Source: Acinetobacter ursingii DSM 16037 = CIP 107286
Lineage (GTDB): Bacteria > Pseudomonadota > Gammaproteobacteria > Pseudomonadales > Moraxellaceae
Assembly (NCBI RefSeq): GCF_000368825.1
Contig: NZ_KB849717.1
Coordinates: forward strand, 520,063 to 584,062
Reading direction: 5' to 3'
Length of the DNA stretch: 64,000 nucleotides
The position numbers were made by a program, and so were the translations under genes. The notes beneath the pieces are model-generated. The model searched no databases and was not told the origin of the DNA. It worked only from the letters and a program-made list of their open reading frames with translations. Positions 1 through 64,000 of this stretch are shown one piece after another (position 1 is the stretch's first letter; each line of letters starts with the position of its first letter).

Positions 1-29
1 TCACAAAAATTTATGTGATGACTGATTTA

Positions 30-238
30 TTTCTAAATGGCGTATGCCGCCATGAACTGACCCTGTGCTTCATTTGCTTTTTCAGCTTCTTTCTAAATGG
101 CGTATGCCGCCATGAACATACACCTATGTTTGCCAATGCTGCAAATGTTTTTCTAAATGGCGTATGCCGCCATGAACTATTTCTTTCCCTCAAACGCTCA
201 CTGGATGGTGTTTCTAAATGGCGTATGCCGCCATGAAC
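30..238 (-). CRISPR. Type I-F CRISPR array, four repeats visible
   Basis: Four identical 28-bp repeats lie at 30-57, 90-117, 150-177 and 211-238. They are separated by spacers of 32, 32 and 33 bp. Read on the minus strand each repeat begins GTTCATGGCGG and ends CCATTTAGAAA. It folds as a 6-bp stem ATGGCG/CGCCAT with a GCATA loop, the usual substrate shape for Cas6f, and the last eight bases would be the 5' handle of the crRNA. Bases 1-29 fit the start of another spacer, so the array probably continues beyond the window. The leader-side repeat is the one at 211-238, and no repeat is degenerate, which also suggests the leader-distal end is not in view. Confidence 0.97.
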
Positions 239-370
239 AGTAAGAATAAAGCAAAAAATAAAGTTATAACAGTGCTTTATCCCTAAAAAGTATAAAATAC
301 CCAAAGTTTTAAAGCAAAGTTATAACTTATTGATTTTATTAAGCTGTTAAAGAGTGTAAAAAATATTGGG
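239..370 (-). promoter_or_regulatory. Probable CRISPR leader
   Basis: This AT-rich stretch lies between the cas6f stop codon and the first repeat of the array as transcribed on the minus strand, where a type I-F leader should be. It has runs of A/T and two direct copies of AAAGTTATAAC at 260-270 and 316-326. Such repeated motifs could be integration-complex or IHF contacts, but that is inference. I could not fix a promoter sequence with confidence. Confidence 0.6.
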
Positions 371-964
371 TTAAAACTCAGGTACTGTGGATGTACGACT
401 TAATCCATAGCTTCCAAATTTTCCAATATTTGCTTCATCAACACGTTTTTTTCCAATAATCAAACGGAAGTTCATATCATTGGTTTGACTTTTCATATTG
501 ATATAAGGTTCAAAGGTCTCCATCAGATCCAATGCTTTAAAGTGTTCCTGTGCTTCTTCAATTGAAATTCCACGGCGTTCTGCCTGATGAACAACACGCT
601 GCTCAACCGTCAATTTTGGATTAACTTTAAAATAAGTAGCATAGCCGTTGATCTTATCCTCAGGAACTTTACGAGCAGATAAGATATGTACATAATCTTG
701 CAGCCTTGCTAACCAATGAGTTAGATTCAGTTGCTCTAATGCTTCGACTGAATCCGCAAAAATACGAATTTTATCGCCTAAATAACCCAATTTTTTCTGC
801 TGAATTAAGCGATATTTAGGAAAAGATACACCATAGGCAATCTTTCCTTGTTCATCGGCTTGTTCAGCAAAAGCAATATGGAGCTGAGTATAAACTTTTG
901 ACCAAAGCTCAAAGGATGAAAAATCAGGATTATCAATCAGTGTTAATTCAATATAATAAGTCAT
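371..964 (-). CDS. cas6f: Cas6f (Csy4) crRNA endoribonuclease
   Basis: This enzyme processes the CRISPR transcript: it cuts 3' of the repeat hairpin and stays bound as the Cascade head. I start at the ATG at 964, giving 197 aa. That start has a GGGA ribosome site and puts a histidine at residue 29, the position of the catalytic His in Pseudomonas Csy4; the upstream ATG at 997 would overlap cas5fv. An arginine-rich helix around residues 123-131 fits the hairpin-binding helix of the family. The C terminus GSYGLSRTSTVPEF is a typical Csy4 ending. It is the last gene of the leftward cas operon, 10 bp after cas5fv, and sits next to the array. Confidence 0.95.
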   Translation of the reverse strand: MTYYIELTLIDNPDFSSFELWSKVYTQLHIAFAEQADEQGKIAYGVSFPKYRLIQQKKLGYLGDKIRIFADSVEALEQLNLTHWLARLQDYVHILSARKVPEDKINGYATYFKVNPKLTVEQRVVHQAERRGISIEEAQEHFKALDLMETFEPYINMKSQTNDMNFRLIIGKKRVDEANIGKFGSYGLSRTSTVPEF

Positions 965-974
965 GATCATCCCT

Positions 975-1979
975 TTAAAGTCGTATGTTTTTAACATAAG
1001 CTAGACCTTTTTTACCAAGGTAAAAAGCCGATACACCCGCATTTTCAATCTTTTCTTCCAAATCCCTAGCCTGATCTTTAGAAATATCAAGATTTATAAT
1101 GAGTTGACCACTAGCTTTATGAAGTAGTTTTTTTACTTCACCCTCACCTTTTAAGAACTTAGAACTGATATAAGGGTTTCCCCAAACAATCTTCTGCTGC
1201 CCAGTCGTAAATCTTTCCATTAGATTTTTAGGTGTAAAACCATTATGTGAAATACCTGTTAATCCACCTCTAGACGCTCGAATAACAGTAGTATCGTACT
1301 GTTCAGTCAATCTATCTAATTTTAAATATAAAGCTGAACAGTAAAGTGGGAGAACACTGATTTTATTAGCAGATTCTTTCAGAGCGAAGTTTGGATAACG
1401 GCTCGATAAAGTTTCTGCCAAATAATTAATTTCATCACTTACAGGAACTTTAATCTTTTTAACTTCTTCTAGTCTGTCTAAAATACCGAGTGGATCAAGA
1501 ATAGAATCTTTTGCAGATGAAATTTTATTGTCTTTAATAAATTGACATAATTCATCTAAATTCATCCATAACACATCCCAGAATTCCTTTGCATAACTTA
1601 CAGTAAGCCAAGGATCACTTAACTTAATCATTCCTGTAAAAGAATTCTGATCTGTACTACCTGAGATATTTCTAAGATAAACCGTTTCCTGACTGAGAAT
1701 AGACCTATCAATAATATCTTCTTCATTTAAAACCTTTTCAATTTCCTTGAAATAATAATTTGAAGAATTTCTAACATCATAGAGTTTTCTTTGTTCTCCA
1801 ATAAGTCTATTCAAAACCCCCATTACAGTATTTTTCGTAATAGCCCTATATTTATAATTGTCTACTTTTTTATCGCCCAATGCAGTCATCGATCCAATAA
1901 AGTTTCGTTTAGTTGTATTATCTTCCCCATCTAAAAACGAGTTACGCCACGAGGAATCATATTCAATAATAATCTGCAT
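975..1979 (-). CDS. cas5fv: Cas5fv, type I-F2 Cascade subunit
   Basis: A 334-aa protein that begins MQIIIEYDSSWRNSF and ends NAGVSAFYLGKKGLAYVKNIRL-like residues, which I recognise as the Cas5fv family of the minimal I-Fv system of Shewanella putrefaciens. In that system Cas5fv caps the crRNA 5' handle, and an inserted alpha-helical domain takes over the DNA and PAM contacts of the absent large subunit Cas8f. The start is the ATG at 1979, preceded by GAGGTGA; a GTG one codon upstream is possible. It lies between cas7fv (11-bp gap) and cas6f. Assignment rests on sequence resemblance from memory and on operon position. Confidence 0.85.
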   Translation of the reverse strand: MQIIIEYDSSWRNSFLDGEDNTTKRNFIGSMTALGDKKVDNYKYRAITKNTVMGVLNRLIGEQRKLYDVRNSSNYYFKEIEKVLNEEDIIDRSILSQETVYLRNISGSTDQNSFTGMIKLSDPWLTVSYAKEFWDVLWMNLDELCQFIKDNKISSAKDSILDPLGILDRLEEVKKIKVPVSDEINYLAETLSSRYPNFALKESANKISVLPLYCSALYLKLDRLTEQYDTTVIRASRGGLTGISHNGFTPKNLMERFTTGQQKIVWGNPYISSKFLKGEGEVKKLLHKASGQLIINLDISKDQARDLEEKIENAGVSAFYLGKKGLAYVKNIRL

Positions 1980-1990
1980 CACTCACCTCA

Positions 1991-2980
1991 TTATTGCGCT
2001 TCAAAATAAACCGCATAATCCGATTGAGGTTCAGAGTTTACTTGATCGGGATGACGTTTAATCCGCATCATTTTATTGCTATCGTTATAATCTATCTCCA
2101 AAGTATCAACACACATATAACCCTTGGCTTGTTTGATCACTAATTCTTGAAGCATGCTTAAAGTTTCATTGACGAGTATATCAATCGCTATATTATCTAA
2201 TAGAATTCCAACTTCACCCTCATTAAAAATCGTACCTTTACGCACATAATTTTTATGGAAAACAGCTTTTGGTTCTTTAGTTGGATCTAAACTTTTAATA
2301 AAGTTTTGTACAGTTTCAGCAATTTTCTCACCTTCACCTTCTTTAATCAGCATCGATGCACGATCGAATTTTTTATCTAATGAAATAAATTGAAGCTGTT
2401 CAATACTGATTGAGCCATAAGCTTCATACTCTGTATCACCAAAAGTTGTTTTAGAGAAAATTGAATTTTCACCACGTTTATACGTTTTTGTACCATCTGC
2501 TTGTATAATTTCTTCACTTGAACTCGCATTAGAAAGCTGTTCAAAGTTCCCATTACCCAATTGATCAACGAAATCTGTAATCAATAGCGGACTTGTACGT
2601 TTACATTGGCTTGAAGGTACAACATAACCACGGATTAAACCTGTAACTGATGCTAAAACATCAATCAAATTTTTATCTTTGGCGTAATGTAAATCAAATG
2701 ACTGATCACGGAATAGATGATGACGTATACAGTTTTGACTAATGTACAATGGAGTTTCATCAAAATTAATATCAGATGCTTCTTTTCGATATTTATATCC
2801 TGTCTCTTCTTTGATCTTACCTGATAAGTTACTAAATCCACGCAACTTAGGTAAAGTATGATTATCAACAGTCTTACCATCATTTCCCGTCAATGATGTT
2901 GGACCATTCCAATTCACCACACCATAACCATATGCCGTGATTTTAAAGTCAACGCTTTTTATGCCAGTTACTTTAGCCAT
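1991..2980 (-). CDS. cas7fv: Cas7fv, type I-F2 Cascade backbone
   Basis: This 329-aa protein is the backbone subunit that polymerises along the crRNA spacer. The N terminus [20 protein letters not shown] and the stretch [15 protein letters not shown] (about residues 75-90) match my memory of Cas7fv from S. putrefaciens; both are Csy3-related RAMP proteins. The gene follows cas2-3 with a single base between stop and start, and its GAGG ribosome site lies in the end of cas2-3, so translation is probably coupled. In ordinary type I-F1 loci csy1 and csy2 would precede this gene; here there is no room for them. Confidence 0.9.
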
Positions 2981-2981
2981 G

Positions 2982-5936
2982 TTATTTTTCCTCTTGTTCT
3001 GTTGTTAAAAAGTTTAATTTATCCAAAGATATAGAACCGATTGGCTGTTTATCTGTAATTGCGTAATAAATTGCCTCAGGATGACGAACGCCTGTTCCAC
3101 CCACTTTATTGAGATCATCTTCGATATAGCTTAGATACAAAGGAAAATCTGCATCTCTTGCATAGTTTTCCAAGACTGCACAACGAGCTTGCTGTTTTTT
3201 CTCAGGAATCCCTTTGACAGGATGGGTTGAATCAACATTGCCATGCTTTTGTGCAATAAAATTGATCAAACCTAAATCTTTGATAATATTTAAAGATTCT
3301 GTCAGATTGTCATATTCAGTTGTATCATCCACAGGTGGTGTATAAGCATATTTATTTTCAAAAATCGGCTGTTTAAAATCATTCAAATTTAAAACTGCCA
3401 ATTGCACAAAACGACTATCACCCCGTAATGAGTTTTTACTGATCTTCGACTTTCTTTCAGCCATTTTAGATTTCATCACTTTGGTGGGTTCAGTCACTTT
3501 TTTATTCATTAAATCAATGCTTTTCTTTAATGCTTTATCCATATCTTGGATAACAGCAGACCTATCATCTAACTGTACTTGCTTTTTATAAAATTCACGA
3601 TAAAGCTTATAGAGTTCAGCAAGCTTAAATACCTTTTCATTTAAACGATCTTGTAAAAAGTCATACCATGCTTTGGTTGTTTGTAAACTATTTAATTGAT
3701 TTAAAAAATAAGCCAATGAACCTTTACAACTGCCATTTTTCAAATTTTCAGTAATTGCAACTTGTAAGATATTAACCGCTTGATTTTCACCAAAACGATC
3801 TAAGCGCCCCATACGCTGTAACATATTTTCAGGTGAAGTCATTTCACTTAACATATGTTTACTTGTAATATTTAATGAAGCTTGAACAATAGGTCCACTC
3901 CTTAAAACATCATATTTTTGTGAACCTTTCTTTTTAAATGAATCAAAGACTTCATCAAACCATCTCTTTTTATCACTGCGCTTATATTTGGAGTGGAATA
4001 AGACACTATTTTCATGATCTTTCTGATAAACAAAGCCAAGTTGTGCTGTTTGTGCTGTATTGGAAATAATAAAAGTTTGATCTGAGTAAGTTTTATAAAA
4101 TGGGTTTCCCTCAATCACAGATTCATCATATTCAATAAAATCAATTTTATAATGACTTTGATTAAAGGATGACATTTCAACCACATCATCTTCATGCACA
4201 TTTAAAATGTTTTCCAAATAATAGTAATGTGGCGTTGCAGATACCAGTAAGGTATTTTTTTCATATTGTTTACGCATGTTCTTATTGGCAATCAACTCTG
4301 CAAATAGTAGATTAAAAATCTCCATTCCAATATATTCATGGTATTCATCAAATACCACATGTGCATCCATAAAAGGTAATAGACTATTCACATTGGTATG
4401 CGTGACAATTGAACCTAAAATTTGGTCAATTGTGGTGACAACGACATCACCTGAAAAAGGTTCTGGCTCTTTTTTAATTTTTCCATTTTCATTTATGTAT
4501 TTAAATTCGCCTGTCAAAATTTCAACTTTTGCATCAGGTAAATAATCCTGTGTTAATTCCTCAAAAATTCCTTGGCAGACTTGCACACGTGGGCAAACCC
4601 AAATAATTTTCTTAGCATCTTTAAGTCTTGCCCATTCCAAAGCAATTTTAGTTTTACCACATCCCGCAGGACCTGCAAGCACAGCAATATCTTTTAAATC
4701 TGCCAGTTGCCTTGCAACTTCATTTTGCTTTTGTGTACGTTCACTATCAGGAAATTTTGTTGAGGCATTTTTTAAGTGAACCGATAAATCAGATAAAATT
4801 TCTTGATCATCTAACAATTCATCTAAGCGTTTTTCAACAATATAATCCATTAAATCTTGGGCTGTCTGCTTTGATACAATTCGGTCTGCACTAATCACAC
4901 AAGCACGTAATAAATTATGCTGTGCATTGTTATCTATTTTATTTCTGAGTTGAGAAGTTTCATCGTTATTGCTGTATAGCTTAAACTCAGGGAATTCCTT
5001 ACCTTTATAAATATAGTTAAAGTCTTCCAATTGATCCGCAAAAGATTCTATTTCCCAATTTAAATTTTTCTCAATAACATCAATATCTTCATAATGTTTA
5101 GCGACTGAATTTATTCGCTTGAGTAATGATGTTGTTTGTTTAATGATATTTTCAAATTGTTCATTCGAAATATTCTTAGCCAAAAAATCATATGCTTTAT
5201 GTACACCTGAAAACTCATCATTAGAACGATATGGTTTCGCATGATGCCAATAGATCACATGCTGTAAACACTCTTTTTGCCTATTGTTCAATCCTTTGCA
5301 TTGTTTTTCAAAAAAGTTAAACAATATCAATGAAATTTCATTATGACGAGGATGTTTTTCAAAGGTGAATTTTACATCAATATGCTGACCATCTTCTTCA
5401 GGATCTTTTTGCTTACCTTTTTTCACCCAATCCTGAAAATGAGGATCTAACTTACCTAAGTCATGTAAACAACCTGCTAGAAATGCAACTTTAGAGAGGT
5501 TTTCATATTCATTATTATCGACGACTTTTTTAAACAATTGCTGTGCTAAATAACCAATTGCAAATGAATGCTCTGCTAAAGGTTGTAATTGAGTATTTGC
5601 ATAAAACTCATCTTTCTTCGCTTTCATTGTCATTACATCCATAAATACTTCTTTTTGTGTACTATTCACAGGCACAATCCCCTGTATATTAAACTTATTC
5701 CGATTTCCAACGACCCATAGCAACTCACTTCTACGACGACCACGAATCCAGTGGCAACTGACTGCCGTACTTTTAGTGACAGTCTTTCTCAACAATTTTT
5801 TAACAGCAATCAAACCATCTTCCGTAATGACTGTTTGCCATGTGTTATCCCCAATACGATCAGCAAATGCATCTAACACACGACGAGTTCGAGGAATCGC
5901 TTTCTTTTCGCATTGGGAAATAAAGGTGACAATCAT
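2982..5936 (-). CDS. cas2-3: Cas2-Cas3 fusion, nuclease-helicase
   Basis: A fusion typical of type I-F, 984 aa. Residues 1-90 are the Cas2 part ([20 protein letters not shown]), needed with Cas1 for spacer integration. The HD nuclease follows, with H123 and H158-D159 (CLHDLGK) and HH at 231-232. The superfamily 2 helicase has Walker A GPAGCGKT at 422-429, DEYH at 530-533 and a motif [13 protein letters not shown] near 745. It degrades target DNA after Cascade recruits it. I start at the ATG at 5936, which overlaps the cas1 stop as ATGA; a longer start at 5969 would run into cas1. All motifs look intact. Confidence 0.97.
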
Positions 5937-6907
5937 AATTCGCTCTCCAAATTTGGAAAGTTTCGACACGCCTGTAATTTCACCTGTTCAAACATCCAGT
6001 CCAGACACCGATATTCTGTAAATTTCTGCAAAAGCTGCTGACGAAACTCCTGCTCAGACATCCCCTCTTTTGCACAAATAAAAGCCCACGGTAAAACCAC
6101 TGCATCCTTTATTAAATCAGCCACATCAAACACTAATGCACCACGACGGGTTTTGCCATGCATGACTGCAAAACTGTGTGAAATACCTAATACCCAAAGT
6201 GTGGTTGCTGCCAGTCCATAAGCCAGATAATTGCCATGATTCAAAAAGTCATTCGCTAAATCCCCTTGTTCAGGATTTCGTTCAAAACTGAGTTTGCAAC
6301 GCGTCGCTGCGATTTTATAAAGTTGCTTGGTCGTCTGCGCTTCAGCAAGCAACAAATCACCGACTTTGCTTTGATGTGGAATTTTCTTTTCAAAACTAGT
6401 TAAAGCTTGTTCGATATCTGCATCATCAAGATAGAAGCCCTCATCTTTGAGGTCTTTGTCTTTTGCCCAGATTCTGCGGATAAACTCGATACGGGCTATT
6501 TGAAAAGCTTTTGCCACTTCCAAACGTTTAGCATCGTCAAACCAAAAACTCATCCAGCCTTGCATGTACTCCGTGGGTCGATATTCACTTTGTGGCATCA
6601 TCCATTCAATTTCAGATCCCATAAACAGTGGCGTCCCACCTCCACCTGTAAACCCCACCAATACCCCTGCACTGGCAAGCATTCGCATGGCTGCTTGGGT
6701 AATCGATGTCCCCGTTCCTAATAAAATTACTGTGGTATTGGCAATCGGAATATTCCAGTATTGGTTTTCGTTTTTGGCCTCAGTTAAATATAAAACGCGA
6801 CCATCTTTTTGCATGACTCTGCAATGTTCAAGATAATAAAGATTGGCTCGCTTAGAATGTAATATCGCTTTTAAGTCTGATGGTGAAAGTTGTTCCATTT
6901 TTATCAT
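5933..6907 (-). CDS. cas1: Cas1 integrase, type I-F
   Basis: First gene of the leftward cas operon, 324 aa. Cas1 with the Cas2 part of Cas2-3 inserts new spacers at the leader end of the array. The family's metal ligands are visible: Glu in LLLAEAQTTK, His in LNHGNYLAYG and Asp in FDVADLIKD. A second in-frame ATG at 6898 is also possible; neither start has a strong ribosome site. The stop overlaps the cas2-3 start by four bases. Having an intact cas1 argues that the locus can still adapt and separates it from transposon-borne type I-F3 systems, which usually lack adaptation genes. Confidence 0.96.
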   Translation of the reverse strand: MIKMEQLSPSDLKAILHSKRANLYYLEHCRVMQKDGRVLYLTEAKNENQYWNIPIANTTVILLGTGTSITQAAMRMLASAGVLVGFTGGGGTPLFMGSEIEWMMPQSEYRPTEYMQGWMSFWFDDAKRLEVAKAFQIARIEFIRRIWAKDKDLKDEGFYLDDADIEQALTSFEKKIPHQSKVGDLLLAEAQTTKQLYKIAATRCKLSFERNPEQGDLANDFLNHGNYLAYGLAATTLWVLGISHSFAVMHGKTRRGALVFDVADLIKDAVVLPWAFICAKEGMSEQEFRQQLLQKFTEYRCLDWMFEQVKLQACRNFPNLESEL

Positions 6908-7468
6908 CGTATTGCTTTGATGTTATTAACTAAATTAACATACGTCCGTTTTTGTTTTACATCATTTTTTCTGTTAAACGTCATAAAATGTCGTGTATAT
7001 TTATCCTTTAAGACAAAAATTATTTTAATTTTCGATTATCACTATTCGCTTTAAATCAATCATAAAATCACTTTCATATTGATCAAATTCTCTTTGTCCC
7101 ACAGATATCAGTTTAGAATAAATTTTATTATTACAGATCGATCTAACGGGTAATTCAATCAAGCAATACCGCCATCAATCTCTAATTTTTATAATGATAA
7201 ATGAATAAAGTAAGATGATTAGATCAAGCTGTATTAGTACAATATTTTGAACGTTTTATGATTTTTTAATCATTTTAATTTCAAATCTTTCAAAGTCTTT
7301 TTATGATTTTCACTAATTTATCAATAAATTTAAGCAAATTTTCAGAAAAACTTGAGTTAAAAACTCAAGTTTTCTCTATATAACAGTAAAAGATTGTTAT
7401 GATCTATCTGACATATAAACAATGATGATTTCTTTTTTAACACCATTTTGTTCTTTGGACACATTTTC
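6908..7468. other. AT-rich intergenic region between cas1 and kefC
   Basis: About 560 bp of very AT-rich DNA separates the divergent cas1 and antiporter genes and must hold both promoters. I find no convincing ORF. It contains a small inverted repeat ATGATT-TTTT-AATCAT at 7258-7273 and a terminator-like hairpin at 7347-7373. I cannot place promoter boxes reliably in this base composition. Confidence 0.5.
7347..7376 (+). terminator. Orphan terminator-like hairpin upstream of kefC
   Basis: An 11-bp perfect stem AAAACTTGAGT / ACTCAAGTTTT with a TAAAA loop is followed by TTTTC on the plus strand. No annotated gene ends just before it. It could end a short unannotated RNA, act in the kefC 5' leader, or be a relic of a lost gene. 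Confidence 0.4.
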
Positions 7469-9301
7469 ATGGCAGCAGAAGCACATTCTCTAGGACTACT
7501 CAGCCCTGTTATTTTACTGGCTGCGGCTGTGATCGCAGTCCCAATTTTTAAACGCTTAGGGCTTGGATCAGTCCTTGGTTATCTTATTGCAGGCTTAATT
7601 ATTGGTCCATTTGGTTTTGCGTTTATCCATGATCCCGCTTCTATTTTACATATCGCTGAACTCGGCATTGTCATGTATCTCTTTATCATTGGGATGGAGA
7701 TGCAGCCTTCTCATTTATGGAATATGCGACGTGATATTTTTGGTCTAGGCACACTACAAATTACGTTTTGTACAATAGGACTCACTGCAATTGGTTTACT
7801 GTATGGTTTTGCATGGCAAATTGCCTTTATTGGTGCGGCAGGTTTTGTTCTCACTTCAACGGCCATCGTGATGCAAATTTTGGGAGATCGTGGTGATTTA
7901 AGTCAGCCCAATGGCCAAAAAATTGTCGCTATTTTATTGTTTGAAGATCTACTGATTGTGCCATTGCTCGCCATTGTTGCCTTTATGTCTCCGAATCAAG
8001 TGGTTGAAAGTACACCAGATCGTTTAAAAGATATCGGGATTGCACTGGTAGCTATCGCAGGTCTCATTGCGGCTGGCTGTTGGCTGCTCAATCCATTATT
8101 TAAAGTTCTGGCGGCTGCCAAAGCGCGTGAAGTCATGACAGCCGCAGCATTGTTGGTCGTTTTAGGCGCAGCATTACTCATGCAAGTTAGTGGTTTGTCT
8201 ATGGCAATGGGCGCATTCCTTGCAGGTGTTTTACTCTCTCAATCGACTTTTCGTCATCAGATTGAAGCTGATATTGAACCATTTCGCGGTATTTTATTAG
8301 GTCTATTTTTCCTTAGTGTAGGAATGTCACTTAATCTATCGGTTGTACAAAATAACTGGCTCCTTATTCTCAGTAGCGTCATTGCGTTGATGTTCACCAA
8401 AGCTGTCCTCATTTATTTTGTCGCGCGTCTCACGAAAAGTAGTCATGCAGTTGCTCTAGATCGTGCGGTACTGATGGCACAAGGGGGTGAGTTTGCATTT
8501 GTGCTTTTTACAGCCGCCGCAAGTGCGCAAGTGATTGATGAAACGATCAAATCCAATCTCACGGCGATTGTGGTTTTGTCCATGATTTTTACCCCCCTGC
8601 TTGGTATTTTGGCCAAACGTTTCATCAGTCCAAAGAGTTCTGCCTCTCTTGACCATATCGAAGTCGCCAATAATTTACATGGACGTGTACTACTCATCGG
8701 ATTTGGACGTTTTGGGCAAGTTGCCAGTCAGCTTTTACTGGCGCGTGGCGTGGATGTCACATTGATCGACACTGATATCAACATGATTCAAAATGCCACA
8801 AAATTTGGTTTCAAAATTTATTATGGTGATGGGACTCGTTTAGATATTTTGCATGCATCTGGAGCCGCAAATGCTCAGGCAATTATGGTATGTGTGGATG
8901 ATAAAGAAACGACCAACCGTATCGTTGAATTAGTCAAACATGAATTTCCACTGGCCAAATTGTTAGTGCGCTCTTATGACCGTGAACATTCATTATCATT
9001 GGTCAAAAAAGATGTCGATTACCAAATTCGTGAAACCTTTGAATCAGCATTGCTGTTTGGCGGTGCCACACTTGATGCTTTGGGAGTAGAGAGTAGTGAA
9101 ATCCACGCGATCACCAAAGAAATACGAGAATTGGATAAAGAGCGTTTTGAAACTGAAATTGCAGCGGATGACATAGATGCAGGTATAGGTTTTCAATTTT
9201 CAAACACTGAACATCAACCTCGTCCAACTTCACCACTGATCAAACCTAAAACCCACAGTCAAATTTTAAATGATTCAGATAAGTCGGCTATGAAACAATA
9301 A
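7469..9301 (+). CDS. Monovalent cation:proton antiporter, KefB/KefC type
   Basis: A 610-aa inner-membrane protein of the CPA2 family. The first ~380 residues are a Na+/H+ exchanger domain with about 12 hydrophobic segments, for example the GYLIAGLIIGPFGF segment. A TrkA-N (RCK) domain follows with the Rossmann motif GFGRFG near residue 410. The likely role is potassium or sodium efflux in exchange for protons, gated by nucleotide or glutathione adducts as in Kef systems; substrate is not deducible here. I prefer the ATG at 7469; a TTG at 7448 is in frame. No KefF/KefG ancillary gene is adjacent. Confidence 0.9.
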   Translation: MAAEAHSLGLLSPVILLAAAVIAVPIFKRLGLGSVLGYLIAGLIIGPFGFAFIHDPASILHIAELGIVMYLFIIGMEMQPSHLWNMRRDIFGLGTLQITFCTIGLTAIGLLYGFAWQIAFIGAAGFVLTSTAIVMQILGDRGDLSQPNGQKIVAILLFEDLLIVPLLAIVAFMSPNQVVESTPDRLKDIGIALVAIAGLIAAGCWLLNPLFKVLAAAKAREVMTAAALLVVLGAALLMQVSGLSMAMGAFLAGVLLSQSTFRHQIEADIEPFRGILLGLFFLSVGMSLNLSVVQNNWLLILSSVIALMFTKAVLIYFVARLTKSSHAVALDRAVLMAQGGEFAFVLFTAAASAQVIDETIKSNLTAIVVLSMIFTPLLGILAKRFISPKSSASLDHIEVANNLHGRVLLIGFGRFGQVASQLLLARGVDVTLIDTDINMIQNATKFGFKIYYGDGTRLDILHASGAANAQAIMVCVDDKETTNRIVELVKHEFPLAKLLVRSYDREHSLSLVKKDVDYQIRETFESALLFGGATLDALGVESSEIHAITKEIRELDKERFETEIAADDIDAGIGFQFSNTEHQPRPTSPLIKPKTHSQILNDSDKSAMKQ

Positions 9302-9335
9302 CTGAATCTTTATATCCTTCTTTTCCGCAAATATG

Positions 9336-9372
9336 AATAAAACCGAGTTAGACATGATTCGGTTTTATTTTT
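9336..9372. terminator. Bidirectional terminator between convergent genes
   Basis: Arms AATAAAACCGA (9336-9346) and TCGGTTTTATT (9359-9369) are perfectly complementary with a 12-base loop, with T tracts on both strands. It ends the antiporter gene and overlaps the last codons of the convergent small gene at 9365-9709. Confidence 0.85.
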
Positions 9373-9709
9373 TTATTGTTAAAAGACTATCAGCTGGTGT
9401 GACGACTGCTCTTTTCTGTTGTCTTTGATACAAGCAAAGTTCACGTCCTTTTTGATTCTTCATATGTTTCTGCGGATAATTTCCTTCTAGGACTACAGCC
9501 GAATAACCCACACGATCATCAAATAACATAATATCGCTGACTGCTTTTACATTTTTTAAGGTACTGGCTTTCGCACATGCAGTTTTAATCGCCTGATCGT
9601 GCTGTTTCCATGCCTGATCTGAACTTGCATGCGTTATTCCTGCAACAACACTACATACAATTAATGATAATTTAAAAAAAATTGACGCCTTATCTTTACA
9701 GTATTTCAT
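9365..9709 (-). CDS. Small secreted protein of unknown function
   Basis: A 114-aa protein with a clear signal peptide: a lysine-rich start, a hydrophobic core (FFKLSLIVCSVVAGI) and a likely cleavage after THA. The mature part is basic and has two cysteines (in KTACAKAS and GRELCLYQ) that could form a disulfide in the periplasm. I do not recognise a family. The stop codon lies inside the shared terminator. It stands alone, convergent with the antiporter gene. Confidence 0.75.
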   Translation of the reverse strand: MKYCKDKASIFFKLSLIVCSVVAGITHASSDQAWKQHDQAIKTACAKASTLKNVKAVSDIMLFDDRVGYSAVVLEGNYPQKHMKNQKGRELCLYQRQQKRAVVTPADSLLTIKK

Positions 9710-10055
9710 TATAAATACTCAATCGTTTATTCACATTTATCATGGAATGAATCAGGACAAAGGCATAGTGTTTCACACAAGATTTAACAGCATTACTTGA
9801 AAGGATTACATATGTAGTAGTGAAAGCAGATGAACTCTAAATATTTTATTTTAATTATGCAGGAGACCGCTTTGATCATTGTTTAAATCCTCTTGATTAT
9901 TCTCCCATAGAGGAGAAAAATAAAGAGGGTCTAAACAATTATGAAAGAAGTCTAATGTCTTTGAGTAAAACAACTTTAGACCAAGTATTCTCACTTTGAA
10001 TTATACTTTTAAAAGAAATCATTCTTGATCAAGCTATCTTTCTAATCCATACAAC
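9710..10055. other. Intergenic region holding a palindromic element
   Basis: This 346-bp gap upstream of the small secreted gene and downstream of cntB holds no ORF that I would support. Its main content is the 90-bp imperfect palindrome at 9864-9953. Confidence 0.6.
9864..9953. repeat. Long imperfect palindrome, copy 1
   Basis: Two arms of about 43 bp flank an ATAG centre at 9907-9910. The left arm starts AGACCGCTTTGATCATTG and the right arm, reverse complemented, starts AGACTTCTTTCATAATTG; roughly 34 of 43 positions agree. The right arm closely matches the left arm of a second element at 45188-45264, so this is a dispersed family and not a chance hairpin. No target duplication or transposase is evident. 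MITE-like or REP-like element is the best guess. Confidence 0.7.
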
Positions 10056-11012
10056 TTATAAATTCAATACTAATTTTTTCCCTTTAGCACGTGACACGCA
10101 GATCATCATGGACTGCTGTGATGCTTTTTCATCATCACTCAGATACTGATCGAAATGCTCTGCCTCACCTTCCAGAATCATGGTTTCACAAGTCCCACAC
10201 ACCCCTTCACGACATAAACACTCCACATCAATGTTGAGGAGTTCAATTGCCTGTAAAATGGTTTGATTAGCTTGAACTTCGACTTGTTGATTGGATTTCG
10301 CAAGTACCACTGTGAATGCTTCACCTTCTTCTGGTACAGTAGATGCAAACTGTTCCCAATGAATATATTCATCGCGGTAACGATGATAATTACAACGATC
10401 GATCACCGCATCAATCATTGGCTTAGGCCCACACACATACACATGCGTACCTTTGGGTTGAGACCCAATCAATTGATTCAGATCAAGACATTTTCCATCC
10501 GAATCGATATAGCTGAAAATATGTTCAGCATGTTTTTGTTTGAGCTCTTCTAAGAGTGCAGCATGCTCTGACGAACGATAGGCATAATGCAATTCATAAT
10601 CAGCACCGCGTACAGCCAACTCATCCATTTGCGGTACAAACGGAGTAATCCCGATACCTCCCGCAATTAAAATATGTTTCTCACCATCTGCCGCCAATGG
10701 AAACAAATTCTTCGGTTCAGAAATAAGAATCTCACAGCCTTCATTGCATTGATCATGCATAAAAACTGAACCACCTTTACCTTCAATATCTTTACGGACA
10801 CAGACTTGGTAAGTCGATAGATCTTGAGCACAGCTCATCAATGAATAGGCATTGGATAGCTGGTCATTCATTTTCACAATAATATGACTACCACCATTGA
10901 ATTGAGGGAAATTTTGTCCGTCCTGACGTTTAAATGTAAACCGTTTGATTAGTGGAGTCAGTTGCTCTACCCGTGTGACCACTGATGCAAACATTTCATA
11001 ATGACTAGCCAT
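10056..11012 (-). CDS. cntB: Carnitine monooxygenase reductase subunit CntB
   Basis: A 318-aa iron-sulfur flavoprotein that passes electrons from NAD(P)H to the CntA Rieske oxygenase. The N-terminal two thirds is a ferredoxin-reductase fold, with FTFKRQDGQ, GGSHIIVK and the nucleotide motif LIAGGIGITPFVPQ. The C-terminal plant-type [2Fe-2S] domain has C267-x4-C272-x2-C275-x29-C305. This reductase-then-ferredoxin order is that of class IA oxygenase reductases such as VanB and CntB. It is the last gene of the carnitine operon, with a GAGG ribosome site. A different Rieske partner is possible from the fold alone, but cntA in the same operon makes the call strong. Confidence 0.92.
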   Translation of the reverse strand: MASHYEMFASVVTRVEQLTPLIKRFTFKRQDGQNFPQFNGGSHIIVKMNDQLSNAYSLMSCAQDLSTYQVCVRKDIEGKGGSVFMHDQCNEGCEILISEPKNLFPLAADGEKHILIAGGIGITPFVPQMDELAVRGADYELHYAYRSSEHAALLEELKQKHAEHIFSYIDSDGKCLDLNQLIGSQPKGTHVYVCGPKPMIDAVIDRCNYHRYRDEYIHWEQFASTVPEEGEAFTVVLAKSNQQVEVQANQTILQAIELLNIDVECLCREGVCGTCETMILEGEAEHFDQYLSDDEKASQQSMMICVSRAKGKKLVLNL

Positions 11013-11076
11013 GTCTAAATCCTCTTTACCACATTCTGCTCATCTAAGCATTCTCTAGTTTTAAGCACATATTGTA

Positions 11077-11106
11077 GATTGGGCTGTCCTCGAAAACAGC
11101 CCAATC
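11077..11106 (-). other. Intercistronic hairpin between aldehyde dehydrogenase gene and cntB
   Basis: Perfect 11-bp arms GATTGGGCTGT and ACAGCCCAATC enclose an 8-base loop. There is no T tract on the minus strand, so it is more likely an mRNA stability or processing hairpin within the operon than a full terminator. Confidence 0.55.
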
Positions 11107-11116
11107 CACTGTGTCT

Positions 11117-12568
11117 CTACAATCCTAAACACATATATTTAATAGTCATAAATTCTTCTAAACCGTATTTAGAACCTTCACGCCCCACACCTGACTGTTT
11201 GACACCACCAAATGGTACAACTTCATTGGAAATAGCCGTTGAGTTCATTCCAACCATGCCATATTCCAGCTGTTCAGCGACACGCCAAATCCGTGAAATA
11301 TTTTCGCTATACACATAAGCCGCTAAACCAAAAATGGTATCGTTGGCTTGCGCCACCACATCCGCTTCATCTGTAAAGCGAATTAAAGGGGCTACAGGGC
11401 CAAAAATTTCTTCCTGAACAATGTCCATATCACGCGAAACATCGGTTAGAACCGTTGGTTCGAAGAAAGTTTGTCCAAGTGCATGTTGTTGACCACCGCA
11501 CGCCACTTGGGCACCTTTGCCACAGGCATCATCAATCAACTGTTTTGCTTTCAACACCGCTTTGTCATTGATTAATGGCCCAATCTGCACATTCGCTTCC
11601 AAACCATTGCCGATTTTGAATTTTTGTACTTCTTGCACAAATTTCTCGGTAAAGGCCTGATAAACCTTGTCGTGTACGTAGATTCGATTGGCACAAACAC
11701 AGGTTTGCCCTGCATTACGGAACTTGGCAAAGATTGCACCTTGTACCGCTTTATCCAGATCGGCATCATCAAAGATGATTAATGGTGCATTGCCGCCCAA
11801 TTCCAAAGCTAACTTTTTAATGGTGCCTGAACATTGCTGCATCAATAAACGACCCACAGGTGTAGAACCGGTAAAGGTCAGTTTTTTGACTTTTTCATGG
11901 CTAGTAAAGACCGAACCAATCTCTTGTGATTTGCCTGTCACCACATTAATGACACCCGCTGGGATACCTGCCATCTCTGCCAGCTTGGCAAGCGCAAATG
12001 CGCAATACGGCGTTTCATTGGCAGGTTTGATCACAATGCTACAGCCCGCTGCCAAAGCAGGTGCTGCTTTACGGGTAATCATCGCAATCGGGAAATTCCA
12101 CGGCGTAATGGCTGCAACCACGCCGACAGGCTCTTTGGTCACAATAAAACGCTGCTGACTGTTGGTGGTCGGAATCACATCGCCATAAACGCGTTTGCCT
12201 TCTTCAGCAAACCATTGAATAAATGAAGCCGCATATTTCACTTCACCCAATGCTTCGGCTAAAGGTTTACCCTGCTCAATGGTCATAATGCGTGCCAGTT
12301 CATCAGCATGACTCAAAACCAGTTGATACCAAGCCAATAACAGGTCTGCACGTTTTTGTGCGGTTAATCCTTTCCATGCAGCTAAAGCCTGATACGCGAC
12401 TTCGACTGCCTCGGTAGCTTCTGCTGCACCCATATTTGGAATGACGCCAATTTCTTCTCCTGTTGCAGGATTGGTCACAGCAATGGTGGCATTAGATTGT
12501 GCACTCACCCATTGACCATTGATCAGTCCGTGTTGTTGAAATAACGGACTTGCTTGCAAACTTGACAT
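11117..12568 (-). CDS. NAD(P)-dependent semialdehyde dehydrogenase, probably malic semialdehyde
   Basis: A 483-aa aldehyde dehydrogenase closest in style to succinate-semialdehyde dehydrogenase GabD. Catalytic residues are visible: E256 in LALELGGN and C290 in NAGQTCVCANR. The cofactor loop TPWNFPIAM is at 155-163. CntAB splits carnitine into trimethylamine and malic semialdehyde, so this enzyme in the same operon most likely oxidises that aldehyde to malate. The name rests on operon context; the sequence alone would also fit succinate or glutarate semialdehyde. Confidence 0.9.
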   Translation of the reverse strand: MSSLQASPLFQQHGLINGQWVSAQSNATIAVTNPATGEEIGVIPNMGAAEATEAVEVAYQALAAWKGLTAQKRADLLLAWYQLVLSHADELARIMTIEQGKPLAEALGEVKYAASFIQWFAEEGKRVYGDVIPTTNSQQRFIVTKEPVGVVAAITPWNFPIAMITRKAAPALAAGCSIVIKPANETPYCAFALAKLAEMAGIPAGVINVVTGKSQEIGSVFTSHEKVKKLTFTGSTPVGRLLMQQCSGTIKKLALELGGNAPLIIFDDADLDKAVQGAIFAKFRNAGQTCVCANRIYVHDKVYQAFTEKFVQEVQKFKIGNGLEANVQIGPLINDKAVLKAKQLIDDACGKGAQVACGGQQHALGQTFFEPTVLTDVSRDMDIVQEEIFGPVAPLIRFTDEADVVAQANDTIFGLAAYVYSENISRIWRVAEQLEYGMVGMNSTAISNEVVPFGGVKQSGVGREGSKYGLEEFMTIKYMCLGL

Positions 12569-12645
12569 GTCATGTTCCTATCGATTGAAGCAAGGTGTGG
12601 CTTTATCGTTTGCCACACCTTCCTTATCTAATACCTGAGACAAAA

Positions 12646-13761
12646 TTATTGATGGTGTTGCGCAACAAGATTCTGGAAATACGCAATACCGTGCTCACTG
12701 ATTCCTGAACGTTGCTTGTCGGTCATAATCCGGCCCTGACCACGATAACCCCGTGATTTCAAGCCACGTTGTACGCTTTCAACCAGTTCCAGATCTTCAG
12801 GACGGAAGACATTGCGATACCATTCGATCAAATCTTTCTGATCTTGAGTCAACTCTTCATTGGTGAAGAAAATATCGTAGTGCTGCAAAGTGGTTTCCGC
12901 ATCCATCGGAAACTCATAGATCACGGTCATAAAGTTTGCACCCGGCGGTACGTTAAACATGGTGCACGGCCACGTCCAGAAACCACTAAATGTCGGATCT
13001 TTTACTGATGGATCAAGCTTGAATGACTTTTCTGAAGAACGTGCATAACCATATTGCAGTGTCCAGTTTTGATGCGTGGTATGCCAATATTTATCCACCT
13101 GTACAGAGTCTGCAAAACCAGGATGCGCTGGACCACAGTGATAACATTCTAAATAGTTATCCACGATCACTTTCCAGTTCGCAGGTGTTTCCGTCACAAA
13201 CCGTGCAGCCAGCTTCAAGTCTTTAATTACAGCACAAGCTTCATTCAGTTTTTGTGCAAATTCAGGCAACTGATCTTCAACACAAGTGGCATTTTCATCC
13301 ATATTGATAAAGACAAAACCGCCATATTCTTCAACTTTTAATGGCACCATGCTGGAGTTTTGCTTATCAAAAGATTCAACATGATCACAGTTACGCGCCA
13401 ATGCCAAGCTACCATCTAACTTAAAGGTCCATGCATGGTAGGGACAGGTAATCACGTTTTTGGCTTTGCCACTGCCATTTAACAACTCATGGCCACGATG
13501 CGGGCAGACATTATAAAATGCACGTAATACGCTGTCTTTGCCGCGAATCACGATAATATTTTCACCAATTACCTTACGGGTAATATAGTCATTGGCTTGG
13601 GCGACTTCACTGCCATGTGCCACGCAAATCCAACTTTTCGCAAAAATTTCTTCTTTTTCACGCTCAAACACCTGAGATGAGGTATAGAACACTTTTGGAA
13701 ATGTCCATGCCACATCTGGGTTTGAACAGAAATCTTCTGGTAATTTTTCAACTGCATTCAT
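12646..13761 (-). CDS. cntA: Carnitine monooxygenase oxygenase subunit CntA
   Basis: A 371-aa Rieske non-heme iron oxygenase, the length known for Acinetobacter CntA. Rieske ligands are C86-x-H88 and C106-x2-H109. The mononuclear iron site is in DNYLECYHCGPAHPG with H208 and H213. The residue that bridges the two metal centres is E205, the glutamate that marks CntA where most Rieske oxygenases have aspartate. It oxidises L-carnitine to trimethylamine and malic semialdehyde using electrons from CntB. A GGAG site precedes the ATG. Confidence 0.96.
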   Translation of the reverse strand: MNAVEKLPEDFCSNPDVAWTFPKVFYTSSQVFEREKEEIFAKSWICVAHGSEVAQANDYITRKVIGENIIVIRGKDSVLRAFYNVCPHRGHELLNGSGKAKNVITCPYHAWTFKLDGSLALARNCDHVESFDKQNSSMVPLKVEEYGGFVFINMDENATCVEDQLPEFAQKLNEACAVIKDLKLAARFVTETPANWKVIVDNYLECYHCGPAHPGFADSVQVDKYWHTTHQNWTLQYGYARSSEKSFKLDPSVKDPTFSGFWTWPCTMFNVPPGANFMTVIYEFPMDAETTLQHYDIFFTNEELTQDQKDLIEWYRNVFRPEDLELVESVQRGLKSRGYRGQGRIMTDKQRSGISEHGIAYFQNLVAQHHQ

Positions 13762-13825
13762 GGTTTTACTCCATTAAAATGTTTTGTCCTAAAGACCGTT
13801 TTATCAAAATTGGCTGATGTTCAAA

Positions 13826-14779
13826 TCACTTGAACATTTGCTTTAACGAACTCAGCATCTGCTGATATAAATCCTGCACCACAGGACAATCCCGTACTAA
13901 ACGTAAACTGCCATGTAGTAATCCTTTGCCGAGATAAAACTCGGCGGCAATATTGGCTTGTTTTAACTTGTCCACAAAAATACGCCCATCGTCACTCAGT
14001 GGATCGTATTCAGCCACCGCAACAAAGCTACGTGGCATGTCACTCAAATCTTCTGCCAAAAGTGGTGTTAAACGAGTGTCCTGCCAGTCGCTTGCATTCA
14101 GTGCATATTCACTTAAGTAATAATGCATTTCCTCGAGTGTCAGTAACGGCGCCCGTGCATGTTGCTGACAAGACGCAGTATCAAAACTGCTGCCCAAACA
14201 TGGATAGATCAAAGCCAAACCACAAGCCTGCACACCTGTATGTTGTAACTGAACCGCCAATGCCGCAGCTAAATTGCCTCCTGCACTGTCGCCAGCTAAC
14301 ACAATCTGCGTTGGATCAATGTTCCAGTCTGCGCCATGCGCGCGGAGCCAGTGATAGACCGTTTCACAGTCTTCATAAGCAGCGGGAAAATGATGTTCTG
14401 GTACCAAACGATAATCCACACTCAGTACTGCAACATTCAGATCACGACATAAATAGCGAGTAATAAATTCATGTGAATCTAGATTCCCCACCATCCAGCC
14501 ACCACCATGGATAAACAGAATACAAGGCCAACCCGCTTCAGGTGCCTCACCCAGTGGGGAATACAACCGAACATTGACGGGATGAGTGGCATGCGCAACG
14601 GTTTTATCTTCAATATTGACCGCACCATCGCGTGGCAAGGTGTAATGCAGGCACATGGCATCGTAGGCTGCACGAATTGAATCAATATCGTTATCCGCTG
14701 CTGAATAAATGCTGCTCCAATACACCAGACTTTGCATTTCTTCGCTTAACTCATAGCGCGTGTTCGGTTGCTGTGTCAT
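13826..14779 (-). CDS. Alpha/beta hydrolase of the hormone-sensitive lipase family
   Basis: A 317-aa esterase. It has the oxyanion-hole motif HGGGW at 91-95 and the nucleophile elbow GDSAGG with S165; the acid is probably the Asp of YDPLSDDGR and the histidine is in LLHGSLRL. It overlaps the carnitine carrier gene by ATGA, so the two are translationally coupled. I infer that it hydrolyses acylcarnitines to free carnitine before CntAB acts. The substrate is not shown by the sequence. Confidence 0.88.
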   Translation of the reverse strand: MTQQPNTRYELSEEMQSLVYWSSIYSAADNDIDSIRAAYDAMCLHYTLPRDGAVNIEDKTVAHATHPVNVRLYSPLGEAPEAGWPCILFIHGGGWMVGNLDSHEFITRYLCRDLNVAVLSVDYRLVPEHHFPAAYEDCETVYHWLRAHGADWNIDPTQIVLAGDSAGGNLAAALAVQLQHTGVQACGLALIYPCLGSSFDTASCQQHARAPLLTLEEMHYYLSEYALNASDWQDTRLTPLLAEDLSDMPRSFVAVAEYDPLSDDGRIFVDKLKQANIAAEFYLGKGLLHGSLRLVRDCPVVQDLYQQMLSSLKQMFK

Positions 14780-16425
14780 AACAATTCCTTTTGACTACTT
14801 TTATGTGCAAGTGGTGTTGCAGCAATATCAATCTGCATCTGTTGATTTGAATCAGTATGCTCAAGGGCTTCCAGCTCACTAAAGCTACTCTGCTCGATCA
14901 AATGTGATGGCACCTTGGAATAATCCTCAATCAGCCACTTCACCAAACCATAAGTCTGCACCAGAATAATCACAATAAACGGCAAGGCAGTCACAATCGT
15001 CGCAGTTTTCATGGTGTCTAACGGCGCCTTAGAGAAGATCATCGCAATCGGCACTAGGGTTAACATCAGACACCAAAACAAACGCGCATTCGGAGATGGA
15101 TCTTGCCCTTCACTTAAACCGCGGGTACAGGTTGCAGAAACCGCATAGCCCACCGCATCCATATGTGCTGCAAGGAAAATCACCATAATGCCAAGGAACA
15201 ACCACATCATCAGCTTGCCTGCTGGCAATAAACCGAGTAGCTGCCCAATTGCCACTTCACCGCCTTGCTGACTCAAGATTTGCGGCACATTGACCATGCC
15301 GTGAATAAAGCTATGAACGCTGTAATTTTCAAATACGCCAAAGATGAACCATAAACCAACGCTACCGCCGATGACCATGGCAAGAATCACTTCTTTAATG
15401 GTACGGCCTTTTGAGACACGTGTTACGAATAGCGCGACACCTGGTGCATAAGAAATCCACCATAACCAATAGAACACCGTCCATTCACGGGTGAATTTTC
15501 CATCGCCCATCGGGTCGGTAAACAGACTCATATCGACAAAGTTAGTCGCCATCAAACCAAAACTCATCAATGAATTATTCATAATGAATTGGGTTGGCCC
15601 AAAGCAGAGCACGTAGATCGCGAACAGCACCACACCCAAGCACACCATATGACTCAAACGCTGCATGCCTTTATCCATACCGACATAGGAGCTGAGTGCA
15701 AATAACACCGACACCGCCAATATAATGATGACTTTGGTCATGAAGGTATTGGGAATACCCGTGAGTTGCGACAGAATGTTGGTAAAAGTGACCGCAGTCA
15801 AAACCAGTGAAATGGTCAAGGCACCAAACATACACAGCAAGAACATCAGATCAACGACACGTCCAACAGGTCCTGTCGCTTTAAAGCCAGTGACCGCTTC
15901 CACCATTGACGCTAAGCTCAGGCCTTTATTCTTTCTGACATGGTAGCTGTAACACAGTGAAATCGATGCCAAAGCATAGATCGACCATGCACTCAAACCG
16001 GAGTGAAAGAAGGAATAAGCCACACTGTATTTCAGTGCTTCAGCCGATTCAGGGGCTAAATTCAAACCCGGAGTTTGGTAGTAATAGGCCCAGTCTAGAA
16101 ATCCCCAGTACAAGGTAGAAGATCCAATCCCCGACAAAATGAACATGAAAATCCATGACATGGTGCTGTATTGGGGCTTACCTTCACCAAGCTTGATTTT
16201 GCCGTATTTGCTAAAGGCCAAACCGAAGGTAAAAATAATTGATAAAAACGTAAATAAAAGCACTGGCGTGGTAAACACCGACGTGGTCCACTGCATCCAT
16301 TTTGCAGCCAGTTGTATTGATTCAGATGAGTAGATTGCCAAACCAGCCACCGATGTAAATACAACGGCAAGACTGGTGATCGCAAGCGTCTTATCTGTAT
16401 AAGGTTTTGTAATTTGATTATCCAT
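14776..16425 (-). CDS. BCCT-family carnitine transporter
   Basis: A 549-aa integral membrane protein with about 12 hydrophobic helices. The family signature is present as FYWLWWISYAPGVALFVTRV followed by SKGRT around residues 320-350. BCCT carriers move betaine, carnitine or choline; here the operon partners point to carnitine uptake. The cytoplasmic C-terminal tail after about residue 500 is polar (SFSELEALEHTDSNQQ). It lies between the D-malate dehydrogenase gene and the hydrolase. Confidence 0.93.
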   Translation of the reverse strand: MDNQITKPYTDKTLAITSLAVVFTSVAGLAIYSSESIQLAAKWMQWTTSVFTTPVLLFTFLSIIFTFGLAFSKYGKIKLGEGKPQYSTMSWIFMFILSGIGSSTLYWGFLDWAYYYQTPGLNLAPESAEALKYSVAYSFFHSGLSAWSIYALASISLCYSYHVRKNKGLSLASMVEAVTGFKATGPVGRVVDLMFLLCMFGALTISLVLTAVTFTNILSQLTGIPNTFMTKVIIILAVSVLFALSSYVGMDKGMQRLSHMVCLGVVLFAIYVLCFGPTQFIMNNSLMSFGLMATNFVDMSLFTDPMGDGKFTREWTVFYWLWWISYAPGVALFVTRVSKGRTIKEVILAMVIGGSVGLWFIFGVFENYSVHSFIHGMVNVPQILSQQGGEVAIGQLLGLLPAGKLMMWLFLGIMVIFLAAHMDAVGYAVSATCTRGLSEGQDPSPNARLFWCLMLTLVPIAMIFSKAPLDTMKTATIVTALPFIVIILVQTYGLVKWLIEDYSKVPSHLIEQSSFSELEALEHTDSNQQMQIDIAATPLAHKSSQKELL

Positions 16426-16470
16426 ATCTATTCAATCCATCTCGGATAGTGACTATTCCCTCAGGGGTAC

Positions 16471-17583
16471 TTACTCCATTGCGAATAAATCCATTTTTTG
16501 CTGAGTCAAACAGGATGCAATCGCATCACCCACTTCATAGGTCTTGGCAGTTCCACCGACATCAGGCGTTTTCGGGCCATGCATCAACACATGCTCAATT
16601 GCCTGCATGATTTCCTGTCCTGCCTGAATGACCTGCTCATCTCCATCTGCCAAGAAATCCAACATCATCGCACCCGACCAGATCGCCGCAATCGGATTGG
16701 CAATTTTCTGACCGTAAATATCAGGTGCTGAACCATGTACAGGCTCAAACAATGACGGGAATTTACGTTCAGGGTTGAGGTTTGCCGAAGCCGCCAAACC
16801 AATGGTACCCGTGCATGCAGGGCCTAAATCCGACAAGATGTCACCAAATAAATTCGATGCCACCACCACATCAAAACGCTCAGGCTGTAGAACAAAACGT
16901 GCCGCTAAAATATCGACATGCTGTTTATCTGCCTTGATCTGTGGATAGCGTTTTGCCATTTCATCGACACGTTCGTCCCAGTACGGCATGCTGACTGCAA
17001 TGCCATTGGATTTGGTCGCAGCCGTGATTTTTTTAGCCTCACGCTGATCAGCAAATTCAAATGCATATTTTAAAATACGGTCAACACCATGACGGGTAAA
17101 CACCGCTTCCTGCAAGACAAACTCACGATCAGTACCTTCAAAGGCTTTACCACCAATGGCAGAATACTCACCTTCGCTGTTTTCACGCACCACATAAAAA
17201 TCGATATCGCCCGGTTGCTTGCCAGCCAGTGGACATTTCACCCCAGGCATTAACCGAACAGGACGTAAATTCACATACTGATCAAAACGACGACGGAACT
17301 GGAGTAATGATCCCCATAGTGAAATGTGATCAGGCACCTTTTCAGGCCAACCCACCGCACCAAAGAAGATAGCATCATATTCCTGTAAGACTTCGAACCA
17401 GTTATCTGGCATCATTTTGCCGTGTTCAAGGTAATAATCGCAGCTGGCCCAATCGAAGCTATCCATTTGAACTTGAATGCCATATTTGTCTACTGCCGCC
17501 TTTACAACCTTGATGCCTTCTGGTAGAACTTCTAAACCAATCCCATCACCCGCAATCGTGGCAACTTTATACTTTTTTGCCAT
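16471..17583 (-). CDS. D-malate / tartrate dehydrogenase (decarboxylating)
   Basis: A 370-aa member of the isocitrate/isopropylmalate dehydrogenase family (DmlA/TtuC type). Metal- and substrate-site sequences are visible, including NSEGEYS near 135, DILAARFVLQP and DILSDLGPACTGTIGLA. It converts D-malate to pyruvate and CO2, so the carbon from carnitine enters central metabolism. It is the first gene of the leftward operon, facing the LysR regulator. Tartrate dehydrogenase is the usual database name for the family; the operon favours D-malate. Confidence 0.9.
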   Translation of the reverse strand: MAKKYKVATIAGDGIGLEVLPEGIKVVKAAVDKYGIQVQMDSFDWASCDYYLEHGKMMPDNWFEVLQEYDAIFFGAVGWPEKVPDHISLWGSLLQFRRRFDQYVNLRPVRLMPGVKCPLAGKQPGDIDFYVVRENSEGEYSAIGGKAFEGTDREFVLQEAVFTRHGVDRILKYAFEFADQREAKKITAATKSNGIAVSMPYWDERVDEMAKRYPQIKADKQHVDILAARFVLQPERFDVVVASNLFGDILSDLGPACTGTIGLAASANLNPERKFPSLFEPVHGSAPDIYGQKIANPIAAIWSGAMMLDFLADGDEQVIQAGQEIMQAIEHVLMHGPKTPDVGGTAKTYEVGDAIASCLTQQKMDLFAME

Positions 17584-17626
17584 AACGCTCCCTTACACCT
17601 TTGGTTAATATCCTTAGCTGTAAACA

Positions 17627-17640
17627 TGCTGTTTTCAGCA
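17627..17640. promoter_or_regulatory. Candidate operator between the carnitine operon and its LysR gene
   Basis: The perfect inverted repeat TGCTG-TTTT-CAGCA lies in the 100-bp divergent gap, 44 bp from the LysR start and 44 bp from the dehydrogenase start. Position and symmetry fit a regulator site; binding is not shown. Confidence 0.4.
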
Positions 17641-17683
17641 AAAATGATCAATAAGAAAACTATCACCCCAATGGACACGGATC

Positions 17684-18664
17684 GTGAATAATCTACCTAA
17701 CCTATCGGATTTAAAGGTTTTTTGCACAGTCGCCAAACGCAAGAGTTTTGTCGATTCAGCTGAGGAGCTGGGTGCTTCACCTGCATTTATCAGTAAACGC
17801 ATCAATATTTTAGAAACCAACCTGAACTGCAAACTGTTTCATCGTAGTACTCGACACGTGAGCTTAACTGAAGATGGCAAACTCATTTTGGATCGTGTAT
17901 CAAATATTCTGGATGAATTTGATGAAATCAGTGAACTGGTGAATAACCCCTTAAGCACGCCCACAGGTCATCTCGACATTGTCAGCAGCTTCGGTTTTGG
18001 GAGAAAGCATATTGCGCCGATCTTATCTAAATTGATGACCATGTATCCCAAACTCGAAATTCAGTTTGATACCATCGATAACACCAAAGACCTGATTCAA
18101 CACAGCATTGATCTGGATATTCGCATTGGCAATGATATTGCCCCCAATATGATCGCTAAAAAATTAGCATCTAATTTTCGGATTTTCTGTGCATCACCTA
18201 GCTATCTAATGAAAAATGGAATACCTGAAAGTCTAGAAGATCTGCGGACTCATGATTGTTTAACTATTAGTGAACGTGACCAATCCTCAGTGCTGTGGAA
18301 ACTTCGTCATTGGTCAGAAGATCGGTCAGTACACGTTACTCCACGTTTCGTATCTAATAACGGTGAAATTATTCACCAATTAGCAACCGAGGGGCATGGT
18401 ATTATCCTACGTTCAATCTGGGATGTGGCTGATGAATTGATTAGCGGTCAGTTACAGCATATCTTGCCTCAGTACTGGCAAGATGCTGATGTTTGGGCGG
18501 TGTATCCTTCACGTTTAAAAAGTTCATCTAAACTACAGACCTGTATCCTATTTATTCAAAATGAACTGATCAACCGTTTACAACATATTCAGAATCTAAG
18601 TCGTGGTCAGTTGATCCAACCGATTGAACCAATCACCCAACAGACAGAAAAAGTCTTTTTGTAG
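17684..18664 (+). CDS. LysR-family regulator of the carnitine operon
   Basis: A 326-aa transcription factor. Residues 1-60 are the winged helix-turn-helix (LSDLKVFCTVAKRKSFVDSAEELGASPAFISKRINILE); the rest is the periplasmic-binding-like effector domain. It starts with GTG. It is transcribed away from the carnitine operon, the classic layout for a LysR activator and its target. I infer that carnitine or a breakdown product is the inducer. A weak inverted repeat at 18672-18702 after the stop may end transcription. Confidence 0.9.
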   Translation: MNNLPNLSDLKVFCTVAKRKSFVDSAEELGASPAFISKRINILETNLNCKLFHRSTRHVSLTEDGKLILDRVSNILDEFDEISELVNNPLSTPTGHLDIVSSFGFGRKHIAPILSKLMTMYPKLEIQFDTIDNTKDLIQHSIDLDIRIGNDIAPNMIAKKLASNFRIFCASPSYLMKNGIPESLEDLRTHDCLTISERDQSSVLWKLRHWSEDRSVHVTPRFVSNNGEIIHQLATEGHGIILRSIWDVADELISGQLQHILPQYWQDADVWAVYPSRLKSSSKLQTCILFIQNELINRLQHIQNLSRGQLIQPIEPITQQTEKVFL

Positions 18665-18721
18665 CAAAGAAGCCAGCCTCATGATTAAATTTGGCTGGCC
18701 TTATACATGGGATTGACGGCT

Positions 18722-19906
18722 TTAGAAATAATAGCCAATCGATAAATAAAATAACTTATTCCATTGATTACTATCACCTTGAGCAAGTCCATCTGCACCA
18801 CTACCTGTCATGGGATCATTACGACTCAAGATATATTCTCCCTGTATTCCCACTTTTTTATAGTTAAAATATAAACCCGCAATTAAACGATCAGAATCTT
18901 GATATCCAGATTCATCTTTATAGAAACGACTATAAGATACATATGGCTTAATATTTTCTAACTGATGGAAGGGCTTGGCAAAAGTATAATTAATCTCATT
19001 AGCCATATATTGGCCTTTATTGGCGACTTGATAAGGATAATCAAATGCCCCAATCGTTGAAGTGTTTGGCAGCAAATCATCTCCATTTTTGATATTTTGC
19101 TCTCCAAATAAAAATAACCATTGCCACGCCTGATAATTAGTGGTGCTAAAAATGCTCCATGTACGACGATTTCCATGTTGATCAGTGCGATGATTTTGCA
19201 GTTCTGAATACCAGTACGATCCTCCAATTTCAGTCGAAAAGTTTTCTGTAGCATTCAATTCAAATTTCCGTGAAAAACGTGTGATCCACATATTTTTCTC
19301 ATTAATATCAGTACCTTGAGTCAAATCATCAGCTTCAACGAAGTTACCACTATAACGACTGGAATCTTTAGAAGTCCCTTTATAATTTCCACCATCAGTA
19401 GGATAAAAACCTAAAATAAAATTGTATTGATCATCCTTAAATTGATACTTCATCCCTAAATTTTGAATATCTTCTAGCCCTACAGTATTGAGCAAAGTTT
19501 CATAATAGCTATTGCCCCATAGTCGTCCAAATCCAAAATCGACTGATTGAAAACCAACTGAGATGCGCTGCTGATTTGAAATTTTATAACCTGCCCATGC
19601 ATCTTTTAAAAATAATGCGTCACATAATCGATGATATTGATAGCAACGCAAATCTAATGATGCAATCCAATCTGGATTTTCATAGACTAAAACTGTTTTA
19701 ATATCAGCAAGTTGCCAGTCATCATTTTTTGAGCCTTCATTTGCTTCAACCACATAATCCTTATGAATATATCGAGTGCGAATTGCACCAGAAAGTTTCA
19801 ATTGACCTGTATCTGTGCTTGGATCGCCAATACTTAAATCCGCGGCATACATCGGCATACTACTAAAAAGCCCTATTGATCCTAAAAAAAGAAGTGTCCT
19901 CTTCAT
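18722..19906 (-). CDS. Outer-membrane porin
   Basis: A 394-aa protein with a signal peptide (MKRTLLFLGSIGLFSSMPMYAA) and a chain of alternating aromatic/polar strands. It ends in phenylalanine (LFYLSIGYYF), the usual signal for outer-membrane beta-barrel assembly. It looks like a 16-strand-type substrate porin (OprP/OprD-like). It is convergent with the LysR gene and lies beside the carnitine locus, so a role in letting carnitine or acylcarnitine through the outer membrane is plausible but inferred. Confidence 0.82.
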   Translation of the reverse strand: MKRTLLFLGSIGLFSSMPMYAADLSIGDPSTDTGQLKLSGAIRTRYIHKDYVVEANEGSKNDDWQLADIKTVLVYENPDWIASLDLRCYQYHRLCDALFLKDAWAGYKISNQQRISVGFQSVDFGFGRLWGNSYYETLLNTVGLEDIQNLGMKYQFKDDQYNFILGFYPTDGGNYKGTSKDSSRYSGNFVEADDLTQGTDINEKNMWITRFSRKFELNATENFSTEIGGSYWYSELQNHRTDQHGNRRTWSIFSTTNYQAWQWLFLFGEQNIKNGDDLLPNTSTIGAFDYPYQVANKGQYMANEINYTFAKPFHQLENIKPYVSYSRFYKDESGYQDSDRLIAGLYFNYKKVGIQGEYILSRNDPMTGSGADGLAQGDSNQWNKLFYLSIGYYF

Positions 19907-20079
19907 AGTTTTACATCCTTGTTTAAACTCATGTAAAAATGAAGAAATTCAACTCAATGAACAATGGCTAAACTATGAAGTCGGTTTTTACAAAACGTGT
20001 TTAATCCTTATTCTCAGCTAGCAAAATGCAGTATCTAATAAATACAATATGAAAAATAATAAAACTATCCAAACATTAT

Positions 20080-21198
20080 TTAAGATAAACGATTTCTAAA
20101 TAGCCACGCAGCCAATGGCAAAGTAATAATTGCTAAGACAAACATAGGTACAAAATCATTTTTTACCTGTTTAAAAGTTGCTCCTTCCAGATAAACCCTT
20201 TGCACCAAATCAATTCCAAAACGTAAAGGATTGGCATACGTCGCAATTTGTAGAACATGTGGCATATTCTGTATAGGAGTTAGCAATCCGGATAACAACA
20301 TTAAAGGCATGATCAAAAAGAAAGTAAATAACATCGCCTGTTGCATATTGAGTGAAATTGCAGAAATTGATAAACCCACACCCACTACCGCAATGTTAAA
20401 ACACAACAAACCAAAATATAAAAGCCCCAAAGAACCATTCATGGGAATATCGAACCAGAACATAATAATCAATAAAATAATAGTCGATTGTATTAAACCA
20501 ATAAAAATAGGGGGTAATGCTTTACCAATCATGATGTGAAGCGGGGTATAAGGAGTCACTAAAAGCTGGTCAAATGTCCCTTGTTCGCGTTCTCGCGCAA
20601 CTGAAAGTGAGGACAATAATAAAGTTTGCATCATACTCAAAGCAGCAATTAATGAAGGCATAATTCCCCATCTGGACTCCTGATTTGGGTTATACCATGT
20701 GCGTATTTCCAGTTGAAAAGGTGTTATATTCCCCAAACGCTCCTGATTCAAAGAATTCACAACATTAGCGATATAAGTGCCTGCCATTCCTGCGGTCGAG
20801 GAATTACGTCCATCTAAAATTACCTGTATAGGCGAGGATTGAGCACGATTGAGCTTATCTTCGAAATCAGAAGGGATACTGATCACAGCTAAAGCTGTTC
20901 GCTGATCAATTACTTCTTGAATCTGTGAATGATTCTGAAGAGTAGCTGTTCGATGAAAAATACCAGAGCCATCCAGACGTGATAATAACTGTTGAGAAGC
21001 TTGCGTCTTACTTTGATCTAAGACCGCATAATCCACTCGGTTTACATCATAATTTGCGGCATATCCAAACAATAAAGCCTGAATCAAGGCAGGTGCAAAT
21101 AAAATGACCCGATTGGCAGGATCACTAAAAATGGTCAGGAATTCCTTTTTGACTAACACCATCAAGTAATTCAACCACATCACGAAATTATGTATCAT
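20080..21198 (-). CDS. ABC-2 exporter permease, second subunit (YbhR-like)
   Basis: A 372-aa membrane protein with one N-terminal transmembrane helix, a large extracytoplasmic domain (about 45-170) and five to six C-terminal helices. The motif SVAREREQGTFDQLLVTPYTP is characteristic of ABC-2 permeases. I start at the ATG at 21198, after a GGAG site and five bases past the stop of the first permease; an upstream start at 21291 would overlap that gene. With its partner permease and the double ATPase it forms an efflux pump of the YbhGFSR/YhiI type. Confidence 0.9.
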   Translation of the reverse strand: MIHNFVMWLNYLMVLVKKEFLTIFSDPANRVILFAPALIQALLFGYAANYDVNRVDYAVLDQSKTQASQQLLSRLDGSGIFHRTATLQNHSQIQEVIDQRTALAVISIPSDFEDKLNRAQSSPIQVILDGRNSSTAGMAGTYIANVVNSLNQERLGNITPFQLEIRTWYNPNQESRWGIMPSLIAALSMMQTLLLSSLSVAREREQGTFDQLLVTPYTPLHIMIGKALPPIFIGLIQSTIILLIIMFWFDIPMNGSLGLLYFGLLCFNIAVVGVGLSISAISLNMQQAMLFTFFLIMPLMLLSGLLTPIQNMPHVLQIATYANPLRFGIDLVQRVYLEGATFKQVKNDFVPMFVLAIITLPLAAWLFRNRLS

Positions 21199-21203
21199 GG
21201 CTG

Positions 21204-22331
21204 TTACTCCAGACGTTTTTTGAGTGATCGACAGGATGCTGTCATTAAAATCACGACATACACCATCAAAATGCCACATTCTTTTAGCCAAAGTCCCCAG
21301 TCATCTCCGCCTAAAAATAGCGTTTTAATTAAAGACATAAAATGAGTCGCAGGCAAAATTTGGCTAATCGTTTGCACCAACCAAGGTAAATTTCGTGTAT
21401 CAAAAACAAATCCCGATAACATCATTGCTGGCATAAAACTGACCAATAAAGCGATTTGACTAGCTTGAAACTGGCTGCTAGAAAAACCTGAAATCGTCAA
21501 TCCCAATAACAATGAAACCAATAAATATAAAAATGAAGCACTCATAATCGAAAGTAATGAGCCACGAATGGGAACATCAAAAATTAAACTGGCAGCCAAT
21601 AAACACATCACAATATCGATCATGCCAATCACGATATAAGGAATCAATTTGGATAAAACAATTTCCAATGGTCGAACTGGTGTCACAAATAAAGCTTCGA
21701 GCGTTCCTCGCTCTCGCTCCCTCGCGATTAATAATCCAGTGAGAAATGCACCAATCAAGGTCAATACCAATACCATTAATCCAGGAACTAAAAACCAAGT
21801 ACTATTTGCTGACTCATTAAACCACATACGCTGTTCGACGCTGATCAGGCCCAGCATTGAGCCCATATTATTTCGATCAGACTGAATGATTTGCGCTGTT
21901 TGCAATGCACCTGAAATATATCCCTGTAAAGCAGAGGCAATGGTGGTTGATCGACCATTAGTAATGACTTGTATGGTTACAGTATCTTGTGCGCTTTGCT
22001 GTGCAAAATCAGAAGGTAAATTGACAATAGCATCTATTTCAGCGCGTCCCATCGCCTGTTCAGCTTGATAAAAACTGCTATAAGGCGTTGCGGTGATATA
22101 GGGCGTTCCATTTAAACCTGCAAGTAATTGCTGACTTTGAGGCGTAATATTTTGTGCGACCACGCCTACCCGACCGTTATTTAAGTCGAAAGATAAGCCA
22201 TAACCAAATAATAGAATCAAAATTAGCGGTAAAATCAAACCAATTGCTAAACTACTTTTATCTCTGAGTAATTGCTGGATTTCCTTTCGCGTTAAAGCAG
22301 CCACACGTAAAATGGAAGCTGACCATTTCAT
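21204..22331 (-). CDS. ABC-2 exporter permease, first subunit (YbhS-like)
   Basis: A 375-aa permease with the same plan as the downstream gene: an N-terminal helix, a periplasmic domain and a C-terminal membrane block. It carries LLIARERERGTLEALFVTPVRP. The start overlaps the ATPase stop by one base. Paired non-identical permeases are usual for the YbhSR arrangement. The substrate is unknown; E. coli relatives export cephalosporins and dyes or cations. Confidence 0.9.
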   Translation of the reverse strand: MKWSASILRVAALTRKEIQQLLRDKSSLAIGLILPLILILLFGYGLSFDLNNGRVGVVAQNITPQSQQLLAGLNGTPYITATPYSSFYQAEQAMGRAEIDAIVNLPSDFAQQSAQDTVTIQVITNGRSTTIASALQGYISGALQTAQIIQSDRNNMGSMLGLISVEQRMWFNESANSTWFLVPGLMVLVLTLIGAFLTGLLIARERERGTLEALFVTPVRPLEIVLSKLIPYIVIGMIDIVMCLLAASLIFDVPIRGSLLSIMSASFLYLLVSLLLGLTISGFSSSQFQASQIALLVSFMPAMMLSGFVFDTRNLPWLVQTISQILPATHFMSLIKTLFLGGDDWGLWLKECGILMVYVVILMTASCRSLKKRLE

Positions 22332-24127
22332 CAGACCGGCTCCTGCTGATGGGCACGAGATTGCTCTACAATTGCAATAAACGCGCGATTCATATCACTA
22401 CTACTGCCTGTGCCTGCTTGTTGACGAACTTGTTTTGGAGAACCCAAAGCCAGCATCTTGCCAGCATCCTGTATCGCAATACGGTCACAATATTCTGCTT
22501 CTTCCATAAAGTGCGTGGTAATAATAATCGTCATACCCTGATCAGCTAGCTTCCCAATGGTGTACCAAAAGGCTCGTCTAGCTAAAGGATCAATGCCACT
22601 TGTCGGTTCGTCCAGAAAGACAATTTCTGGTTGATGTAATAAAGCGGCTGCCATCGACAAGCGCTGCTTAAATCCATTGGGTAAATCACCACTTCTGGCT
22701 TGTGGCTGAAGTTCAAATTGTTGTAAGGCTTTTTCAATTTGTTGTTTGAGCTTATTGCCCGATAAACCATAAGCTCCACCAAAAAATTTTAAGTTTTCCA
22801 GAACTGTTAAATTTCCATAGAGTGCAAATTTTTGGGAAACATAACCAATACGCGCCCGTGCTTTTGCTCGAGCATGACGCAAATTTAATCCAGCAACTTC
22901 AAGTGTCCCGCTTGTTGCAGGTAACAACCCGCATAGCATTCTAAATGTCGTGGTTTTACCCGCACCATTTGGGCCAAGCAAACCAAAAATTTCTCCTCGT
23001 TTGACATCAAAAGAAGTGCTAGCCACAGCGGTAAAATCCCCAAACTTTCGTACTAAATCTTTAACAACAATTACAGACTCAACTAGTATCTTAGCCACTT
23101 GAACATCCGTCATTTGCACCGTAGAAACCAAATCATGTGCGGACTGAAGCGTGGTAGGAGCATGTTGCTGTGCCTGATGTAAAAACCACATAAAAGCATC
23201 TTCAAGTTCAGGTTCTCGAGCTGAAACTACCGCGCCCTTTGGTAATTGTTCATCGGGTAATTTAGGATGATCAGGACGGGTAATAAATCGAACCTCATCT
23301 CCCTTAGGTACCGCGTCCGTAATATGTGAATGATTATCCAATAAATGGGCTTGTAGTTCTCGTGCTTTCATTTGCTCGGGCGGCTTGACCTGCCACGTTA
23401 GTCCTCGGACCTGCTCGCTTAAATACTGTGGCGTTCCTTGTTGCAGTATTTTCCCGTCATACATCACATAAACTTCAGCGCAGCGTTCGGCTTCATCCAT
23501 ATATGCGGTACTGATAATTACGCTTAAATTTTCTTCTTTCACTAGTTGTTCAATAATCAGCCATAAATCACGTCTGGACAAAGGATCAACCCCTACACTG
23601 GGTTCATCCAAAAGTAATAACTCGGGTGATCGGACCAAAGTACAAGCTAAACCCAGTTTTTGTTTCATACCACCAGATAGATTGCCCGCGGGTCTTTGGG
23701 TAAACTTACTAAGATCTGTAATCTCTAATAATCGAGCAAAACGTTGTTTGCGTATTTCAAGAGGAACGCCATGCAAATCTGCGTAGAGGTCTAAATTTTC
23801 CTGAACAGTTAAATCTTCATATAAACCAAATCGTTGTGGCATATAACTAATACGATTCTGTACGGCTTGCGGATTTTGGCAAATATCAATCCCTAGTACC
23901 TGTAAAGAACCTGAAGTGGGTTGATACAACCCCGCGATTAAACGCAAAAATGTGGTTTTCCCTGCACCATCTGGTCCGACCAAAGCAGTCAGTTGCCCTG
24001 ATCTTATTTGTATATTTAAATCCTGAAGAGCACAAATATCAGGCATTTTTTTATTTTCTGCGCGAAAGACCTGTCGCAAATTTTGCGTAATCACCACATC
24101 AGATGTATGGTTTAGCAAGTCATTCAT
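22331..24127 (-). CDS. Fused double ATP-binding ABC transporter protein (YbhF-like)
   Basis: A 598-aa cytoplasmic protein with two nucleotide-binding domains. The first has Walker A GPDGAGKTT near 52 and signature LSGGMKQKL; the second has GPNGAGKTT near 385 and a degenerate signature LPNGFKQRL, as is normal for this family. Both have LDEP Walker B motifs. It powers the two permeases. It sits in the operon between the membrane fusion gene and the permeases, with a 10-bp gap upstream. Confidence 0.93.
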   Translation of the reverse strand: MNDLLNHTSDVVITQNLRQVFRAENKKMPDICALQDLNIQIRSGQLTALVGPDGAGKTTFLRLIAGLYQPTSGSLQVLGIDICQNPQAVQNRISYMPQRFGLYEDLTVQENLDLYADLHGVPLEIRKQRFARLLEITDLSKFTQRPAGNLSGGMKQKLGLACTLVRSPELLLLDEPSVGVDPLSRRDLWLIIEQLVKEENLSVIISTAYMDEAERCAEVYVMYDGKILQQGTPQYLSEQVRGLTWQVKPPEQMKARELQAHLLDNHSHITDAVPKGDEVRFITRPDHPKLPDEQLPKGAVVSAREPELEDAFMWFLHQAQQHAPTTLQSAHDLVSTVQMTDVQVAKILVESVIVVKDLVRKFGDFTAVASTSFDVKRGEIFGLLGPNGAGKTTTFRMLCGLLPATSGTLEVAGLNLRHARAKARARIGYVSQKFALYGNLTVLENLKFFGGAYGLSGNKLKQQIEKALQQFELQPQARSGDLPNGFKQRLSMAAALLHQPEIVFLDEPTSGIDPLARRAFWYTIGKLADQGMTIIITTHFMEEAEYCDRIAIQDAGKMLALGSPKQVRQQAGTGSSSDMNRAFIAIVEQSRAHQQEPV

Positions 24128-24137
24128 AAATAATTAC

Positions 24138-25139
24138 TCACTGCGTCTTGGCAATTTTAACAGTCACAGGTTGACCCATTTTTAATTGGTCGTGAGGATC
24201 ATTTACATAAACTCGAACCTCATAAACCAAAGTGGTTCGAATATCCTCGGTTTGCACTGTTTTTGGTGTAAATTCTGCTACAGAAGAGATGTAACCAATC
24301 TTGCCTGAAATCGGCTGGTTTGGTTGTGAATCACGAAAAATTTGCGCCTGATTTCCCATTTTAATTAAACCCAATTGCTGTTCATTGGCATAGACACGTA
24401 CCCATTTAGGATCTGTGAGTGCCAGTGTATAAACGACTTTTTGAGCAGTGGTCATATCCCCTACTTCTTGTAATCTAGCGCGTACTACAGCATTGACTGG
24501 TGAACGTAATACACTTTGGCTTAATTGATATTCAATCAAATTCAGATTCGCCTGACTGACGTCAAATTGTGCTTTGGTGGCAGCCCGATCTTCAGCCCTT
24601 GCCCCTTTTTCTAACAAAACAAGATTGGCTTGTTGTTCTTTGACCGTGGCAGCAGCAGTCTTCTGGCTGGCTCTAGCAAAATCGAGTTCCTGCTGACTCA
24701 TGGCTTGCCCTGCGGTACTATTACTCAATGACTGTAAACGCTGAACATCTTTAGTGGCTTTTTCAAGCTGTGCTTGTGCAGAAGCCAACTGTGCTTGAGC
24801 TTGGGTAATTTGTTCAGGTCGAGTGCCTACTTGCTGTGCAATAACGGCTTGTTTTTGTACATTCAATTGCGCTTGTGCTTGTTGTTTTTGTATATCAAGT
24901 GCATCGGTATTAAGCTCTGCCAATATTTGCCCTTGATGAACTTGATCACCTTCCTGAACATTTAAGCGCTGAATACGCCCCGCCTGTTCAAACGCCAATG
25001 ACACTTGTCGAATATCAACATTGCCATACAAGGTCAACTCCTGTTCTGAAGATTTATCTTTATTCCAATACCAATAGGCTACAAATGCTAGGGCAATGAT
25101 CAGAACGACCAATATAGTCAAAATGACACTTTTCTTCAT
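24138..25139 (-). CDS. HlyD-family membrane fusion protein (YbhG-like)
   Basis: A 333-aa periplasmic adaptor anchored by one N-terminal helix (VILTILVVLIIALAFVAYWYW). It has split lipoyl halves around a long glutamine- and alanine-rich coiled coil (about 80-200, QAQAQLASAQAQLEKATKDV), then a beta-barrel domain. It links the ABC-2 pump to an outer-membrane channel, none of which is encoded here. It is the first gene of the exporter operon, divergent from the TetR gene. Confidence 0.93.
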   Translation of the reverse strand: MKKSVILTILVVLIIALAFVAYWYWNKDKSSEQELTLYGNVDIRQVSLAFEQAGRIQRLNVQEGDQVHQGQILAELNTDALDIQKQQAQAQLNVQKQAVIAQQVGTRPEQITQAQAQLASAQAQLEKATKDVQRLQSLSNSTAGQAMSQQELDFARASQKTAAATVKEQQANLVLLEKGARAEDRAATKAQFDVSQANLNLIEYQLSQSVLRSPVNAVVRARLQEVGDMTTAQKVVYTLALTDPKWVRVYANEQQLGLIKMGNQAQIFRDSQPNQPISGKIGYISSVAEFTPKTVQTEDIRTTLVYEVRVYVNDPHDQLKMGQPVTVKIAKTQ

Positions 25140-25168
25140 GTGAGTCGCCTTGAATAAAATTATTAAAG

Positions 25169-25185
25169 TTTAAATTCAATTTAAA
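25169..25185. promoter_or_regulatory. Candidate TetR operator
   Basis: The perfect inverted repeat TTTAAATT-C-AATTTAAA sits in the 112-bp gap between the exporter operon and the divergent TetR gene. A second TTTAAATT follows at once. Symmetry and position fit a CecR-type repressor site, though AT-rich DNA gives palindromes easily. A TTGACA at 25202-25207 may be a -35 box for the regulator. Confidence 0.45.
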
Positions 25186-25251
25186 TTTAAATTACCTCAA
25201 CTTGACAAAAAAATATATACTTAAAAAGCAAAATTTGATTTAGGTTATCTT

Positions 25252-25887
25252 ATGTCCAGATCTCGTCGCCGCGATGGTGATTTAACAAAAGCGAAAATTA
25301 TTGAAGCAGCAGGTCATTTAATTGCGCAAGAAGGTTTAGCTCAAACCACCAATAAAGCAATTGCCCAACTGGCTCAGGTCGATCTTGCCGCAATTAATTA
25401 TCATTTTGAAGGACGAGATGGCTTATATAAAGCAGTTTTGGTAGAAGCCCATCGACATTATATCGACGAACAGCAATTGGCGGAGTTAGTACAAAGCTCA
25501 CTCTCTCCTACTCGAAAACTGGAAGTTTTTTTTGAAACACTCATTCAGAAATTGGTTGAAAAAGATCTTTGGCATAGTAAAGTTTTTATTCGTGAGTTAT
25601 TTGCCCCTTCCCCTTATTTAGAACAATTCATGGCACATGATGGTGCCAGAAAATTTCATTATATTCGCCAAATTATCAGTCAGGTCTCAGGACTAGATGA
25701 AAACCATCCCTCAATTTTGCCTTGTGTGCTAAGTGTCGTTGCACCATGTATGATGCTGATTATTGCCAGCAACAATGTTCCAACACCGCTACAAAATATT
25801 TCTCAGATGGACTCACAGCAATTACTTCAACATCTCATGACGTTCTCTCTAGCTGGTTTGCAAGCCATTAAGCAAAATCAGCCATAA
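25252..25887 (+). CDS. TetR-family regulator, CecR/YbiH type
   Basis: A 211-aa repressor. Its N-terminal helix-turn-helix (AKIIEAAGHLIAQEGLAQTTNKAIAQLAQVDLAAINYHFEGRDGLYKAV) is followed by a C-terminal ligand domain of the type seen in CecR (PFAM DUF1956-like). In E. coli, CecR controls the ybhGFSR exporter, and here the same arrangement is seen, divergent to an equivalent operon. I infer repression of the exporter, relieved by a toxic substrate. Confidence 0.9.
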   Translation: MSRSRRRDGDLTKAKIIEAAGHLIAQEGLAQTTNKAIAQLAQVDLAAINYHFEGRDGLYKAVLVEAHRHYIDEQQLAELVQSSLSPTRKLEVFFETLIQKLVEKDLWHSKVFIRELFAPSPYLEQFMAHDGARKFHYIRQIISQVSGLDENHPSILPCVLSVVAPCMMLIIASNNVPTPLQNISQMDSQQLLQHLMTFSLAGLQAIKQNQP

Positions 25888-25934
25888 GTAACCGATATTT
25901 TTAATTCATGTGAAGCCTTTAGTAGGCTTACAAA

Positions 25935-26870
25935 CTATTTTTGGTCGTTAACATGGACTTTTAATGTTTCCATCTTTCGACTCAATTGTTGTATCAAGAT
26001 TTGAGAAATTCTGGAAAGTTGACGACGTTGCCCTGCACAAAGCGCCAGTGTTAAAGGTTGAATGCCCTTTTCATGAATCGGAACAAACACTAACTCTTTA
26101 TTTGCAACCGCTGTGTAAACATCCAGATAACTTAAAATTGCAATGCCCATATTTCTTTTTAACATGGAAATCATAAGACGAATATCATTGGTCAGGGTTT
26201 GATGTATAGGCACGATATGCTGCTTTTTATACATAGCCATCACTCGCTCATGAATAATTAAAGGAGCATCTGCCATGATATGACGACTTTCAAAGGTATC
26301 CGCCAGTGTGAGTTTGGACTGGGTAGCAAGAGCATGATCTGGACTCATGACAAAACCGATTGGAATTTCAATGAAAGATAAAACCTCAAGTTGAGTATGA
26401 ATGATAGGATCTAAAATCAAACCAAAATCGATTTCGGTGTTGATAATTTTTTGAATAATCACTTTACTTTCATGGGTATGAATATTGAAGCTAATCCACG
26501 GATATTGCTGCTGTAAATCGGCTAAGGATTCAATCACAAAGCCATCACTCAAAGCAGAAATCAATCCTAATTCGATGGAACCACGCTTTAGCCCCTGTAT
26601 CTCATCAAAACGAATACGGGTTTGCTGAAATTCTTTTTTCCAACGTAACAAATCTGAATAAAGTAATTCACCTGCGAGCGTTAGTTTTAAACCATTGGGC
26701 AAACGTTCAAAAAGTGCAATATCTAATTGTTCTTCAGCGAGCGCAATTTGGCGGTGCACAGCTGATACAGAAATAAAAAGCTGTTCTGCCGCTTTGTGTA
26801 AATTTTCGGTTTCAGCCACCACCAAAAAGTACTCAGCAAAGCGTGAAAATGGGACGTTCATCAATGTCAT
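25935..26870 (-). CDS. LysR-family regulator
   Basis: A 311-aa regulator with an N-terminal helix-turn-helix (FAEYFLVVAETENLHKAAEQLFISVSAVHRQIALAEEQL) and an effector domain. It is divergent from the Rieske oxygenase gene at 27005, which is its likely target. The effector is unknown. An alternative start five residues downstream is possible (MNVPFSRF at position 4). Confidence 0.88.
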   Translation of the reverse strand: MTLMNVPFSRFAEYFLVVAETENLHKAAEQLFISVSAVHRQIALAEEQLDIALFERLPNGLKLTLAGELLYSDLLRWKKEFQQTRIRFDEIQGLKRGSIELGLISALSDGFVIESLADLQQQYPWISFNIHTHESKVIIQKIINTEIDFGLILDPIIHTQLEVLSFIEIPIGFVMSPDHALATQSKLTLADTFESRHIMADAPLIIHERVMAMYKKQHIVPIHQTLTNDIRLMISMLKRNMGIAILSYLDVYTAVANKELVFVPIHEKGIQPLTLALCAGQRRQLSRISQILIQQLSRKMETLKVHVNDQK

Positions 26871-26902
26871 GGCCTAGCAAATACATCACGTTTAAGATCA
26901 TT

Positions 26903-26918
26903 CTGTTTTTTAGAACAG
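26903..26918. promoter_or_regulatory. Candidate LysR binding site
   Basis: The inverted repeat CTGTT-N6-AACAG lies in the 134-bp gap between the LysR gene and the Rieske oxygenase gene. The layout fits an activator site; this is inference from position. Confidence 0.4.
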
Positions 26919-27004
26919 TTTATACAAATCATTCTAATAGATAATATACAGCATCTATTCAATACTGCATCCAATCTCAGCAAAATTATCTACAAGGTGC
27001 AGCC

Positions 27005-28060
27005 ATGAATGCCATCCCAGTGATCAATTTAATCAATAAACCGTGCAATAGCCAATTCGAAGATCGGGATTGGGAAATTCTTTCTCAACATTGGTATCCA
27101 GTGGCTCGCATTGAAGATGTTTCAACTCAACCGCAACAAGTGACATTGTTAGATGTCAAAATGGCATTGTATAAAACTGAATCTGGCGACATCCATCTGG
27201 TACGGGATATTTGCCCACATCGTGGTGTTCCTTTAACAAAAGGATGGGTGGAAGGTGAAGAAATTGTGTGTCCTTATCATGGTTTACGCTATAACGCAGC
27301 AGGCCAATGTACAAAAATACCTGCACAGCCAGAGCTCACCAAGATTTCAGATCGCTTTCGTCTAAGCAAATTTCCTGTTGTGCAAAAATATGGTCTGATC
27401 TGGACCAGCATCCAAAACCACGATGTCGAATCTGCTCATTTCCCAGTGCTTGATACATGGGAAGATCCAACCCATCAAGCCATTTTACCACCTTATGTAG
27501 ATATCGCAGGTTCGAGTGGTCGTCAGCTTGAAGGATTTATTGATGTGGCACATTTTGCATGGGTACATCATGAAGCTTTTGCGAGCCGTGAAAATCCTGT
27601 CGTTCCTAAATATTCAACTATCAAAACAGATTATGGCCTCCAAACAGAATATGTCAGCGATGTAAGTAACTACCCGCACGGTTTGCAGCATTTAGCTCCT
27701 GAAGGTTTTTTATGGAAACGTGTGTTTGATGTTTATCCACCATTTTCGGCCATATTAACTGTACATTTTCCTCATGATGGGATCCTCAAGATTTTAAATG
27801 CTTGTTGTCCAATGTCTCATAATAAAACTCGTTTATTTGTACCACTCACCCGTAATTTTGATACAACAGGTGATTTACAAGCTGTGTACGACTTTAATGC
27901 ACAAATTTTTGCAGAGGATCAAGACATGGTGGAAGCACAAAAGCCTGAAGAATTACCGCTTGATTTGATGATGGAAGCACATTTTGAAGCCGATCGCTCT
28001 TCAACGATGTATCGTCGTATCTTGGCGGACTTAGGCTTGAGTAAACGCTATACAGTATGA
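27005..28060 (+). CDS. Rieske [2Fe-2S] oxygenase, substrate unknown
   Basis: A 351-aa Rieske oxygenase of the vanillate/dicamba demethylase-like group. The Rieske ligands are C70-x-H72 and C89-x2-H92. The catalytic iron motif lies in EGFIDVAHFAWVHHEAF around residues 180-195. These enzymes hydroxylate or demethylate small aromatics or amines and need a separate reductase, but no reductase gene is adjacent, so an unlinked one (CntB is 16 kb away) would have to serve. The divergent LysR suggests substrate induction. Confidence 0.88.
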   Translation: MNAIPVINLINKPCNSQFEDRDWEILSQHWYPVARIEDVSTQPQQVTLLDVKMALYKTESGDIHLVRDICPHRGVPLTKGWVEGEEIVCPYHGLRYNAAGQCTKIPAQPELTKISDRFRLSKFPVVQKYGLIWTSIQNHDVESAHFPVLDTWEDPTHQAILPPYVDIAGSSGRQLEGFIDVAHFAWVHHEAFASRENPVVPKYSTIKTDYGLQTEYVSDVSNYPHGLQHLAPEGFLWKRVFDVYPPFSAILTVHFPHDGILKILNACCPMSHNKTRLFVPLTRNFDTTGDLQAVYDFNAQIFAEDQDMVEAQKPEELPLDLMMEAHFEADRSSTMYRRILADLGLSKRYTV

Positions 28061-28255
28061 TGTATAGCTCAGGCTTTAACTCGACAGCCTATGCTTAAGA
28101 TACCTCGGGTTGTGATCATTCCATTATTCAAAGTGCTGAAAACATAAAAAACTTGTCAAAACTTTACAATGCAGTTTTAACTTGTTGGAGATAAAAATGA
28201 CCACCAGTTTGCGGACTGGTACAATCAGTTACTTTTTTTAAATATGGAGGGTTGG

Positions 28256-28738
28256 ATGAACCGAAAATTATTAACAGCGGAAGGCTATCAACGTTTGCAA
28301 GATGAGTTAAATCATCTGGTACGTAAAGAACGACCTGAAATTACTAGTATTGTGTCTTGGGCAGCCAGTCTCGGCGATCGGTCTGAAAACGCAGACTACC
28401 ACTATAATAAAAGAAAGTTAAGAGAAATTGATCGTCGAATCAGATACTTGACCAAACTTTTTGAGATTGCACACAAAGTTGAATATAGTCCCGAACAAGA
28501 CGGTAAAGCATATTTTGGTGCATGGGTGGCGTTAGAAAATGATGACGGAGAAACCATTCAGTTTCGTATTGTCGGCGATGAAGAAATTTATGGTCGCAAA
28601 GATTACATTTCCCTCCAGTCACCTATGGCAAAAGCGTGTTTAGGGAAAAGCATCGATGATGAAGTACAGGTCTTAACCCCCTCTGGCAAGAAAAACTGGT
28701 ATATCATTGGGATCAGTTACTCAAATCCATCTGCATGA
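28256..28738 (+). CDS. greB: Transcript cleavage factor GreB
   Basis: A 160-aa protein close to the E. coli length of 158. The N-terminal coiled coil (residues 8-75) has the acidic tip region in ASLGDRSENADYHYNKRK, which enters the RNA polymerase secondary channel and stimulates cleavage of backtracked RNA. The C-terminal domain is FKBP-like. The ATG at 28256 is five bases after GGAGG, so I prefer it to the ATG at 28244, which lies within that ribosome site. Confidence 0.95.
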   Translation: MNRKLLTAEGYQRLQDELNHLVRKERPEITSIVSWAASLGDRSENADYHYNKRKLREIDRRIRYLTKLFEIAHKVEYSPEQDGKAYFGAWVALENDDGETIQFRIVGDEEIYGRKDYISLQSPMAKACLGKSIDDEVQVLTPSGKKNWYIIGISYSNPSA

Positions 28739-29171
28739 ATCTCATACCAACCTTTAAAAAAAGCCAACTTGTTTTGTTTTGCGCCGACGATGCTCTTTAA
28801 GTGAAATTTCATGATCTCCACCAACTAAAACACAACATTGTCTTTACAAGAATTAGCATTTTATCCGTGATTTCAACATGTAGAAATTATATAAATACAT
28901 CTCTTTTTTAAATCATTAACTTAGCAATTGTTCGGTATGTTTTTTATGCAAAATATTTGACATTTAGATTCAAGGTGATTATTATTCGCCCTGACTTACA
29001 TTTGGTCATTTTTTAAACTATGTAGTATTTCTACATAGTGTCAGTTTTTCCATAGTCATTTTTTGAATGACGTCATGACTGCCCACCCCTCTTGGATTTA
29101 CCAACTTGTTGAAAATCTGGAAGCATTTTGTCTGGATTTTTAGGGCGTAAATTATCTGTAGCGGAGACAAC
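28739..29171. other. Intergenic region between greB and the MltF-like gene
   Basis: A 433-bp AT-rich gap with no supportable ORF. It contains one clear structure, a perfect 9-bp inverted repeat ACTATGTAG-TATTT-CTACATAGT at 29017-29039, followed by a T-rich stretch. This may be a regulator site or a weak terminator. Confidence 0.5.
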
Positions 29172-30284
29172 ATGCACAGTAGTTCAACCACTGGATCGAG
29201 GCTTGGCCTAAATTCACTATTTCCTTCCATCCCATTTAGAGCCTTAGCGCTAAGCACCGCCCTCATTCCTTTTCATAGTATTAATGCGGGTAAAACACAT
29301 CAATATAATGATGTCGTAAATAGCAGTACACTCACCGTTGTCGCAGTTGAATCTCCCACGACTGTATTCAAAGAAGGTCAGTTTTTACATGGTTTTGGTT
29401 ATGACCTTACCAGACAGTATGCAAAAAGTTTAAATGTTAAGCTGAATTTTAAAACTGTGAAAGACAATGCGACCGCCTTAAATATGGTTGCACAAGGCAA
29501 AGCAAACTTTGCCATGACTACTGCAACTTTTAAAACGGTCGAAAATAAGCATTTGATTTCATTTTCAGCCAGTTGCGGTGACGACGCCAATTTGGCCAAA
29601 AATGGTCTAAATACTCAATTGAATTGGGTATTTAAATATGCCGACGATCCACTTTCACAAACGGCCAGTGGATTTATTTGTCAAAGCAAACAAAACGGTA
29701 TTACCGGCCAATTAGCGTCATTTTATAATCGCAACGTGGTCACGCCTGAATCATGGCCCACCATTAAACGTGATTTAGATAATCGCTTACCGATCTATAA
29801 GGCAAGTTTCAAGAAAACTGCTGAAAAGTATGATTTGGATTGGCAACTACTGGCTGCAATTGGTTATCAGGAATCGTATCTGAAACCTAATTCAGTTTCA
29901 CCTACAGGTGTCCGTGGGCTGATGATGCTCACCAACAATACCGCACGGGCCATGGGTGTAACCGATCGTGTTGATCCAGCACAAAGTATTCAGGGTGGTG
30001 CAAAATATTATGATCTGATGCTCAGTCAATATCAGGATATCCCCTACCCAGACCGTAACTGGTATGCCTTAGTGGCTTATAACATGGGGCCAGGGGCCGT
30101 TAGTCAGATCCAGAAGCGTTTACAAAATCAAGGTAAGAACCCAAATAACTGGGTAGTTTTTTATGATTATTTAAATCGTAATAAAGCCAGTAATGGTCGT
30201 TATCGTCAGGCTGTACAGTATGTCACTCGCATTCGAGCCTATGTAGAGCACATTAAAACCAGTGAACGCTGGATTGATGTTTAA
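29172..30284 (+). CDS. MltF-like lytic transglycosylase with a shortened N-terminal domain
   Basis: A 370-aa envelope protein. Residues about 45-190 resemble a family 3 solute-binding domain (VVAVESPTTVFKEGQFLHGFGYDLTRQYAKSL); residues about 215-350 are an SLT lytic transglycosylase domain, with the catalytic Glu in AIGYQESYL and the conserved GVRGLMMLT. It cuts peptidoglycan. E. coli MltF is near 518 aa, so the solute-binding half is reduced by about 100 residues. The start is the ATG after GGAGACAAC. The N-terminal 40 residues are weakly hydrophobic and may be the export signal. Confidence 0.88.
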   Translation: MHSSSTTGSRLGLNSLFPSIPFRALALSTALIPFHSINAGKTHQYNDVVNSSTLTVVAVESPTTVFKEGQFLHGFGYDLTRQYAKSLNVKLNFKTVKDNATALNMVAQGKANFAMTTATFKTVENKHLISFSASCGDDANLAKNGLNTQLNWVFKYADDPLSQTASGFICQSKQNGITGQLASFYNRNVVTPESWPTIKRDLDNRLPIYKASFKKTAEKYDLDWQLLAAIGYQESYLKPNSVSPTGVRGLMMLTNNTARAMGVTDRVDPAQSIQGGAKYYDLMLSQYQDIPYPDRNWYALVAYNMGPGAVSQIQKRLQNQGKNPNNWVVFYDYLNRNKASNGRYRQAVQYVTRIRAYVEHIKTSERWIDV

Positions 30285-30316
30285 TATTTGGATTTATCTT
30301 AAAGTCTGTTGGTGTT

Positions 30317-30352
30317 AAAAAAAGCTTAGTCCAAACAGACTAAGCTTTTTTA
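30317..30352. terminator. Terminator after the MltF-like gene
   Basis: Arms AAAAAAGCTTAGTC and GACTAAGCTTTTTT with a 7-base loop form a perfect 14-bp stem with T tracts on both strands, serving the convergent MltF-like and SCP2 genes. Confidence 0.9.
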
Positions 30353-30362
30353 TACCGCACGA

Positions 30363-30746
30363 TTATGCTGTTTGTTCAAGCACTTTTTTGAACAAAGTTT
30401 TTTGTTCCTGACTCGGTTTAGCAGTCTGCAATGCCATCAATTGAGACATATCACCCTGTACTTTAATTTTACCCGTCATAAATGCCTGCATAGCCGCAGC
30501 CATATCAAACTCTAGAAACACTTTACGAAGAGTTTCAGCATCCATATTCAATGTTGTTTTTGCATTTGATGACAAACCCTTTTGAATTTTTCCGCCATCT
30601 AAAGCTAATTCGGTGTTGCCAGTAGAATCGGTAACAACAAGATTAATTGCCAAATTCGCCAATGCTGGTGGTAAATTTAAGTCACCTGCCTCAGCAGTTA
30701 ATTGGTCGACAGTAGAAAACCAGTCATCAGTTAAAAATGCAGGCAT
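30363..30746 (-). CDS. SCP2 sterol-binding domain protein
   Basis: A 127-aa single-domain protein of the SCP2 fold. The stretch TLRKVFLEFDMAAAMQAFMTGKIKVQGDMSQLMAL is characteristic of the family's hydrophobic lipid-binding cavity. Bacterial members bind fatty acyl groups or other lipids; the precise role is unknown. It is a single gene, convergent with the MltF-like gene and followed by ttcA in the same direction upstream. Confidence 0.88.
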   Translation of the reverse strand: MPAFLTDDWFSTVDQLTAEAGDLNLPPALANLAINLVVTDSTGNTELALDGGKIQKGLSSNAKTTLNMDAETLRKVFLEFDMAAAMQAFMTGKIKVQGDMSQLMALQTAKPSQEQKTLFKKVLEQTA

Positions 30747-30921
30747 GTTTTTTCCTCAAATATATTTGTTCAATTCCTTGTGTTGACTAAATCAAGCATA
30801 GACAACATCATTTTGAAGCAATTTGCTTGTGCATTGTTATAGCACGTTCTTTTTATTTTGAGCTAACCTTTTTTGTACGCACCATTCATTTCTGATTATT
30901 TTCAAACTCATTGTGTAAAAA

Positions 30922-30951
30922 AAATGCTAACTTATAAGTAAGTTAGCATTT
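30922..30951 (-). terminator. Terminator after ttcA
   Basis: A perfect 13-bp stem, AAATGCTAACTTA and TAAGTTAGCATTT, with a 4-base loop, lies just past the ttcA stop on the minus strand and is followed by a T-rich run there. Confidence 0.85.
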
Positions 30952-30958
30952 AAATCGC

Positions 30959-31870
30959 TTATTCGGCAGCAAAACTCAGATTAACAACATCCAGTTTTTT
31001 CTTGATTTCTTCAGGGTCTTTAAAATCCAATTCACGTTGTGAATCAAGTACTTCAAAATCAAACAATTCACGATCTGCCAATTGTGATGGTGAGACATTT
31101 TGCAAAGCACCAAAGATACTGTGTAGGCGTTTTGGATACTGTTTGTCCCATTCACGTAACATGTCGTTCAACATGGCACGTTGCAGGTTTTCCTGAGAAC
31201 CACACAAATTACATGGGATAATTGGGAACTGACGCATTTCGGCATATTTGATGATGTCTTTTTCTTCAACATAGGCCAAAGGACGAATCAAAATATTCTT
31301 TTTATCTGAAGATAAAAGTTTGGGTGGCATCGCCTTCAGACTACCGCCATGAAACAGGTTTAAAAAGAAAGTCGCAATAATATCATCACGATGATGTCCA
31401 AGCGCGACTTTGGTCGCCCCAATTTCCTGAGCAAAACCATAAAGCGAACCACGACGTAACCGTGAGCAAACGGCACAATAGGTTTTACCCTCAGGGGTTA
31501 AACGCTTGGTAATGGTATAGGTGTCTTTTTCCAAAATGTAATAGGGAATATGATTTTCTTCCATATAACGTGGCAAAACATCTTCTGGAAAACCCGGCTG
31601 TTTCTGGTCCAAATTTACTGCAACGATATCAAAATTAATCGGCGCGATACGTTTAAACTGCAATAAAATATCCAGCAAAGTGTAGCTGTCTTTGCCACCA
31701 GACACACACACCATGACTTTATCGCCATCCTCAATCATCTTAAAGTCACGAATCGCATGACCGACCTGACGGCGGAGCTTTTTGAGCAAACGATAATATG
31801 CTGAACTGGTTGGCAGCTCAGGTTTAAAATTAAATCCCTGATCGGACTCAACTGGCGAGTACATAGACAC
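30959..31870 (-). CDS. ttcA: tRNA 2-thiocytidine synthetase TtcA
   Basis: A 303-aa cytoplasmic enzyme that thiolates cytidine 32 of several tRNAs using ATP and a [4Fe-4S] cluster. The PP-loop SGGKDS is near residue 60. Cluster cysteines are in [10 protein letters not shown] near 135 and in PCNLCGSQ near 222. The length and motif order match the family. A second ATG two codons in is equally possible. Sulfur comes from cysteine desulfurases. Confidence 0.96.
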
Positions 31871-32370
31871 ACGTTACCATAAGAAAAATACCGCATAATT
31901 TTATCCGATTCATCCATGAAGCGCACCTAAAGAATTTTAATTTCTCTGCTTTGTCATTTTTAAGATTTATACTGGTGAGCTTTAAAGAAAAAATTAAGCC
32001 TGATTGAGTAAGATTTGGTCAAGATGCTTATATTTTGGACTTTTCCACAGTTTTCCACAAAACCTGTGGATAAAATTGTGGATTTCTTTAGGCTTGACAA
32101 AGTATTGTGATGTGAAAATAAGGCTTTTGTTTAAATTGATCATTTTTTAATCAATTATTTTTATTTATATTTTTCAACAATTTAATCATGTCAAGCAGAC
32201 TTTTCTAAAATATTTTTTAATTTTTTTTTGATGAAGATTCAGACAAAAAAACTTGATTTTATTTGTCAAACAGCTTTAAAAAAAACTAACATCAAATCTA
32301 GCCAATTTACTTTTTTTTGTTAAACTAGATTACGTGACGTTACACATTTTGATACAGCGAATAATATACA
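31871..32370. other. AT-rich divergent region with DnaA-box cluster
   Basis: A 500-bp gap between divergent ttcA and a lytic transglycosylase gene. It has no supportable ORF. It holds four DnaA-box-like 9-mers at 32041-32085 and then about 200 bp of extreme A/T content with long T and A runs up to 32340. Confidence 0.7.
32041..32085. promoter_or_regulatory. Cluster of DnaA-box-like sites
   Basis: TTTTCCACA occurs at 32041-32049 and 32051-32059. TGTGGATAA at 32065-32073 is the reverse complement of the consensus box TTATCCACA, and TGTGGATTT lies at 32077-32085. Four boxes in 45 bp, in two facing pairs, are unlikely by chance. dnaA, dnaN and rpmH are not nearby, so this is probably not the main origin; DnaA titration or DnaA control of the flanking genes is possible. 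Confidence 0.65.
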
Positions 32371-33228
32371 ATGAAAAAGAGTGTGCATTTTTCTTTACAT
32401 TTTATTTTGGGGGCAGTCGTTACAGCCATAATGACTGTAGCTACGCATGCTGGACAAATTTACATTTATAAGGATCGAGAGGGCGGCACCTTACTGACCA
32501 ATCGAAAAAGTTCGGATCGCTCACTGACAAAAATTAAAGCCACGTATTATCCAGACAGTAATATTCATTCTTATCGCAACTGGGGCAACTCTGAAGCCGC
32601 CGTTTTACCAAGCTATAGTAAAAATAAGAATGCATTTGATCAAATTATTCGTCAGGCGGCTCAACAGCATGGTATTTCTGAAGGTTTGATTAAAGCCGTC
32701 ATGCATACTGAGTCGGGTTTTAATACCAATGCCCGCTCGCCTGTAGGTGCACAAGGTTTAATGCAACTGATGCCTGCGACAGCGAAGCGTTTTAATGTGT
32801 CTAATGTTTATGATCCCTACGAAAATATTTTTGGCGGCGCCAAATATTTAAGCTGGTTGCTGAAACGCTTTAATGGTAATACTCAACTCGCATTGGCTGC
32901 GTATAATGCAGGCGAAGGTAATGTCGATAAATATGGTGGCATTCCCCCTTTTCGTGAAACACAAGACTATGTGCACCGTGTGACCAGTCGCTTTAACAAT
33001 CTTTACGCCTCAGGGGTGAGTAATAGTTCGACGACCACACCAGCGCCTCAAATTATCGCCCAGTCTGCCAATTATAGCTCGGCGACAGCCGCTAATCCGC
33101 GTACCGATAACCCAACTAAATATAGTCGTCAGGTTATTTCTGTGTCGAATAACAGTTTTACCGATGCGCCAGGTACCTATGTGACTGATAATGCGACAGC
33201 ATCTGCCAGAATTCATATTTCAAATTAG
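32371..33228 (+). CDS. Lytic transglycosylase, SLT family
   Basis: A 285-aa exported muramidase. It has a signal peptide (to about MTVATHAG), a short DUF4124-like start (QIYIYKDREGGTLLTN) and an SLT domain at about 90-200 with the catalytic Glu in VMHTESGFN, then GAQGLMQLMPATA and ALAAYNAGEGNV. The C-terminal 70 residues are serine/threonine-rich and low complexity. It cleaves the peptidoglycan glycan strand to 1,6-anhydro ends. It is upstream of htpX with a 149-bp gap. Confidence 0.92.
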   Translation: MKKSVHFSLHFILGAVVTAIMTVATHAGQIYIYKDREGGTLLTNRKSSDRSLTKIKATYYPDSNIHSYRNWGNSEAAVLPSYSKNKNAFDQIIRQAAQQHGISEGLIKAVMHTESGFNTNARSPVGAQGLMQLMPATAKRFNVSNVYDPYENIFGGAKYLSWLLKRFNGNTQLALAAYNAGEGNVDKYGGIPPFRETQDYVHRVTSRFNNLYASGVSNSSTTTPAPQIIAQSANYSSATAANPRTDNPTKYSRQVISVSNNSFTDAPGTYVTDNATASARIHISN

Positions 33229-33377
33229 AGAGTTAGACTACATACAATAGTTAACTTAAAAACTCCTTAAATAAAATAATAGGTCTTGAATTTTTAAGAA
33301 AAGCCCCTCATATTTAGCCTAATGATTTTAGGATCATGCTGTATTTTATTTTAATACCCTAAAAGAGGATTTACTCA

Positions 33378-34283
33378 ATGATGCGGATTGGTTTGTTTTT
33401 GCTAACCAACCTCGCGGTACTGGTTGTAGCTGGCATTATTTTGTCACTCTTCGGTGTCGGTAGTTACCATGGCGCGGGTGGCTTAAATCTAGGCAACCTC
33501 TTGGTCATCTGTTTTGTGTTTGGTATGGTTGGCTCTCTCGTTTCACTGTTCATGTCTAAATGGATGGCGAAAAAAACCACAGGCACAGAATTGATCGATC
33601 CGAATGCTCCACGTAATCAGGCGGAAGCATGGTTATTGCAAACTGTTGCAGAACTTTCGCAACGTGCAGGCATTCAAATGCCCGAAGTGGGAATTTTCCC
33701 CTCTTACCAGTCCAATGCATTTGCAACCGGCTGGAACAAAAACGATGCGCTTGTATCTGTGTCAAGTGGTCTGCTTGAGCGGATGAATAAAGACGAATTA
33801 CGTGCAGTACTGGCACATGAGATTGGTCACGTTGCCAATGGTGATATGGTCACGCTTGCTCTGATTCAAGGTGTCGTCAACGCCTTCGTGATGTTCTTTG
33901 CGCGCGTGATTGGTGATTTTATCGATCGTAACGTATTTGGTCGCCAAGACGGCGAAGCGCCAGGCATGGGTTATTTTGTCGTGACCATTGTACTGGATAT
34001 CGTGTTTGGTATTTTGGCTTCAACGATTGTGCTATGGTTTTCACGCCAACGCGAATACCGTGCCGATGAAGCAGGTGCACGTTTAGCCGGTAAACAAGCC
34101 ATGATCTCTGCATTGTTACGCCTACAAGCTGAATCTGAACTGCCTGATCAAATGCCAAAAGAAATGAAAGCATTTGCGATTGCTGAAGGTAAAGAACAAG
34201 GCTTTAGTTTAGCCGCATTGTTTCATACTCATCCGAGCATTGAACAACGTGTTGCTGCGTTGCAACAGTTAAATTGTCCATAA
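33378..34283 (+). CDS. htpX: Membrane zinc protease HtpX
   Basis: A 301-aa M48 metalloprotease that degrades misfolded inner-membrane proteins. It has two N-terminal helices, the zinc motif HEIGH in [14 protein letters not shown] near residue 142, two further helices and the third ligand Glu in [10 protein letters not shown]. Length matches E. coli HtpX (293). Two ATG codons in a row follow a GAGG site. Family members are often heat- or Cpx-regulated; I see no clear sigma-32 box here. Confidence 0.96.
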
Positions 34284-34298
34284 GTTAATGAAGCAATG

Positions 34299-34335
34299 AA
34301 AAAAATGCCAGTCCTGATTGACTGGCATTTTTTAT
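34299..34335. terminator. Terminator after htpX
   Basis: Arms AAAAATGCCAGTC and GACTGGCATTTTT with a 6-base loop, followed by TTATT on the plus strand. It also serves the convergent DUF4112 gene. Confidence 0.9.
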
Positions 34336-34349
34336 TGATGGGATCACAA

Positions 34350-34928
34350 TCACTGACGACTTTGATACAGTGACCAAAGATAATGCGTTCCCATCCACAG
34401 ACCGGCGACTAAGAATATTAGAAAAATCAATCCAATCAAATCTGGTAAATGCAACCAAATCCAGCTCACCACAGGATTTCGCCAAAATGCAGACTGTTGC
34501 TGTTTTCTTTCCAGCGCTTCATGCAGATACGGGTGTATCAGATGTGATTGACTTTGAATTTGATATTCTTCACGAATATGTTCATGTACGATATCCAGCG
34601 CCTTGCGACTCGGGCGAATAAAAATATCAAATAATGTTCCTGCAACTGGAATACAGCCTACCACCGCATCCATCGCAGCCAGTTTTATTACTGGATTCAA
34701 CTTATGTTGCGGTACGCCAATTTGCCTGGCTTTGTAAATGGCATAACAAGTCAACGCAAATCCTGCTGCATCGCCAGCAAAAGGAATTGTACTTAAGGCG
34801 GCATCTGCTCCTACGCCTTGCTTGGTAAAAGGAATACGCACCACGCTATCCATCATATTGGCGAACTTGGCCAAATCGCGCTCTAGCTTAATGACTTCGT
34901 GTTCTGTTAATTTTTTTTGTTCCGTCAT
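34350..34928 (-). CDS. DUF4112 family membrane protein
   Basis: A 192-aa protein. The conserved core (STIPFAGDAAGFALTCYAIYKARQIGVP...AAMDAVVGCIPVAGTLFDIFIRPSRKA) is that of DUF4112, which carries two short hydrophobic segments with GD/GCIP motifs. A strong transmembrane helix follows at the C terminus (LIGLIFLIFLVAGLWMG). The function of the family is unknown. Single gene, convergent with htpX. Confidence 0.88.
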   Translation of the reverse strand: MTEQKKLTEHEVIKLERDLAKFANMMDSVVRIPFTKQGVGADAALSTIPFAGDAAGFALTCYAIYKARQIGVPQHKLNPVIKLAAMDAVVGCIPVAGTLFDIFIRPSRKALDIVHEHIREEYQIQSQSHLIHPYLHEALERKQQQSAFWRNPVVSWIWLHLPDLIGLIFLIFLVAGLWMGTHYLWSLYQSRQ

Positions 34929-35059
34929 AAAAACTCTAAATCAAATGGATTGAAGTAGTTTAATGCATTCCAGTATTTTTGTTCTGACTTTCATCAAGGG
35001 TCTGGTGATCTTTCACAGATATTACAACTAGGAATGAAATGTCAGTAGATCGTAATTCT

Positions 35060-36409
35060 CTAGATGTTCACTTGATTCAACAACTGAGCAGCAATAAATA
35101 AATAAATGATCACTCCTGTTGCATCACAAATCGAAGTGACTAATGGAGCTGATGCACTAGCAGGGTCTAAACCGAGTTTATCTAAAATAAAAGGCAAACT
35201 CATTCCAATGATACTACCAATCAAGACAATGCCGATCATGCTTAAAATGAGCACTAATGCGACCATCGCATCGCCACGAATATAGCCTAATATTGCGACT
35301 GCAATGGCCATGGTAATTCCTAACCCTAAGGCGACCAGACATTCTCGACCAAGCAATTTAAACCAGTCTTTCATGACCACGTCACCCGTGGCTAAAGCAC
35401 GAACCATCAAAGTGGCCGATTGCGAGCCTGCATTTCCTCCACTTCCAACCAATAATGGCAAGAAAAAAACCAATACAATATTAGATTGAATCACCGATTC
35501 AAAATGTGAAATCCCTAAGCCTGATAACAAACTGCCAAAGACCAGAATCACCAGCCAAAATACTCTTTTACGATAAAGTAAGAAAAGCGATGCTTCCTTG
35601 ATATTTAAACTGGGTGCTGAAGCCTCTACCCCACCCACTTTTAAAAAGTCCTCATTGGCTTCTTCACTGGCGACATCCATGGCATCGTCATAAGTTACAA
35701 TACCCAACAAAGTCCCTTGATGGTCAATCACTGGAAGTGCAATTAAGTCATAATGCGCGATTTTCTTAGCAACTTCATCTTGATCATCATCCACATAGGC
35801 ACTAACCACATCAGTATTCATTAACTCTCGAATCAACTGTTGTAAGGGCGCTAAAACCAGTTCATGCAATGACACTACCCCGATCAGATGACGTTTTTCA
35901 TCAATAATATAAGATTCATAAATGGTTTCCGCATCAGGTGCCTGTAACCTGATCGTCTGCATCGCCTCTGCAACAGTCATGTCCTGATTTAGCGTGACAT
36001 ATTCTGATGTCATGATTGCGCCAGCGGTTTCCTCCTGATAAGTCGAAAGACGGCGTATATCTTCGCGTTGTGCTTGAGCCAACGCGGGCAGTAAAGCTTG
36101 TTGTTCTTGAGAATCCAGACGTTTGAATAAATCGGTACGCTTATCTGAGGGCATTTCAGAGACGATTTCAGCTAAACTCGCTCGTGAAAACTCATGTACC
36201 AACTTGGCTTGATAAGCAGGATCAATTTTGGCAAAGATTTTCGCACGGCGCGGTAAGTGTTCCAAAAGCTGACAACTGAATTGTGCTGGCATGTGTTCTA
36301 ACACTTCGGCAATATCTGCCTTTTTCATGCCCGCAACCAATGTAATAGCTCGCTCAATATCAAATTGAGTCATCGCTTCATAGACTTGAGACAAAAGCGC
36401 AGCATTCAT
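35060..36409 (-). CDS. mgtE: Magnesium transporter MgtE
   Basis: A 449-aa magnesium channel. The N-terminal helical domain (about 1-125) is the Mg2+-sensing superhelix. A CBS pair at about 130-255 follows, with MTSEYVTLNQDMTVAEAM as the first CBS strand. The C-terminal five-helix pore begins near 280, and GSGGNAGSQSATLMVRALATGD, split here by the text limit, is the family pore signature. Low cytosolic Mg2+ opens the channel. I saw no Mg2+ riboswitch upstream. Confidence 0.95.
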   Translation of the reverse strand: MNAALLSQVYEAMTQFDIERAITLVAGMKKADIAEVLEHMPAQFSCQLLEHLPRRAKIFAKIDPAYQAKLVHEFSRASLAEIVSEMPSDKRTDLFKRLDSQEQQALLPALAQAQREDIRRLSTYQEETAGAIMTSEYVTLNQDMTVAEAMQTIRLQAPDAETIYESYIIDEKRHLIGVVSLHELVLAPLQQLIRELMNTDVVSAYVDDDQDEVAKKIAHYDLIALPVIDHQGTLLGIVTYDDAMDVASEEANEDFLKVGGVEASAPSLNIKEASLFLLYRKRVFWLVILVFGSLLSGLGISHFESVIQSNIVLVFFLPLLVGSGGNAGSQSATLMVRALATGDVVMKDWFKLLGRECLVALGLGITMAIAVAILGYIRGDAMVALVLILSMIGIVLIGSIIGMSLPFILDKLGLDPASASAPLVTSICDATGVIIYLFIAAQLLNQVNI

Positions 36410-36568
36410 GATCGACCCTCAAAAACTGAAGCAGTGCTTCAAACTTCATCTGTTTATGCTTATAAAGTATGCCTAGACACGAATAAAAATTAGACTATTC
36501 TGTCTGACTTAATTTTATTTTTTACCTGAATTAATCGATCGAATACATATCAAAAAGGTAACGATGAC

Positions 36569-36615
36569 TTGAACGGCTATCAAATTTTCAATCAAGATTC
36601 AGCCGTTCAATTTTT
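36569..36615. terminator. Hairpin between the RND gene and mgtE
   Basis: Arms TTGAACGGCT (36569-36578) and AGCCGTTCAA (36601-36610) are perfect over 10 bp with a 22-base loop. The T tract is on the plus strand, but the RND gene ends just upstream on the minus strand, so its role as that gene's terminator is only moderately supported. Confidence 0.5.
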
Positions 36616-36648
36616 GGTTTTGTTTTTCATCAGATAATCTTTTTGATT

Positions 36649-39600
36649 TCATCGTTTAGCTGGCTGGTATTTAAACATAGAGCGAATCACGACATACATC
36701 AATGGAATGAATAGAAGAACCAGAATCGTGCCGAATAACACCCCACCAAAAACACTATAACCAATGGCCTGACGGCTGAGCGCACCTGCGCCCGTAGAAA
36801 ACATCAACGGTACCACACCTGCACCAAAAGCCAGTGAAGTCATGAGAATAGGACGTAAGCGCAAACCCGCAGATTTTAAGGCAGCATCAATTGCACTGGC
36901 ACCCTGCTCTTGCAAGTTCGCGGCAAATTCCACCATCAAAATCGCATTTTTACAAGACAAGCCAATCGTGGTCAGTAAAGCAATTTGAAAATAAATATCA
37001 TTGGCAAAGTTAAACCAATAACTAAACAGAATGGTTCCACCAATGCCTAATGGAATCGCCAGCATCACCACGGTTGGAATCGACCAACTTTCATAGAGCG
37101 CAGCCAAGCATAAAAAGATAAATGCAATCGAAATAATATATAGCCAGATCGCCTGATGACTCGATTGCAATTCTTGATATGAGAGCCCACTCCATGCCAA
37201 ACCGATATCTGGCATATCAGTAACCATTTGGCTGATCTGCTGCATCGCCTGACCTGTACTAGAACCATTGGCAGCATCGGCTTCCAGTTCAATCGCAGGA
37301 TATCCCATAAACCGCTCCAACAAGGGCGGCGCACCTTGCCATTGCACAGCACTAAACTGATTAAACGGGATCATTTGACCTTGGCTATTTTTGACAAACC
37401 AGTAACTTAAGTCTTCAGGTTTAGAGCGATAAGGGGCATCACCTTGCAAATAAACCCGTTTGATACGACCACGATCAATAAAGTCATTGATATAAGTACC
37501 GCTCCATGCGGTTGATAAAGTTCGATTGATATCATTGACATTGACACCATTGGCCATCGCAATCCGATGATCGATTTTAATGTTTAATACCGCCTGATCA
37601 TCATTACCTTTTTTATCAAGATTGCTGACTTGCTGACTCTTTGCACTTTGCTGTTGTAGATTTTGAAAACTAGCAATCAGTTTGTCACGCCCCAAACCTT
37701 TGACATCCTGTATCCAGAAATCCACTTTATCTGAATTCCCCAAACCACGAATCACTGACGGCATTAAGACATTAATTCGTGCCTGATTATTTTTTGAAAA
37801 ATATTTCGAAGCTCTGGCACGAATTTGTTGTGCGCTATTTTGATTACCCTTACGATCATCCCAATGTTTTAATGATACATAGGCTTGCCCTAGATTTTGC
37901 CCTGTTCCTGAAAAATTACGACCATTAATCACCATAATGCCATTGGTGTTGTTCTTTTCAGTGGTCTGAAAATAATCAGAGATTTGTTTACCAACTTCTT
38001 CAGTTTTACTCAATGGCGTCCCTTCAGGTAAAGTGAATTGAACCATTAAGGCGCCCTGATCTTCCTGTGGCAGGAAACTCGTCGGCAATGCCCGATAAAT
38101 CAAAACAAAGCTGACAATCAAGAGGATAAAAGCAGCACCAGAAATATATTTAAAATCAATGGATTTTTTAGAAAGTGTTAAATAATGGTTTTTAAGTTTA
38201 TCCAGACTGCGATTAAACCACTGTGCCCATCGGTACTGCTTGTTTTGGGGTTTGAGAAGTACAGCACATAAAGCAGGCGTTAAGATCAAAGCGACCATTA
38301 AAGACAGTGCCATCGCTGCGACAAGAGTAATCGAAAATTGTCGATAAATAATTCCCGTTGCGCCACTAAAAAATGACATCGGAATAAAAACCGCGGTGAG
38401 CACCAAAGTAATCCCCACCAAAGCGCCACCAATTTCCTGCATGGACTCAATACTGGCTTGTCTGGCATCGACCTGTTGCTCATGCATAATCCGCTCGACA
38501 TTTTCAACCACCACGATGGCATCGTCGACCAATAAACCTATTGCGAGTACCATGGCAAATAAGGTCAAAGTATTAATACTCATCCCCAGAACGGACAAAA
38601 TCGCAAATGTCCCTAATATCACCACAGGGACGGTGATCGCGGGGATTAAGGTGGCGCGCCAATTTTGTAAAAACAAAAACATGACCAAGACCACCAACAC
38701 GATGGCTTCTATCAATGTTGACACGACTTGGGAGATTGACTCTTTGACAAACGGCGTGTCATCACGTGGATAAATCACAAAATAACCGTCTGGCAAATTT
38801 TTCTTGAGGGTTTCGACTTCGGCGTACACCGCTTTTGCGGTTTGCATCAGATTTGCACCTACTGCAAGGGAAATCGATAATCCTGAACCTGGATAACCAT
38901 TAAGTCGGTTAAACACCTGATAGTTTTCAGCACCGACCTCAACCCTTGCTACATCTTTAAGATAGACAAAACTGCCATTTTGATTGGCTTTGATAATAAT
39001 ATTTTCAAATTGTTCTGGCGTTTGCAGCAGTGAACCCGATGTCACTTTGGCATTCAAATATTGATCATGGCTGGCTGGTAATTCACCAATTGCCCCTGCC
39101 GCAACTTGGGTATTTTGATTTTCAATTGCAGTACGGACATCACTGACCATAAGTTGATATTGTCTAAGTTTGGTCGGATCTAGCCAGATCCGCATCGCGT
39201 ATTGCGAACCAAAAACATTAACCTCACCGACACCTTCGATACGGCTTAGATTCAGCTCAAAGTTATTGCTTAAATAATCAGAAATATCAATATTGCTTGA
39301 GCGACCAGAGCGATCACCCAATCCAATCACCATAAATGAATCACTTAAGGATTTACGAACCGTAATCCCTTGACGCTGTACATCATCTGGAAGACGATTA
39401 ATCGCACCATTCACGGCATTTTGCACCTGAACCTGTGCTTCATCAGGATCTGTCCCTTGCGCAAAATACAGGCTGATGCGACTGCTACCATTGGCATCAC
39501 TACTGGAACTAAAATACAGTAAATGATCAATTCCCTTGATCTGTTGCTCCAAGACTTGAGTCACGCTATCTTCAACAGCCTGTGCATCGGCACCGCTATA

Positions 39601-39747
39601 GCTTGCAGAAACCGTAATCCGTGGTGGCGCAATATCTGGATAACGCTCAACAGGCAAATTTAAAACTGAAAACAAACCCACTGCCATGATAATAATGGCA
39701 AGTACACAAGCAAAAATGGGACGATCAATAAAAAATCTGGAGAGCAT
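36649..39747 (-). CDS. RND multidrug efflux permease (AcrB/HAE1 family), orphan
   Basis: A 1032-aa inner-membrane pump with the 12-helix AcrB plan: the first helix in FIDRPIFACVLAIIIMAVGLFS, large periplasmic loops, and the proton-relay DD in GLLVDDAIVVVENVER near 405. The C-terminal half has SCKNAILMVEFA and GAGVVPLM-type motifs. Such pumps export drugs and solvents with a membrane fusion protein and an outer-membrane channel. Neither partner is encoded next to it, so it must use unlinked ones. Upstream 39748-40127 is non-coding. Confidence 0.93.
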   Translation of the reverse strand: MLSRFFIDRPIFACVLAIIIMAVGLFSVLNLPVERYPDIAPPRITVSASYSGADAQAVEDSVTQVLEQQIKGIDHLLYFSSSSDANGSSRISLYFAQGTDPDEAQVQVQNAVNGAINRLPDDVQRQGITVRKSLSDSFMVIGLGDRSGRSSNIDISDYLSNNFELNLSRIEGVGEVNVFGSQYAMRIWLDPTKLRQYQLMVSDVRTAIENQNTQVAAGAIGELPASHDQYLNAKVTSGSLLQTPEQFENIIIKANQNGSFVYLKDVARVEVGAENYQVFNRLNGYPGSGLSISLAVGANLMQTAKAVYAEVETLKKNLPDGYFVIYPRDDTPFVKESISQVVSTLIEAIVLVVLVMFLFLQNWRATLIPAITVPVVILGTFAILSVLGMSINTLTLFAMVLAIGLLVDDAIVVVENVERIMHEQQVDARQASIESMQEIGGALVGITLVLTAVFIPMSFFSGATGIIYRQFSITLVAAMALSLMVALILTPALCAVLLKPQNKQYRWAQWFNRSLDKLKNHYLTLSKKSIDFKYISGAAFILLIVSFVLIYRALPTSFLPQEDQGALMVQFTLPEGTPLSKTEEVGKQISDYFQTTEKNNTNGIMVINGRNFSGTGQNLGQAYVSLKHWDDRKGNQNSAQQIRARASKYFSKNNQARINVLMPSVIRGLGNSDKVDFWIQDVKGLGRDKLIASFQNLQQQSAKSQQVSNLDKKGNDDQAVLNIKIDHRIAMANGVNVNDINRTLSTAWSGTYINDFIDRGRIKRVYLQGDAPYRSKPEDLSYWFVKNSQGQMIPFNQFSAVQWQGAPPLLERFMGYPAIELEADAANGSSTGQAMQQISQMVTDMPDIGLAWSGLSYQELQSSHQAIWLYIISIAFIFLCLAALYESWSIPTVVMLAIPLGIGGTILFSYWFNFANDIYFQIALLTTIGLSCKNAILMVEFAANLQEQGASAIDAALKSAGLRLRPILMTSLAFGAGVVPLMFSTGAGALSRQAIGYSVFGGVLFGTILVLLFIPLMYVVIRSMFKYQPAKR

Positions 39748-40127
39748 GAGCGCTTTACTTCCAATGTAAGGGAGCGAAATGTCAAATAAAAATGTTCAGT
39801 TGCAACGATGATCAACTTGAATAATCTATTGATAATCAATGAGTCTTTATTTAAATACAAGCATTTTTAATATAAATTTTCAGAGCAGAAAAAAAACGGA
39901 TAAATCATGGAGATTATGTATAAAGACTGCGATTTTAAGGGCTTTTCTTCATCAAAAAAACATCAAAACGTCATCACCTTGTCAAATTATATCGTCATGC
40001 TACCCAATCAACCTTTTTTTAAATCAGGTTGTTGAAGATCGATAACAATCATCAAAAAATTTCTACATTCCTCATATAGTCTTAAGTAAAATTCTTCAAA
40101 CTTCAAAGCATCTTTTGATAACGGTAA
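39748..40127. other. Intergenic region between the RND gene and dgkA
   Basis: A 380-bp divergent gap, AT-rich, expected to carry both promoters. I see no ORF, RNA gene or strong repeat in it. Confidence 0.5.
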
Positions 40128-40514
40128 ATGTCCATGAAAACCACGTCTCCTTCTCCATACAAAGGTCAACACGGCATCAAGCGCATTCTCAATGCGACAA
40201 GCTATTCCATCTCGGGTTTTAAAGCTGCATTTAAACTCGAAGCCGCATTTAGACAAATTATTTTGCTGAATATTGTGTTATTGCTGGTGAATCTAAGTCT
40301 GGATTTTAGCCCAGTTGAACGGATCTTACTGATTGGCGTTGGTTTCATTGCCATTATTGTTGAATTATTTAATTCTGCGATTGAAGCTGTGGTGGATCGA
40401 ATTTCACTTGAAAAACATGAACTGTCTAAAAATGCCAAAGATATGGGTAGCGCTGCTCAATTTGTTGCCTTAAGCCTGATCGCAATCACTTGGTTGATTG
40501 TTTTATGGGGATAA
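40128..40514 (+). CDS. dgkA: Diacylglycerol kinase DgkA
   Basis: A 128-aa integral membrane enzyme that phosphorylates diacylglycerol to phosphatidic acid, recycling lipid left over from envelope synthesis. Three transmembrane helices are visible after an N-terminal amphipathic segment. The family signature is ELFNSAIEAVVDRIS followed by HELSKNAKDMGSAAQ near residues 78-105. An ATG two codons in is an alternative start; ribosome sites are weak for both. Confidence 0.95.
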   Translation: MSMKTTSPSPYKGQHGIKRILNATSYSISGFKAAFKLEAAFRQIILLNIVLLLVNLSLDFSPVERILLIGVGFIAIIVELFNSAIEAVVDRISLEKHELSKNAKDMGSAAQFVALSLIAITWLIVLWG

Positions 40515-40680
40515 AAATAATATCTCTAATTTTATAATGGGCAAGGCAAAAGAAAAATCAAAGATGCTTATACCTATTTAAGTAAGATATAAACATCCCA
40601 ATATCAAAGCCATATTTTAGAAAGGAAAAAAGTAAATAAGGAGACCCTAAGCTTTTAGCCATTAGGCAAAAAAAAGTGAG

Positions 40681-40965
40681 TTATAGATCAAGATTTTTCA
40701 AAAATACCCATGGAAAAATACCTTGATCATGTCCATCACTAAAACAGATTTGAGCGCCATATCCCTGATCAAACATAGCGGTAACTTGCACAGTATGTGC
40801 ATCTACAACCGCTTGGTGACGTAGACGTTTGGCCTTACAGAAACCGCAAGGGCAGATTTCACGAAGCTGTTGATGGCTGATGAGCAGATCCTTATCGGGC
40901 CATTTGAATGCAACGGTATGTTGCTGTACATCGACATGGATATTTGGTTTAAGTTGCATGCGCAT
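40681..40965 (-). CDS. DUF971 (GBBH-like N-terminal domain) protein
   Basis: A 94-aa protein that is a single DUF971 domain, the fold found at the N terminus of gamma-butyrobetaine hydroxylases and as a stand-alone protein near Fe-S proteins. The metal-binding-like motif LREICPCGFCKAKR is at about 34-47 and the family ending SDGHDQGIFPWVFLKNL at about 75-92. I start at the ATG at 40965, which overlaps the HEAT gene end; the next ATG at 40959 is possible. It is the last gene of the flavoprotein operon. Function unknown. Confidence 0.85.
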   Translation of the reverse strand: MRMQLKPNIHVDVQQHTVAFKWPDKDLLISHQQLREICPCGFCKAKRLRHQAVVDAHTVQVTAMFDQGYGAQICFSDGHDQGIFPWVFLKNLDL

Positions 40966-41941
40966 ATTCCCGAATCTGATCCAGACCGATACGAATTGCT
41001 TTACGCACTTCAGGATCAGGATCCTGTTCATGATCGCGGAGTAGTTGCGTAGATTGCTCGCCACCAATCTCACCCAGTGCCAGTGCAACTTCCTTACGTA
41101 AATTACTGATCTCATGCTTGAAATTTTCTGCCAGACCGTCCAGTGCCAATCTGGATTTTAACAACCCCAGACTTCTGGTCACCGCAATTCTGACCTGCCA
41201 GTATGGATCCAGCAATAATGGCAATAAGGCTTGCTCAAGTGCAGTCGCCCTAAGTTTACCGATAGTCAAAGTTGCTTCGACCCGCAATTGCCAATCAGGA
41301 GCGTGTAAAGCACTTTCTAATGCAGTGCTGACTTGCGTCGATATCTGCTGAGTATAGCTCAGCCCCCCAGTCGCAATACGACGTGTTTCTTGATCAATAT
41401 CGTTCTGAGCAATATCAGCCAGAATGTCTACGGCCTGCTGTTGTTGCAACCAGCTTAAAGCACTGACTGCCTCGCGACGTACATGAATATCGCGATGTTG
41501 GGTATGTTGCAAAATACGGTCATATGAAGCAATTGATCGTAATGGTTTAAGCGCACGCAATATGGCAATTTTTACCATGCTATTATTGGAGTCCAGATAA
41601 GGTGTAAGGATCTCGGCAGATTCAGGATTTTTTACTTCACTCAGGCTTTGTGTCGCCGCATCGACCACCATCATTGAGTCATCATTCAAGGCATTTGCCA
41701 ATGCCTGTAAGGATGCTGAATCCTCCCAACCCTCTAGTCGTTTTGCCGCTTCCTGACGAACGATCACTGCGGGATCATGCTGTAGTGCATAATGTAACCA
41801 TGGTAAAAGTTCTTCGCGTTCTTCTTCTGCAATGTGCATCAGGGTAATGAAACGAATTTTTTCATCATTCGTGTTCAACTGCCTAAAAAATTCTTGATCA
41901 TCTTCATCAAGATCAAGCACTTGTGGATATTGAATAGACAT
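40949..41941 (-). CDS. HEAT-repeat protein
   Basis: A 330-aa protein made almost wholly of helical HEAT repeats of about 31 residues, with recurring motifs such as DPAVIVRQEAAKRL, DIHVRREAVSAL, PYWQVRIAVTRSLG and DPEVRKAIRIGL. No catalytic motif is visible. Proteins of this shape act as scaffolds or as lyase-type chaperones. It follows the ferredoxin gene by 63 bp and overlaps the DUF971 gene, so it probably serves the flavoprotein-ferredoxin pair, perhaps in assembly. That role is inference. Confidence 0.88.
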   Translation of the reverse strand: MSIQYPQVLDLDEDDQEFFRQLNTNDEKIRFITLMHIAEEEREELLPWLHYALQHDPAVIVRQEAAKRLEGWEDSASLQALANALNDDSMMVVDAATQSLSEVKNPESAEILTPYLDSNNSMVKIAILRALKPLRSIASYDRILQHTQHRDIHVRREAVSALSWLQQQQAVDILADIAQNDIDQETRRIATGGLSYTQQISTQVSTALESALHAPDWQLRVEATLTIGKLRATALEQALLPLLLDPYWQVRIAVTRSLGLLKSRLALDGLAENFKHEISNLRKEVALALGEIGGEQSTQLLRDHEQDPDPEVRKAIRIGLDQIREYAHAT

Positions 41942-42004
41942 GTATTATCCTTTTTCGATGTTATGAATGCAGCTGTTAACCCTCTAGGTCATTCTTCCAA
42001 TAAA

Positions 42005-42250
42005 TTATTTCAATAAATATGGAATATTGACCTGAATCGCATCTGTCGGGCAGTCCTTTTCACACGGCATGCAGTACCAGCATTCATCAAACTGCATAAA
42101 GGCTTTTTGGGTATGCGGATCAATCGCCAGTAAATCCAGCGGGCAGACGTCTACACAAACCGTACATCCCTTGTCAGCAATACATTTATCTTCATCGACC
42201 AAAACTGGAGCGACGCTACGATGATTAATTTCTTTAAAAATAAGTGCCAT
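42005..42250 (-). CDS. AprB-like double [4Fe-4S] ferredoxin
   Basis: An 81-aa ferredoxin with two cluster motifs: C23-x5-C29-x2-C32-x3-C36 followed by proline, and C57-x2-C60-x2-C63-x3-C67 followed by proline. The second motif region (ECWYCMPCEKDCPTDAIQV) closely resembles adenylylsulfate reductase subunit AprB. It lacks the long AprB C-terminal tail that wraps around AprA. It is encoded 18 bp downstream of the flavoprotein gene and is the likely electron partner of that enzyme. Confidence 0.9.
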   Translation of the reverse strand: MALIFKEINHRSVAPVLVDEDKCIADKGCTVCVDVCPLDLLAIDPHTQKAFMQFDECWYCMPCEKDCPTDAIQVNIPYLLK

Positions 42251-42268
42251 TTGTCATGATCCTTCTGT

Positions 42269-44050
42269 TTAACCTGTCACAGTTTCTTTATGCGTTTTCT
42301 GGATACGAAGCTGATCATAGGACTGTGCTTCACTTTCATGAATCGGAACCACATAGGGTTCAATGGCCTTTTTAAAACTCACCATATTGCCTTGTTCATC
42401 TTTTTTCAAATGGGCATGACAAAACCAGTTTTCGTTGTTTTTTTCGGGAAAATCTGCACGGTAGTGGTATAACCCCCAACGACTTTCAGTCCGAAAGAGT
42501 GATGCTCTAGCTGCCATTTCAGCGCAGTCCCGAATCACAGATACCTCTGCGGCGCGCATCAACTCATGTGGGTTGTGGACCGCAATCTGCAAAATATCCT
42601 GCTTGATTTCTTCAAAACGGCGCAAACCGATTTCCATCTTTTGTCGTGTTTTGGGCGGCTGTAAATAATCATTCACAAAGCGACGTAATTTATACTCGAC
42701 CTGTTCAGGTGATAACCCTTCCTGACGAGATAACGGCGCATAGATTCTGGCTTTTTCCTGTTCAATCTCCGCCTGATTTAGCTTGCTGTCTTCGACATCC
42801 ATCACGTATTGCGCGGCATTGACTCCAGCAAACCAACCATAGGTAAATGCACCTAACATATAATTATGCGGTACAGCGGCCATATCACCCGCACTATATA
42901 AGCCTTTGACCGAAGTTTCCGCTTTCTCGTTCACCCATACGCCGGATGCACTGTGCCCACTACAAAAACCAATCTCGGAAATATGCATCTCGACCATATC
43001 TTGACGATAATTTGTGCCTCGCCCTTGATGAAAACGCCCTCGGCTCGGACGCTCATTGCTATGTAAAATCTCCTCAATCGTCTGGATAGTCTCTTCGGCC
43101 AGATGATCAACTTTAAGGAATACAGGACCATTACCACTTTCAAGTTCCTGATAAAATTCCCACATCATCTGTCCGCTCCAGTAATCACACTCAATAAAGC
43201 GTTCACCTTTACTATTGGCGGTGTAACCGCCTAGTGGTCCAGTAACATAAGCACAGGCAGGACCGTTATAATCCTTAATCAGTGGATTAATCTGAAAGCA
43301 TTCCAGATTGGATAATTCCGCACCAGCATGATAAGCCATGGCATAACCATCACCTGCATTGGTCGGGTTCTCATAGGTACCCATGAGATAGCCTGATGCT
43401 GGTAACCCCAGACGACCTGCGGCACCGCAGCATAAAATGGCAGCTTTGGTTTTGATCACATAAAACTCACCAGTACGACAGTCAAAACCGAGTACACCAT
43501 TAATCGCCCCCTGTTCATTCTTCAACAGCTTGGTAGTGACAATACGATTATTAATTTTTACCTGCGCACGCTTGAGCTGGCGATACAACACTTTCTTTAC
43601 ATCATGCCCTTCAGGCATCGGTAATACATATGCCCCCATGTGGTGGACTTTTTTAACTGCAAACTCGCCAGTTTCATCTTTCTCAAACTTAATCCCCCAT
43701 TCATTCAGTTGCTGAATAGTTTTAAAACTATGTTGAGCATAGGCATAAATCGTGGTCTGGTTGACGACACCATCATTGGCAATGGTAATTTCCTTGGTAT
43801 ATTGTTCTGGCGTGGCATAACCGGGAATGATGGCATTATTCAGACCATCCATGCCCATTGAGATTGCACCACTGCGTTTTACATTGGCCTTCTCAATCAG
43901 CAAGACATTAAGAGCAGGATTTTCCTTTTTGGCTTTAATCGCCGCCATAGGTCCAGCCGTTCCTCCACCAATCACCACGATGTCAAATTCCAGATATTTA
44001 GTTTCCAGACTTGAATAGTCGGTCTGGACATGATTCGTTTGAGATTCCAT
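42269..44050 (-). CDS. FAD flavoprotein of the fumarate reductase / AprA family
   Basis: A 593-aa enzyme with an N-terminal FAD Rossmann motif (VVIGGGTAGPMAAIKAK near residue 25), a capping domain, and a second FAD contact near GLYSAGDMAAVPHNYMLGAF at about 385-405. A helical C-terminal domain follows. It is related to succinate dehydrogenase, fumarate reductase and APS reductase alpha subunits. I start at the ATG at 44050 after GGAGAG; an upstream start at 44083 lacks such a site. With its AprB-like partner it could reduce or oxidise a sulfur compound. The substrate is not known. Confidence 0.88.
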   Translation of the reverse strand: MESQTNHVQTDYSSLETKYLEFDIVVIGGGTAGPMAAIKAKKENPALNVLLIEKANVKRSGAISMGMDGLNNAIIPGYATPEQYTKEITIANDGVVNQTTIYAYAQHSFKTIQQLNEWGIKFEKDETGEFAVKKVHHMGAYVLPMPEGHDVKKVLYRQLKRAQVKINNRIVTTKLLKNEQGAINGVLGFDCRTGEFYVIKTKAAILCCGAAGRLGLPASGYLMGTYENPTNAGDGYAMAYHAGAELSNLECFQINPLIKDYNGPACAYVTGPLGGYTANSKGERFIECDYWSGQMMWEFYQELESGNGPVFLKVDHLAEETIQTIEEILHSNERPSRGRFHQGRGTNYRQDMVEMHISEIGFCSGHSASGVWVNEKAETSVKGLYSAGDMAAVPHNYMLGAFTYGWFAGVNAAQYVMDVEDSKLNQAEIEQEKARIYAPLSRQEGLSPEQVEYKLRRFVNDYLQPPKTRQKMEIGLRRFEEIKQDILQIAVHNPHELMRAAEVSVIRDCAEMAARASLFRTESRWGLYHYRADFPEKNNENWFCHAHLKKDEQGNMVSFKKAIEPYVVPIHESEAQSYDQLRIQKTHKETVTG

Positions 44051-44155
44051 ATCTCTCTCCAAAATGACAAAGCCTGTGATCATTCCAAAAGCGTTGTCAT
44101 CACTTAAAATATGTTTGTAAATAAAAGTTCGGAATGGATTGATCCGACATTCTTC

Positions 44156-44899
44156 CTAACGATAAATACGTAACTGGTACTGAAAACTTTCCCCTGAAAA
44201 ATACAAAAACTCATAATCCAGCGGATGGTTTTGGGCATCATGAGTCAGGCGTTCAACCCTTAAGATTGGTGTATGCACATCGATTGACAGGAGTTCAGCC
44301 AACTCGTCGTCGGCAGTAATCGCATCGATATTGAGATCGGCATAACCCAGTGGAATCTGTAAATCCTCTTCCAGAGATTTGAAAATATCCGTGCTGCGCA
44401 AATCTACCTGTTGCTCGAATAATTTTTTGCCGATGACTTCGGGTAAATAAGTCAGTTCATAAGACACTGGTTCGTTGTTTAATAGACGAACTCGTTTGAT
44501 TTCAGTGACTTCACTACTGACAGGCAACTTAAGCTTTGCCGCAACTTTTAAAGGTGCCGACACAAACTTTACCGATAACACCTCATTGATAATATGATGT
44601 CCCGAATGGGACATTGCCTCGGCAAAGCCCTGTAATTGGCTAATGTTTTGATAGGCTTTGGGTTTACTAACGAATGTCCCCTTGCCATGAACCTTAAAGA
44701 TCACGCTCTCTTGCGACAGCTTGTGCAATGCCTGTCTGACCGTGATCCGACTGACACCAAACTGCTCCGACAACTCATGCTCGGAAGGGAGCTGTGCCAA
44801 AGGCTGATAGGTGCCATCCAGAATATGCGCCAACAACTGCTCTTTGACTTGCTCATACAACGGTCGCTGGCTATGGGGCTTGCCGACTTGTTCTATCAT
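44156..44899 (-). CDS. GntR/HutC-family regulator with UTRA domain
   Basis: A 247-aa regulator. Residues about 15-75 are the GntR winged helix (LAHILDGTYQPLAQLPSEHELSEQFGVSRITVRQALHKLSQE); residues about 95-240 are a UTRA ligand domain. The ATG at 44899 is preferred to a TTG at 44908. It is the first gene of the leftward operon, 105 bp before the flavoprotein gene. A palindrome just upstream suggests autoregulation. Its ligand could be a sulfur metabolite; this is a guess from the neighbours. Confidence 0.9.
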   Translation of the reverse strand: MIEQVGKPHSQRPLYEQVKEQLLAHILDGTYQPLAQLPSEHELSEQFGVSRITVRQALHKLSQESVIFKVHGKGTFVSKPKAYQNISQLQGFAEAMSHSGHHIINEVLSVKFVSAPLKVAAKLKLPVSSEVTEIKRVRLLNNEPVSYELTYLPEVIGKKLFEQQVDLRSTDIFKSLEEDLQIPLGYADLNIDAITADDELAELLSIDVHTPILRVERLTHDAQNHPLDYEFLYFSGESFQYQLRIYR

Positions 44900-44905
44900 G
44901 TTGCT

Positions 44906-44941
44906 CAACTTGTTATAACAACTTGGTTAAATAATAAGTTG
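44906..44941. promoter_or_regulatory. Candidate GntR operator cluster
   Basis: The perfect 12-bp palindrome TTGTTATAACAA is at 44910-44921. CAACTTG occurs in direct repeat at 44906-44912 and 44919-44925, and its inverse AAGTTG is at 44936-44941. The cluster lies within 45 bp of the regulator start codon. HutC-group regulators bind short AT-rich palindromes of this kind. Confidence 0.5.
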
Positions 44942-45450
44942 AATTTTTTTCTGCTTAAAATAAGGATTCCTCATATACTTAGTTAAAAAGTAAAAATAAA
45001 TATTAACTAAGAAAAAAATAAGAATTAATGATATGATTTTTATAGATTATTAAAATTTTTATCAGATTTAATGCAATCAATATCAAAATAAAACATAAAG
45101 AGGATCCTAGTTTTAAATAGCTCGACTTGTATTAGTTTAATTTCAATAAAATATCTAAAATATTCTAAGTGGATCTGAGAATTTATTAGACTTCTTTCAT
45201 CATGGTTTAAACCCTCTTTATTTTTCCTATAAGGAGAAATAAAAGGAACTGATGAAAGAAATCTACTCATCAATCAGCAAAAAAGATTAAAAACCTGAGC
45301 ATAGGATTAGCTTGATTCATTTAAAAGGATCAACATTTTATTTTTCATATTTCATATATAGAAATTATATTTACTTATTTTTAAGAATAAAGAATTAGGC
45401 ATAGCATATCATTAATACCTATGATGATTAGCGATAAGGATGTTTGTTTC
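44909..45450. other. Divergent intergenic region between the GntR and rhodanese operons
   Basis: About 540 bp with no supportable ORF. It contains the GntR-site candidate at 44906-44941, the palindromic element at 45188-45264, and otherwise very AT-rich DNA that must hold the promoters of both operons. Confidence 0.6.
45188..45264. repeat. Long imperfect palindrome, copy 2
   Basis: The left arm starts AGACTTCTTTCATCATGG and the right arm, reverse complemented, starts AGATTTCTTTCATCAG; the centre pairs TTATTTTTCC with GGAGAAATAA. The left arm, through GTTTAAACCCTCTTTATT, matches the reverse-complemented right arm of the element at 9864-9953. The right arm here is about 9 bases shorter than in copy 1. 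It sits between the two sulfur operons. Confidence 0.7.
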
Positions 45451-45945
45451 ATGAATGCCAAAATCAACACACCAGACCATTTACCATCTTCTGAGAAAGT
45501 ATCTTCAGCGCATATCCTTCAACAGGCGCAACAATATGCAAAACAACACGAGCTTAACTTTACCGGCAGTGTCTCTCCCGTAGATGCATGGCATTTAATT
45601 CAACAGGGACAGGCCGTTCTGGTTGACGTTCGCACCAATGAAGAACGTAAATTTGTCGGCTATGTTCCAGAAAGTGTGCATGTCGCTTGGGCAACGGGTA
45701 CTGCTTTTAACCGAAATCCGCGCTTCTTAAAAGAGCTTGAAAATAAGGTCGGTAAAGATAAAACCATACTATTACTTTGTCGTAGTGGCAAACGTTCGGC
45801 GCTTGCAGCAGAAGCAGCATTTCATGCAGGTTTTCAGCACATTTATAATATTTTAGAAGGGTTTGAAGGTGATCTGAACGAACAGCAACAGCGTAATAGT
45901 CATAATGGTTGGCGCACGCACCAACTGCCATGGCAACAGGATTAA
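45451..45945 (+). CDS. Rhodanese-like sulfurtransferase of the encapsulin operon
   Basis: A 164-aa single-domain rhodanese. The catalytic loop is LLLCRSGKRS with C110, which would carry a persulfide; the fold strand LVDVRTNEERKFVGY is at 57-71. I start at the ATG at 45451, ten bases after AAGGA; earlier ATGs at 45421 and 45424 have no ribosome site. It is the first gene of the operon with serine acetyltransferase, encapsulin and cysteine desulfurase, so it probably passes sulfur to or from the compartment. Confidence 0.9.
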   Translation: MNAKINTPDHLPSSEKVSSAHILQQAQQYAKQHELNFTGSVSPVDAWHLIQQGQAVLVDVRTNEERKFVGYVPESVHVAWATGTAFNRNPRFLKELENKVGKDKTILLLCRSGKRSALAAEAAFHAGFQHIYNILEGFEGDLNEQQQRNSHNGWRTHQLPWQQD

Positions 45946-45995
45946 CTCAGCATTTATACAGCCAATCATCTCAATCACTCAATCAAGGAATCAAT

Positions 45996-46934
45996 GTGGC
46001 CAAATGGGATATCTCTCCTGTTGTACAAGGTTTACAACAGGCGCGTCATGAGTGGCGTGAACGTCAAAATCGGATCAAGGAAATCGGGGGGCGTGAGTTA
46101 CCATCCAAAGAGATTTTAAAATCAATTCTTGAGGATTTGTGTGGCATTCTTTTTCCAATGCGTCTAGGGCCAGCAGATTTACGTCAGGAAACTGAGGATT
46201 ATTATATCTCTTATACCTTAGACCGTGTTTTGAATGGGTTATATGCTCAAGTAAAACTGGCCTTGGACTATGAGTTAAAAACCAAATCCAGACCTTCATC
46301 CAGACACAGTGACGGGCATGATCAGGTAGAAATCAGCCAAAAAGCAGAAATTATTGTTCAGGATTTTGCCAATACCTTGCCACAAATACGGCGCTTACTG
46401 GATGCAGATGTTTGCGCCGCCTATGAAGGCGATCCGGCTGCACATAGTGTAGATGAAGTCTTGCTGTGTTATCCGGGTATATTGGCGATTATACATCATC
46501 GTCTGGCTCATCAGCTCTATCCGCATGTTCCTCTGTTATCAAGAATTATTTCCGAGCTGGCACACTCTGCTACGGGTATTGATATTCATCCGGGGGCAAG
46601 CATTGGTTCAGGTTTCTTCATTGATCATGGCACTGGTATTGTCATTGGAGAAACGTGCGTTATTGGTCAGAATGTCAGAATTTATCAAGCAGTCACTTTA
46701 GGCGCTAAACGTTTTGAAACAGATGCAGATGGGACGCTAAAAAAAGATTATCAACGTCATCCGATTGTGGAAGATCAAGTGGTGATTTATGCAGGTGCAA
46801 CGATACTGGGCAGAATCACGATTGGTCGAGGATCGGTTATTGGCGGAAATGTCTGGCTGACACATAGCGTACCCGCTGGTAGTCAGATTTTACAATCGCC
46901 TTCTGAATCACATCACCAGCAAAAAACAGCTTAA
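45996..46934 (+). CDS. Serine O-acetyltransferase of the encapsulin operon (EpsC/CysE type)
   Basis: It makes O-acetylserine, the acceptor for sulfide in cysteine synthesis. The C-terminal left-handed beta helix shows hexapeptide repeats (GIDIHPGASIGSGFFIDHG, then IVIGETCVIGQNVRIYQAV), and the catalytic histidine lies in DHGTGIVIGE. I prefer the GTG at 45996, five bases after AAGGAA, giving 312 aa; an ATG at 45930 overlapping the rhodanese gene would give 334 aa. This acetyltransferase is a regular companion of family 2A encapsulins. Confidence 0.88.
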   Translation: MAKWDISPVVQGLQQARHEWRERQNRIKEIGGRELPSKEILKSILEDLCGILFPMRLGPADLRQETEDYYISYTLDRVLNGLYAQVKLALDYELKTKSRPSSRHSDGHDQVEISQKAEIIVQDFANTLPQIRRLLDADVCAAYEGDPAAHSVDEVLLCYPGILAIIHHRLAHQLYPHVPLLSRIISELAHSATGIDIHPGASIGSGFFIDHGTGIVIGETCVIGQNVRIYQAVTLGAKRFETDADGTLKKDYQRHPIVEDQVVIYAGATILGRITIGRGSVIGGNVWLTHSVPAGSQILQSPSESHHQQKTA

Positions 46935-47188
46935 CATCCAATTGATTTTTAAAATATGAAGTTTTTAATTAATAACATGGGTTGTAAAGAAAATTAAATC
47001 TCTTTTTTATAATATTTTCTCATAAATATATATTTATGAGGAATAAGTGAAATATTAGTAGGAGGTTATATTAATTTATTATTTTTAAAAACTTATAAAG
47101 CAACTTAGTCTGCGAAAAGAAATAAAAGCTCAACATTTAACGATTTACCTTATTAATAACATGACTGTCATATTAGGAAACCTTATCC
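46935..47188. other. Gap between acetyltransferase and encapsulin genes
   Basis: A 254-bp non-coding break inside an otherwise tight operon. It holds a perfect 22-bp palindrome at 47019-47040, a pair of 12-bp direct repeats ATTAATAACATG at 46968-46979 and 47152-47163, and an AGGAGG at 47060-47065 with no start codon in range. It probably contains a promoter or RNA-processing site that sets shell and cargo apart from the upstream enzymes. Confidence 0.6.
47019..47040. promoter_or_regulatory. Perfect 22-bp palindrome upstream of the encapsulin gene
   Basis: The sequence runs CTCATAAATAT and then its exact reverse complement ATATTTATGAG. It may be an operator for a dimeric regulator or an RNA hairpin that stabilises the downstream encapsulin-desulfurase transcript. 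Confidence 0.5.
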
Positions 47189-48121
47189 ATGACAAAAAAC
47201 ACCGACAAAGCGCAACTTGCACTTGGGGATCATGCAGCTAGACAGCTCGCAAATGCCACTAAAACTGTTCCCCAACTTTCAACAATTACACCACGCTGGT
47301 TGACTCATCTCCTACAATGGATTCCTGTTGAGGCAGGTATCTATCGGGTCAACAGGGTCAGTAACACCGATGATATTCAGGTTGCCTGTACACAACGCGA
47401 TGAAGCCACCCTCCCACAGACCTTTGTCGATTATGACCCTCAGCCAAGAGAATATTTTCTGAATGGTGTTTCTACTGTTCTGGATATTCATACCCGTGTC
47501 GCTGATCTTTATAGTAGTCCGCATGACCAGATTAAAGAACAACTGCGTTTAACGATTGAAACCATTAAAGAACGTCAAGAAAGCGAATTGATCAATAACC
47601 CTGAATACGGTTTATTGGCCAGTGTTTCAGATGAACAACGTATTTCAACACTGAATGGTCCCCCTACACCAGATGATCTGGATGATTTGCTGCGTAAAGT
47701 ATGGAAAGAACCTGGATTCTTCCTTGCGCACCCAGATGCAATTGCAGCATTTGGTCGTGAATGTACCCGCCGTGGTGTACCACCACCAACCGTCAGCCTG
47801 TTTGGTTCACAGTTCATCACATGGCGCGGGATTCCACTGATTCCTTCAAATAAAATCCCAGTTGAAGATGGTAAAACCAAAATTTTACTGCTTAGGGTGG
47901 GGGAAAAACGTCAAGGGATTGTGGGACTATTTCAGCCGGGTCTTGCAGGCGAACAATCCCCTGGCTTGTCCGTTCGCTTTATGGGAATTAACCGTAATGC
48001 GATTGCATCCTATCTGATTTCTCTGTACTGCTCACTTGCAGTATTAACCGAAGATGCTTTGGCTGTATTGGATGATGTGGAGGTCGATAAATATCATGAC
48101 TACCCAGTTAACTACAAATAA
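47189..48121 (+). CDS. Family 2A encapsulin shell protein (SrpI type)
   Basis: A 310-aa HK97-fold shell protein related to SrpI of Synechococcus and to the Acinetobacter encapsulin that stores elemental sulfur. It carries an extended N-terminal arm (to about residue 50), then the family 2 sequence PREYFLNGVSTVLDIHTRVADLYSSPHDQIKEQL, split here into shorter blocks: PREYFLNGVSTVLDIHTRV and ADLYSSPHDQ. The end has PGLAGEQSPGLSVRFMGIN. Subunits form a T=1 shell around cysteine desulfurase. An AGGAAA site precedes the ATG. No cyclic-nucleotide domain insert is present, which separates it from family 2B. Confidence 0.94.
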   Translation: MTKNTDKAQLALGDHAARQLANATKTVPQLSTITPRWLTHLLQWIPVEAGIYRVNRVSNTDDIQVACTQRDEATLPQTFVDYDPQPREYFLNGVSTVLDIHTRVADLYSSPHDQIKEQLRLTIETIKERQESELINNPEYGLLASVSDEQRISTLNGPPTPDDLDDLLRKVWKEPGFFLAHPDAIAAFGRECTRRGVPPPTVSLFGSQFITWRGIPLIPSNKIPVEDGKTKILLLRVGEKRQGIVGLFQPGLAGEQSPGLSVRFMGINRNAIASYLISLYCSLAVLTEDALAVLDDVEVDKYHDYPVNYK

Positions 48122-50048
48122 TATTGCGGGTAGTCCAAACAGTGAAGTGGCTGGAATCTCACCTCCAGCCCACTTTCCTGATGAAGCCACCCTTTCACGT
48201 CTGGCAAGCGAATTTTTTGCCGCATTGCCAAGTTCTGGTGGTCACTCATCAGGTCTTAATCTGGACTTGCCCAATGTCGGTACGCCACCCCATGCGCCGC
48301 AGCCCATTGAACCTGTGGCAGCATTGAGTGGACGTGCACCTAATATTGCTTACCAGAAAAGCCTGAATCCAGAATATCCTGAACATATCCCTAATTATCC
48401 GGATTATCCTGAACGGCGTGCGATCGCCTCTTCTCCTGTGATTGGAGGAGCTCATTTACCACGTCCACCGATTGAACCTCATTTTCCACAAGTGATTCAT
48501 CAGGAGCCAAATGTCCCTTTGCTAAGCCCAAGTGTGCCATCCAACAGTGAATCCTCTCCTTTTTATTTTTTAAATGATTTTTCTGCCCCAACCACCTCGA
48601 GTTCAGATTTTGATGTGGCAAGTCATACCACACCACAATCATTTCAGTTACCCCAAGGGGAAACACTCAACGCGCTGTTACGAGAGGACAATTCAAAGGT
48701 TGCAGCGGCAAATCAACCACATACGCCGTCATCAGGATTTTACTTTCTTGATATTCCCAAAGTTGATCAGCCCTATCAAAACTATGTGCCCTCTCAATCC
48801 ACATTTCTGACCAACAGTGCTCAACCCCTCGATGTACAAGCGATACGCCGAGATTTCCCGATTCTTCAGGAACGGGTGAATGGGCGGCCTCTGGTCTGGT
48901 TTGATAATGCAGCCACGACTCAAAAGCCACAAGCAGTGATTGATCGGATTGCTTATTTTTATCAGCATGAAAATTCTAACATCCATCGCGCGGCGCATGA
49001 ACTTGCGGCACGTGCAACAGATGCCTATGAACATGCCCGTAATGTCGTTGCCAGATTTATTGGCGCATCGTCTTCCAAGGAAATCATTTTTGTTCGTGGA
49101 ACCACGGAAGGCATTAATTTAATTGCCAAAACCTGGGGTGAACAAAATATTGGTGAAGGTGATGAAATCATTGTGTCGCATCTGGAACACCATGCCAATA
49201 TTGTGCCCTGGTATCAACTCACCAAAAAGACTGGAGCCAAATTACGGGTGATTCCTGTTGATGATAGCGGTCAGATCCGGCTTGAGGAATTACCTAAACT
49301 CATCAATGAACATACCAAGATCATCTCCATCACACAAGTTTCCAATGCCTTGGGAACAGTCACACCTGTTGCTGAAGTCATTAAAATTGCGCACAGCAAA
49401 GGGGTTCGTGTATTGGTCGATGGCGCACAGTCCGTTTCACATATGCCAACCAATGTTCAAGCCATTGATGCTGACTTCTTTGTATTTTCAGGTCATAAGG
49501 TATTTGGACCAACAGGCATTGGCGTTGTTTATGCCAAGCCTGAAATTCTGGAGAGCATGCCCGTCTGGGAAGGCGGTGGCAATATGATTGAAGATGTGAC
49601 TTTTGAACAAGTGATCTATCAACCTGCGCCAAATAAGTTTGAAGCGGGTACAGGTAATATTGCAGATGCGGTGGGTCTTGGAGCTGCACTTGAGTATGTA
49701 GAACGCATTGGCATTCAGAACATTGCCCGTTACGAGCATGATTTACTTGAATATGGTCAACATGCCTTGAGTAGCGTAACTGGTTTAAGCCCTATTGGAA
49801 CAGCAAAAAACAAGGCCAGCGTGATGTCCTTTGTTCTGGATGGGTATTCTACGGAACAAGTGGGCAAAGCCCTGAATCAGCATGGCATCGCTGTGCGTTC
49901 TGGACATCACTGTGCACAGCCTATTCTACGCCGTTTTGGGGTTGAACAAACGGTACGTCCATCGCTGGCTTTTTATAACACCACTGAAGAAATTGACTTA
50001 ATGATCTCGGTTTTACATCAGCTCAGTCGAAATAAACGTGGTTACTAA
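48096..50048 (+). CDS. Encapsulated cysteine desulfurase with disordered cargo region
   Basis: A 650-aa SufS-like enzyme. Residues 1-245 are proline-, serine- and asparagine-rich and look disordered. They hold a helix-like motif LSRLASEFFAAL at 33-44 and two copies of FYFL at 156-159 and 215-218, likely shell-binding elements. The PLP enzyme starts near 246; K468 (SGHKVFGPTG) binds PLP and C606 (RSGHHCAQP) is the sulfur-accepting cysteine. It releases sulfur from cysteine inside the shell. I start at the ATG at 48096, overlapping the encapsulin gene by 26 bp. Confidence 0.95.
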   Translation: MTTQLTTNNIAGSPNSEVAGISPPAHFPDEATLSRLASEFFAALPSSGGHSSGLNLDLPNVGTPPHAPQPIEPVAALSGRAPNIAYQKSLNPEYPEHIPNYPDYPERRAIASSPVIGGAHLPRPPIEPHFPQVIHQEPNVPLLSPSVPSNSESSPFYFLNDFSAPTTSSSDFDVASHTTPQSFQLPQGETLNALLREDNSKVAAANQPHTPSSGFYFLDIPKVDQPYQNYVPSQSTFLTNSAQPLDVQAIRRDFPILQERVNGRPLVWFDNAATTQKPQAVIDRIAYFYQHENSNIHRAAHELAARATDAYEHARNVVARFIGASSSKEIIFVRGTTEGINLIAKTWGEQNIGEGDEIIVSHLEHHANIVPWYQLTKKTGAKLRVIPVDDSGQIRLEELPKLINEHTKIISITQVSNALGTVTPVAEVIKIAHSKGVRVLVDGAQSVSHMPTNVQAIDADFFVFSGHKVFGPTGIGVVYAKPEILESMPVWEGGGNMIEDVTFEQVIYQPAPNKFEAGTGNIADAVGLGAALEYVERIGIQNIARYEHDLLEYGQHALSSVTGLSPIGTAKNKASVMSFVLDGYSTEQVGKALNQHGIAVRSGHHCAQPILRRFGVEQTVRPSLAFYNTTEEIDLMISVLHQLSRNKRGY

Positions 50049-50063
50049 ATCTATAAGAGTTAT

Positions 50064-50095
50064 AAGAAAAAAGCTGCTTTTGCAGCTTTTTTCTT
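50064..50095 (+). terminator. Terminator of the encapsulin operon
   Basis: A perfect 14-bp stem, AAGAAAAAAGCTGC and GCAGCTTTTTTCTT, with a TTTT loop lies 15 bp after the desulfurase stop. Confidence 0.92.
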
Positions 50096-50330
50096 AACCT
50101 GAATTCTGCTTAGCGTCATCAGTTTTTGTGGCTCACTCAACTGATTGCTCTTGCCCTTTTCATATCAATTTTTTATCTGTAATTCAAATTACAAGAGATG
50201 ATGGATAAGAGTGAATTATCAAGAGCTGACTAACATCGAATAGTGTGTATTTACGCAGGATTTGTATAGACAATAACGTGTTTTAGGAAAGTCAATAATA
50301 AATATCTTCGCCAGAATAACAGCCACAATA

Positions 50331-50363
50331 AAAAAGGTCACAAATAAAATTTGTGACCTTTTT
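50331..50363 (-). terminator. Terminator of groESL
   Basis: A 14-bp stem AAAAAGGTCACAAA / TTTGTGACCTTTTT with a 5-base loop lies just past the groEL stop; on the minus strand it ends in a T tract. Confidence 0.9.
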
Positions 50364-50407
50364 CAACGAACTCAAATTTGAGTAAGTTTAAGTTATCGTT
50401 GAGCGGT

Positions 50408-52045
<1,638 letters not shown>

Positions 52046-52100
52046 TTACTCCAAATTTTATATATGCTTGATCTGATTTATCAATGAGTTAAGTAAAAAT

Positions 52101-52391
52101 TTAGCCTTCAAGTACAGCTAAAATGTCAGATTCTTTCATAATTAAGAATTCATCACCATTTACTTTGACAGTAGTACCTGCATAAGTACCAAATAACACT
52201 TTATCACCCACTTTAACGTCTAGTGCACGAACGCCGTTGTCGGTGATTTGACCATTACCAACTGCAATTACTTCACCTTGAGCAGGCTTTTCAGCAGCAG
52301 AACCTGGCAATAAAATTCCGCCAGCCGTTTTTGTTTCTTCTTCAACACGACGAATTACTACACGGTCATGTAATGGACGAATGTTGCTCAT
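52101..52391 (-). CDS. groES: 10-kDa co-chaperonin GroES
   Basis: A 96-aa lid protein for GroEL, beginning [19 protein letters not shown], with the mobile loop [14 protein letters not shown] at about 20-33. I start at the ATG at 52391 after a GGAG site; an in-frame ATG four codons upstream is not the family start. Confidence 0.98.
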
Positions 52392-52486
52392 AAATAACTC
52401 CATCAGACTAAGTCTATGATTTGATAAATGATGCTTACCATGATTATTGCTTTAGCAAGCACCAAAATGAATTTGATGACACTTTT

Positions 52487-52512
52487 GTGGGGATGGAAAA
52501 AAACGCTTCAAG
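52487..52512 (-). promoter_or_regulatory. Sigma-32 heat-shock promoter of groESL
   Basis: On the minus strand CTTGAA (52507-52512) is followed after 14 bases by CCCCAC (52487-52492). This is close to the sigma-32 consensus CTTGAA-N13-15-CCCCAT, about 95 bases before the groES start. Confidence 0.85.
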
Positions 52513-52588
52513 GGGAAAAATCAAAAAAAATGCTATTTTTTGTGTCTTTTTTAAACACTCAAACACTTTGCTTGTTTTTAGCTTCAGA

Positions 52589-53350
52589 TTAATTGTGCAA
52601 AACAAAGGATTTTGTCCTTTCATCGAACCAAAAGTGCTGAATCAGTCCATCATTTGAAATTGTATTAAAACTATTCGGCAAGCCTTTATGTAAACGATAA
52701 GAGGTCGCTGTACCCGCATGAATATCATAAACAGGATGATCAATTTTCAAATTATAGATTTGAGTTAAGTTATAGACCGCAGTTTTATGTAAATGCCCAT
52801 GCAATACCCCAAATAGACCACTTCGACTCCAATTCTCAAGTGCCATTCTTCCTAGTACTGGACAATCTTTTATTCCATGTGGATCATCTGGAGAAGTATA
52901 AAAAGGTTGATGTAATACCACCAGTTTCAACTTATCATCAGGCGCGTGTTTTAAGGTTTCATTGGTTCTCTGAATTTGCTCCAGTGAAATATATCCCCGC
53001 GTATGGTAACGCCGACGAATACTATTCACTCCAACAATAAAAAAATGTTCAGTTTGCAAAGTTGGCTCTAATTCACCAAAAAAGAACTGATAACGTGCAA
53101 ATGGAGAAAAAAAACGATTCCATAAATTATACAAAGAAATATCATGATTCCCTGGCACCACAATATAGGGAATTTTAAGAGAATCCAAAAACTGCCGACA
53201 ATTGTAAAACTGAATAAATTTTGCACGTTGGGTTAAGTCCCCACTCACCACAATCAGTTCAGGTTGATGTTCCTGACAAAATTTTTCGATTGCAATCAGA
53301 CATTCTGGCTTTTCCGTACCAAAATGCAAATCAGACAGATGAAGTAGCAT
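52589..53350 (-). CDS. Metallophosphoesterase
   Basis: A 253-aa calcineurin-like phosphoesterase. All metal motifs are visible: DLHF near residue 7, VVSGDLTQR near 35, VPGNHDIS near 66 and LHGHLHKT near 185. The family includes cyclic nucleotide and nucleotide phosphohydrolases; the substrate here is unknown. The start overlaps the end of the lipid kinase gene by 20 bp, so the two are co-transcribed and may act on related lipid-linked phosphates. Confidence 0.9.
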   Translation of the reverse strand: MLLHLSDLHFGTEKPECLIAIEKFCQEHQPELIVVSGDLTQRAKFIQFYNCRQFLDSLKIPYIVVPGNHDISLYNLWNRFFSPFARYQFFFGELEPTLQTEHFFIVGVNSIRRRYHTRGYISLEQIQRTNETLKHAPDDKLKLVVLHQPFYTSPDDPHGIKDCPVLGRMALENWSRSGLFGVLHGHLHKTAVYNLTQIYNLKIDHPVYDIHAGTATSYRLHKGLPNSFNTISNDGLIQHFWFDERTKSFVLHN

Positions 53351-54266
53351 CGACAGGCACCATGATACTTAATGCATTTTTTGCCACAGCAAGTGTCAAA
53401 GGCGTCTTCAACTCTTCGATTTCGCCATCTACAGCAACCGTTAAAGTTTTACTTTTTGAATCAACCACTACCTGATCAGCAGCAAAACTATAGACATCTT
53501 TGGCATGTTCGAGATCCCCTTTGATCAATTGAAATAACATGCGAAATAAACTCAATTTATCGCTTTTGGCGACCACAATACCTGCCACATGACCTTCTTC
53601 AGCACATTCAGCAATATTTAGATTCATTTCTTGTAATTGCAATTTATTATTGCCAAAAAAGACCAGCGATGTTTTAACAGGATAAACTTGCCCATCAACA
53701 GTTAATGAAAGTTTTAATTCTTTATGATCACGAATTAAGACATCAAGCCCCGATGTATATGCATTTAAAGTATGTCGACCCAAACGTTGATTATATTGCT
53801 CTCGTTTTTGAATAAATAAAGGATAGAGACCCAAGCTGGCATTATTTAAATAAATTCTGTCGTTGATCGTTCCCAAGTGAACATTTTTAGGTGTTCCCGT
53901 TGCAATCACCTCAGCCGCTTGAAGCAAATCTTGGGGGATATTTAAAACGCGCGCCACATAGTTAAACGTGCCTAAAGGCAAAATCCCCATCGGAATATCT
54001 GTGTATTTGAGCTTAGAAGCCACTGCATTTAATGTCCCATCCCCACCTGCTGCAACCACCACACCATGATCATCGCCATGATGACGCACAAGAACTTGCT
54101 GCATAAAATCGTCGAAATTATCCTCAACACTCAATTCAAAGACCTGAATCTCAAAATCATGCTGCGTAAAAATCGTCATGATTTGCTCATATACGCCTTC
54201 TTTATTGGATGCATGGAATCCAGATTTTTCATTATAAATAAGGGATAAAGGTCGAAGTGTTGGCAT
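53331..54266 (-). CDS. Diacylglycerol kinase-family lipid kinase (YegS-like)
   Basis: A protein of 311 aa from the ATG at 54266 (MPTLRPLSLIYN), which fits the family start. The catalytic glycine loop AAGGDGTLNAVASKL is near residue 70 and GILPLGTFNYVARVL follows. The C-terminal domain is a beta sandwich. YegS-type enzymes phosphorylate phosphatidylglycerol or diacylglycerol in vitro; the natural substrate is uncertain. An upstream start at 54308 is possible. It forms a two-gene unit with the phosphoesterase. Confidence 0.9.
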   Translation of the reverse strand: MPTLRPLSLIYNEKSGFHASNKEGVYEQIMTIFTQHDFEIQVFELSVEDNFDDFMQQVLVRHHGDDHGVVVAAGGDGTLNAVASKLKYTDIPMGILPLGTFNYVARVLNIPQDLLQAAEVIATGTPKNVHLGTINDRIYLNNASLGLYPLFIQKREQYNQRLGRHTLNAYTSGLDVLIRDHKELKLSLTVDGQVYPVKTSLVFFGNNKLQLQEMNLNIAECAEEGHVAGIVVAKSDKLSLFRMLFQLIKGDLEHAKDVYSFAADQVVVDSKSKTLTVAVDGEIEELKTPLTLAVAKNALSIMVPVDATSSV

Positions 54267-54662
54267 ATTTATCGTTCTAAGCTGATGATTTATCCTATTT
54301 TTGTCCAAGAATTAGACAAATAAAATACGCTTTATGTAAAATTTAAATGATGATCATTTATTTAATCGATAATTGTTCTCAAATTTATTTTAGAATCAAG
54401 ACTTTGTTTTTTATAAACATTTAATTAAAAAATAACATATATTACATATCTTAATACATATATTTAATGCCTCATAATTATATTAAATTAATGATTTATA
54501 TAGAGTTAAACTATTTTTCGACCTACTACTCTAATTTAGTCTTTAGTCTTATTTTTTTTGTCATTTTATGCTTTAATAGCGCCACTTTTTTTTACTTCAT
54601 CTACTTGCTGTATCTCAGCATTTAGATTTGTACTTTAGTACGTTTTTTAAATAGGCCTCACC
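54267..54662. other. AT-rich divergent region upstream of pckG
   Basis: About 396 bp of very AT-rich DNA between the divergent lipid kinase and pckG genes. No ORF, RNA gene or strong inverted repeat is evident; it must contain the two promoters. Confidence 0.5.
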
Positions 54663-56492
54663 ATGACCCAAGTGAACGCACCAGAATTCGTTCGTCATCC
54701 TAAGCTTATTGCATGGGTTGAAGAAATTGCAAAATTAACCAAACCTGCAAAAATCGAGTGGTGTGACGGTAGCGAAGAAGAATATCAACGTCTGATTGAC
54801 TTGATGATCGCCAACGGCACAATGCAAACACTCAACCAAGAAAAACATCCAGGTTCTTATCTTGCAAACTCTGACCCTTCTGACGTTGCGCGTGTTGAAG
54901 ACCGTACGTTCATCTGTTCTGAAAAACAGGAAGATGCGGGTGCGACAAACAACTGGGAAGCGCCAGCAGCGATGCGCGCAAAACTCAACGGTTTGTTTGA
55001 TGGCGCAATGCAAGGTCGTACCATGTATGTGGTTCCATTCTCAATGGGTCCTTTGGGCAGCCACATTGCACAGATTGGTATCGAATTAACTGATTCTCCA
55101 TACGTTGCTGTCAGCATGCGTAAAATGGCTCGCATGGGCAAAGCGGTTTATGACGTTCTTGGCACCGATGGCGAATTTGTACCCTGTGTTCACACAGTTG
55201 GTGCGCCTCTTGCTGAAGGCGAAAAAGATGTTGCATGGCCATGCAATCCTGAAAAATATATTGTTCACTACCCAGAAACGCGTGAAATCTGGTCTTACGG
55301 TTCAGGTTACGGCGGCAACGCATTACTCGGTAAAAAATGTTTAGCCCTTCGTATCGCTTCTGCAATGGGTCGCGAACAAGGCTGGCTCGCTGAACACATG
55401 CTGATTTTAGGTGTCACTAACCCACAAGGTGAAAAGCACTACATCGCAGCAGCATTCCCATCTGCTTGTGGTAAAACCAACTTTGCAATGTTGATTCCAC
55501 CAGTAGGCTATGAAGGCTGGAAAATTGAAACTGTTGGTGATGATATCGCTTGGATCAAACCAGGTGAAGATGGTCGTCTGTATGCAATCAACCCTGAAGC
55601 TGGTTTCTTCGGTGTTGCGCCTGGTACAAACACCAAAACCAACCCGAACTGTATGGCAACCCTACACAAAGACGTAATTTATACTAACGTTGCTGTGACT
55701 GATAACGGTGAAGTATGGTGGGAAGGTCTATCTAAAGAAGTTCCAGCAAACTTGACCAACTGGAAAGGTCAACCTCATGTAAATGGTGAAAAAGCAGCAC
55801 ATCCAAATGCACGTTTTACTGTTTCAGCAGGCCAATGTCCTTCTATTGATGCTGACTGGGAAAATCCAGCAGGTGTTCCAATTTCTGCATTTATCTTCGG
55901 TGGTCGTCGTGCCGATACGGTTCCTTTAGTATCAGAAGCATTTGACTGGGTTGATGGTGTTTATAAAGCAGCAACCATGGGTTCTGAAACTACTGCGGCG
56001 GCTGTTGGTCAACAAGGCGTAGTACGTCGTGACCCATTTGCTATGTTGCCGTTTACTGGTTACAACATGGCAGATTACTTCCAACACTGGTTAGAAGTGG
56101 GTCAGCAAGTCGGTGAAAAAGCTGAAGCTGCGGGCAATAAATTACCAAAAATCTTCAACGTCAACTGGTTCCGTCGTGATGCTGAAGGTAACTTTGTATG
56201 GCCTGGTTTTGGTCAAAATATGCGTGTGCTTGAGTGGATGATTGACCGTGTTGAAGGTCGTGCCAATGCAGTTGAAACACCAATTGGTTATGTTCCAACT
56301 TATGACGATCTTAACTGGGCAGGTACAGATTTTTCTAAAGAAGAATTTGATCTGATCACTGCACAAGACAAAGATCAGTGGATTACTGAAATCGAAAGTC
56401 ACACAGAATTGTTTACCAAACTTGGTGATCGTTTACCACAAGCATTAAAAGAACGCCAAGAAGCGTTATTAAATGCGGTTAAAAACCACTAA
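54663..56492 (+). CDS. pckG: GTP-dependent phosphoenolpyruvate carboxykinase
   Basis: A 609-aa enzyme that turns oxaloacetate and GTP into phosphoenolpyruvate, the first step of gluconeogenesis from organic acids. The GTP-class active site [13 protein letters not shown] is near residue 270, with the family cysteine, and [16 protein letters not shown] follows. Its length is that of GTP-type PEPCK, not the shorter ATP type. This suits an organism that lives on acids, amines and lipids. It is a single gene with its own terminator. Confidence 0.98.
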
Positions 56493-56507
56493 ATCAGTTA
56501 ATCGCAT

Positions 56508-56541
56508 CATAAAACAGGCCATTTAAATGGCCTGTTTTATT
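56508..56541 (+). terminator. Terminator after pckG
   Basis: The palindrome AAAACAGGCCATTT and AAATGGCCTGTTTT is continuous at 56511-56538 and ends in TTATTAT on the plus strand. Confidence 0.9.
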
Positions 56542-56626
56542 ATGTGCAATATGCTAAGAAATATCGGCAAATAATCTTTAATATACTGATAAATTTTATT
56601 TTTTTACAACCAAAGAGAAACAAACA

Positions 56627-57001
56627 ATGAAAAAACTTGTTCTTTGTACTTTGTCTTTACTTGTTCTTTGCAACATCACCCATGCAAATGAGGTAACAGC
56701 AAATGAAAAAGCGAAGAATCATTTCGGGGTATGTCTTATTAGTGGTGTTCCATCGCAGCAATATGTGGTCGTTAAACGTGTAAAAGTTGCAAAAGGCACC
56801 TATGGAAGTGTTGAAGAACTCTATCCAAAATTAGGCAATGCTGCGCAAAAACTGAATGCCAATGCGATTGTGGATTATAATGCGAGTCAACGTTTTGGCT
56901 TTTGGCCATGGCGTATCGTTCGTCCTGTAGCAACAGGAACAGCAGTCAGATGGAATGCACCGAATGTAGATTGTCAAAGTTTAGGCGGTAAGGAAATCTA
57001 A
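56627..57001 (+). CDS. Small secreted protein of unknown function
   Basis: A 124-aa protein with a signal peptide (MKKLVLCTLSLLVLCNITHA, cleavage after HA). The mature protein has two cysteines (GVCLIS and VDCQSLGG) and a conserved-looking core KLNANAIVDYNASQRFGFWP. That core recalls the GANA-type motif of YbjQ/RcsF-like small beta domains, but I would not name the family. It stands alone between pckG and glpD. Confidence 0.8.
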   Translation: MKKLVLCTLSLLVLCNITHANEVTANEKAKNHFGVCLISGVPSQQYVVVKRVKVAKGTYGSVEELYPKLGNAAQKLNANAIVDYNASQRFGFWPWRIVRPVATGTAVRWNAPNVDCQSLGGKEI

Positions 57002-57058
57002 ACGTCGATCAATTGTTTTATAGCTGCATAAATTGACTTTATGTAGCTTTTATTGATA

Positions 57059-58579
57059 TTAAGCAATCTTGCTGTGCTGATGACCTAGAACGCTTTGAAG
57101 ATAATCATCCAATAATGTCATATCAGCTTTACCAAATTTTAATCCCAGTTTACTACGCCGCCATAGAATATCATCTACTGATTGTGCCCATTCCACTTTG
57201 GTCAAGTAATCGACTTCAAGTTGATAGAGCCCGTGCCCAAAATATATGCCAAAGTCCTCCAAAGTATAGACTTCTCTGAGCAACTGCCAGACACGAGTGC
57301 CATAACTACTCGCCCAACGTGTCGCAATTTCGATTGGAATATGTTTAATTCTGAGCTGAATCCCTCGTATTAACCCATCTAAACTTTTAAAATACTCCCC
57401 TCCTGGTAATGGCTCATATTCAGTCCACGCAGTCTGTAACTCAGGGAAAAAAGGGGTTAATTCATCCAGTGCAGATTCAGCAAGTTTTCGATAGGTGGTT
57501 AACTTACCCCCAAATACCGATAGCAACGGCACCGTCTCATTCAGCATCGTCATTGCCAAAGTATAATCTCGGGTCACTGCTGAGGGTTGATCTGACTCAT
57601 CATCACATAAGGGTCGAACCCCAGAATAAGTTTCGATAATATCTGCTTGAGTAATCGTGCGTTCAAAGTGCAAGTTTACCACTGTCAATAAATATTCAAT
57701 TTCATCCTGTGTGATTGCGACCTGCTGCAAGTCTCCCTGATAAATCCGATCCGTCGTTCCGATCAATGTATATTCATCTAAATAAGGAATGGTAAATACG
57801 ATACGTCGATCTTCATTTTGTAAAATATAGGCATAGTCTCCCTCATAAAGTTTGGGAATAATCAAATGACTACCCTGAATGTGGCGAATTTTATAAGGAG
57901 AATCCAGTTTAAGCGTATCTTTTAGAAAACGTTCAACCCACGGCCCCGCTGCATTGACCAAGGCTTTTGCACGAATTTGATACTGTGTTTGTTGCTGCTT
58001 CAAAGTTAATAACCATGTACCATCAATTACTTCTGCGGCAACACACTCAGTTCGAGTTACCAGTTCTGCCCCTTTTTCTCTAGCTTGCATCGCATTTAAA
58101 ATCACTAAGCGCGCATCATCTACTGCACAATCTGAATATTCAAAGCCCAATACAATATCCTGTTTTAAAGGACTTCGTTGATCCAAGACCAAACGCTTAG
58201 ATGCAGGTAATTTTTCTCGTTTTCCCAAATAATCATATAGAAATAAGCCAGAACGGATCAACCATGCTGATCGTAAATGTGGACGATGTGGCAAGACAAA
58301 ACGTAAAGGACGGATAATATGCGGAGCTTTCGCCATAAGAACTTCGCGTTCAGCAAGTGCTTCACGCACCAGACGAAATTCAAAATGCTCTAAATAGCGC
58401 AAACCACCATGAATCAATTTACTACTGGCAGATGAGGTATGACTCGCAAAGTCATCTTTTTCACAAAGAAAAACGGAGAGTCCCCGTCCAGCAGCATCAT
58501 TGGCGATCCCTACCCCATTAATACCACCACCGATCACCGCAATATCATAAAGAGGAAGATCATTAAAATGAGATAACAT
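57059..58579 (-). CDS. glpD: Aerobic glycerol-3-phosphate dehydrogenase GlpD
   Basis: A 506-aa FAD enzyme at the inner membrane that oxidises glycerol 3-phosphate to dihydroxyacetone phosphate and passes electrons to quinone. The N-terminal FAD motif IAVIGGGINGVGIANDAAGRG is near residue 13 (shown here as GGGINGVGIA), with SSKLIHGGLRYLE near 53. Length and motifs fit E. coli GlpD (501). No glpF, glpK or glpR is adjacent. Confidence 0.96.
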   Translation of the reverse strand: MLSHFNDLPLYDIAVIGGGINGVGIANDAAGRGLSVFLCEKDDFASHTSSASSKLIHGGLRYLEHFEFRLVREALAEREVLMAKAPHIIRPLRFVLPHRPHLRSAWLIRSGLFLYDYLGKREKLPASKRLVLDQRSPLKQDIVLGFEYSDCAVDDARLVILNAMQAREKGAELVTRTECVAAEVIDGTWLLTLKQQQTQYQIRAKALVNAAGPWVERFLKDTLKLDSPYKIRHIQGSHLIIPKLYEGDYAYILQNEDRRIVFTIPYLDEYTLIGTTDRIYQGDLQQVAITQDEIEYLLTVVNLHFERTITQADIIETYSGVRPLCDDESDQPSAVTRDYTLAMTMLNETVPLLSVFGGKLTTYRKLAESALDELTPFFPELQTAWTEYEPLPGGEYFKSLDGLIRGIQLRIKHIPIEIATRWASSYGTRVWQLLREVYTLEDFGIYFGHGLYQLEVDYLTKVEWAQSVDDILWRRSKLGLKFGKADMTLLDDYLQSVLGHQHSKIA

Positions 58580-58820
58580 GTGTGATTCCCCCTTTTTATT
58601 ATTATCAATCTTTAATCAAGATCATTTGAAATTAGCAAATTTAAACACAAAGTGAAAGCTTTACCCGCCATATACGGTACGTATTTTATTTGCCAAGCTG
58701 AATGGTTTTAAAGTTAATACAATTTTATGGTTTGTTTAGGTCCGTAAATGCTTAAAATATAAAAAATACATCTGCATATTTTCAACTACTGACTTAAATA
58801 CGATTAGAAGGAACAACCTC

Positions 58821-59249
58821 ATGAAAAAAAGCTTATTATTTTTAATTACAGGGAGTGTCATTGTATTAACTGCGTGTCAGAGTACCCCACGTCAATACAA
58901 CGGCAACACAGGCTATCAGGTTGAAAATAAAACGGCATCTTCTGCAACACTGGCTTATACACTTGCTGGACGCTCTAACCAACAACTTGATGAACGAAAA
59001 TTACAACGCGCCTGCCAACAAGTTTTAGGCACCACACAAACTTATAAATTATCTATTTTAAGTATTAATGAAATCGCCAATCCTGCGGCAAATCAATCAA
59101 GTCAGGATGGATTACAAGTCGGCAACTCACGTATGTCTGTGGGATTAATGGACTCTCCTAGTCTCAACAACAGTGAAGGCTATGCGACACGTCAAGCGTT
59201 AGACACTAAACCCAGCACACTTAAAGTTGTACGCTATACCTGCTCATAA
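58821..59249 (+). CDS. Lipoprotein of unknown function
   Basis: A 142-aa protein with a lipoprotein signal peptide: MKKSLLFLITGSVIVLTAC, with lipobox LTAC and Cys19. Residue 20 is Gln, so outer-membrane sorting is expected. The mature part contains a repeated serine/asparagine-rich pattern and two further cysteines (RACQQVLG and RYTCS). I recognise no family. It is a single gene, convergent with the methyltransferase. Confidence 0.82.
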   Translation: MKKSLLFLITGSVIVLTACQSTPRQYNGNTGYQVENKTASSATLAYTLAGRSNQQLDERKLQRACQQVLGTTQTYKLSILSINEIANPAANQSSQDGLQVGNSRMSVGLMDSPSLNNSEGYATRQALDTKPSTLKVVRYTCS

Positions 59250-59276
59250 GCTTTACTTAATCGCCTCCAAATAAAA

Positions 59277-59302
59277 AAAACGCTGTAATCTTACAGCGTT
59301 TT
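59277..59302. terminator. Terminator between convergent lipoprotein and methyltransferase genes
   Basis: A 12-bp stem AAAACGCTGTAA / TTACAGCGTTTT with a two-base loop lies in A- and T-runs on both sides. The right arm includes the stop codon of the methyltransferase. Confidence 0.85.
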
Positions 59303-59959
59303 ATAAAAACTCACGTTGCGAAACTCTTTTGCTTCATCCAGATCAGGCCATGTTGTGGCACTACGTTCATCAATCTTCATATATTGAGGATGACTAAAAT
59401 TTTTGACCCGGCTGTCTGCCACCCACACTTCTGGGGCAAATTTTAAAAATTCATCTAAAAAGAAACGATTAGATTGATCATATAGCACATCGGCAGCAAG
59501 TAACACATCCACTTGTTCTGCCTTGTATAAATCATCCAGATATTCAAGCTCAACATCATTAAGCAATGCATTCTCACGACAGGCAGCCAAACTTACTTGG
59601 TCGATATCACAACAAATGACTCGCTTAGCCCCTGCCATTTTCGCTGCAATAGCGACAACACCAGAACCTGCACCAAAGTCTAAAACCACTTTATCTTTGA
59701 CATGCTGTGGCTCTGCCAGCAACCACTGCGCCATCGCCAATCCAGAAGCCCAACAAAAAATCCAGTAAGGTGTGTCATTCCAAATCCGTCGAATCACTTC
59801 ATCATCCAAACGATCGGATGGAAAGACAGGTGGAATTAACCAAAGTGAAATTGGCGTTTCTGGTAATTGCTGTGGTGATAATTCACACTGAGGAATCACG
59901 TGATGAAGCGCCTCAAGCAAATGTTGAGGCGCTTTTGAACACTGAAATGTAGAGTTCAT
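59291..59959 (-). CDS. Class I SAM-dependent methyltransferase (METTL20/PrmA-like)
   Basis: A 222-aa enzyme. The SAM motif I is VLDFGAGSGVVAIAA near residue 93, motif II is VICCDIDQVSL and the post-motif is DVLLAADVLYD. The sequence resembles bacterial relatives of the ETFB lysine methyltransferase and of ribosomal L11 methyltransferase. The substrate is uncertain, though a protein lysine is plausible. The start is one base from the folD stop, so it is co-transcribed with folD. Confidence 0.88.
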   Translation of the reverse strand: MNSTFQCSKAPQHLLEALHHVIPQCELSPQQLPETPISLWLIPPVFPSDRLDDEVIRRIWNDTPYWIFCWASGLAMAQWLLAEPQHVKDKVVLDFGAGSGVVAIAAKMAGAKRVICCDIDQVSLAACRENALLNDVELEYLDDLYKAEQVDVLLAADVLYDQSNRFFLDEFLKFAPEVWVADSRVKNFSHPQYMKIDERSATTWPDLDEAKEFRNVSFYKTL

Positions 59960-59960
59960 A

Positions 59961-60809
59961 TTAAACTAAAGCTTTTTCAGCCGCTTCAACAGTTTGACGA
60001 ATCAAAGTCGTAATCGTCATTGGCCCAACACCACCTGGTACAGGCGTATAAGCCGATGCAATATCTTCAATTCCTTGTAATTGGATATCACCTACACCGC
60101 CGCCATCACGCGGATGAAAACCCGCATCGACCACGACTGCATCTTGTTTAATCCAGTCTTTTTGGATGAGTTCTGCTTTACCCACAGCACCCACAATAAT
60201 ATCTGCTTGTTTTACGAATTCAGCTAAATTCTGTGTACGTGAATGGCAAATCGTCACAGTCGCATTCGCTTCAAGTAACATCGCCGCCATTGGCTTGCCT
60301 AAAATCGCAGAGCGCCCAACCACAACCGCATGTTTACCCGCAATTTCAATGTTGTTTTCTTTTAAAATCGTCATGATCCCAGCAGGTGTAGCTGAACCAT
60401 AAGCCGCTTCGCCCATGGCCATACGACCATAACCCAAACAAGTCACGCCATCGACATCTTTATTCAAAGAAATCGCATCAAAACAGGCACGCTCATCAAT
60501 TTGAGCAGGTACTGGATGTTGTAACAAAATCCCGTGTACATCTGGATTGGCATTTAATTTTTCGATTTCAGCCAGAAGTTGCTCAGTGGTGGTTTCCTGT
60601 GGCAATTCAATTTTAACTGAATCCATGCCTACACGTTTACAGGCATTACCTTTCATACGTACATAGGTTGCAGATGCACCATCATCTCCGACCAAAATGG
60701 TAGCCAAAATTGGGGTACGACCTGATTTTGCTTTTAACGCTTCTACACGTGTAAGCAAGTCAGCTTCAATTTGTTTTGCCAATGCACGACCATCAAGAAC
60801 CAATGCCAC
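59961..60809 (-). CDS. folD: Methylenetetrahydrofolate dehydrogenase/cyclohydrolase FolD
   Basis: A 282-aa bifunctional enzyme that interconverts 5,10-methylene- and 10-formyl-tetrahydrofolate with NADP. The catalytic Lys lies in [15 protein letters not shown] near 55, [14 protein letters not shown] is near 95, and the NADP motif [13 protein letters not shown] is near 165. It ends [14 protein letters not shown], another family signature. Length matches E. coli FolD (288). Confidence 0.98.
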
Positions 60810-60962
60810 AGCACATCTCCAAAGTAGATATGAATTCGATTTTGCAAATGATACATGATAATTGAGTCAATTTTATTTTAGATGTTGTTTTTCTGTGCAT
60901 ATTCGCTGAAATCACTATTGTTTTTTTTCTGAAGCTTGCTAATATGTGCATCACCAAATGAT

Positions 60963-61036
60963 GGCGGGGTGGCAGAGTGGTCATGCAGCGGACTGCAACT
61001 CCGTGTACGCCGGTTCGATTCCGACCTCCGCCTCCA
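60963..61036 (+). tRNA. tRNA-Cys (GCA)
   Basis: A 74-base cloverleaf with an acceptor stem GGCGGGG / CTCCGCC (one G-U pair), a T-arm with GGTTCGATTCC and an encoded CCA. The anticodon GCA is at 60995-60997 in the loop CTGCAAC. Confidence 0.97.
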
Positions 61037-61049
61037 AATTTGGTAAAAA

Positions 61050-61135
61050 GCCCGGGTGGTGAAATAGGTAGACACAGGGGATTTAAAATCCCCCGCCCAC
61101 AAAGCGTGCCGGTTCGAGTCCGGCCCCGGGCACCA
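61050..61135 (+). tRNA. tRNA-Leu (UAA), copy 1
   Basis: An 86-base class II tRNA with acceptor GCCCGGG / CCCGGGC, a long variable arm and an encoded CCA. The anticodon TAA is at 61084-61086. It is 13 bp after tRNA-Cys and probably on the same transcript. It is identical to the tRNA at 62797-62882. Confidence 0.98.
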
Positions 61136-61169
61136 TTTTAAATCAGTTAAAATGGTGCCAATAAAGAAT

Positions 61170-61190
61170 CCAGCATAAGCTGGTTTTTTT
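61170..61190 (+). terminator. Terminator of the tRNA-Cys/Leu transcript
   Basis: CCAGC-ATAA-GCTGG is followed by seven T. A second possible hairpin pairs CACCATTTTAA at the tRNA 3' end with TTAAAATGGTG at 61147-61157. Confidence 0.85.
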
Positions 61191-61208
61191 ATGTCTAAAT
61201 GATCCTTT

Positions 61209-61463
61209 TTACCAATATTTAAACCAAAGCCATAATCTATTCAAACACCGACTCGCAGTATCAGGTGCAAAAAACCCCATCAATGTACACGTCAAACTGA
61301 TGACTAAAATAATCGTTGAAGAACTAAAGCCTGTATCTAAGTATTTCGCCATAGATAGTGCAATCAGAAACCCGAAAACCAAACCTAATAATCCATAACA
61401 TCCTGCGAATACAAATCGATCCGTCAAAGTCCACTGCTCCATTCTTTTTTTCATTATTATCAC
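61209..61463 (-). CDS. Small two-helix membrane protein
   Basis: An 84-aa protein with two predicted membrane helices (FVFAGCYGLLGLVFGFLIAL and IILVISLTCTLMGFFA) and a basic, aromatic C terminus ending NRLWLWFKYW. Codons 1-4 or the ATG at residue 4 may be the start. No family is recognised. It lies between the tRNA pair and the glycerate kinase gene, on the opposite strand. Confidence 0.65.
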   Translation of the reverse strand: MIIMKKRMEQWTLTDRFVFAGCYGLLGLVFGFLIALSMAKYLDTGFSSSTIILVISLTCTLMGFFAPDTASRCLNRLWLWFKYW

Positions 61464-61559
61464 CCAATTAAAATATTTCGTATTGTTTTAAAGCGATGTT
61501 ATCTTAAATAGCATTTGATTTTAAATTAACAATTTACTCCAGAAAAGCTGCCGTCATCT

Positions 61560-62723
61560 ATGCCTAAAACTTTTGTACTCGCCCCAGATTCGTTTAAAGA
61601 AAGTATGACTGCACTTGAAGCTTGTCAAGCGATGCAAAGTGGGCTGCAAAAGGTATTTCCTGATGCTTATTTTATTTTGTACCCTATGGCAGACGGTGGT
61701 GAAGGTACAGTCGATACCATAATTAATGCTCAGCATGGACAAAAAATTGATATTGAAGTGATGGGGCCTTTACCTTCACAGCGAATCTCAACTTATTTTG
61801 GCTTAATCAATCAAGGCAAAACAGCAATCATTGAGATGGCAAAAGCCAACGGTATTCACCTTCTCTCTTCCGAACAGCGTGACCCTTTACTTACCTCAAC
61901 TTATGGAACGGGTGAAATGATTCGCTTAGCACTGGATCACGGTGTTTCTCAAATCATTATAGGTTTAGGTGGAAGTGTGACCAATGACGCAGGCATGGGA
62001 ATGGCGACTGCTTTAGGAGTTAAATTTCTAGACCAAGAGAAACAACCCGTTAGGTTAGGTGGTGGTTATCTCAATGACATTCAGTTCATAGATATTTCTG
62101 AAATAGATCAACGCCTGAATAACGTTGAAATTATCATTGCTAGCGACGTGAATAACCCTCTATTAGGACCAAATGGTGCAAGTCATGTATTCGGCCCACA
62201 GAAAGGTGCAAGTCCTGAAATAGTTATACAACTTGAATCAAACCTCACTCACTTTGCCAATTTAATTGAAAAGCAGCTCAATATAACAGTTCAAGATATT
62301 GCAGGTTCTGGTGCAGCGGGTGGATTAGCTGCTGGGCTTTTGGTGTTTACACAAGCCAAAATCCAGTCTGGCGTAGAAACAGTGATTAATCTGTTAGATA
62401 TGCAACACACCATACAACAGGCCGATTATGTGTTTACAGGCGAAGGAGGAATTGATTTTCAAACCAAATTTGGAAAAACGCCCATCGGAGTAGCACGTCT
62501 TGCGCACACATATGATAAACCCGTTTTTGTTTGTGCAGGCTATATGGGTGAAGGAATCGAAAGTCTGTATGAGGAAGGCATTACTGCAATATTCGGAATA
62601 CTTGATCAAAGCAGTGATCTCAAAACAGCACTGCAAAATGGCCCCAAAAATCTAAGTCGATGCTGCGAAAATATTGCCAGATTAATTCGCAGCATTGACG
62701 CAAGCACATTTAAAAACGAGTAG
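61560..62723 (+). CDS. Glycerate kinase (GarK/GlxK family)
   Basis: A 387-aa kinase that phosphorylates glycerate to 2-phosphoglycerate (2-kinase type). The N terminus FVLAPDSFKESMTALEAC and the motif MADGGEGTVDTI near 42 are diagnostic; IGLGGSVTNDAGMGMATALG is near 140 and GAAGGLAAGLLVF near 255. It is a single gene, enclosed between two identical tRNA-Leu genes. No hydroxypyruvate reductase or glyoxylate carboligase gene is adjacent. Confidence 0.95.
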   Translation: MPKTFVLAPDSFKESMTALEACQAMQSGLQKVFPDAYFILYPMADGGEGTVDTIINAQHGQKIDIEVMGPLPSQRISTYFGLINQGKTAIIEMAKANGIHLLSSEQRDPLLTSTYGTGEMIRLALDHGVSQIIIGLGGSVTNDAGMGMATALGVKFLDQEKQPVRLGGGYLNDIQFIDISEIDQRLNNVEIIIASDVNNPLLGPNGASHVFGPQKGASPEIVIQLESNLTHFANLIEKQLNITVQDIAGSGAAGGLAAGLLVFTQAKIQSGVETVINLLDMQHTIQQADYVFTGEGGIDFQTKFGKTPIGVARLAHTYDKPVFVCAGYMGEGIESLYEEGITAIFGILDQSSDLKTALQNGPKNLSRCCENIARLIRSIDASTFKNE

Positions 62724-62796
62724 TTGATTGAAAAAACTACAAATAATTTCAGATATTCTTGCCAATATTGGGCAGTTCATCTATCATTGCCGACAT

Positions 62797-62882
62797 GCCC
62801 GGGTGGTGAAATAGGTAGACACAGGGGATTTAAAATCCCCCGCCCACAAAGCGTGCCGGTTCGAGTCCGGCCCCGGGCACCA
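62797..62882 (+). tRNA. tRNA-Leu (UAA), copy 2
   Basis: Identical over all 86 bases to the tRNA at 61050-61135, with anticodon TAA at 62831-62833 and an encoded CCA. The similarity continues with gaps for about 65 bases downstream, which points to duplication of the tRNA with its terminator. Confidence 0.98.
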
Positions 62883-62916
62883 TTTTAAACTGTTGAAATG
62901 GTGTAAAATAAAATTT

Positions 62917-62938
62917 CCAGCATAATGCTGGTTTTTTT
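62917..62938 (+). terminator. Terminator after tRNA-Leu copy 2
   Basis: CCAGCATAATGCTGG followed by seven T; one base longer in the loop than the terminator after copy 1. Confidence 0.85.
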
Positions 62939-62961
62939 ATATCTAGTAAGATAATAATCTG

Positions 62962-63334
62962 ATGAAAAAAACTGAACTGTTACCTATTATATTTAGTATC
63001 AGCATTAAACATGACGCCCCGTCATGCTCAAGATATTTTTCGAACCAGTAAAAATAAAAAAAAACAGAAGCTCTATTTAAAAAATCGCGCAGTGGCGGCA
63101 AATGAATATCTTATTCAAAGTAAAAAAGTTGAAGTAATAAAATAACTCGAAAAGTTCAAGCAAAATTATTCTCAATTTTGGCTACGTCTTTTAGCAACCG
63201 CTAAATATAATCATTCACAATTAAAATTAAACGTTGAAGACATTACAGATGTACATCCGAATCAAAGTTGCGACATAAACCAAATGTTGCTAGATTTATT
63301 CTTAGCCGATTCCCACACAAGCCAACAGAAATAA
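62962..63334 (+). pseudogene. Decayed gene for a small secreted protein
   Basis: From the ATG at 62962, removing one A from a run of seven (62965-62971) gives MKKLNCYLLYLVSALNMTPRHA, a good signal peptide with a cleavage after RHA, then QDIFRTSKNKKKQKLY. That frame runs to VEVIK and an in-frame TAA (around 63142-63144), then continues LEKFKQNYSQFWLRLLATAK to a stop at 63334, about 124 codons in all. The two lesions, one frameshift and one nonsense, make a pseudogene the best reading. I do not recognise the parent family. A sequencing error could explain the homopolymer shift but not the stop. Confidence 0.55.
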
Positions 63335-63354
63335 CCTCAGACTTACAAGAGAAA

Positions 63355-63723
63355 TTACCACTCTCTACTCGCGACCAATTCCTCTAAATCAATCTCAAGG
63401 TATCCCGCATCCTGCACCACCATCATCATAGCTTCAGCGATATAATCCGTGGCAGTATCATCAAGGCTTGAATCCAAATCTTCAAAATCAGCTTTCATTT
63501 CATTGATTTTCAGTAAAGTTGAATCTGCTAATTGATAAATTTCAGATTCAGTTTTAGGATTAGCTTGAATTTTTCTTGAAAAATCAATTAGGTCTTGCTT
63601 TATTTCAGCCACCAAGATTTGAGGATAATAACCATCATCAAACATAGGGAGAAGTAGATCATTTAACATGGATAAAGGCTTAACAACATTAAAAATTCGG
63701 TGATGCTTATAACATACCTTCAA
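63355..63723 (-). CDS. DUF5713-like protein
   Basis: A 122-aa acidic cytoplasmic protein. The pattern FDDGYYPQILVAEIKQDLIDFSRKI, EIYQLADSTLLKINEM and the C-terminal AGYLEIDLEELVASREW resemble DUF5713, a family of unknown function. The true start could be the Met at residue 19 (MLNDLLLPMF), which is closer to the family length. It is the first of two leftward small genes after the one at 63742. Confidence 0.7.
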   Translation of the reverse strand: MKVCYKHHRIFNVVKPLSMLNDLLLPMFDDGYYPQILVAEIKQDLIDFSRKIQANPKTESEIYQLADSTLLKINEMKADFEDLDSSLDDTATDYIAEAMMMVVQDAGYLEIDLEELVASREW

Positions 63724-63741
63724 ATTAAATTCGACTAGTCA

Positions 63742-63945
63742 CTAATCCCAGAGTTCAAAATTTAGTCGATGTTCTTCAAAAATCAACCAACCTGCAAGCA
63801 ACAATAAGATCGCCATAAAGGCAAATAAGGTATTTGCAGTAAAAATTGCAACAAATAAAAAAAGGATGTCTAAAAGGATAGAAGCAATAAACACCACAAA
63901 AATGAATGGATGAAGCTGCATGATCACTTTACTCATCGATAACAA
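63742..63945 (-). CDS. Small membrane protein of unknown function
   Basis: A 67-aa protein with two adjacent hydrophobic helices (FIFVVFIASILLDILFLFVA and LFAFMAILLLLAGWLIF) and a polar C terminus ending NFELWD. The Met at residue 4 (MSKVIMQ) may be the real start. It precedes the DUF5713-like gene in the same direction with an 18-bp gap. Confidence 0.6.
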   Translation of the reverse strand: MLSMSKVIMQLHPFIFVVFIASILLDILFLFVAIFTANTLFAFMAILLLLAGWLIFEEHRLNFELWD

Positions 63946-63950
63946 CCAAT

Positions 63951-64000
63951 TTATAAATTAACATGCGCTTCACTTTCAGCCTTATCTTCACATACCCAAA
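63951..64000 (-). CDS. Possible C-terminal end of a gene cut by the window
   Basis: On the minus strand one frame reads WVCEDKAESEAHVNL and then TAA at 63951-63953. The acidic composition looks coding, and it is in the same direction as the two small genes after it, but 15 codons are too few for identification. Confidence 0.3.
   Translation of the reverse strand, partial: WVCEDKAESEAHVNL

Follow-up and report, generated by a model that had tools for sequence, protein, structure and literature searches.

A stretch of 64,000 nucleotides of Acinetobacter ursingii DNA (the window) carries at its left end a CRISPR-Cas locus with five cas genes, all features of which lie on the minus strand. The first gene, cas1 (5933-6907), was recognized as type I-F by a profile match. 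It is followed by the fused cas2-3 gene (2982-5936), which was read from an ATG start, while an alternative GTG start would lengthen the frame to 5969. Sequence comparison divided cas2-3 into a Cas2 domain of codons 1-91 (5664-5936) and a Cas3 part with the HD nuclease and the helicase (2982-5663), the latter also recognized by profile. Next come cas7fv (1991-2980, 329 aa), encoding the predicted backbone subunit and identified by profile and sequence match, and cas5fv (975-1979, 334 aa), encoding the predicted PAM-reading and 5′-handle subunit of the I-F2 Cascade and identified by profile, sequence and a structural model. The cas6f gene (371-964, open reading frame and profile), the leader (240-370) and the leader-end part of the array (31-239) complete the locus. 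On the right the chromosomal site is flanked by a plus-strand gene (7448-9301) that we take to encode a Kef-type transporter, and on the left, beyond the window, by what is presumably a pirin-like gene.

An earlier note on this DNA had named these five genes, and it was verified that they are present in the claimed order, on the minus strand and with open frames, and that cas7fv starts one base past the cas2-3 stop codon (measured gap 1). The motifs it had described as intact were located as well, i.e., HD and helicase motifs in Cas2-3, H29 in Cas6f and E189, H250, D261 and D264 in Cas1. We take these residues to be catalytic, and an alignment of Cas1 to 3god agrees with this for the four Cas1 positions. 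Profile searches yielded family matches for the five proteins that, as sequence similarities, are far above chance: Cas7fv matched NF040577 with an E-value of 6e-144, Cas5fv PDLC02041 with 4e-138, Cas1fv PDLC02026 with 2e-188 and Cas6f TIGR02563 with 3e-39, and the Cas3fv match to PDLC02033 scored 1570 bits. A search of positions 1-12000 against Rfam gave no match at the gathering threshold.

The proposed assignment to type I-F2 (I-Fv) without Cas8f was borne out by homology for cas7fv, cas5fv, cas6f, cas1 and the fused cas2-3. Cas8f and Cas5f (Csy1 and Csy2), which characterize I-F1, are not part of the locus. An unlinked cas8f was looked for as well, and a model search of the genome, which is 99% complete in 10 contigs and has an unread array stretch, detected neither Csy1 nor Csy2 (0 matches each); the Csy1 model by itself would miss one related locus with a divergent Cas8f, whereas the Csy2 model detects that locus. 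The locus might nevertheless be a hybrid that uses a Cas8f encoded elsewhere, and both subtypes have been reported together in 26 of 689 A. baumannii genomes (PMC9428484). The absence of Csy1 and Csy2 matches speaks against this, as do the single Cas6f of the genome and the helical domain of Cas5fv (PF20158, E = 3e-57), which is described as replacing the large subunit (PMC6546366). A gene might still lie in the unread stretch, which however sits between two parts of one array; a hybrid is considered extremely unlikely.

The suggested comparison with the I-Fv Cascade of Shewanella putrefaciens showed that Cas5fv and Cas7fv match subunits of 5o6u in sequence with E-values of 3.5e-93 and 7e-149, respectively. 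Structure prediction of the 334-aa Cas5fv gave a modest model (pLDDT 71.7, pTM 0.53), for which the only Foldseek matches under 0.001 were 5o6u_F and 9g44_B. Because the model was modest and the superposition was poor (TM 0.43, despite an E-value of 7e-28), the assignment of Cas5fv rests on its sequence. Describing this minimal form as known from Shewanella was too narrow. I-F2 has been published for A. nosocomialis and A. calcoaceticus (PMC11035748), for 13 strains of Vibrio cholerae (PMC6360697) and, as the only subtype, for 197 of 689 CRISPR-positive A. baumannii genomes (PMC9428484), and of 175 Acinetobacter species genomes, 15 contained Cas7fv. The locus is intact and of a known kind, and as an I-F2 locus it is not rare but ordinary.

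The array part in the window consists of four type I-F repeats of 28 nt (31-58, 91-118, 151-178 and 212-239; minus strand, crRNA sense GTTCATGGCGGCATACGCCATTTAGAAA), three whole spacers of 32, 32 and 33 nt, and the visible portion of a fourth spacer (1-30). An I-F repeat with a Cas6f hairpin and spacers of about 32 nt are as expected for I-F2. Five further repeats were found 9.4-9.7 kb to the left, and in the record 9,400 consecutive N separate both parts, because of which most of the array is unreadable; the claim of a locus with its array thus holds only in part. The eight readable spacers were compared with phages and six of them (excluding the partial spacer 1-30 and spacer T3) also with viral contigs, and no convincing target was found for the three whole window spacers in either collection. 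Among three protospacer matches of at least 27/32, two had a CC PAM (T2 and T4), and the third had CT (T1). In a search for self-targeting, the three whole window spacers and T2 were sought across 175 Acinetobacter genomes with up to three mismatches allowed, and none of them matched anything but its own array position.

The loci were then compared with I-F1 loci of the genus, 38 of which scored above 100 bits among the matches listed. Aligned side by side, Acinetobacter I-F2 and I-F1 loci have a common framework, i.e., cas1, the Cas2 domain, most of cas6f, the leader and the repeat, around unrelated effector cores. The nearest framework partner of the window was the I-F1 locus G030, which occupies the same chromosomal site. 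Nucleotide identity to G030 was 92% upstream of cas1, 90-91.5% in cas1, 81% in the Cas2 domain, 90% in the whole cas6f and 98% in the leader, but only 45% in the 600 nt following the Cas2 domain and 46% in the last 600 nt before cas6f (two 600-nt stretches were aligned per core, with no shuffled baseline). No I-F1 Cas3 in the comparison was more than 19% identical to the Cas3 part of the window, ignoring the partial gene of G017, which scored 100% with everything. The Cas2 domain was nearest to that of the I-F1 locus G167 (97% protein identity, compared with 87% for G030), indicating that the framework has more than one source. The same pattern, high identity in cas1, Cas2 domain, cas6f and leader and 42-49% inside, was found for G034 and G159 compared with G040, for G085 compared with G154, and for G123 compared with G043 and G109. 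Less clean pairs were G120 with G174 and G020, which have dissimilar leaders (46% and 54%), and, in cas6f, G120 with G174 (68%) and G146 with G115 (66%). G123, G120 and G046 also depart from their partners in the region upstream of cas1.

Within these alignments the core has sharp borders, and both are gene-internal: in cas2-3 the change comes past codon 91 or so, in cas6f close to codon 20. The excess identity of Cas2-3 within a core type was 0.01-0.04 per ten-residue block for residues 1-90, rose to 0.37 for residues 91-100 and reached 0.84 for residues 101-110, a value that rests on the small number of columns in which more than one type has letters (this comparison excluded G017, Methyloprofundus, G033 and all genes of less than 900 aa). 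For Cas6f the excess was 0.23 in residues 1-10 and 0.42 in residues 11-20, dropped to 0.04 in residues 21-30 and was at most 0.08 in every later block. This analysis included 48 loci with three main cores; 3 loci in two small Cas3 clusters, loci without a label and Cas6f proteins of less than 150 aa were set aside. Residues 1-19 of Cas6f follow the type of core (Mantel r 0.79, 48 loci) and residues 31 to the end follow the repeat (Mantel r 0.81, 44 loci), with permutations that ignore relatedness. The ties of Cas6f residues 31 to the end (r 0.09, p 0.015) and of the Cas2 domain (r 0.12, p 0.018) to the core were weak and nominally significant, uncorrected for kinship. By Cas6f residues 1-19 the nearest locus shared the core in all 48 cases, by residues 31 to the end in 36 of 48, and for I-F2 loci alone in 15/15 and 10/15, counts that are inflated by the near-copies G123/G166 and G046/G146. 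No description of such gene-internal borders was found in the open-access literature.

An exchange at gene borders only would leave the odd first 20 codons of cas6f to be explained by point changes, through which they co-adapted to each effector complex. The N-terminal segment of Cas6f might contact the last Cas7 subunit, in which case selection could keep it matched to the type of core. The step is, however, abrupt at the DNA level. The first 57 nt of the window cas6f (908-964) were 46% identical to G030, and the nearest sequence was that of the I-F2 locus G034 (81%), whereas the remainder from codon 20 to the stop (371-907) was 95% identical to G030. The same step is present in the proteins of G034/G040 and G085/G154, and an exchange confined to gene borders is regarded as unlikely.

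It could also be argued that an ordinary I-F2 locus was moved or inherited as a whole, and that the uneven identity reflects fast evolution of Cas5fv and Cas6f under anti-CRISPR pressure from phages, without recombination. Indeed, both proteins are among the least conserved between I-F2 loci, and dN is high in both. Yet synonymous divergence jumps too: between G034 and G159 dS was 0.21 for cas2-3, 1.22 for cas7fv, 1.80 for cas5fv and 0.18 for cas6f, which refutes this explanation unless the mutation rates of neighbouring genes differ six- to tenfold. In addition, the part of the window cas6f that is 95% identical to an I-F1 gene was at most 67% identical to any other gene compared, and the gene trees conflict with subtype. 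The Cas6f tree (54 rows) required the I-F2 label to change 7 times, and a single I-F2 clade was rejected (AU p 5e-63); the Cas1 tree (47 rows) contained 11 changes compared with a mean of 11.6 for shuffled labels, i.e., no clustering beyond that of shuffled labels. Descent of the locus as an undivided unit is very unlikely on these grounds.

The window locus and those of G030 and G135 are flanked by the kef and pirin genes, and in G038 kef adjoins cas1 and pirin lies beyond the array end. Judged by its flanking genes, G143 is the closest genome, and the I-F locus that it carries at this site is of a third kind. One chromosomal site houses closely related cas1, cas6 and leader sequences together with unrelated effectors, the arrangement that marks an exchange in situ. 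The flanking genes of the window and G030 are 81% (kef), 88% (pirin) and 86% (ldt) identical, and because the framework is more similar than these, it must itself have moved, and the swap may have taken place in another lineage. No spacer was common to I-F1 and I-F2 loci among 2,704 spacers from 51 array pieces (fetched stretches, strict repeat pattern), and nothing thus indicates that memory was retained through a swap. Besides two copies of one genome, three locus pairs share a stretch of at least 18 letters, always in otherwise different spacers, and one of them is an I-F2/I-F1 pair (G034/G167, 18-19 nt).

Taken together, the comparisons argue, with a probability of about 0.88, for an I-F2 system that most likely works like that of S. 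putrefaciens and has an effector core exchangeable as a block within a framework common to I-F1 loci. The exchanged block would begin just past the Cas2 domain in cas2-3 and end around cas6f codon 20, and homologous recombination in conserved stretches of both genes would swap whole cores and keep both reading frames intact. The remark of the earlier note that no visible deletion had removed anything is correct for the cas2-3/cas7fv joint, but it overlooks that the core in loci of this kind is swapped as a block with I-F1 cores by recombination. A more general reading, towards which we lean with some reservation, is that Acinetobacter I-F loci consist of a common framework and a plug-in core with joins fixed after Cas2 and after about 20 cas6f codons, and that Cas6f is a two-part adaptor, the first 20 residues of which fit the effector complex and the rest the repeat. 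One recombination event would then change the subtype and could keep spacers and PAM, and thereby possibly allow escape from subtype-specific anti-CRISPR proteins. As a recombinant, the locus is a clear natural example of CRISPR subtypes that differ but share one repeat, one crRNA-processing body and one acquisition gene. It also marks two joins, and thus it becomes testable whether the first 20 residues of Cas6f choose the Cascade and whether one array can serve both cores; the joins are natural borders for compact or hybrid type I tools.

Among known systems, S. putrefaciens CN-32 I-F2 (PDB 5o6u, 5o7h, 9g44) is one of the closest. Its Cas5fv and Cas7fv are homologous to those of the window from end to end and its Cas3 part across residues 115-993 of Cas2-3, and the glutamine at the PAM site is common to both (Q113 in S. 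putrefaciens, PMC6546366; Q111 in the window). The window system most likely works in the same way: the leader would drive minus-strand transcription of the array, Cas6f would cleave at the repeat hairpin, Cas5fv would hold the crRNA 5′ end and read a CC/GG PAM, Cas7fv would form the Cascade backbone, and Cas2-3 would degrade the target. There are also differences. The Shewanella system includes CasDinG (PMC12714560), whereas no DinG-type gene was seen at the window locus or in a PF13307 search of its genome; Cas7fv has about 14 extra residues, and Cas6f is only distantly similar to 5o6u_B (E = 5e-9). The framework resembles that of the I-F1 locus G030, which has the same flanking genes and a leader, cas1 and cas6f body that are nearly identical, but differs in its core of Cas3f, Csy1 (Cas8f), Csy2 and Csy3. 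The 28-nt repeat is identical in the window, in G030 and in the subtype I-Fb array of A. baumannii AYE (PMC4338279). Shuffling of effector modules in situ has been described as a trend, e.g., for the Cas9 of subtype II-C (PMC6452270, PMC12669027), and the 2025 classification mentions a variant of I-F that stands between I-F1 and I-F2. As in the described cases, cas1, array and cas6 stay and the effector is exchanged; unlike them, the window has joins within cas2-3 and within cas6f, and the former must lie within the reading frame because cas2 and cas3 form one gene.

The left edge of the window lies inside the CRISPR array, from which the leader, cas6f, cas5fv, cas7fv, cas2-3 and cas1 follow in this order, all on the minus strand; thus the array is located downstream of the operon and shares its direction of reading. 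The cas frames are open and the profile matches leave no doubt about the families. The description of the locus in the earlier note holds. The closest solved structures were those of S. putrefaciens I-F2 for Cas5fv (5o6u_F, E 3.5e-93), Cas7fv (5o6u_C, E 7e-149) and Cas2-3 (9g44_A, E 6e-243, residues 115-993), and 3god (E 2e-111), which we take to be the P. aeruginosa Cas1, for Cas1. Models for Csy1 (Cas8f) and Csy2 found no match in the 99%-complete genome. A related I-F locus, in genome G143, encodes a divergent Cas8f that the NCBIfam Csy1 model misses and PADLOC PDLC01425 finds, but the Csy2 model matches that locus at 5e-88, and an unlinked Csy1/Csy2 set of either kind should therefore have been detected. 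The proposed search for an unlinked cas8f yielded none, and the assignment to subtype I-F2 holds. Cas7fv is present in 15 of the 175 species genomes examined for the genus and a Csy1 match in 40, with no overlap between the two sets. The DinG-type helicase C domain PF13307 had no match in the window's own genome, while the same model was positive in 10 of 14 control genomes.

Of the nine repeats in the genome record, the window holds four; the other five lie to its left, separated from them by 9,400 N, a gap that would fit about 157 repeat units of 60 bases; in the I-F2 relative G046 the array has at least 122 repeat copies. Two of the five left-hand repeats are degenerate and mark the old end of the array, which places the leader beside cas6f. 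Three of the eight readable spacers had matches worth naming, all at the old end: T2 (31/32, head-tail adaptor gene phrog_71 in an IMG/VR contig) and T4 (27/32, gene resembling tail fibre proteins, phrog_817, in an Acinetobacter phage), both with CC at the PAM position, and T1 (28/32, viral contig) with CT. The other five gave partial matches or none, and the CC PAM was absent from the flanks of the partial matches examined (S1, S2). Genome G146 carries two copies of its I-F2 locus (L052 beside L051) with nearly identical arrays, 94 spacers being read in each; cas1, cas2-3 and cas6f of the second copy are broken.

The I-F2 loci were compared with an I-F1 sample of 38 Csy1 places above 100 bits. 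The framework (cas1, Cas2 domain of cas2-3, cas6f body, leader and repeat) was found to be shared between the two subtypes. The repeat of the window also occurs in the I-F2 loci of G034 and G159 and in seven I-F1 loci, and a second and a third repeat family likewise occur with both subtypes. Across 39 loci, eight of them I-F2, Cas6f distance correlated with repeat distance (r 0.78), and the I-F2/I-F1 split correlated neither with Cas6f distance (r 0.03, p 0.25) nor with Cas1 distance (r 0.11, p 0.12); with five core labels in place of two, the correlations were weak and nominally significant (Cas1 0.13, Cas6f 0.19). On the Cas6f tree the I-F2 label changes at least seven times, and well-supported branches require every one of these changes; on the Cas1 tree it changes at least 11 times, eight of which are required in this way. 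Long branches of unsure placement are present, those of G148 and G149 on either tree and that of Methyloprofundus on the Cas1 tree.

The borders of the exchanged core lie inside two genes, as is evident from the sequence comparison across 44 loci for cas2-3 and 48 for cas6f; any function of these borders is inferred. The I-F1 and I-F2 forms of cas2-3 are alike to about residue 91 and mutually unrecognisable beyond about residue 100. The match of the NCBIfam I-F Cas3 model is confined to the Cas2 domain of the window protein, and the Cas3 part of I-F2 Cas2-3 (2982-5663) is only 17-19% identical to the nearest I-F1 Cas3 of the genus. Identity of the Cas2 domain to its nearest I-F1 counterpart is 95-99% in 10 loci, including the window (97%, G167); it is 90% for the broken second G146 copy and 67-77% for G148, G003, G005 and Methyloprofundus. 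With G030, the I-F1 locus nearest to the window in its framework, the window's Cas2 domain shares only 87%, and therefore the left side of the window locus does not derive from this one locus. Cas6f differs in form with the core over its first 20 residues and tracks the repeat from the WSK-Y-QLH stretch to its end: residues 1-19 correlated with the core (r 0.79) and not with the repeat (r 0.07, p 0.10), residues 31 to the end with the repeat (r 0.81) and weakly with the core (r 0.09, p 0.015). The first 57 nt of the window's cas6f, which do not overlap the preceding gene, are nearest to I-F2 G034 (81%), and the remainder is nearest to I-F1 G030 (95%; next best 67%). At the protein level, the window's Cas6f shares 89% identity with the G030 protein and 62% with its closest counterpart among the I-F2 loci.

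Gene-by-gene comparison of the I-F2 loci also revealed jumps in identity, which fit no single history. G034 and G159 share 99% of Cas1, 96% of Cas2-3 and 92% of Cas6f, but only 67% of Cas7fv and 47% of Cas5fv; dS is 0.21 in cas2-3, rises to 1.22 and 1.80 for the latter two, and returns to 0.18 in cas6f. These jumps show that a replacement of the cas7fv-cas5fv pair has taken place within I-F2. In Cas5fv of L057 (G159), L058 (G085) and L047 (G148) the PAM-site glutamine is replaced by P, P and K, respectively, and the PAM of these loci may differ. The spacing between cas2-3 and cas7fv is one base in the window and 295-759 bases in L056 (G120), L048 (A. brisouii), L060 (G005) and L033 (Methyloprofundus MAG).

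The window locus is flanked by Kef-type and pirin-type genes. This site is occupied by I-F1 loci in three other genomes, G030, G135 and G038, the latter two with a different I-F1 core. In G143 it is occupied by a third I-F type, presumably the published I-Fa, with a different gene order (L161, 5021-14015: cas1, cas6f, cas7f, cas5f and the divergent cas8f, with cas2-3 read oppositely). In G007 and G153, read on the pirin side only, pieces of cas1 and cas2-3 resembling those of G143 adjoin the pirin gene, and in G090 the pirin gene is present with no cas match within the 20 kb examined. The nearest genome by flanking genes is G143, and the flanks of the window locus resemble those of G030 less than the two frameworks resemble each other; thus the framework itself was transferred, and the core may have been exchanged in another lineage and in either direction.

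The form, which the earlier note describes as known from Shewanella, is not rare: 15 genomes have Cas7fv, and I-F2 in Acinetobacter is already published. The open-access text searched contained no description of either gene-internal join or of a core-specific Cas6f N-terminus, which is weak evidence of absence. Compared with Cas7fv of S. putrefaciens, the window protein (1991-2980) is about 14 residues longer, the extra residues lying around 150-170. Taken together, the locus itself is of a known type, and it is the exchange borders that give it value.
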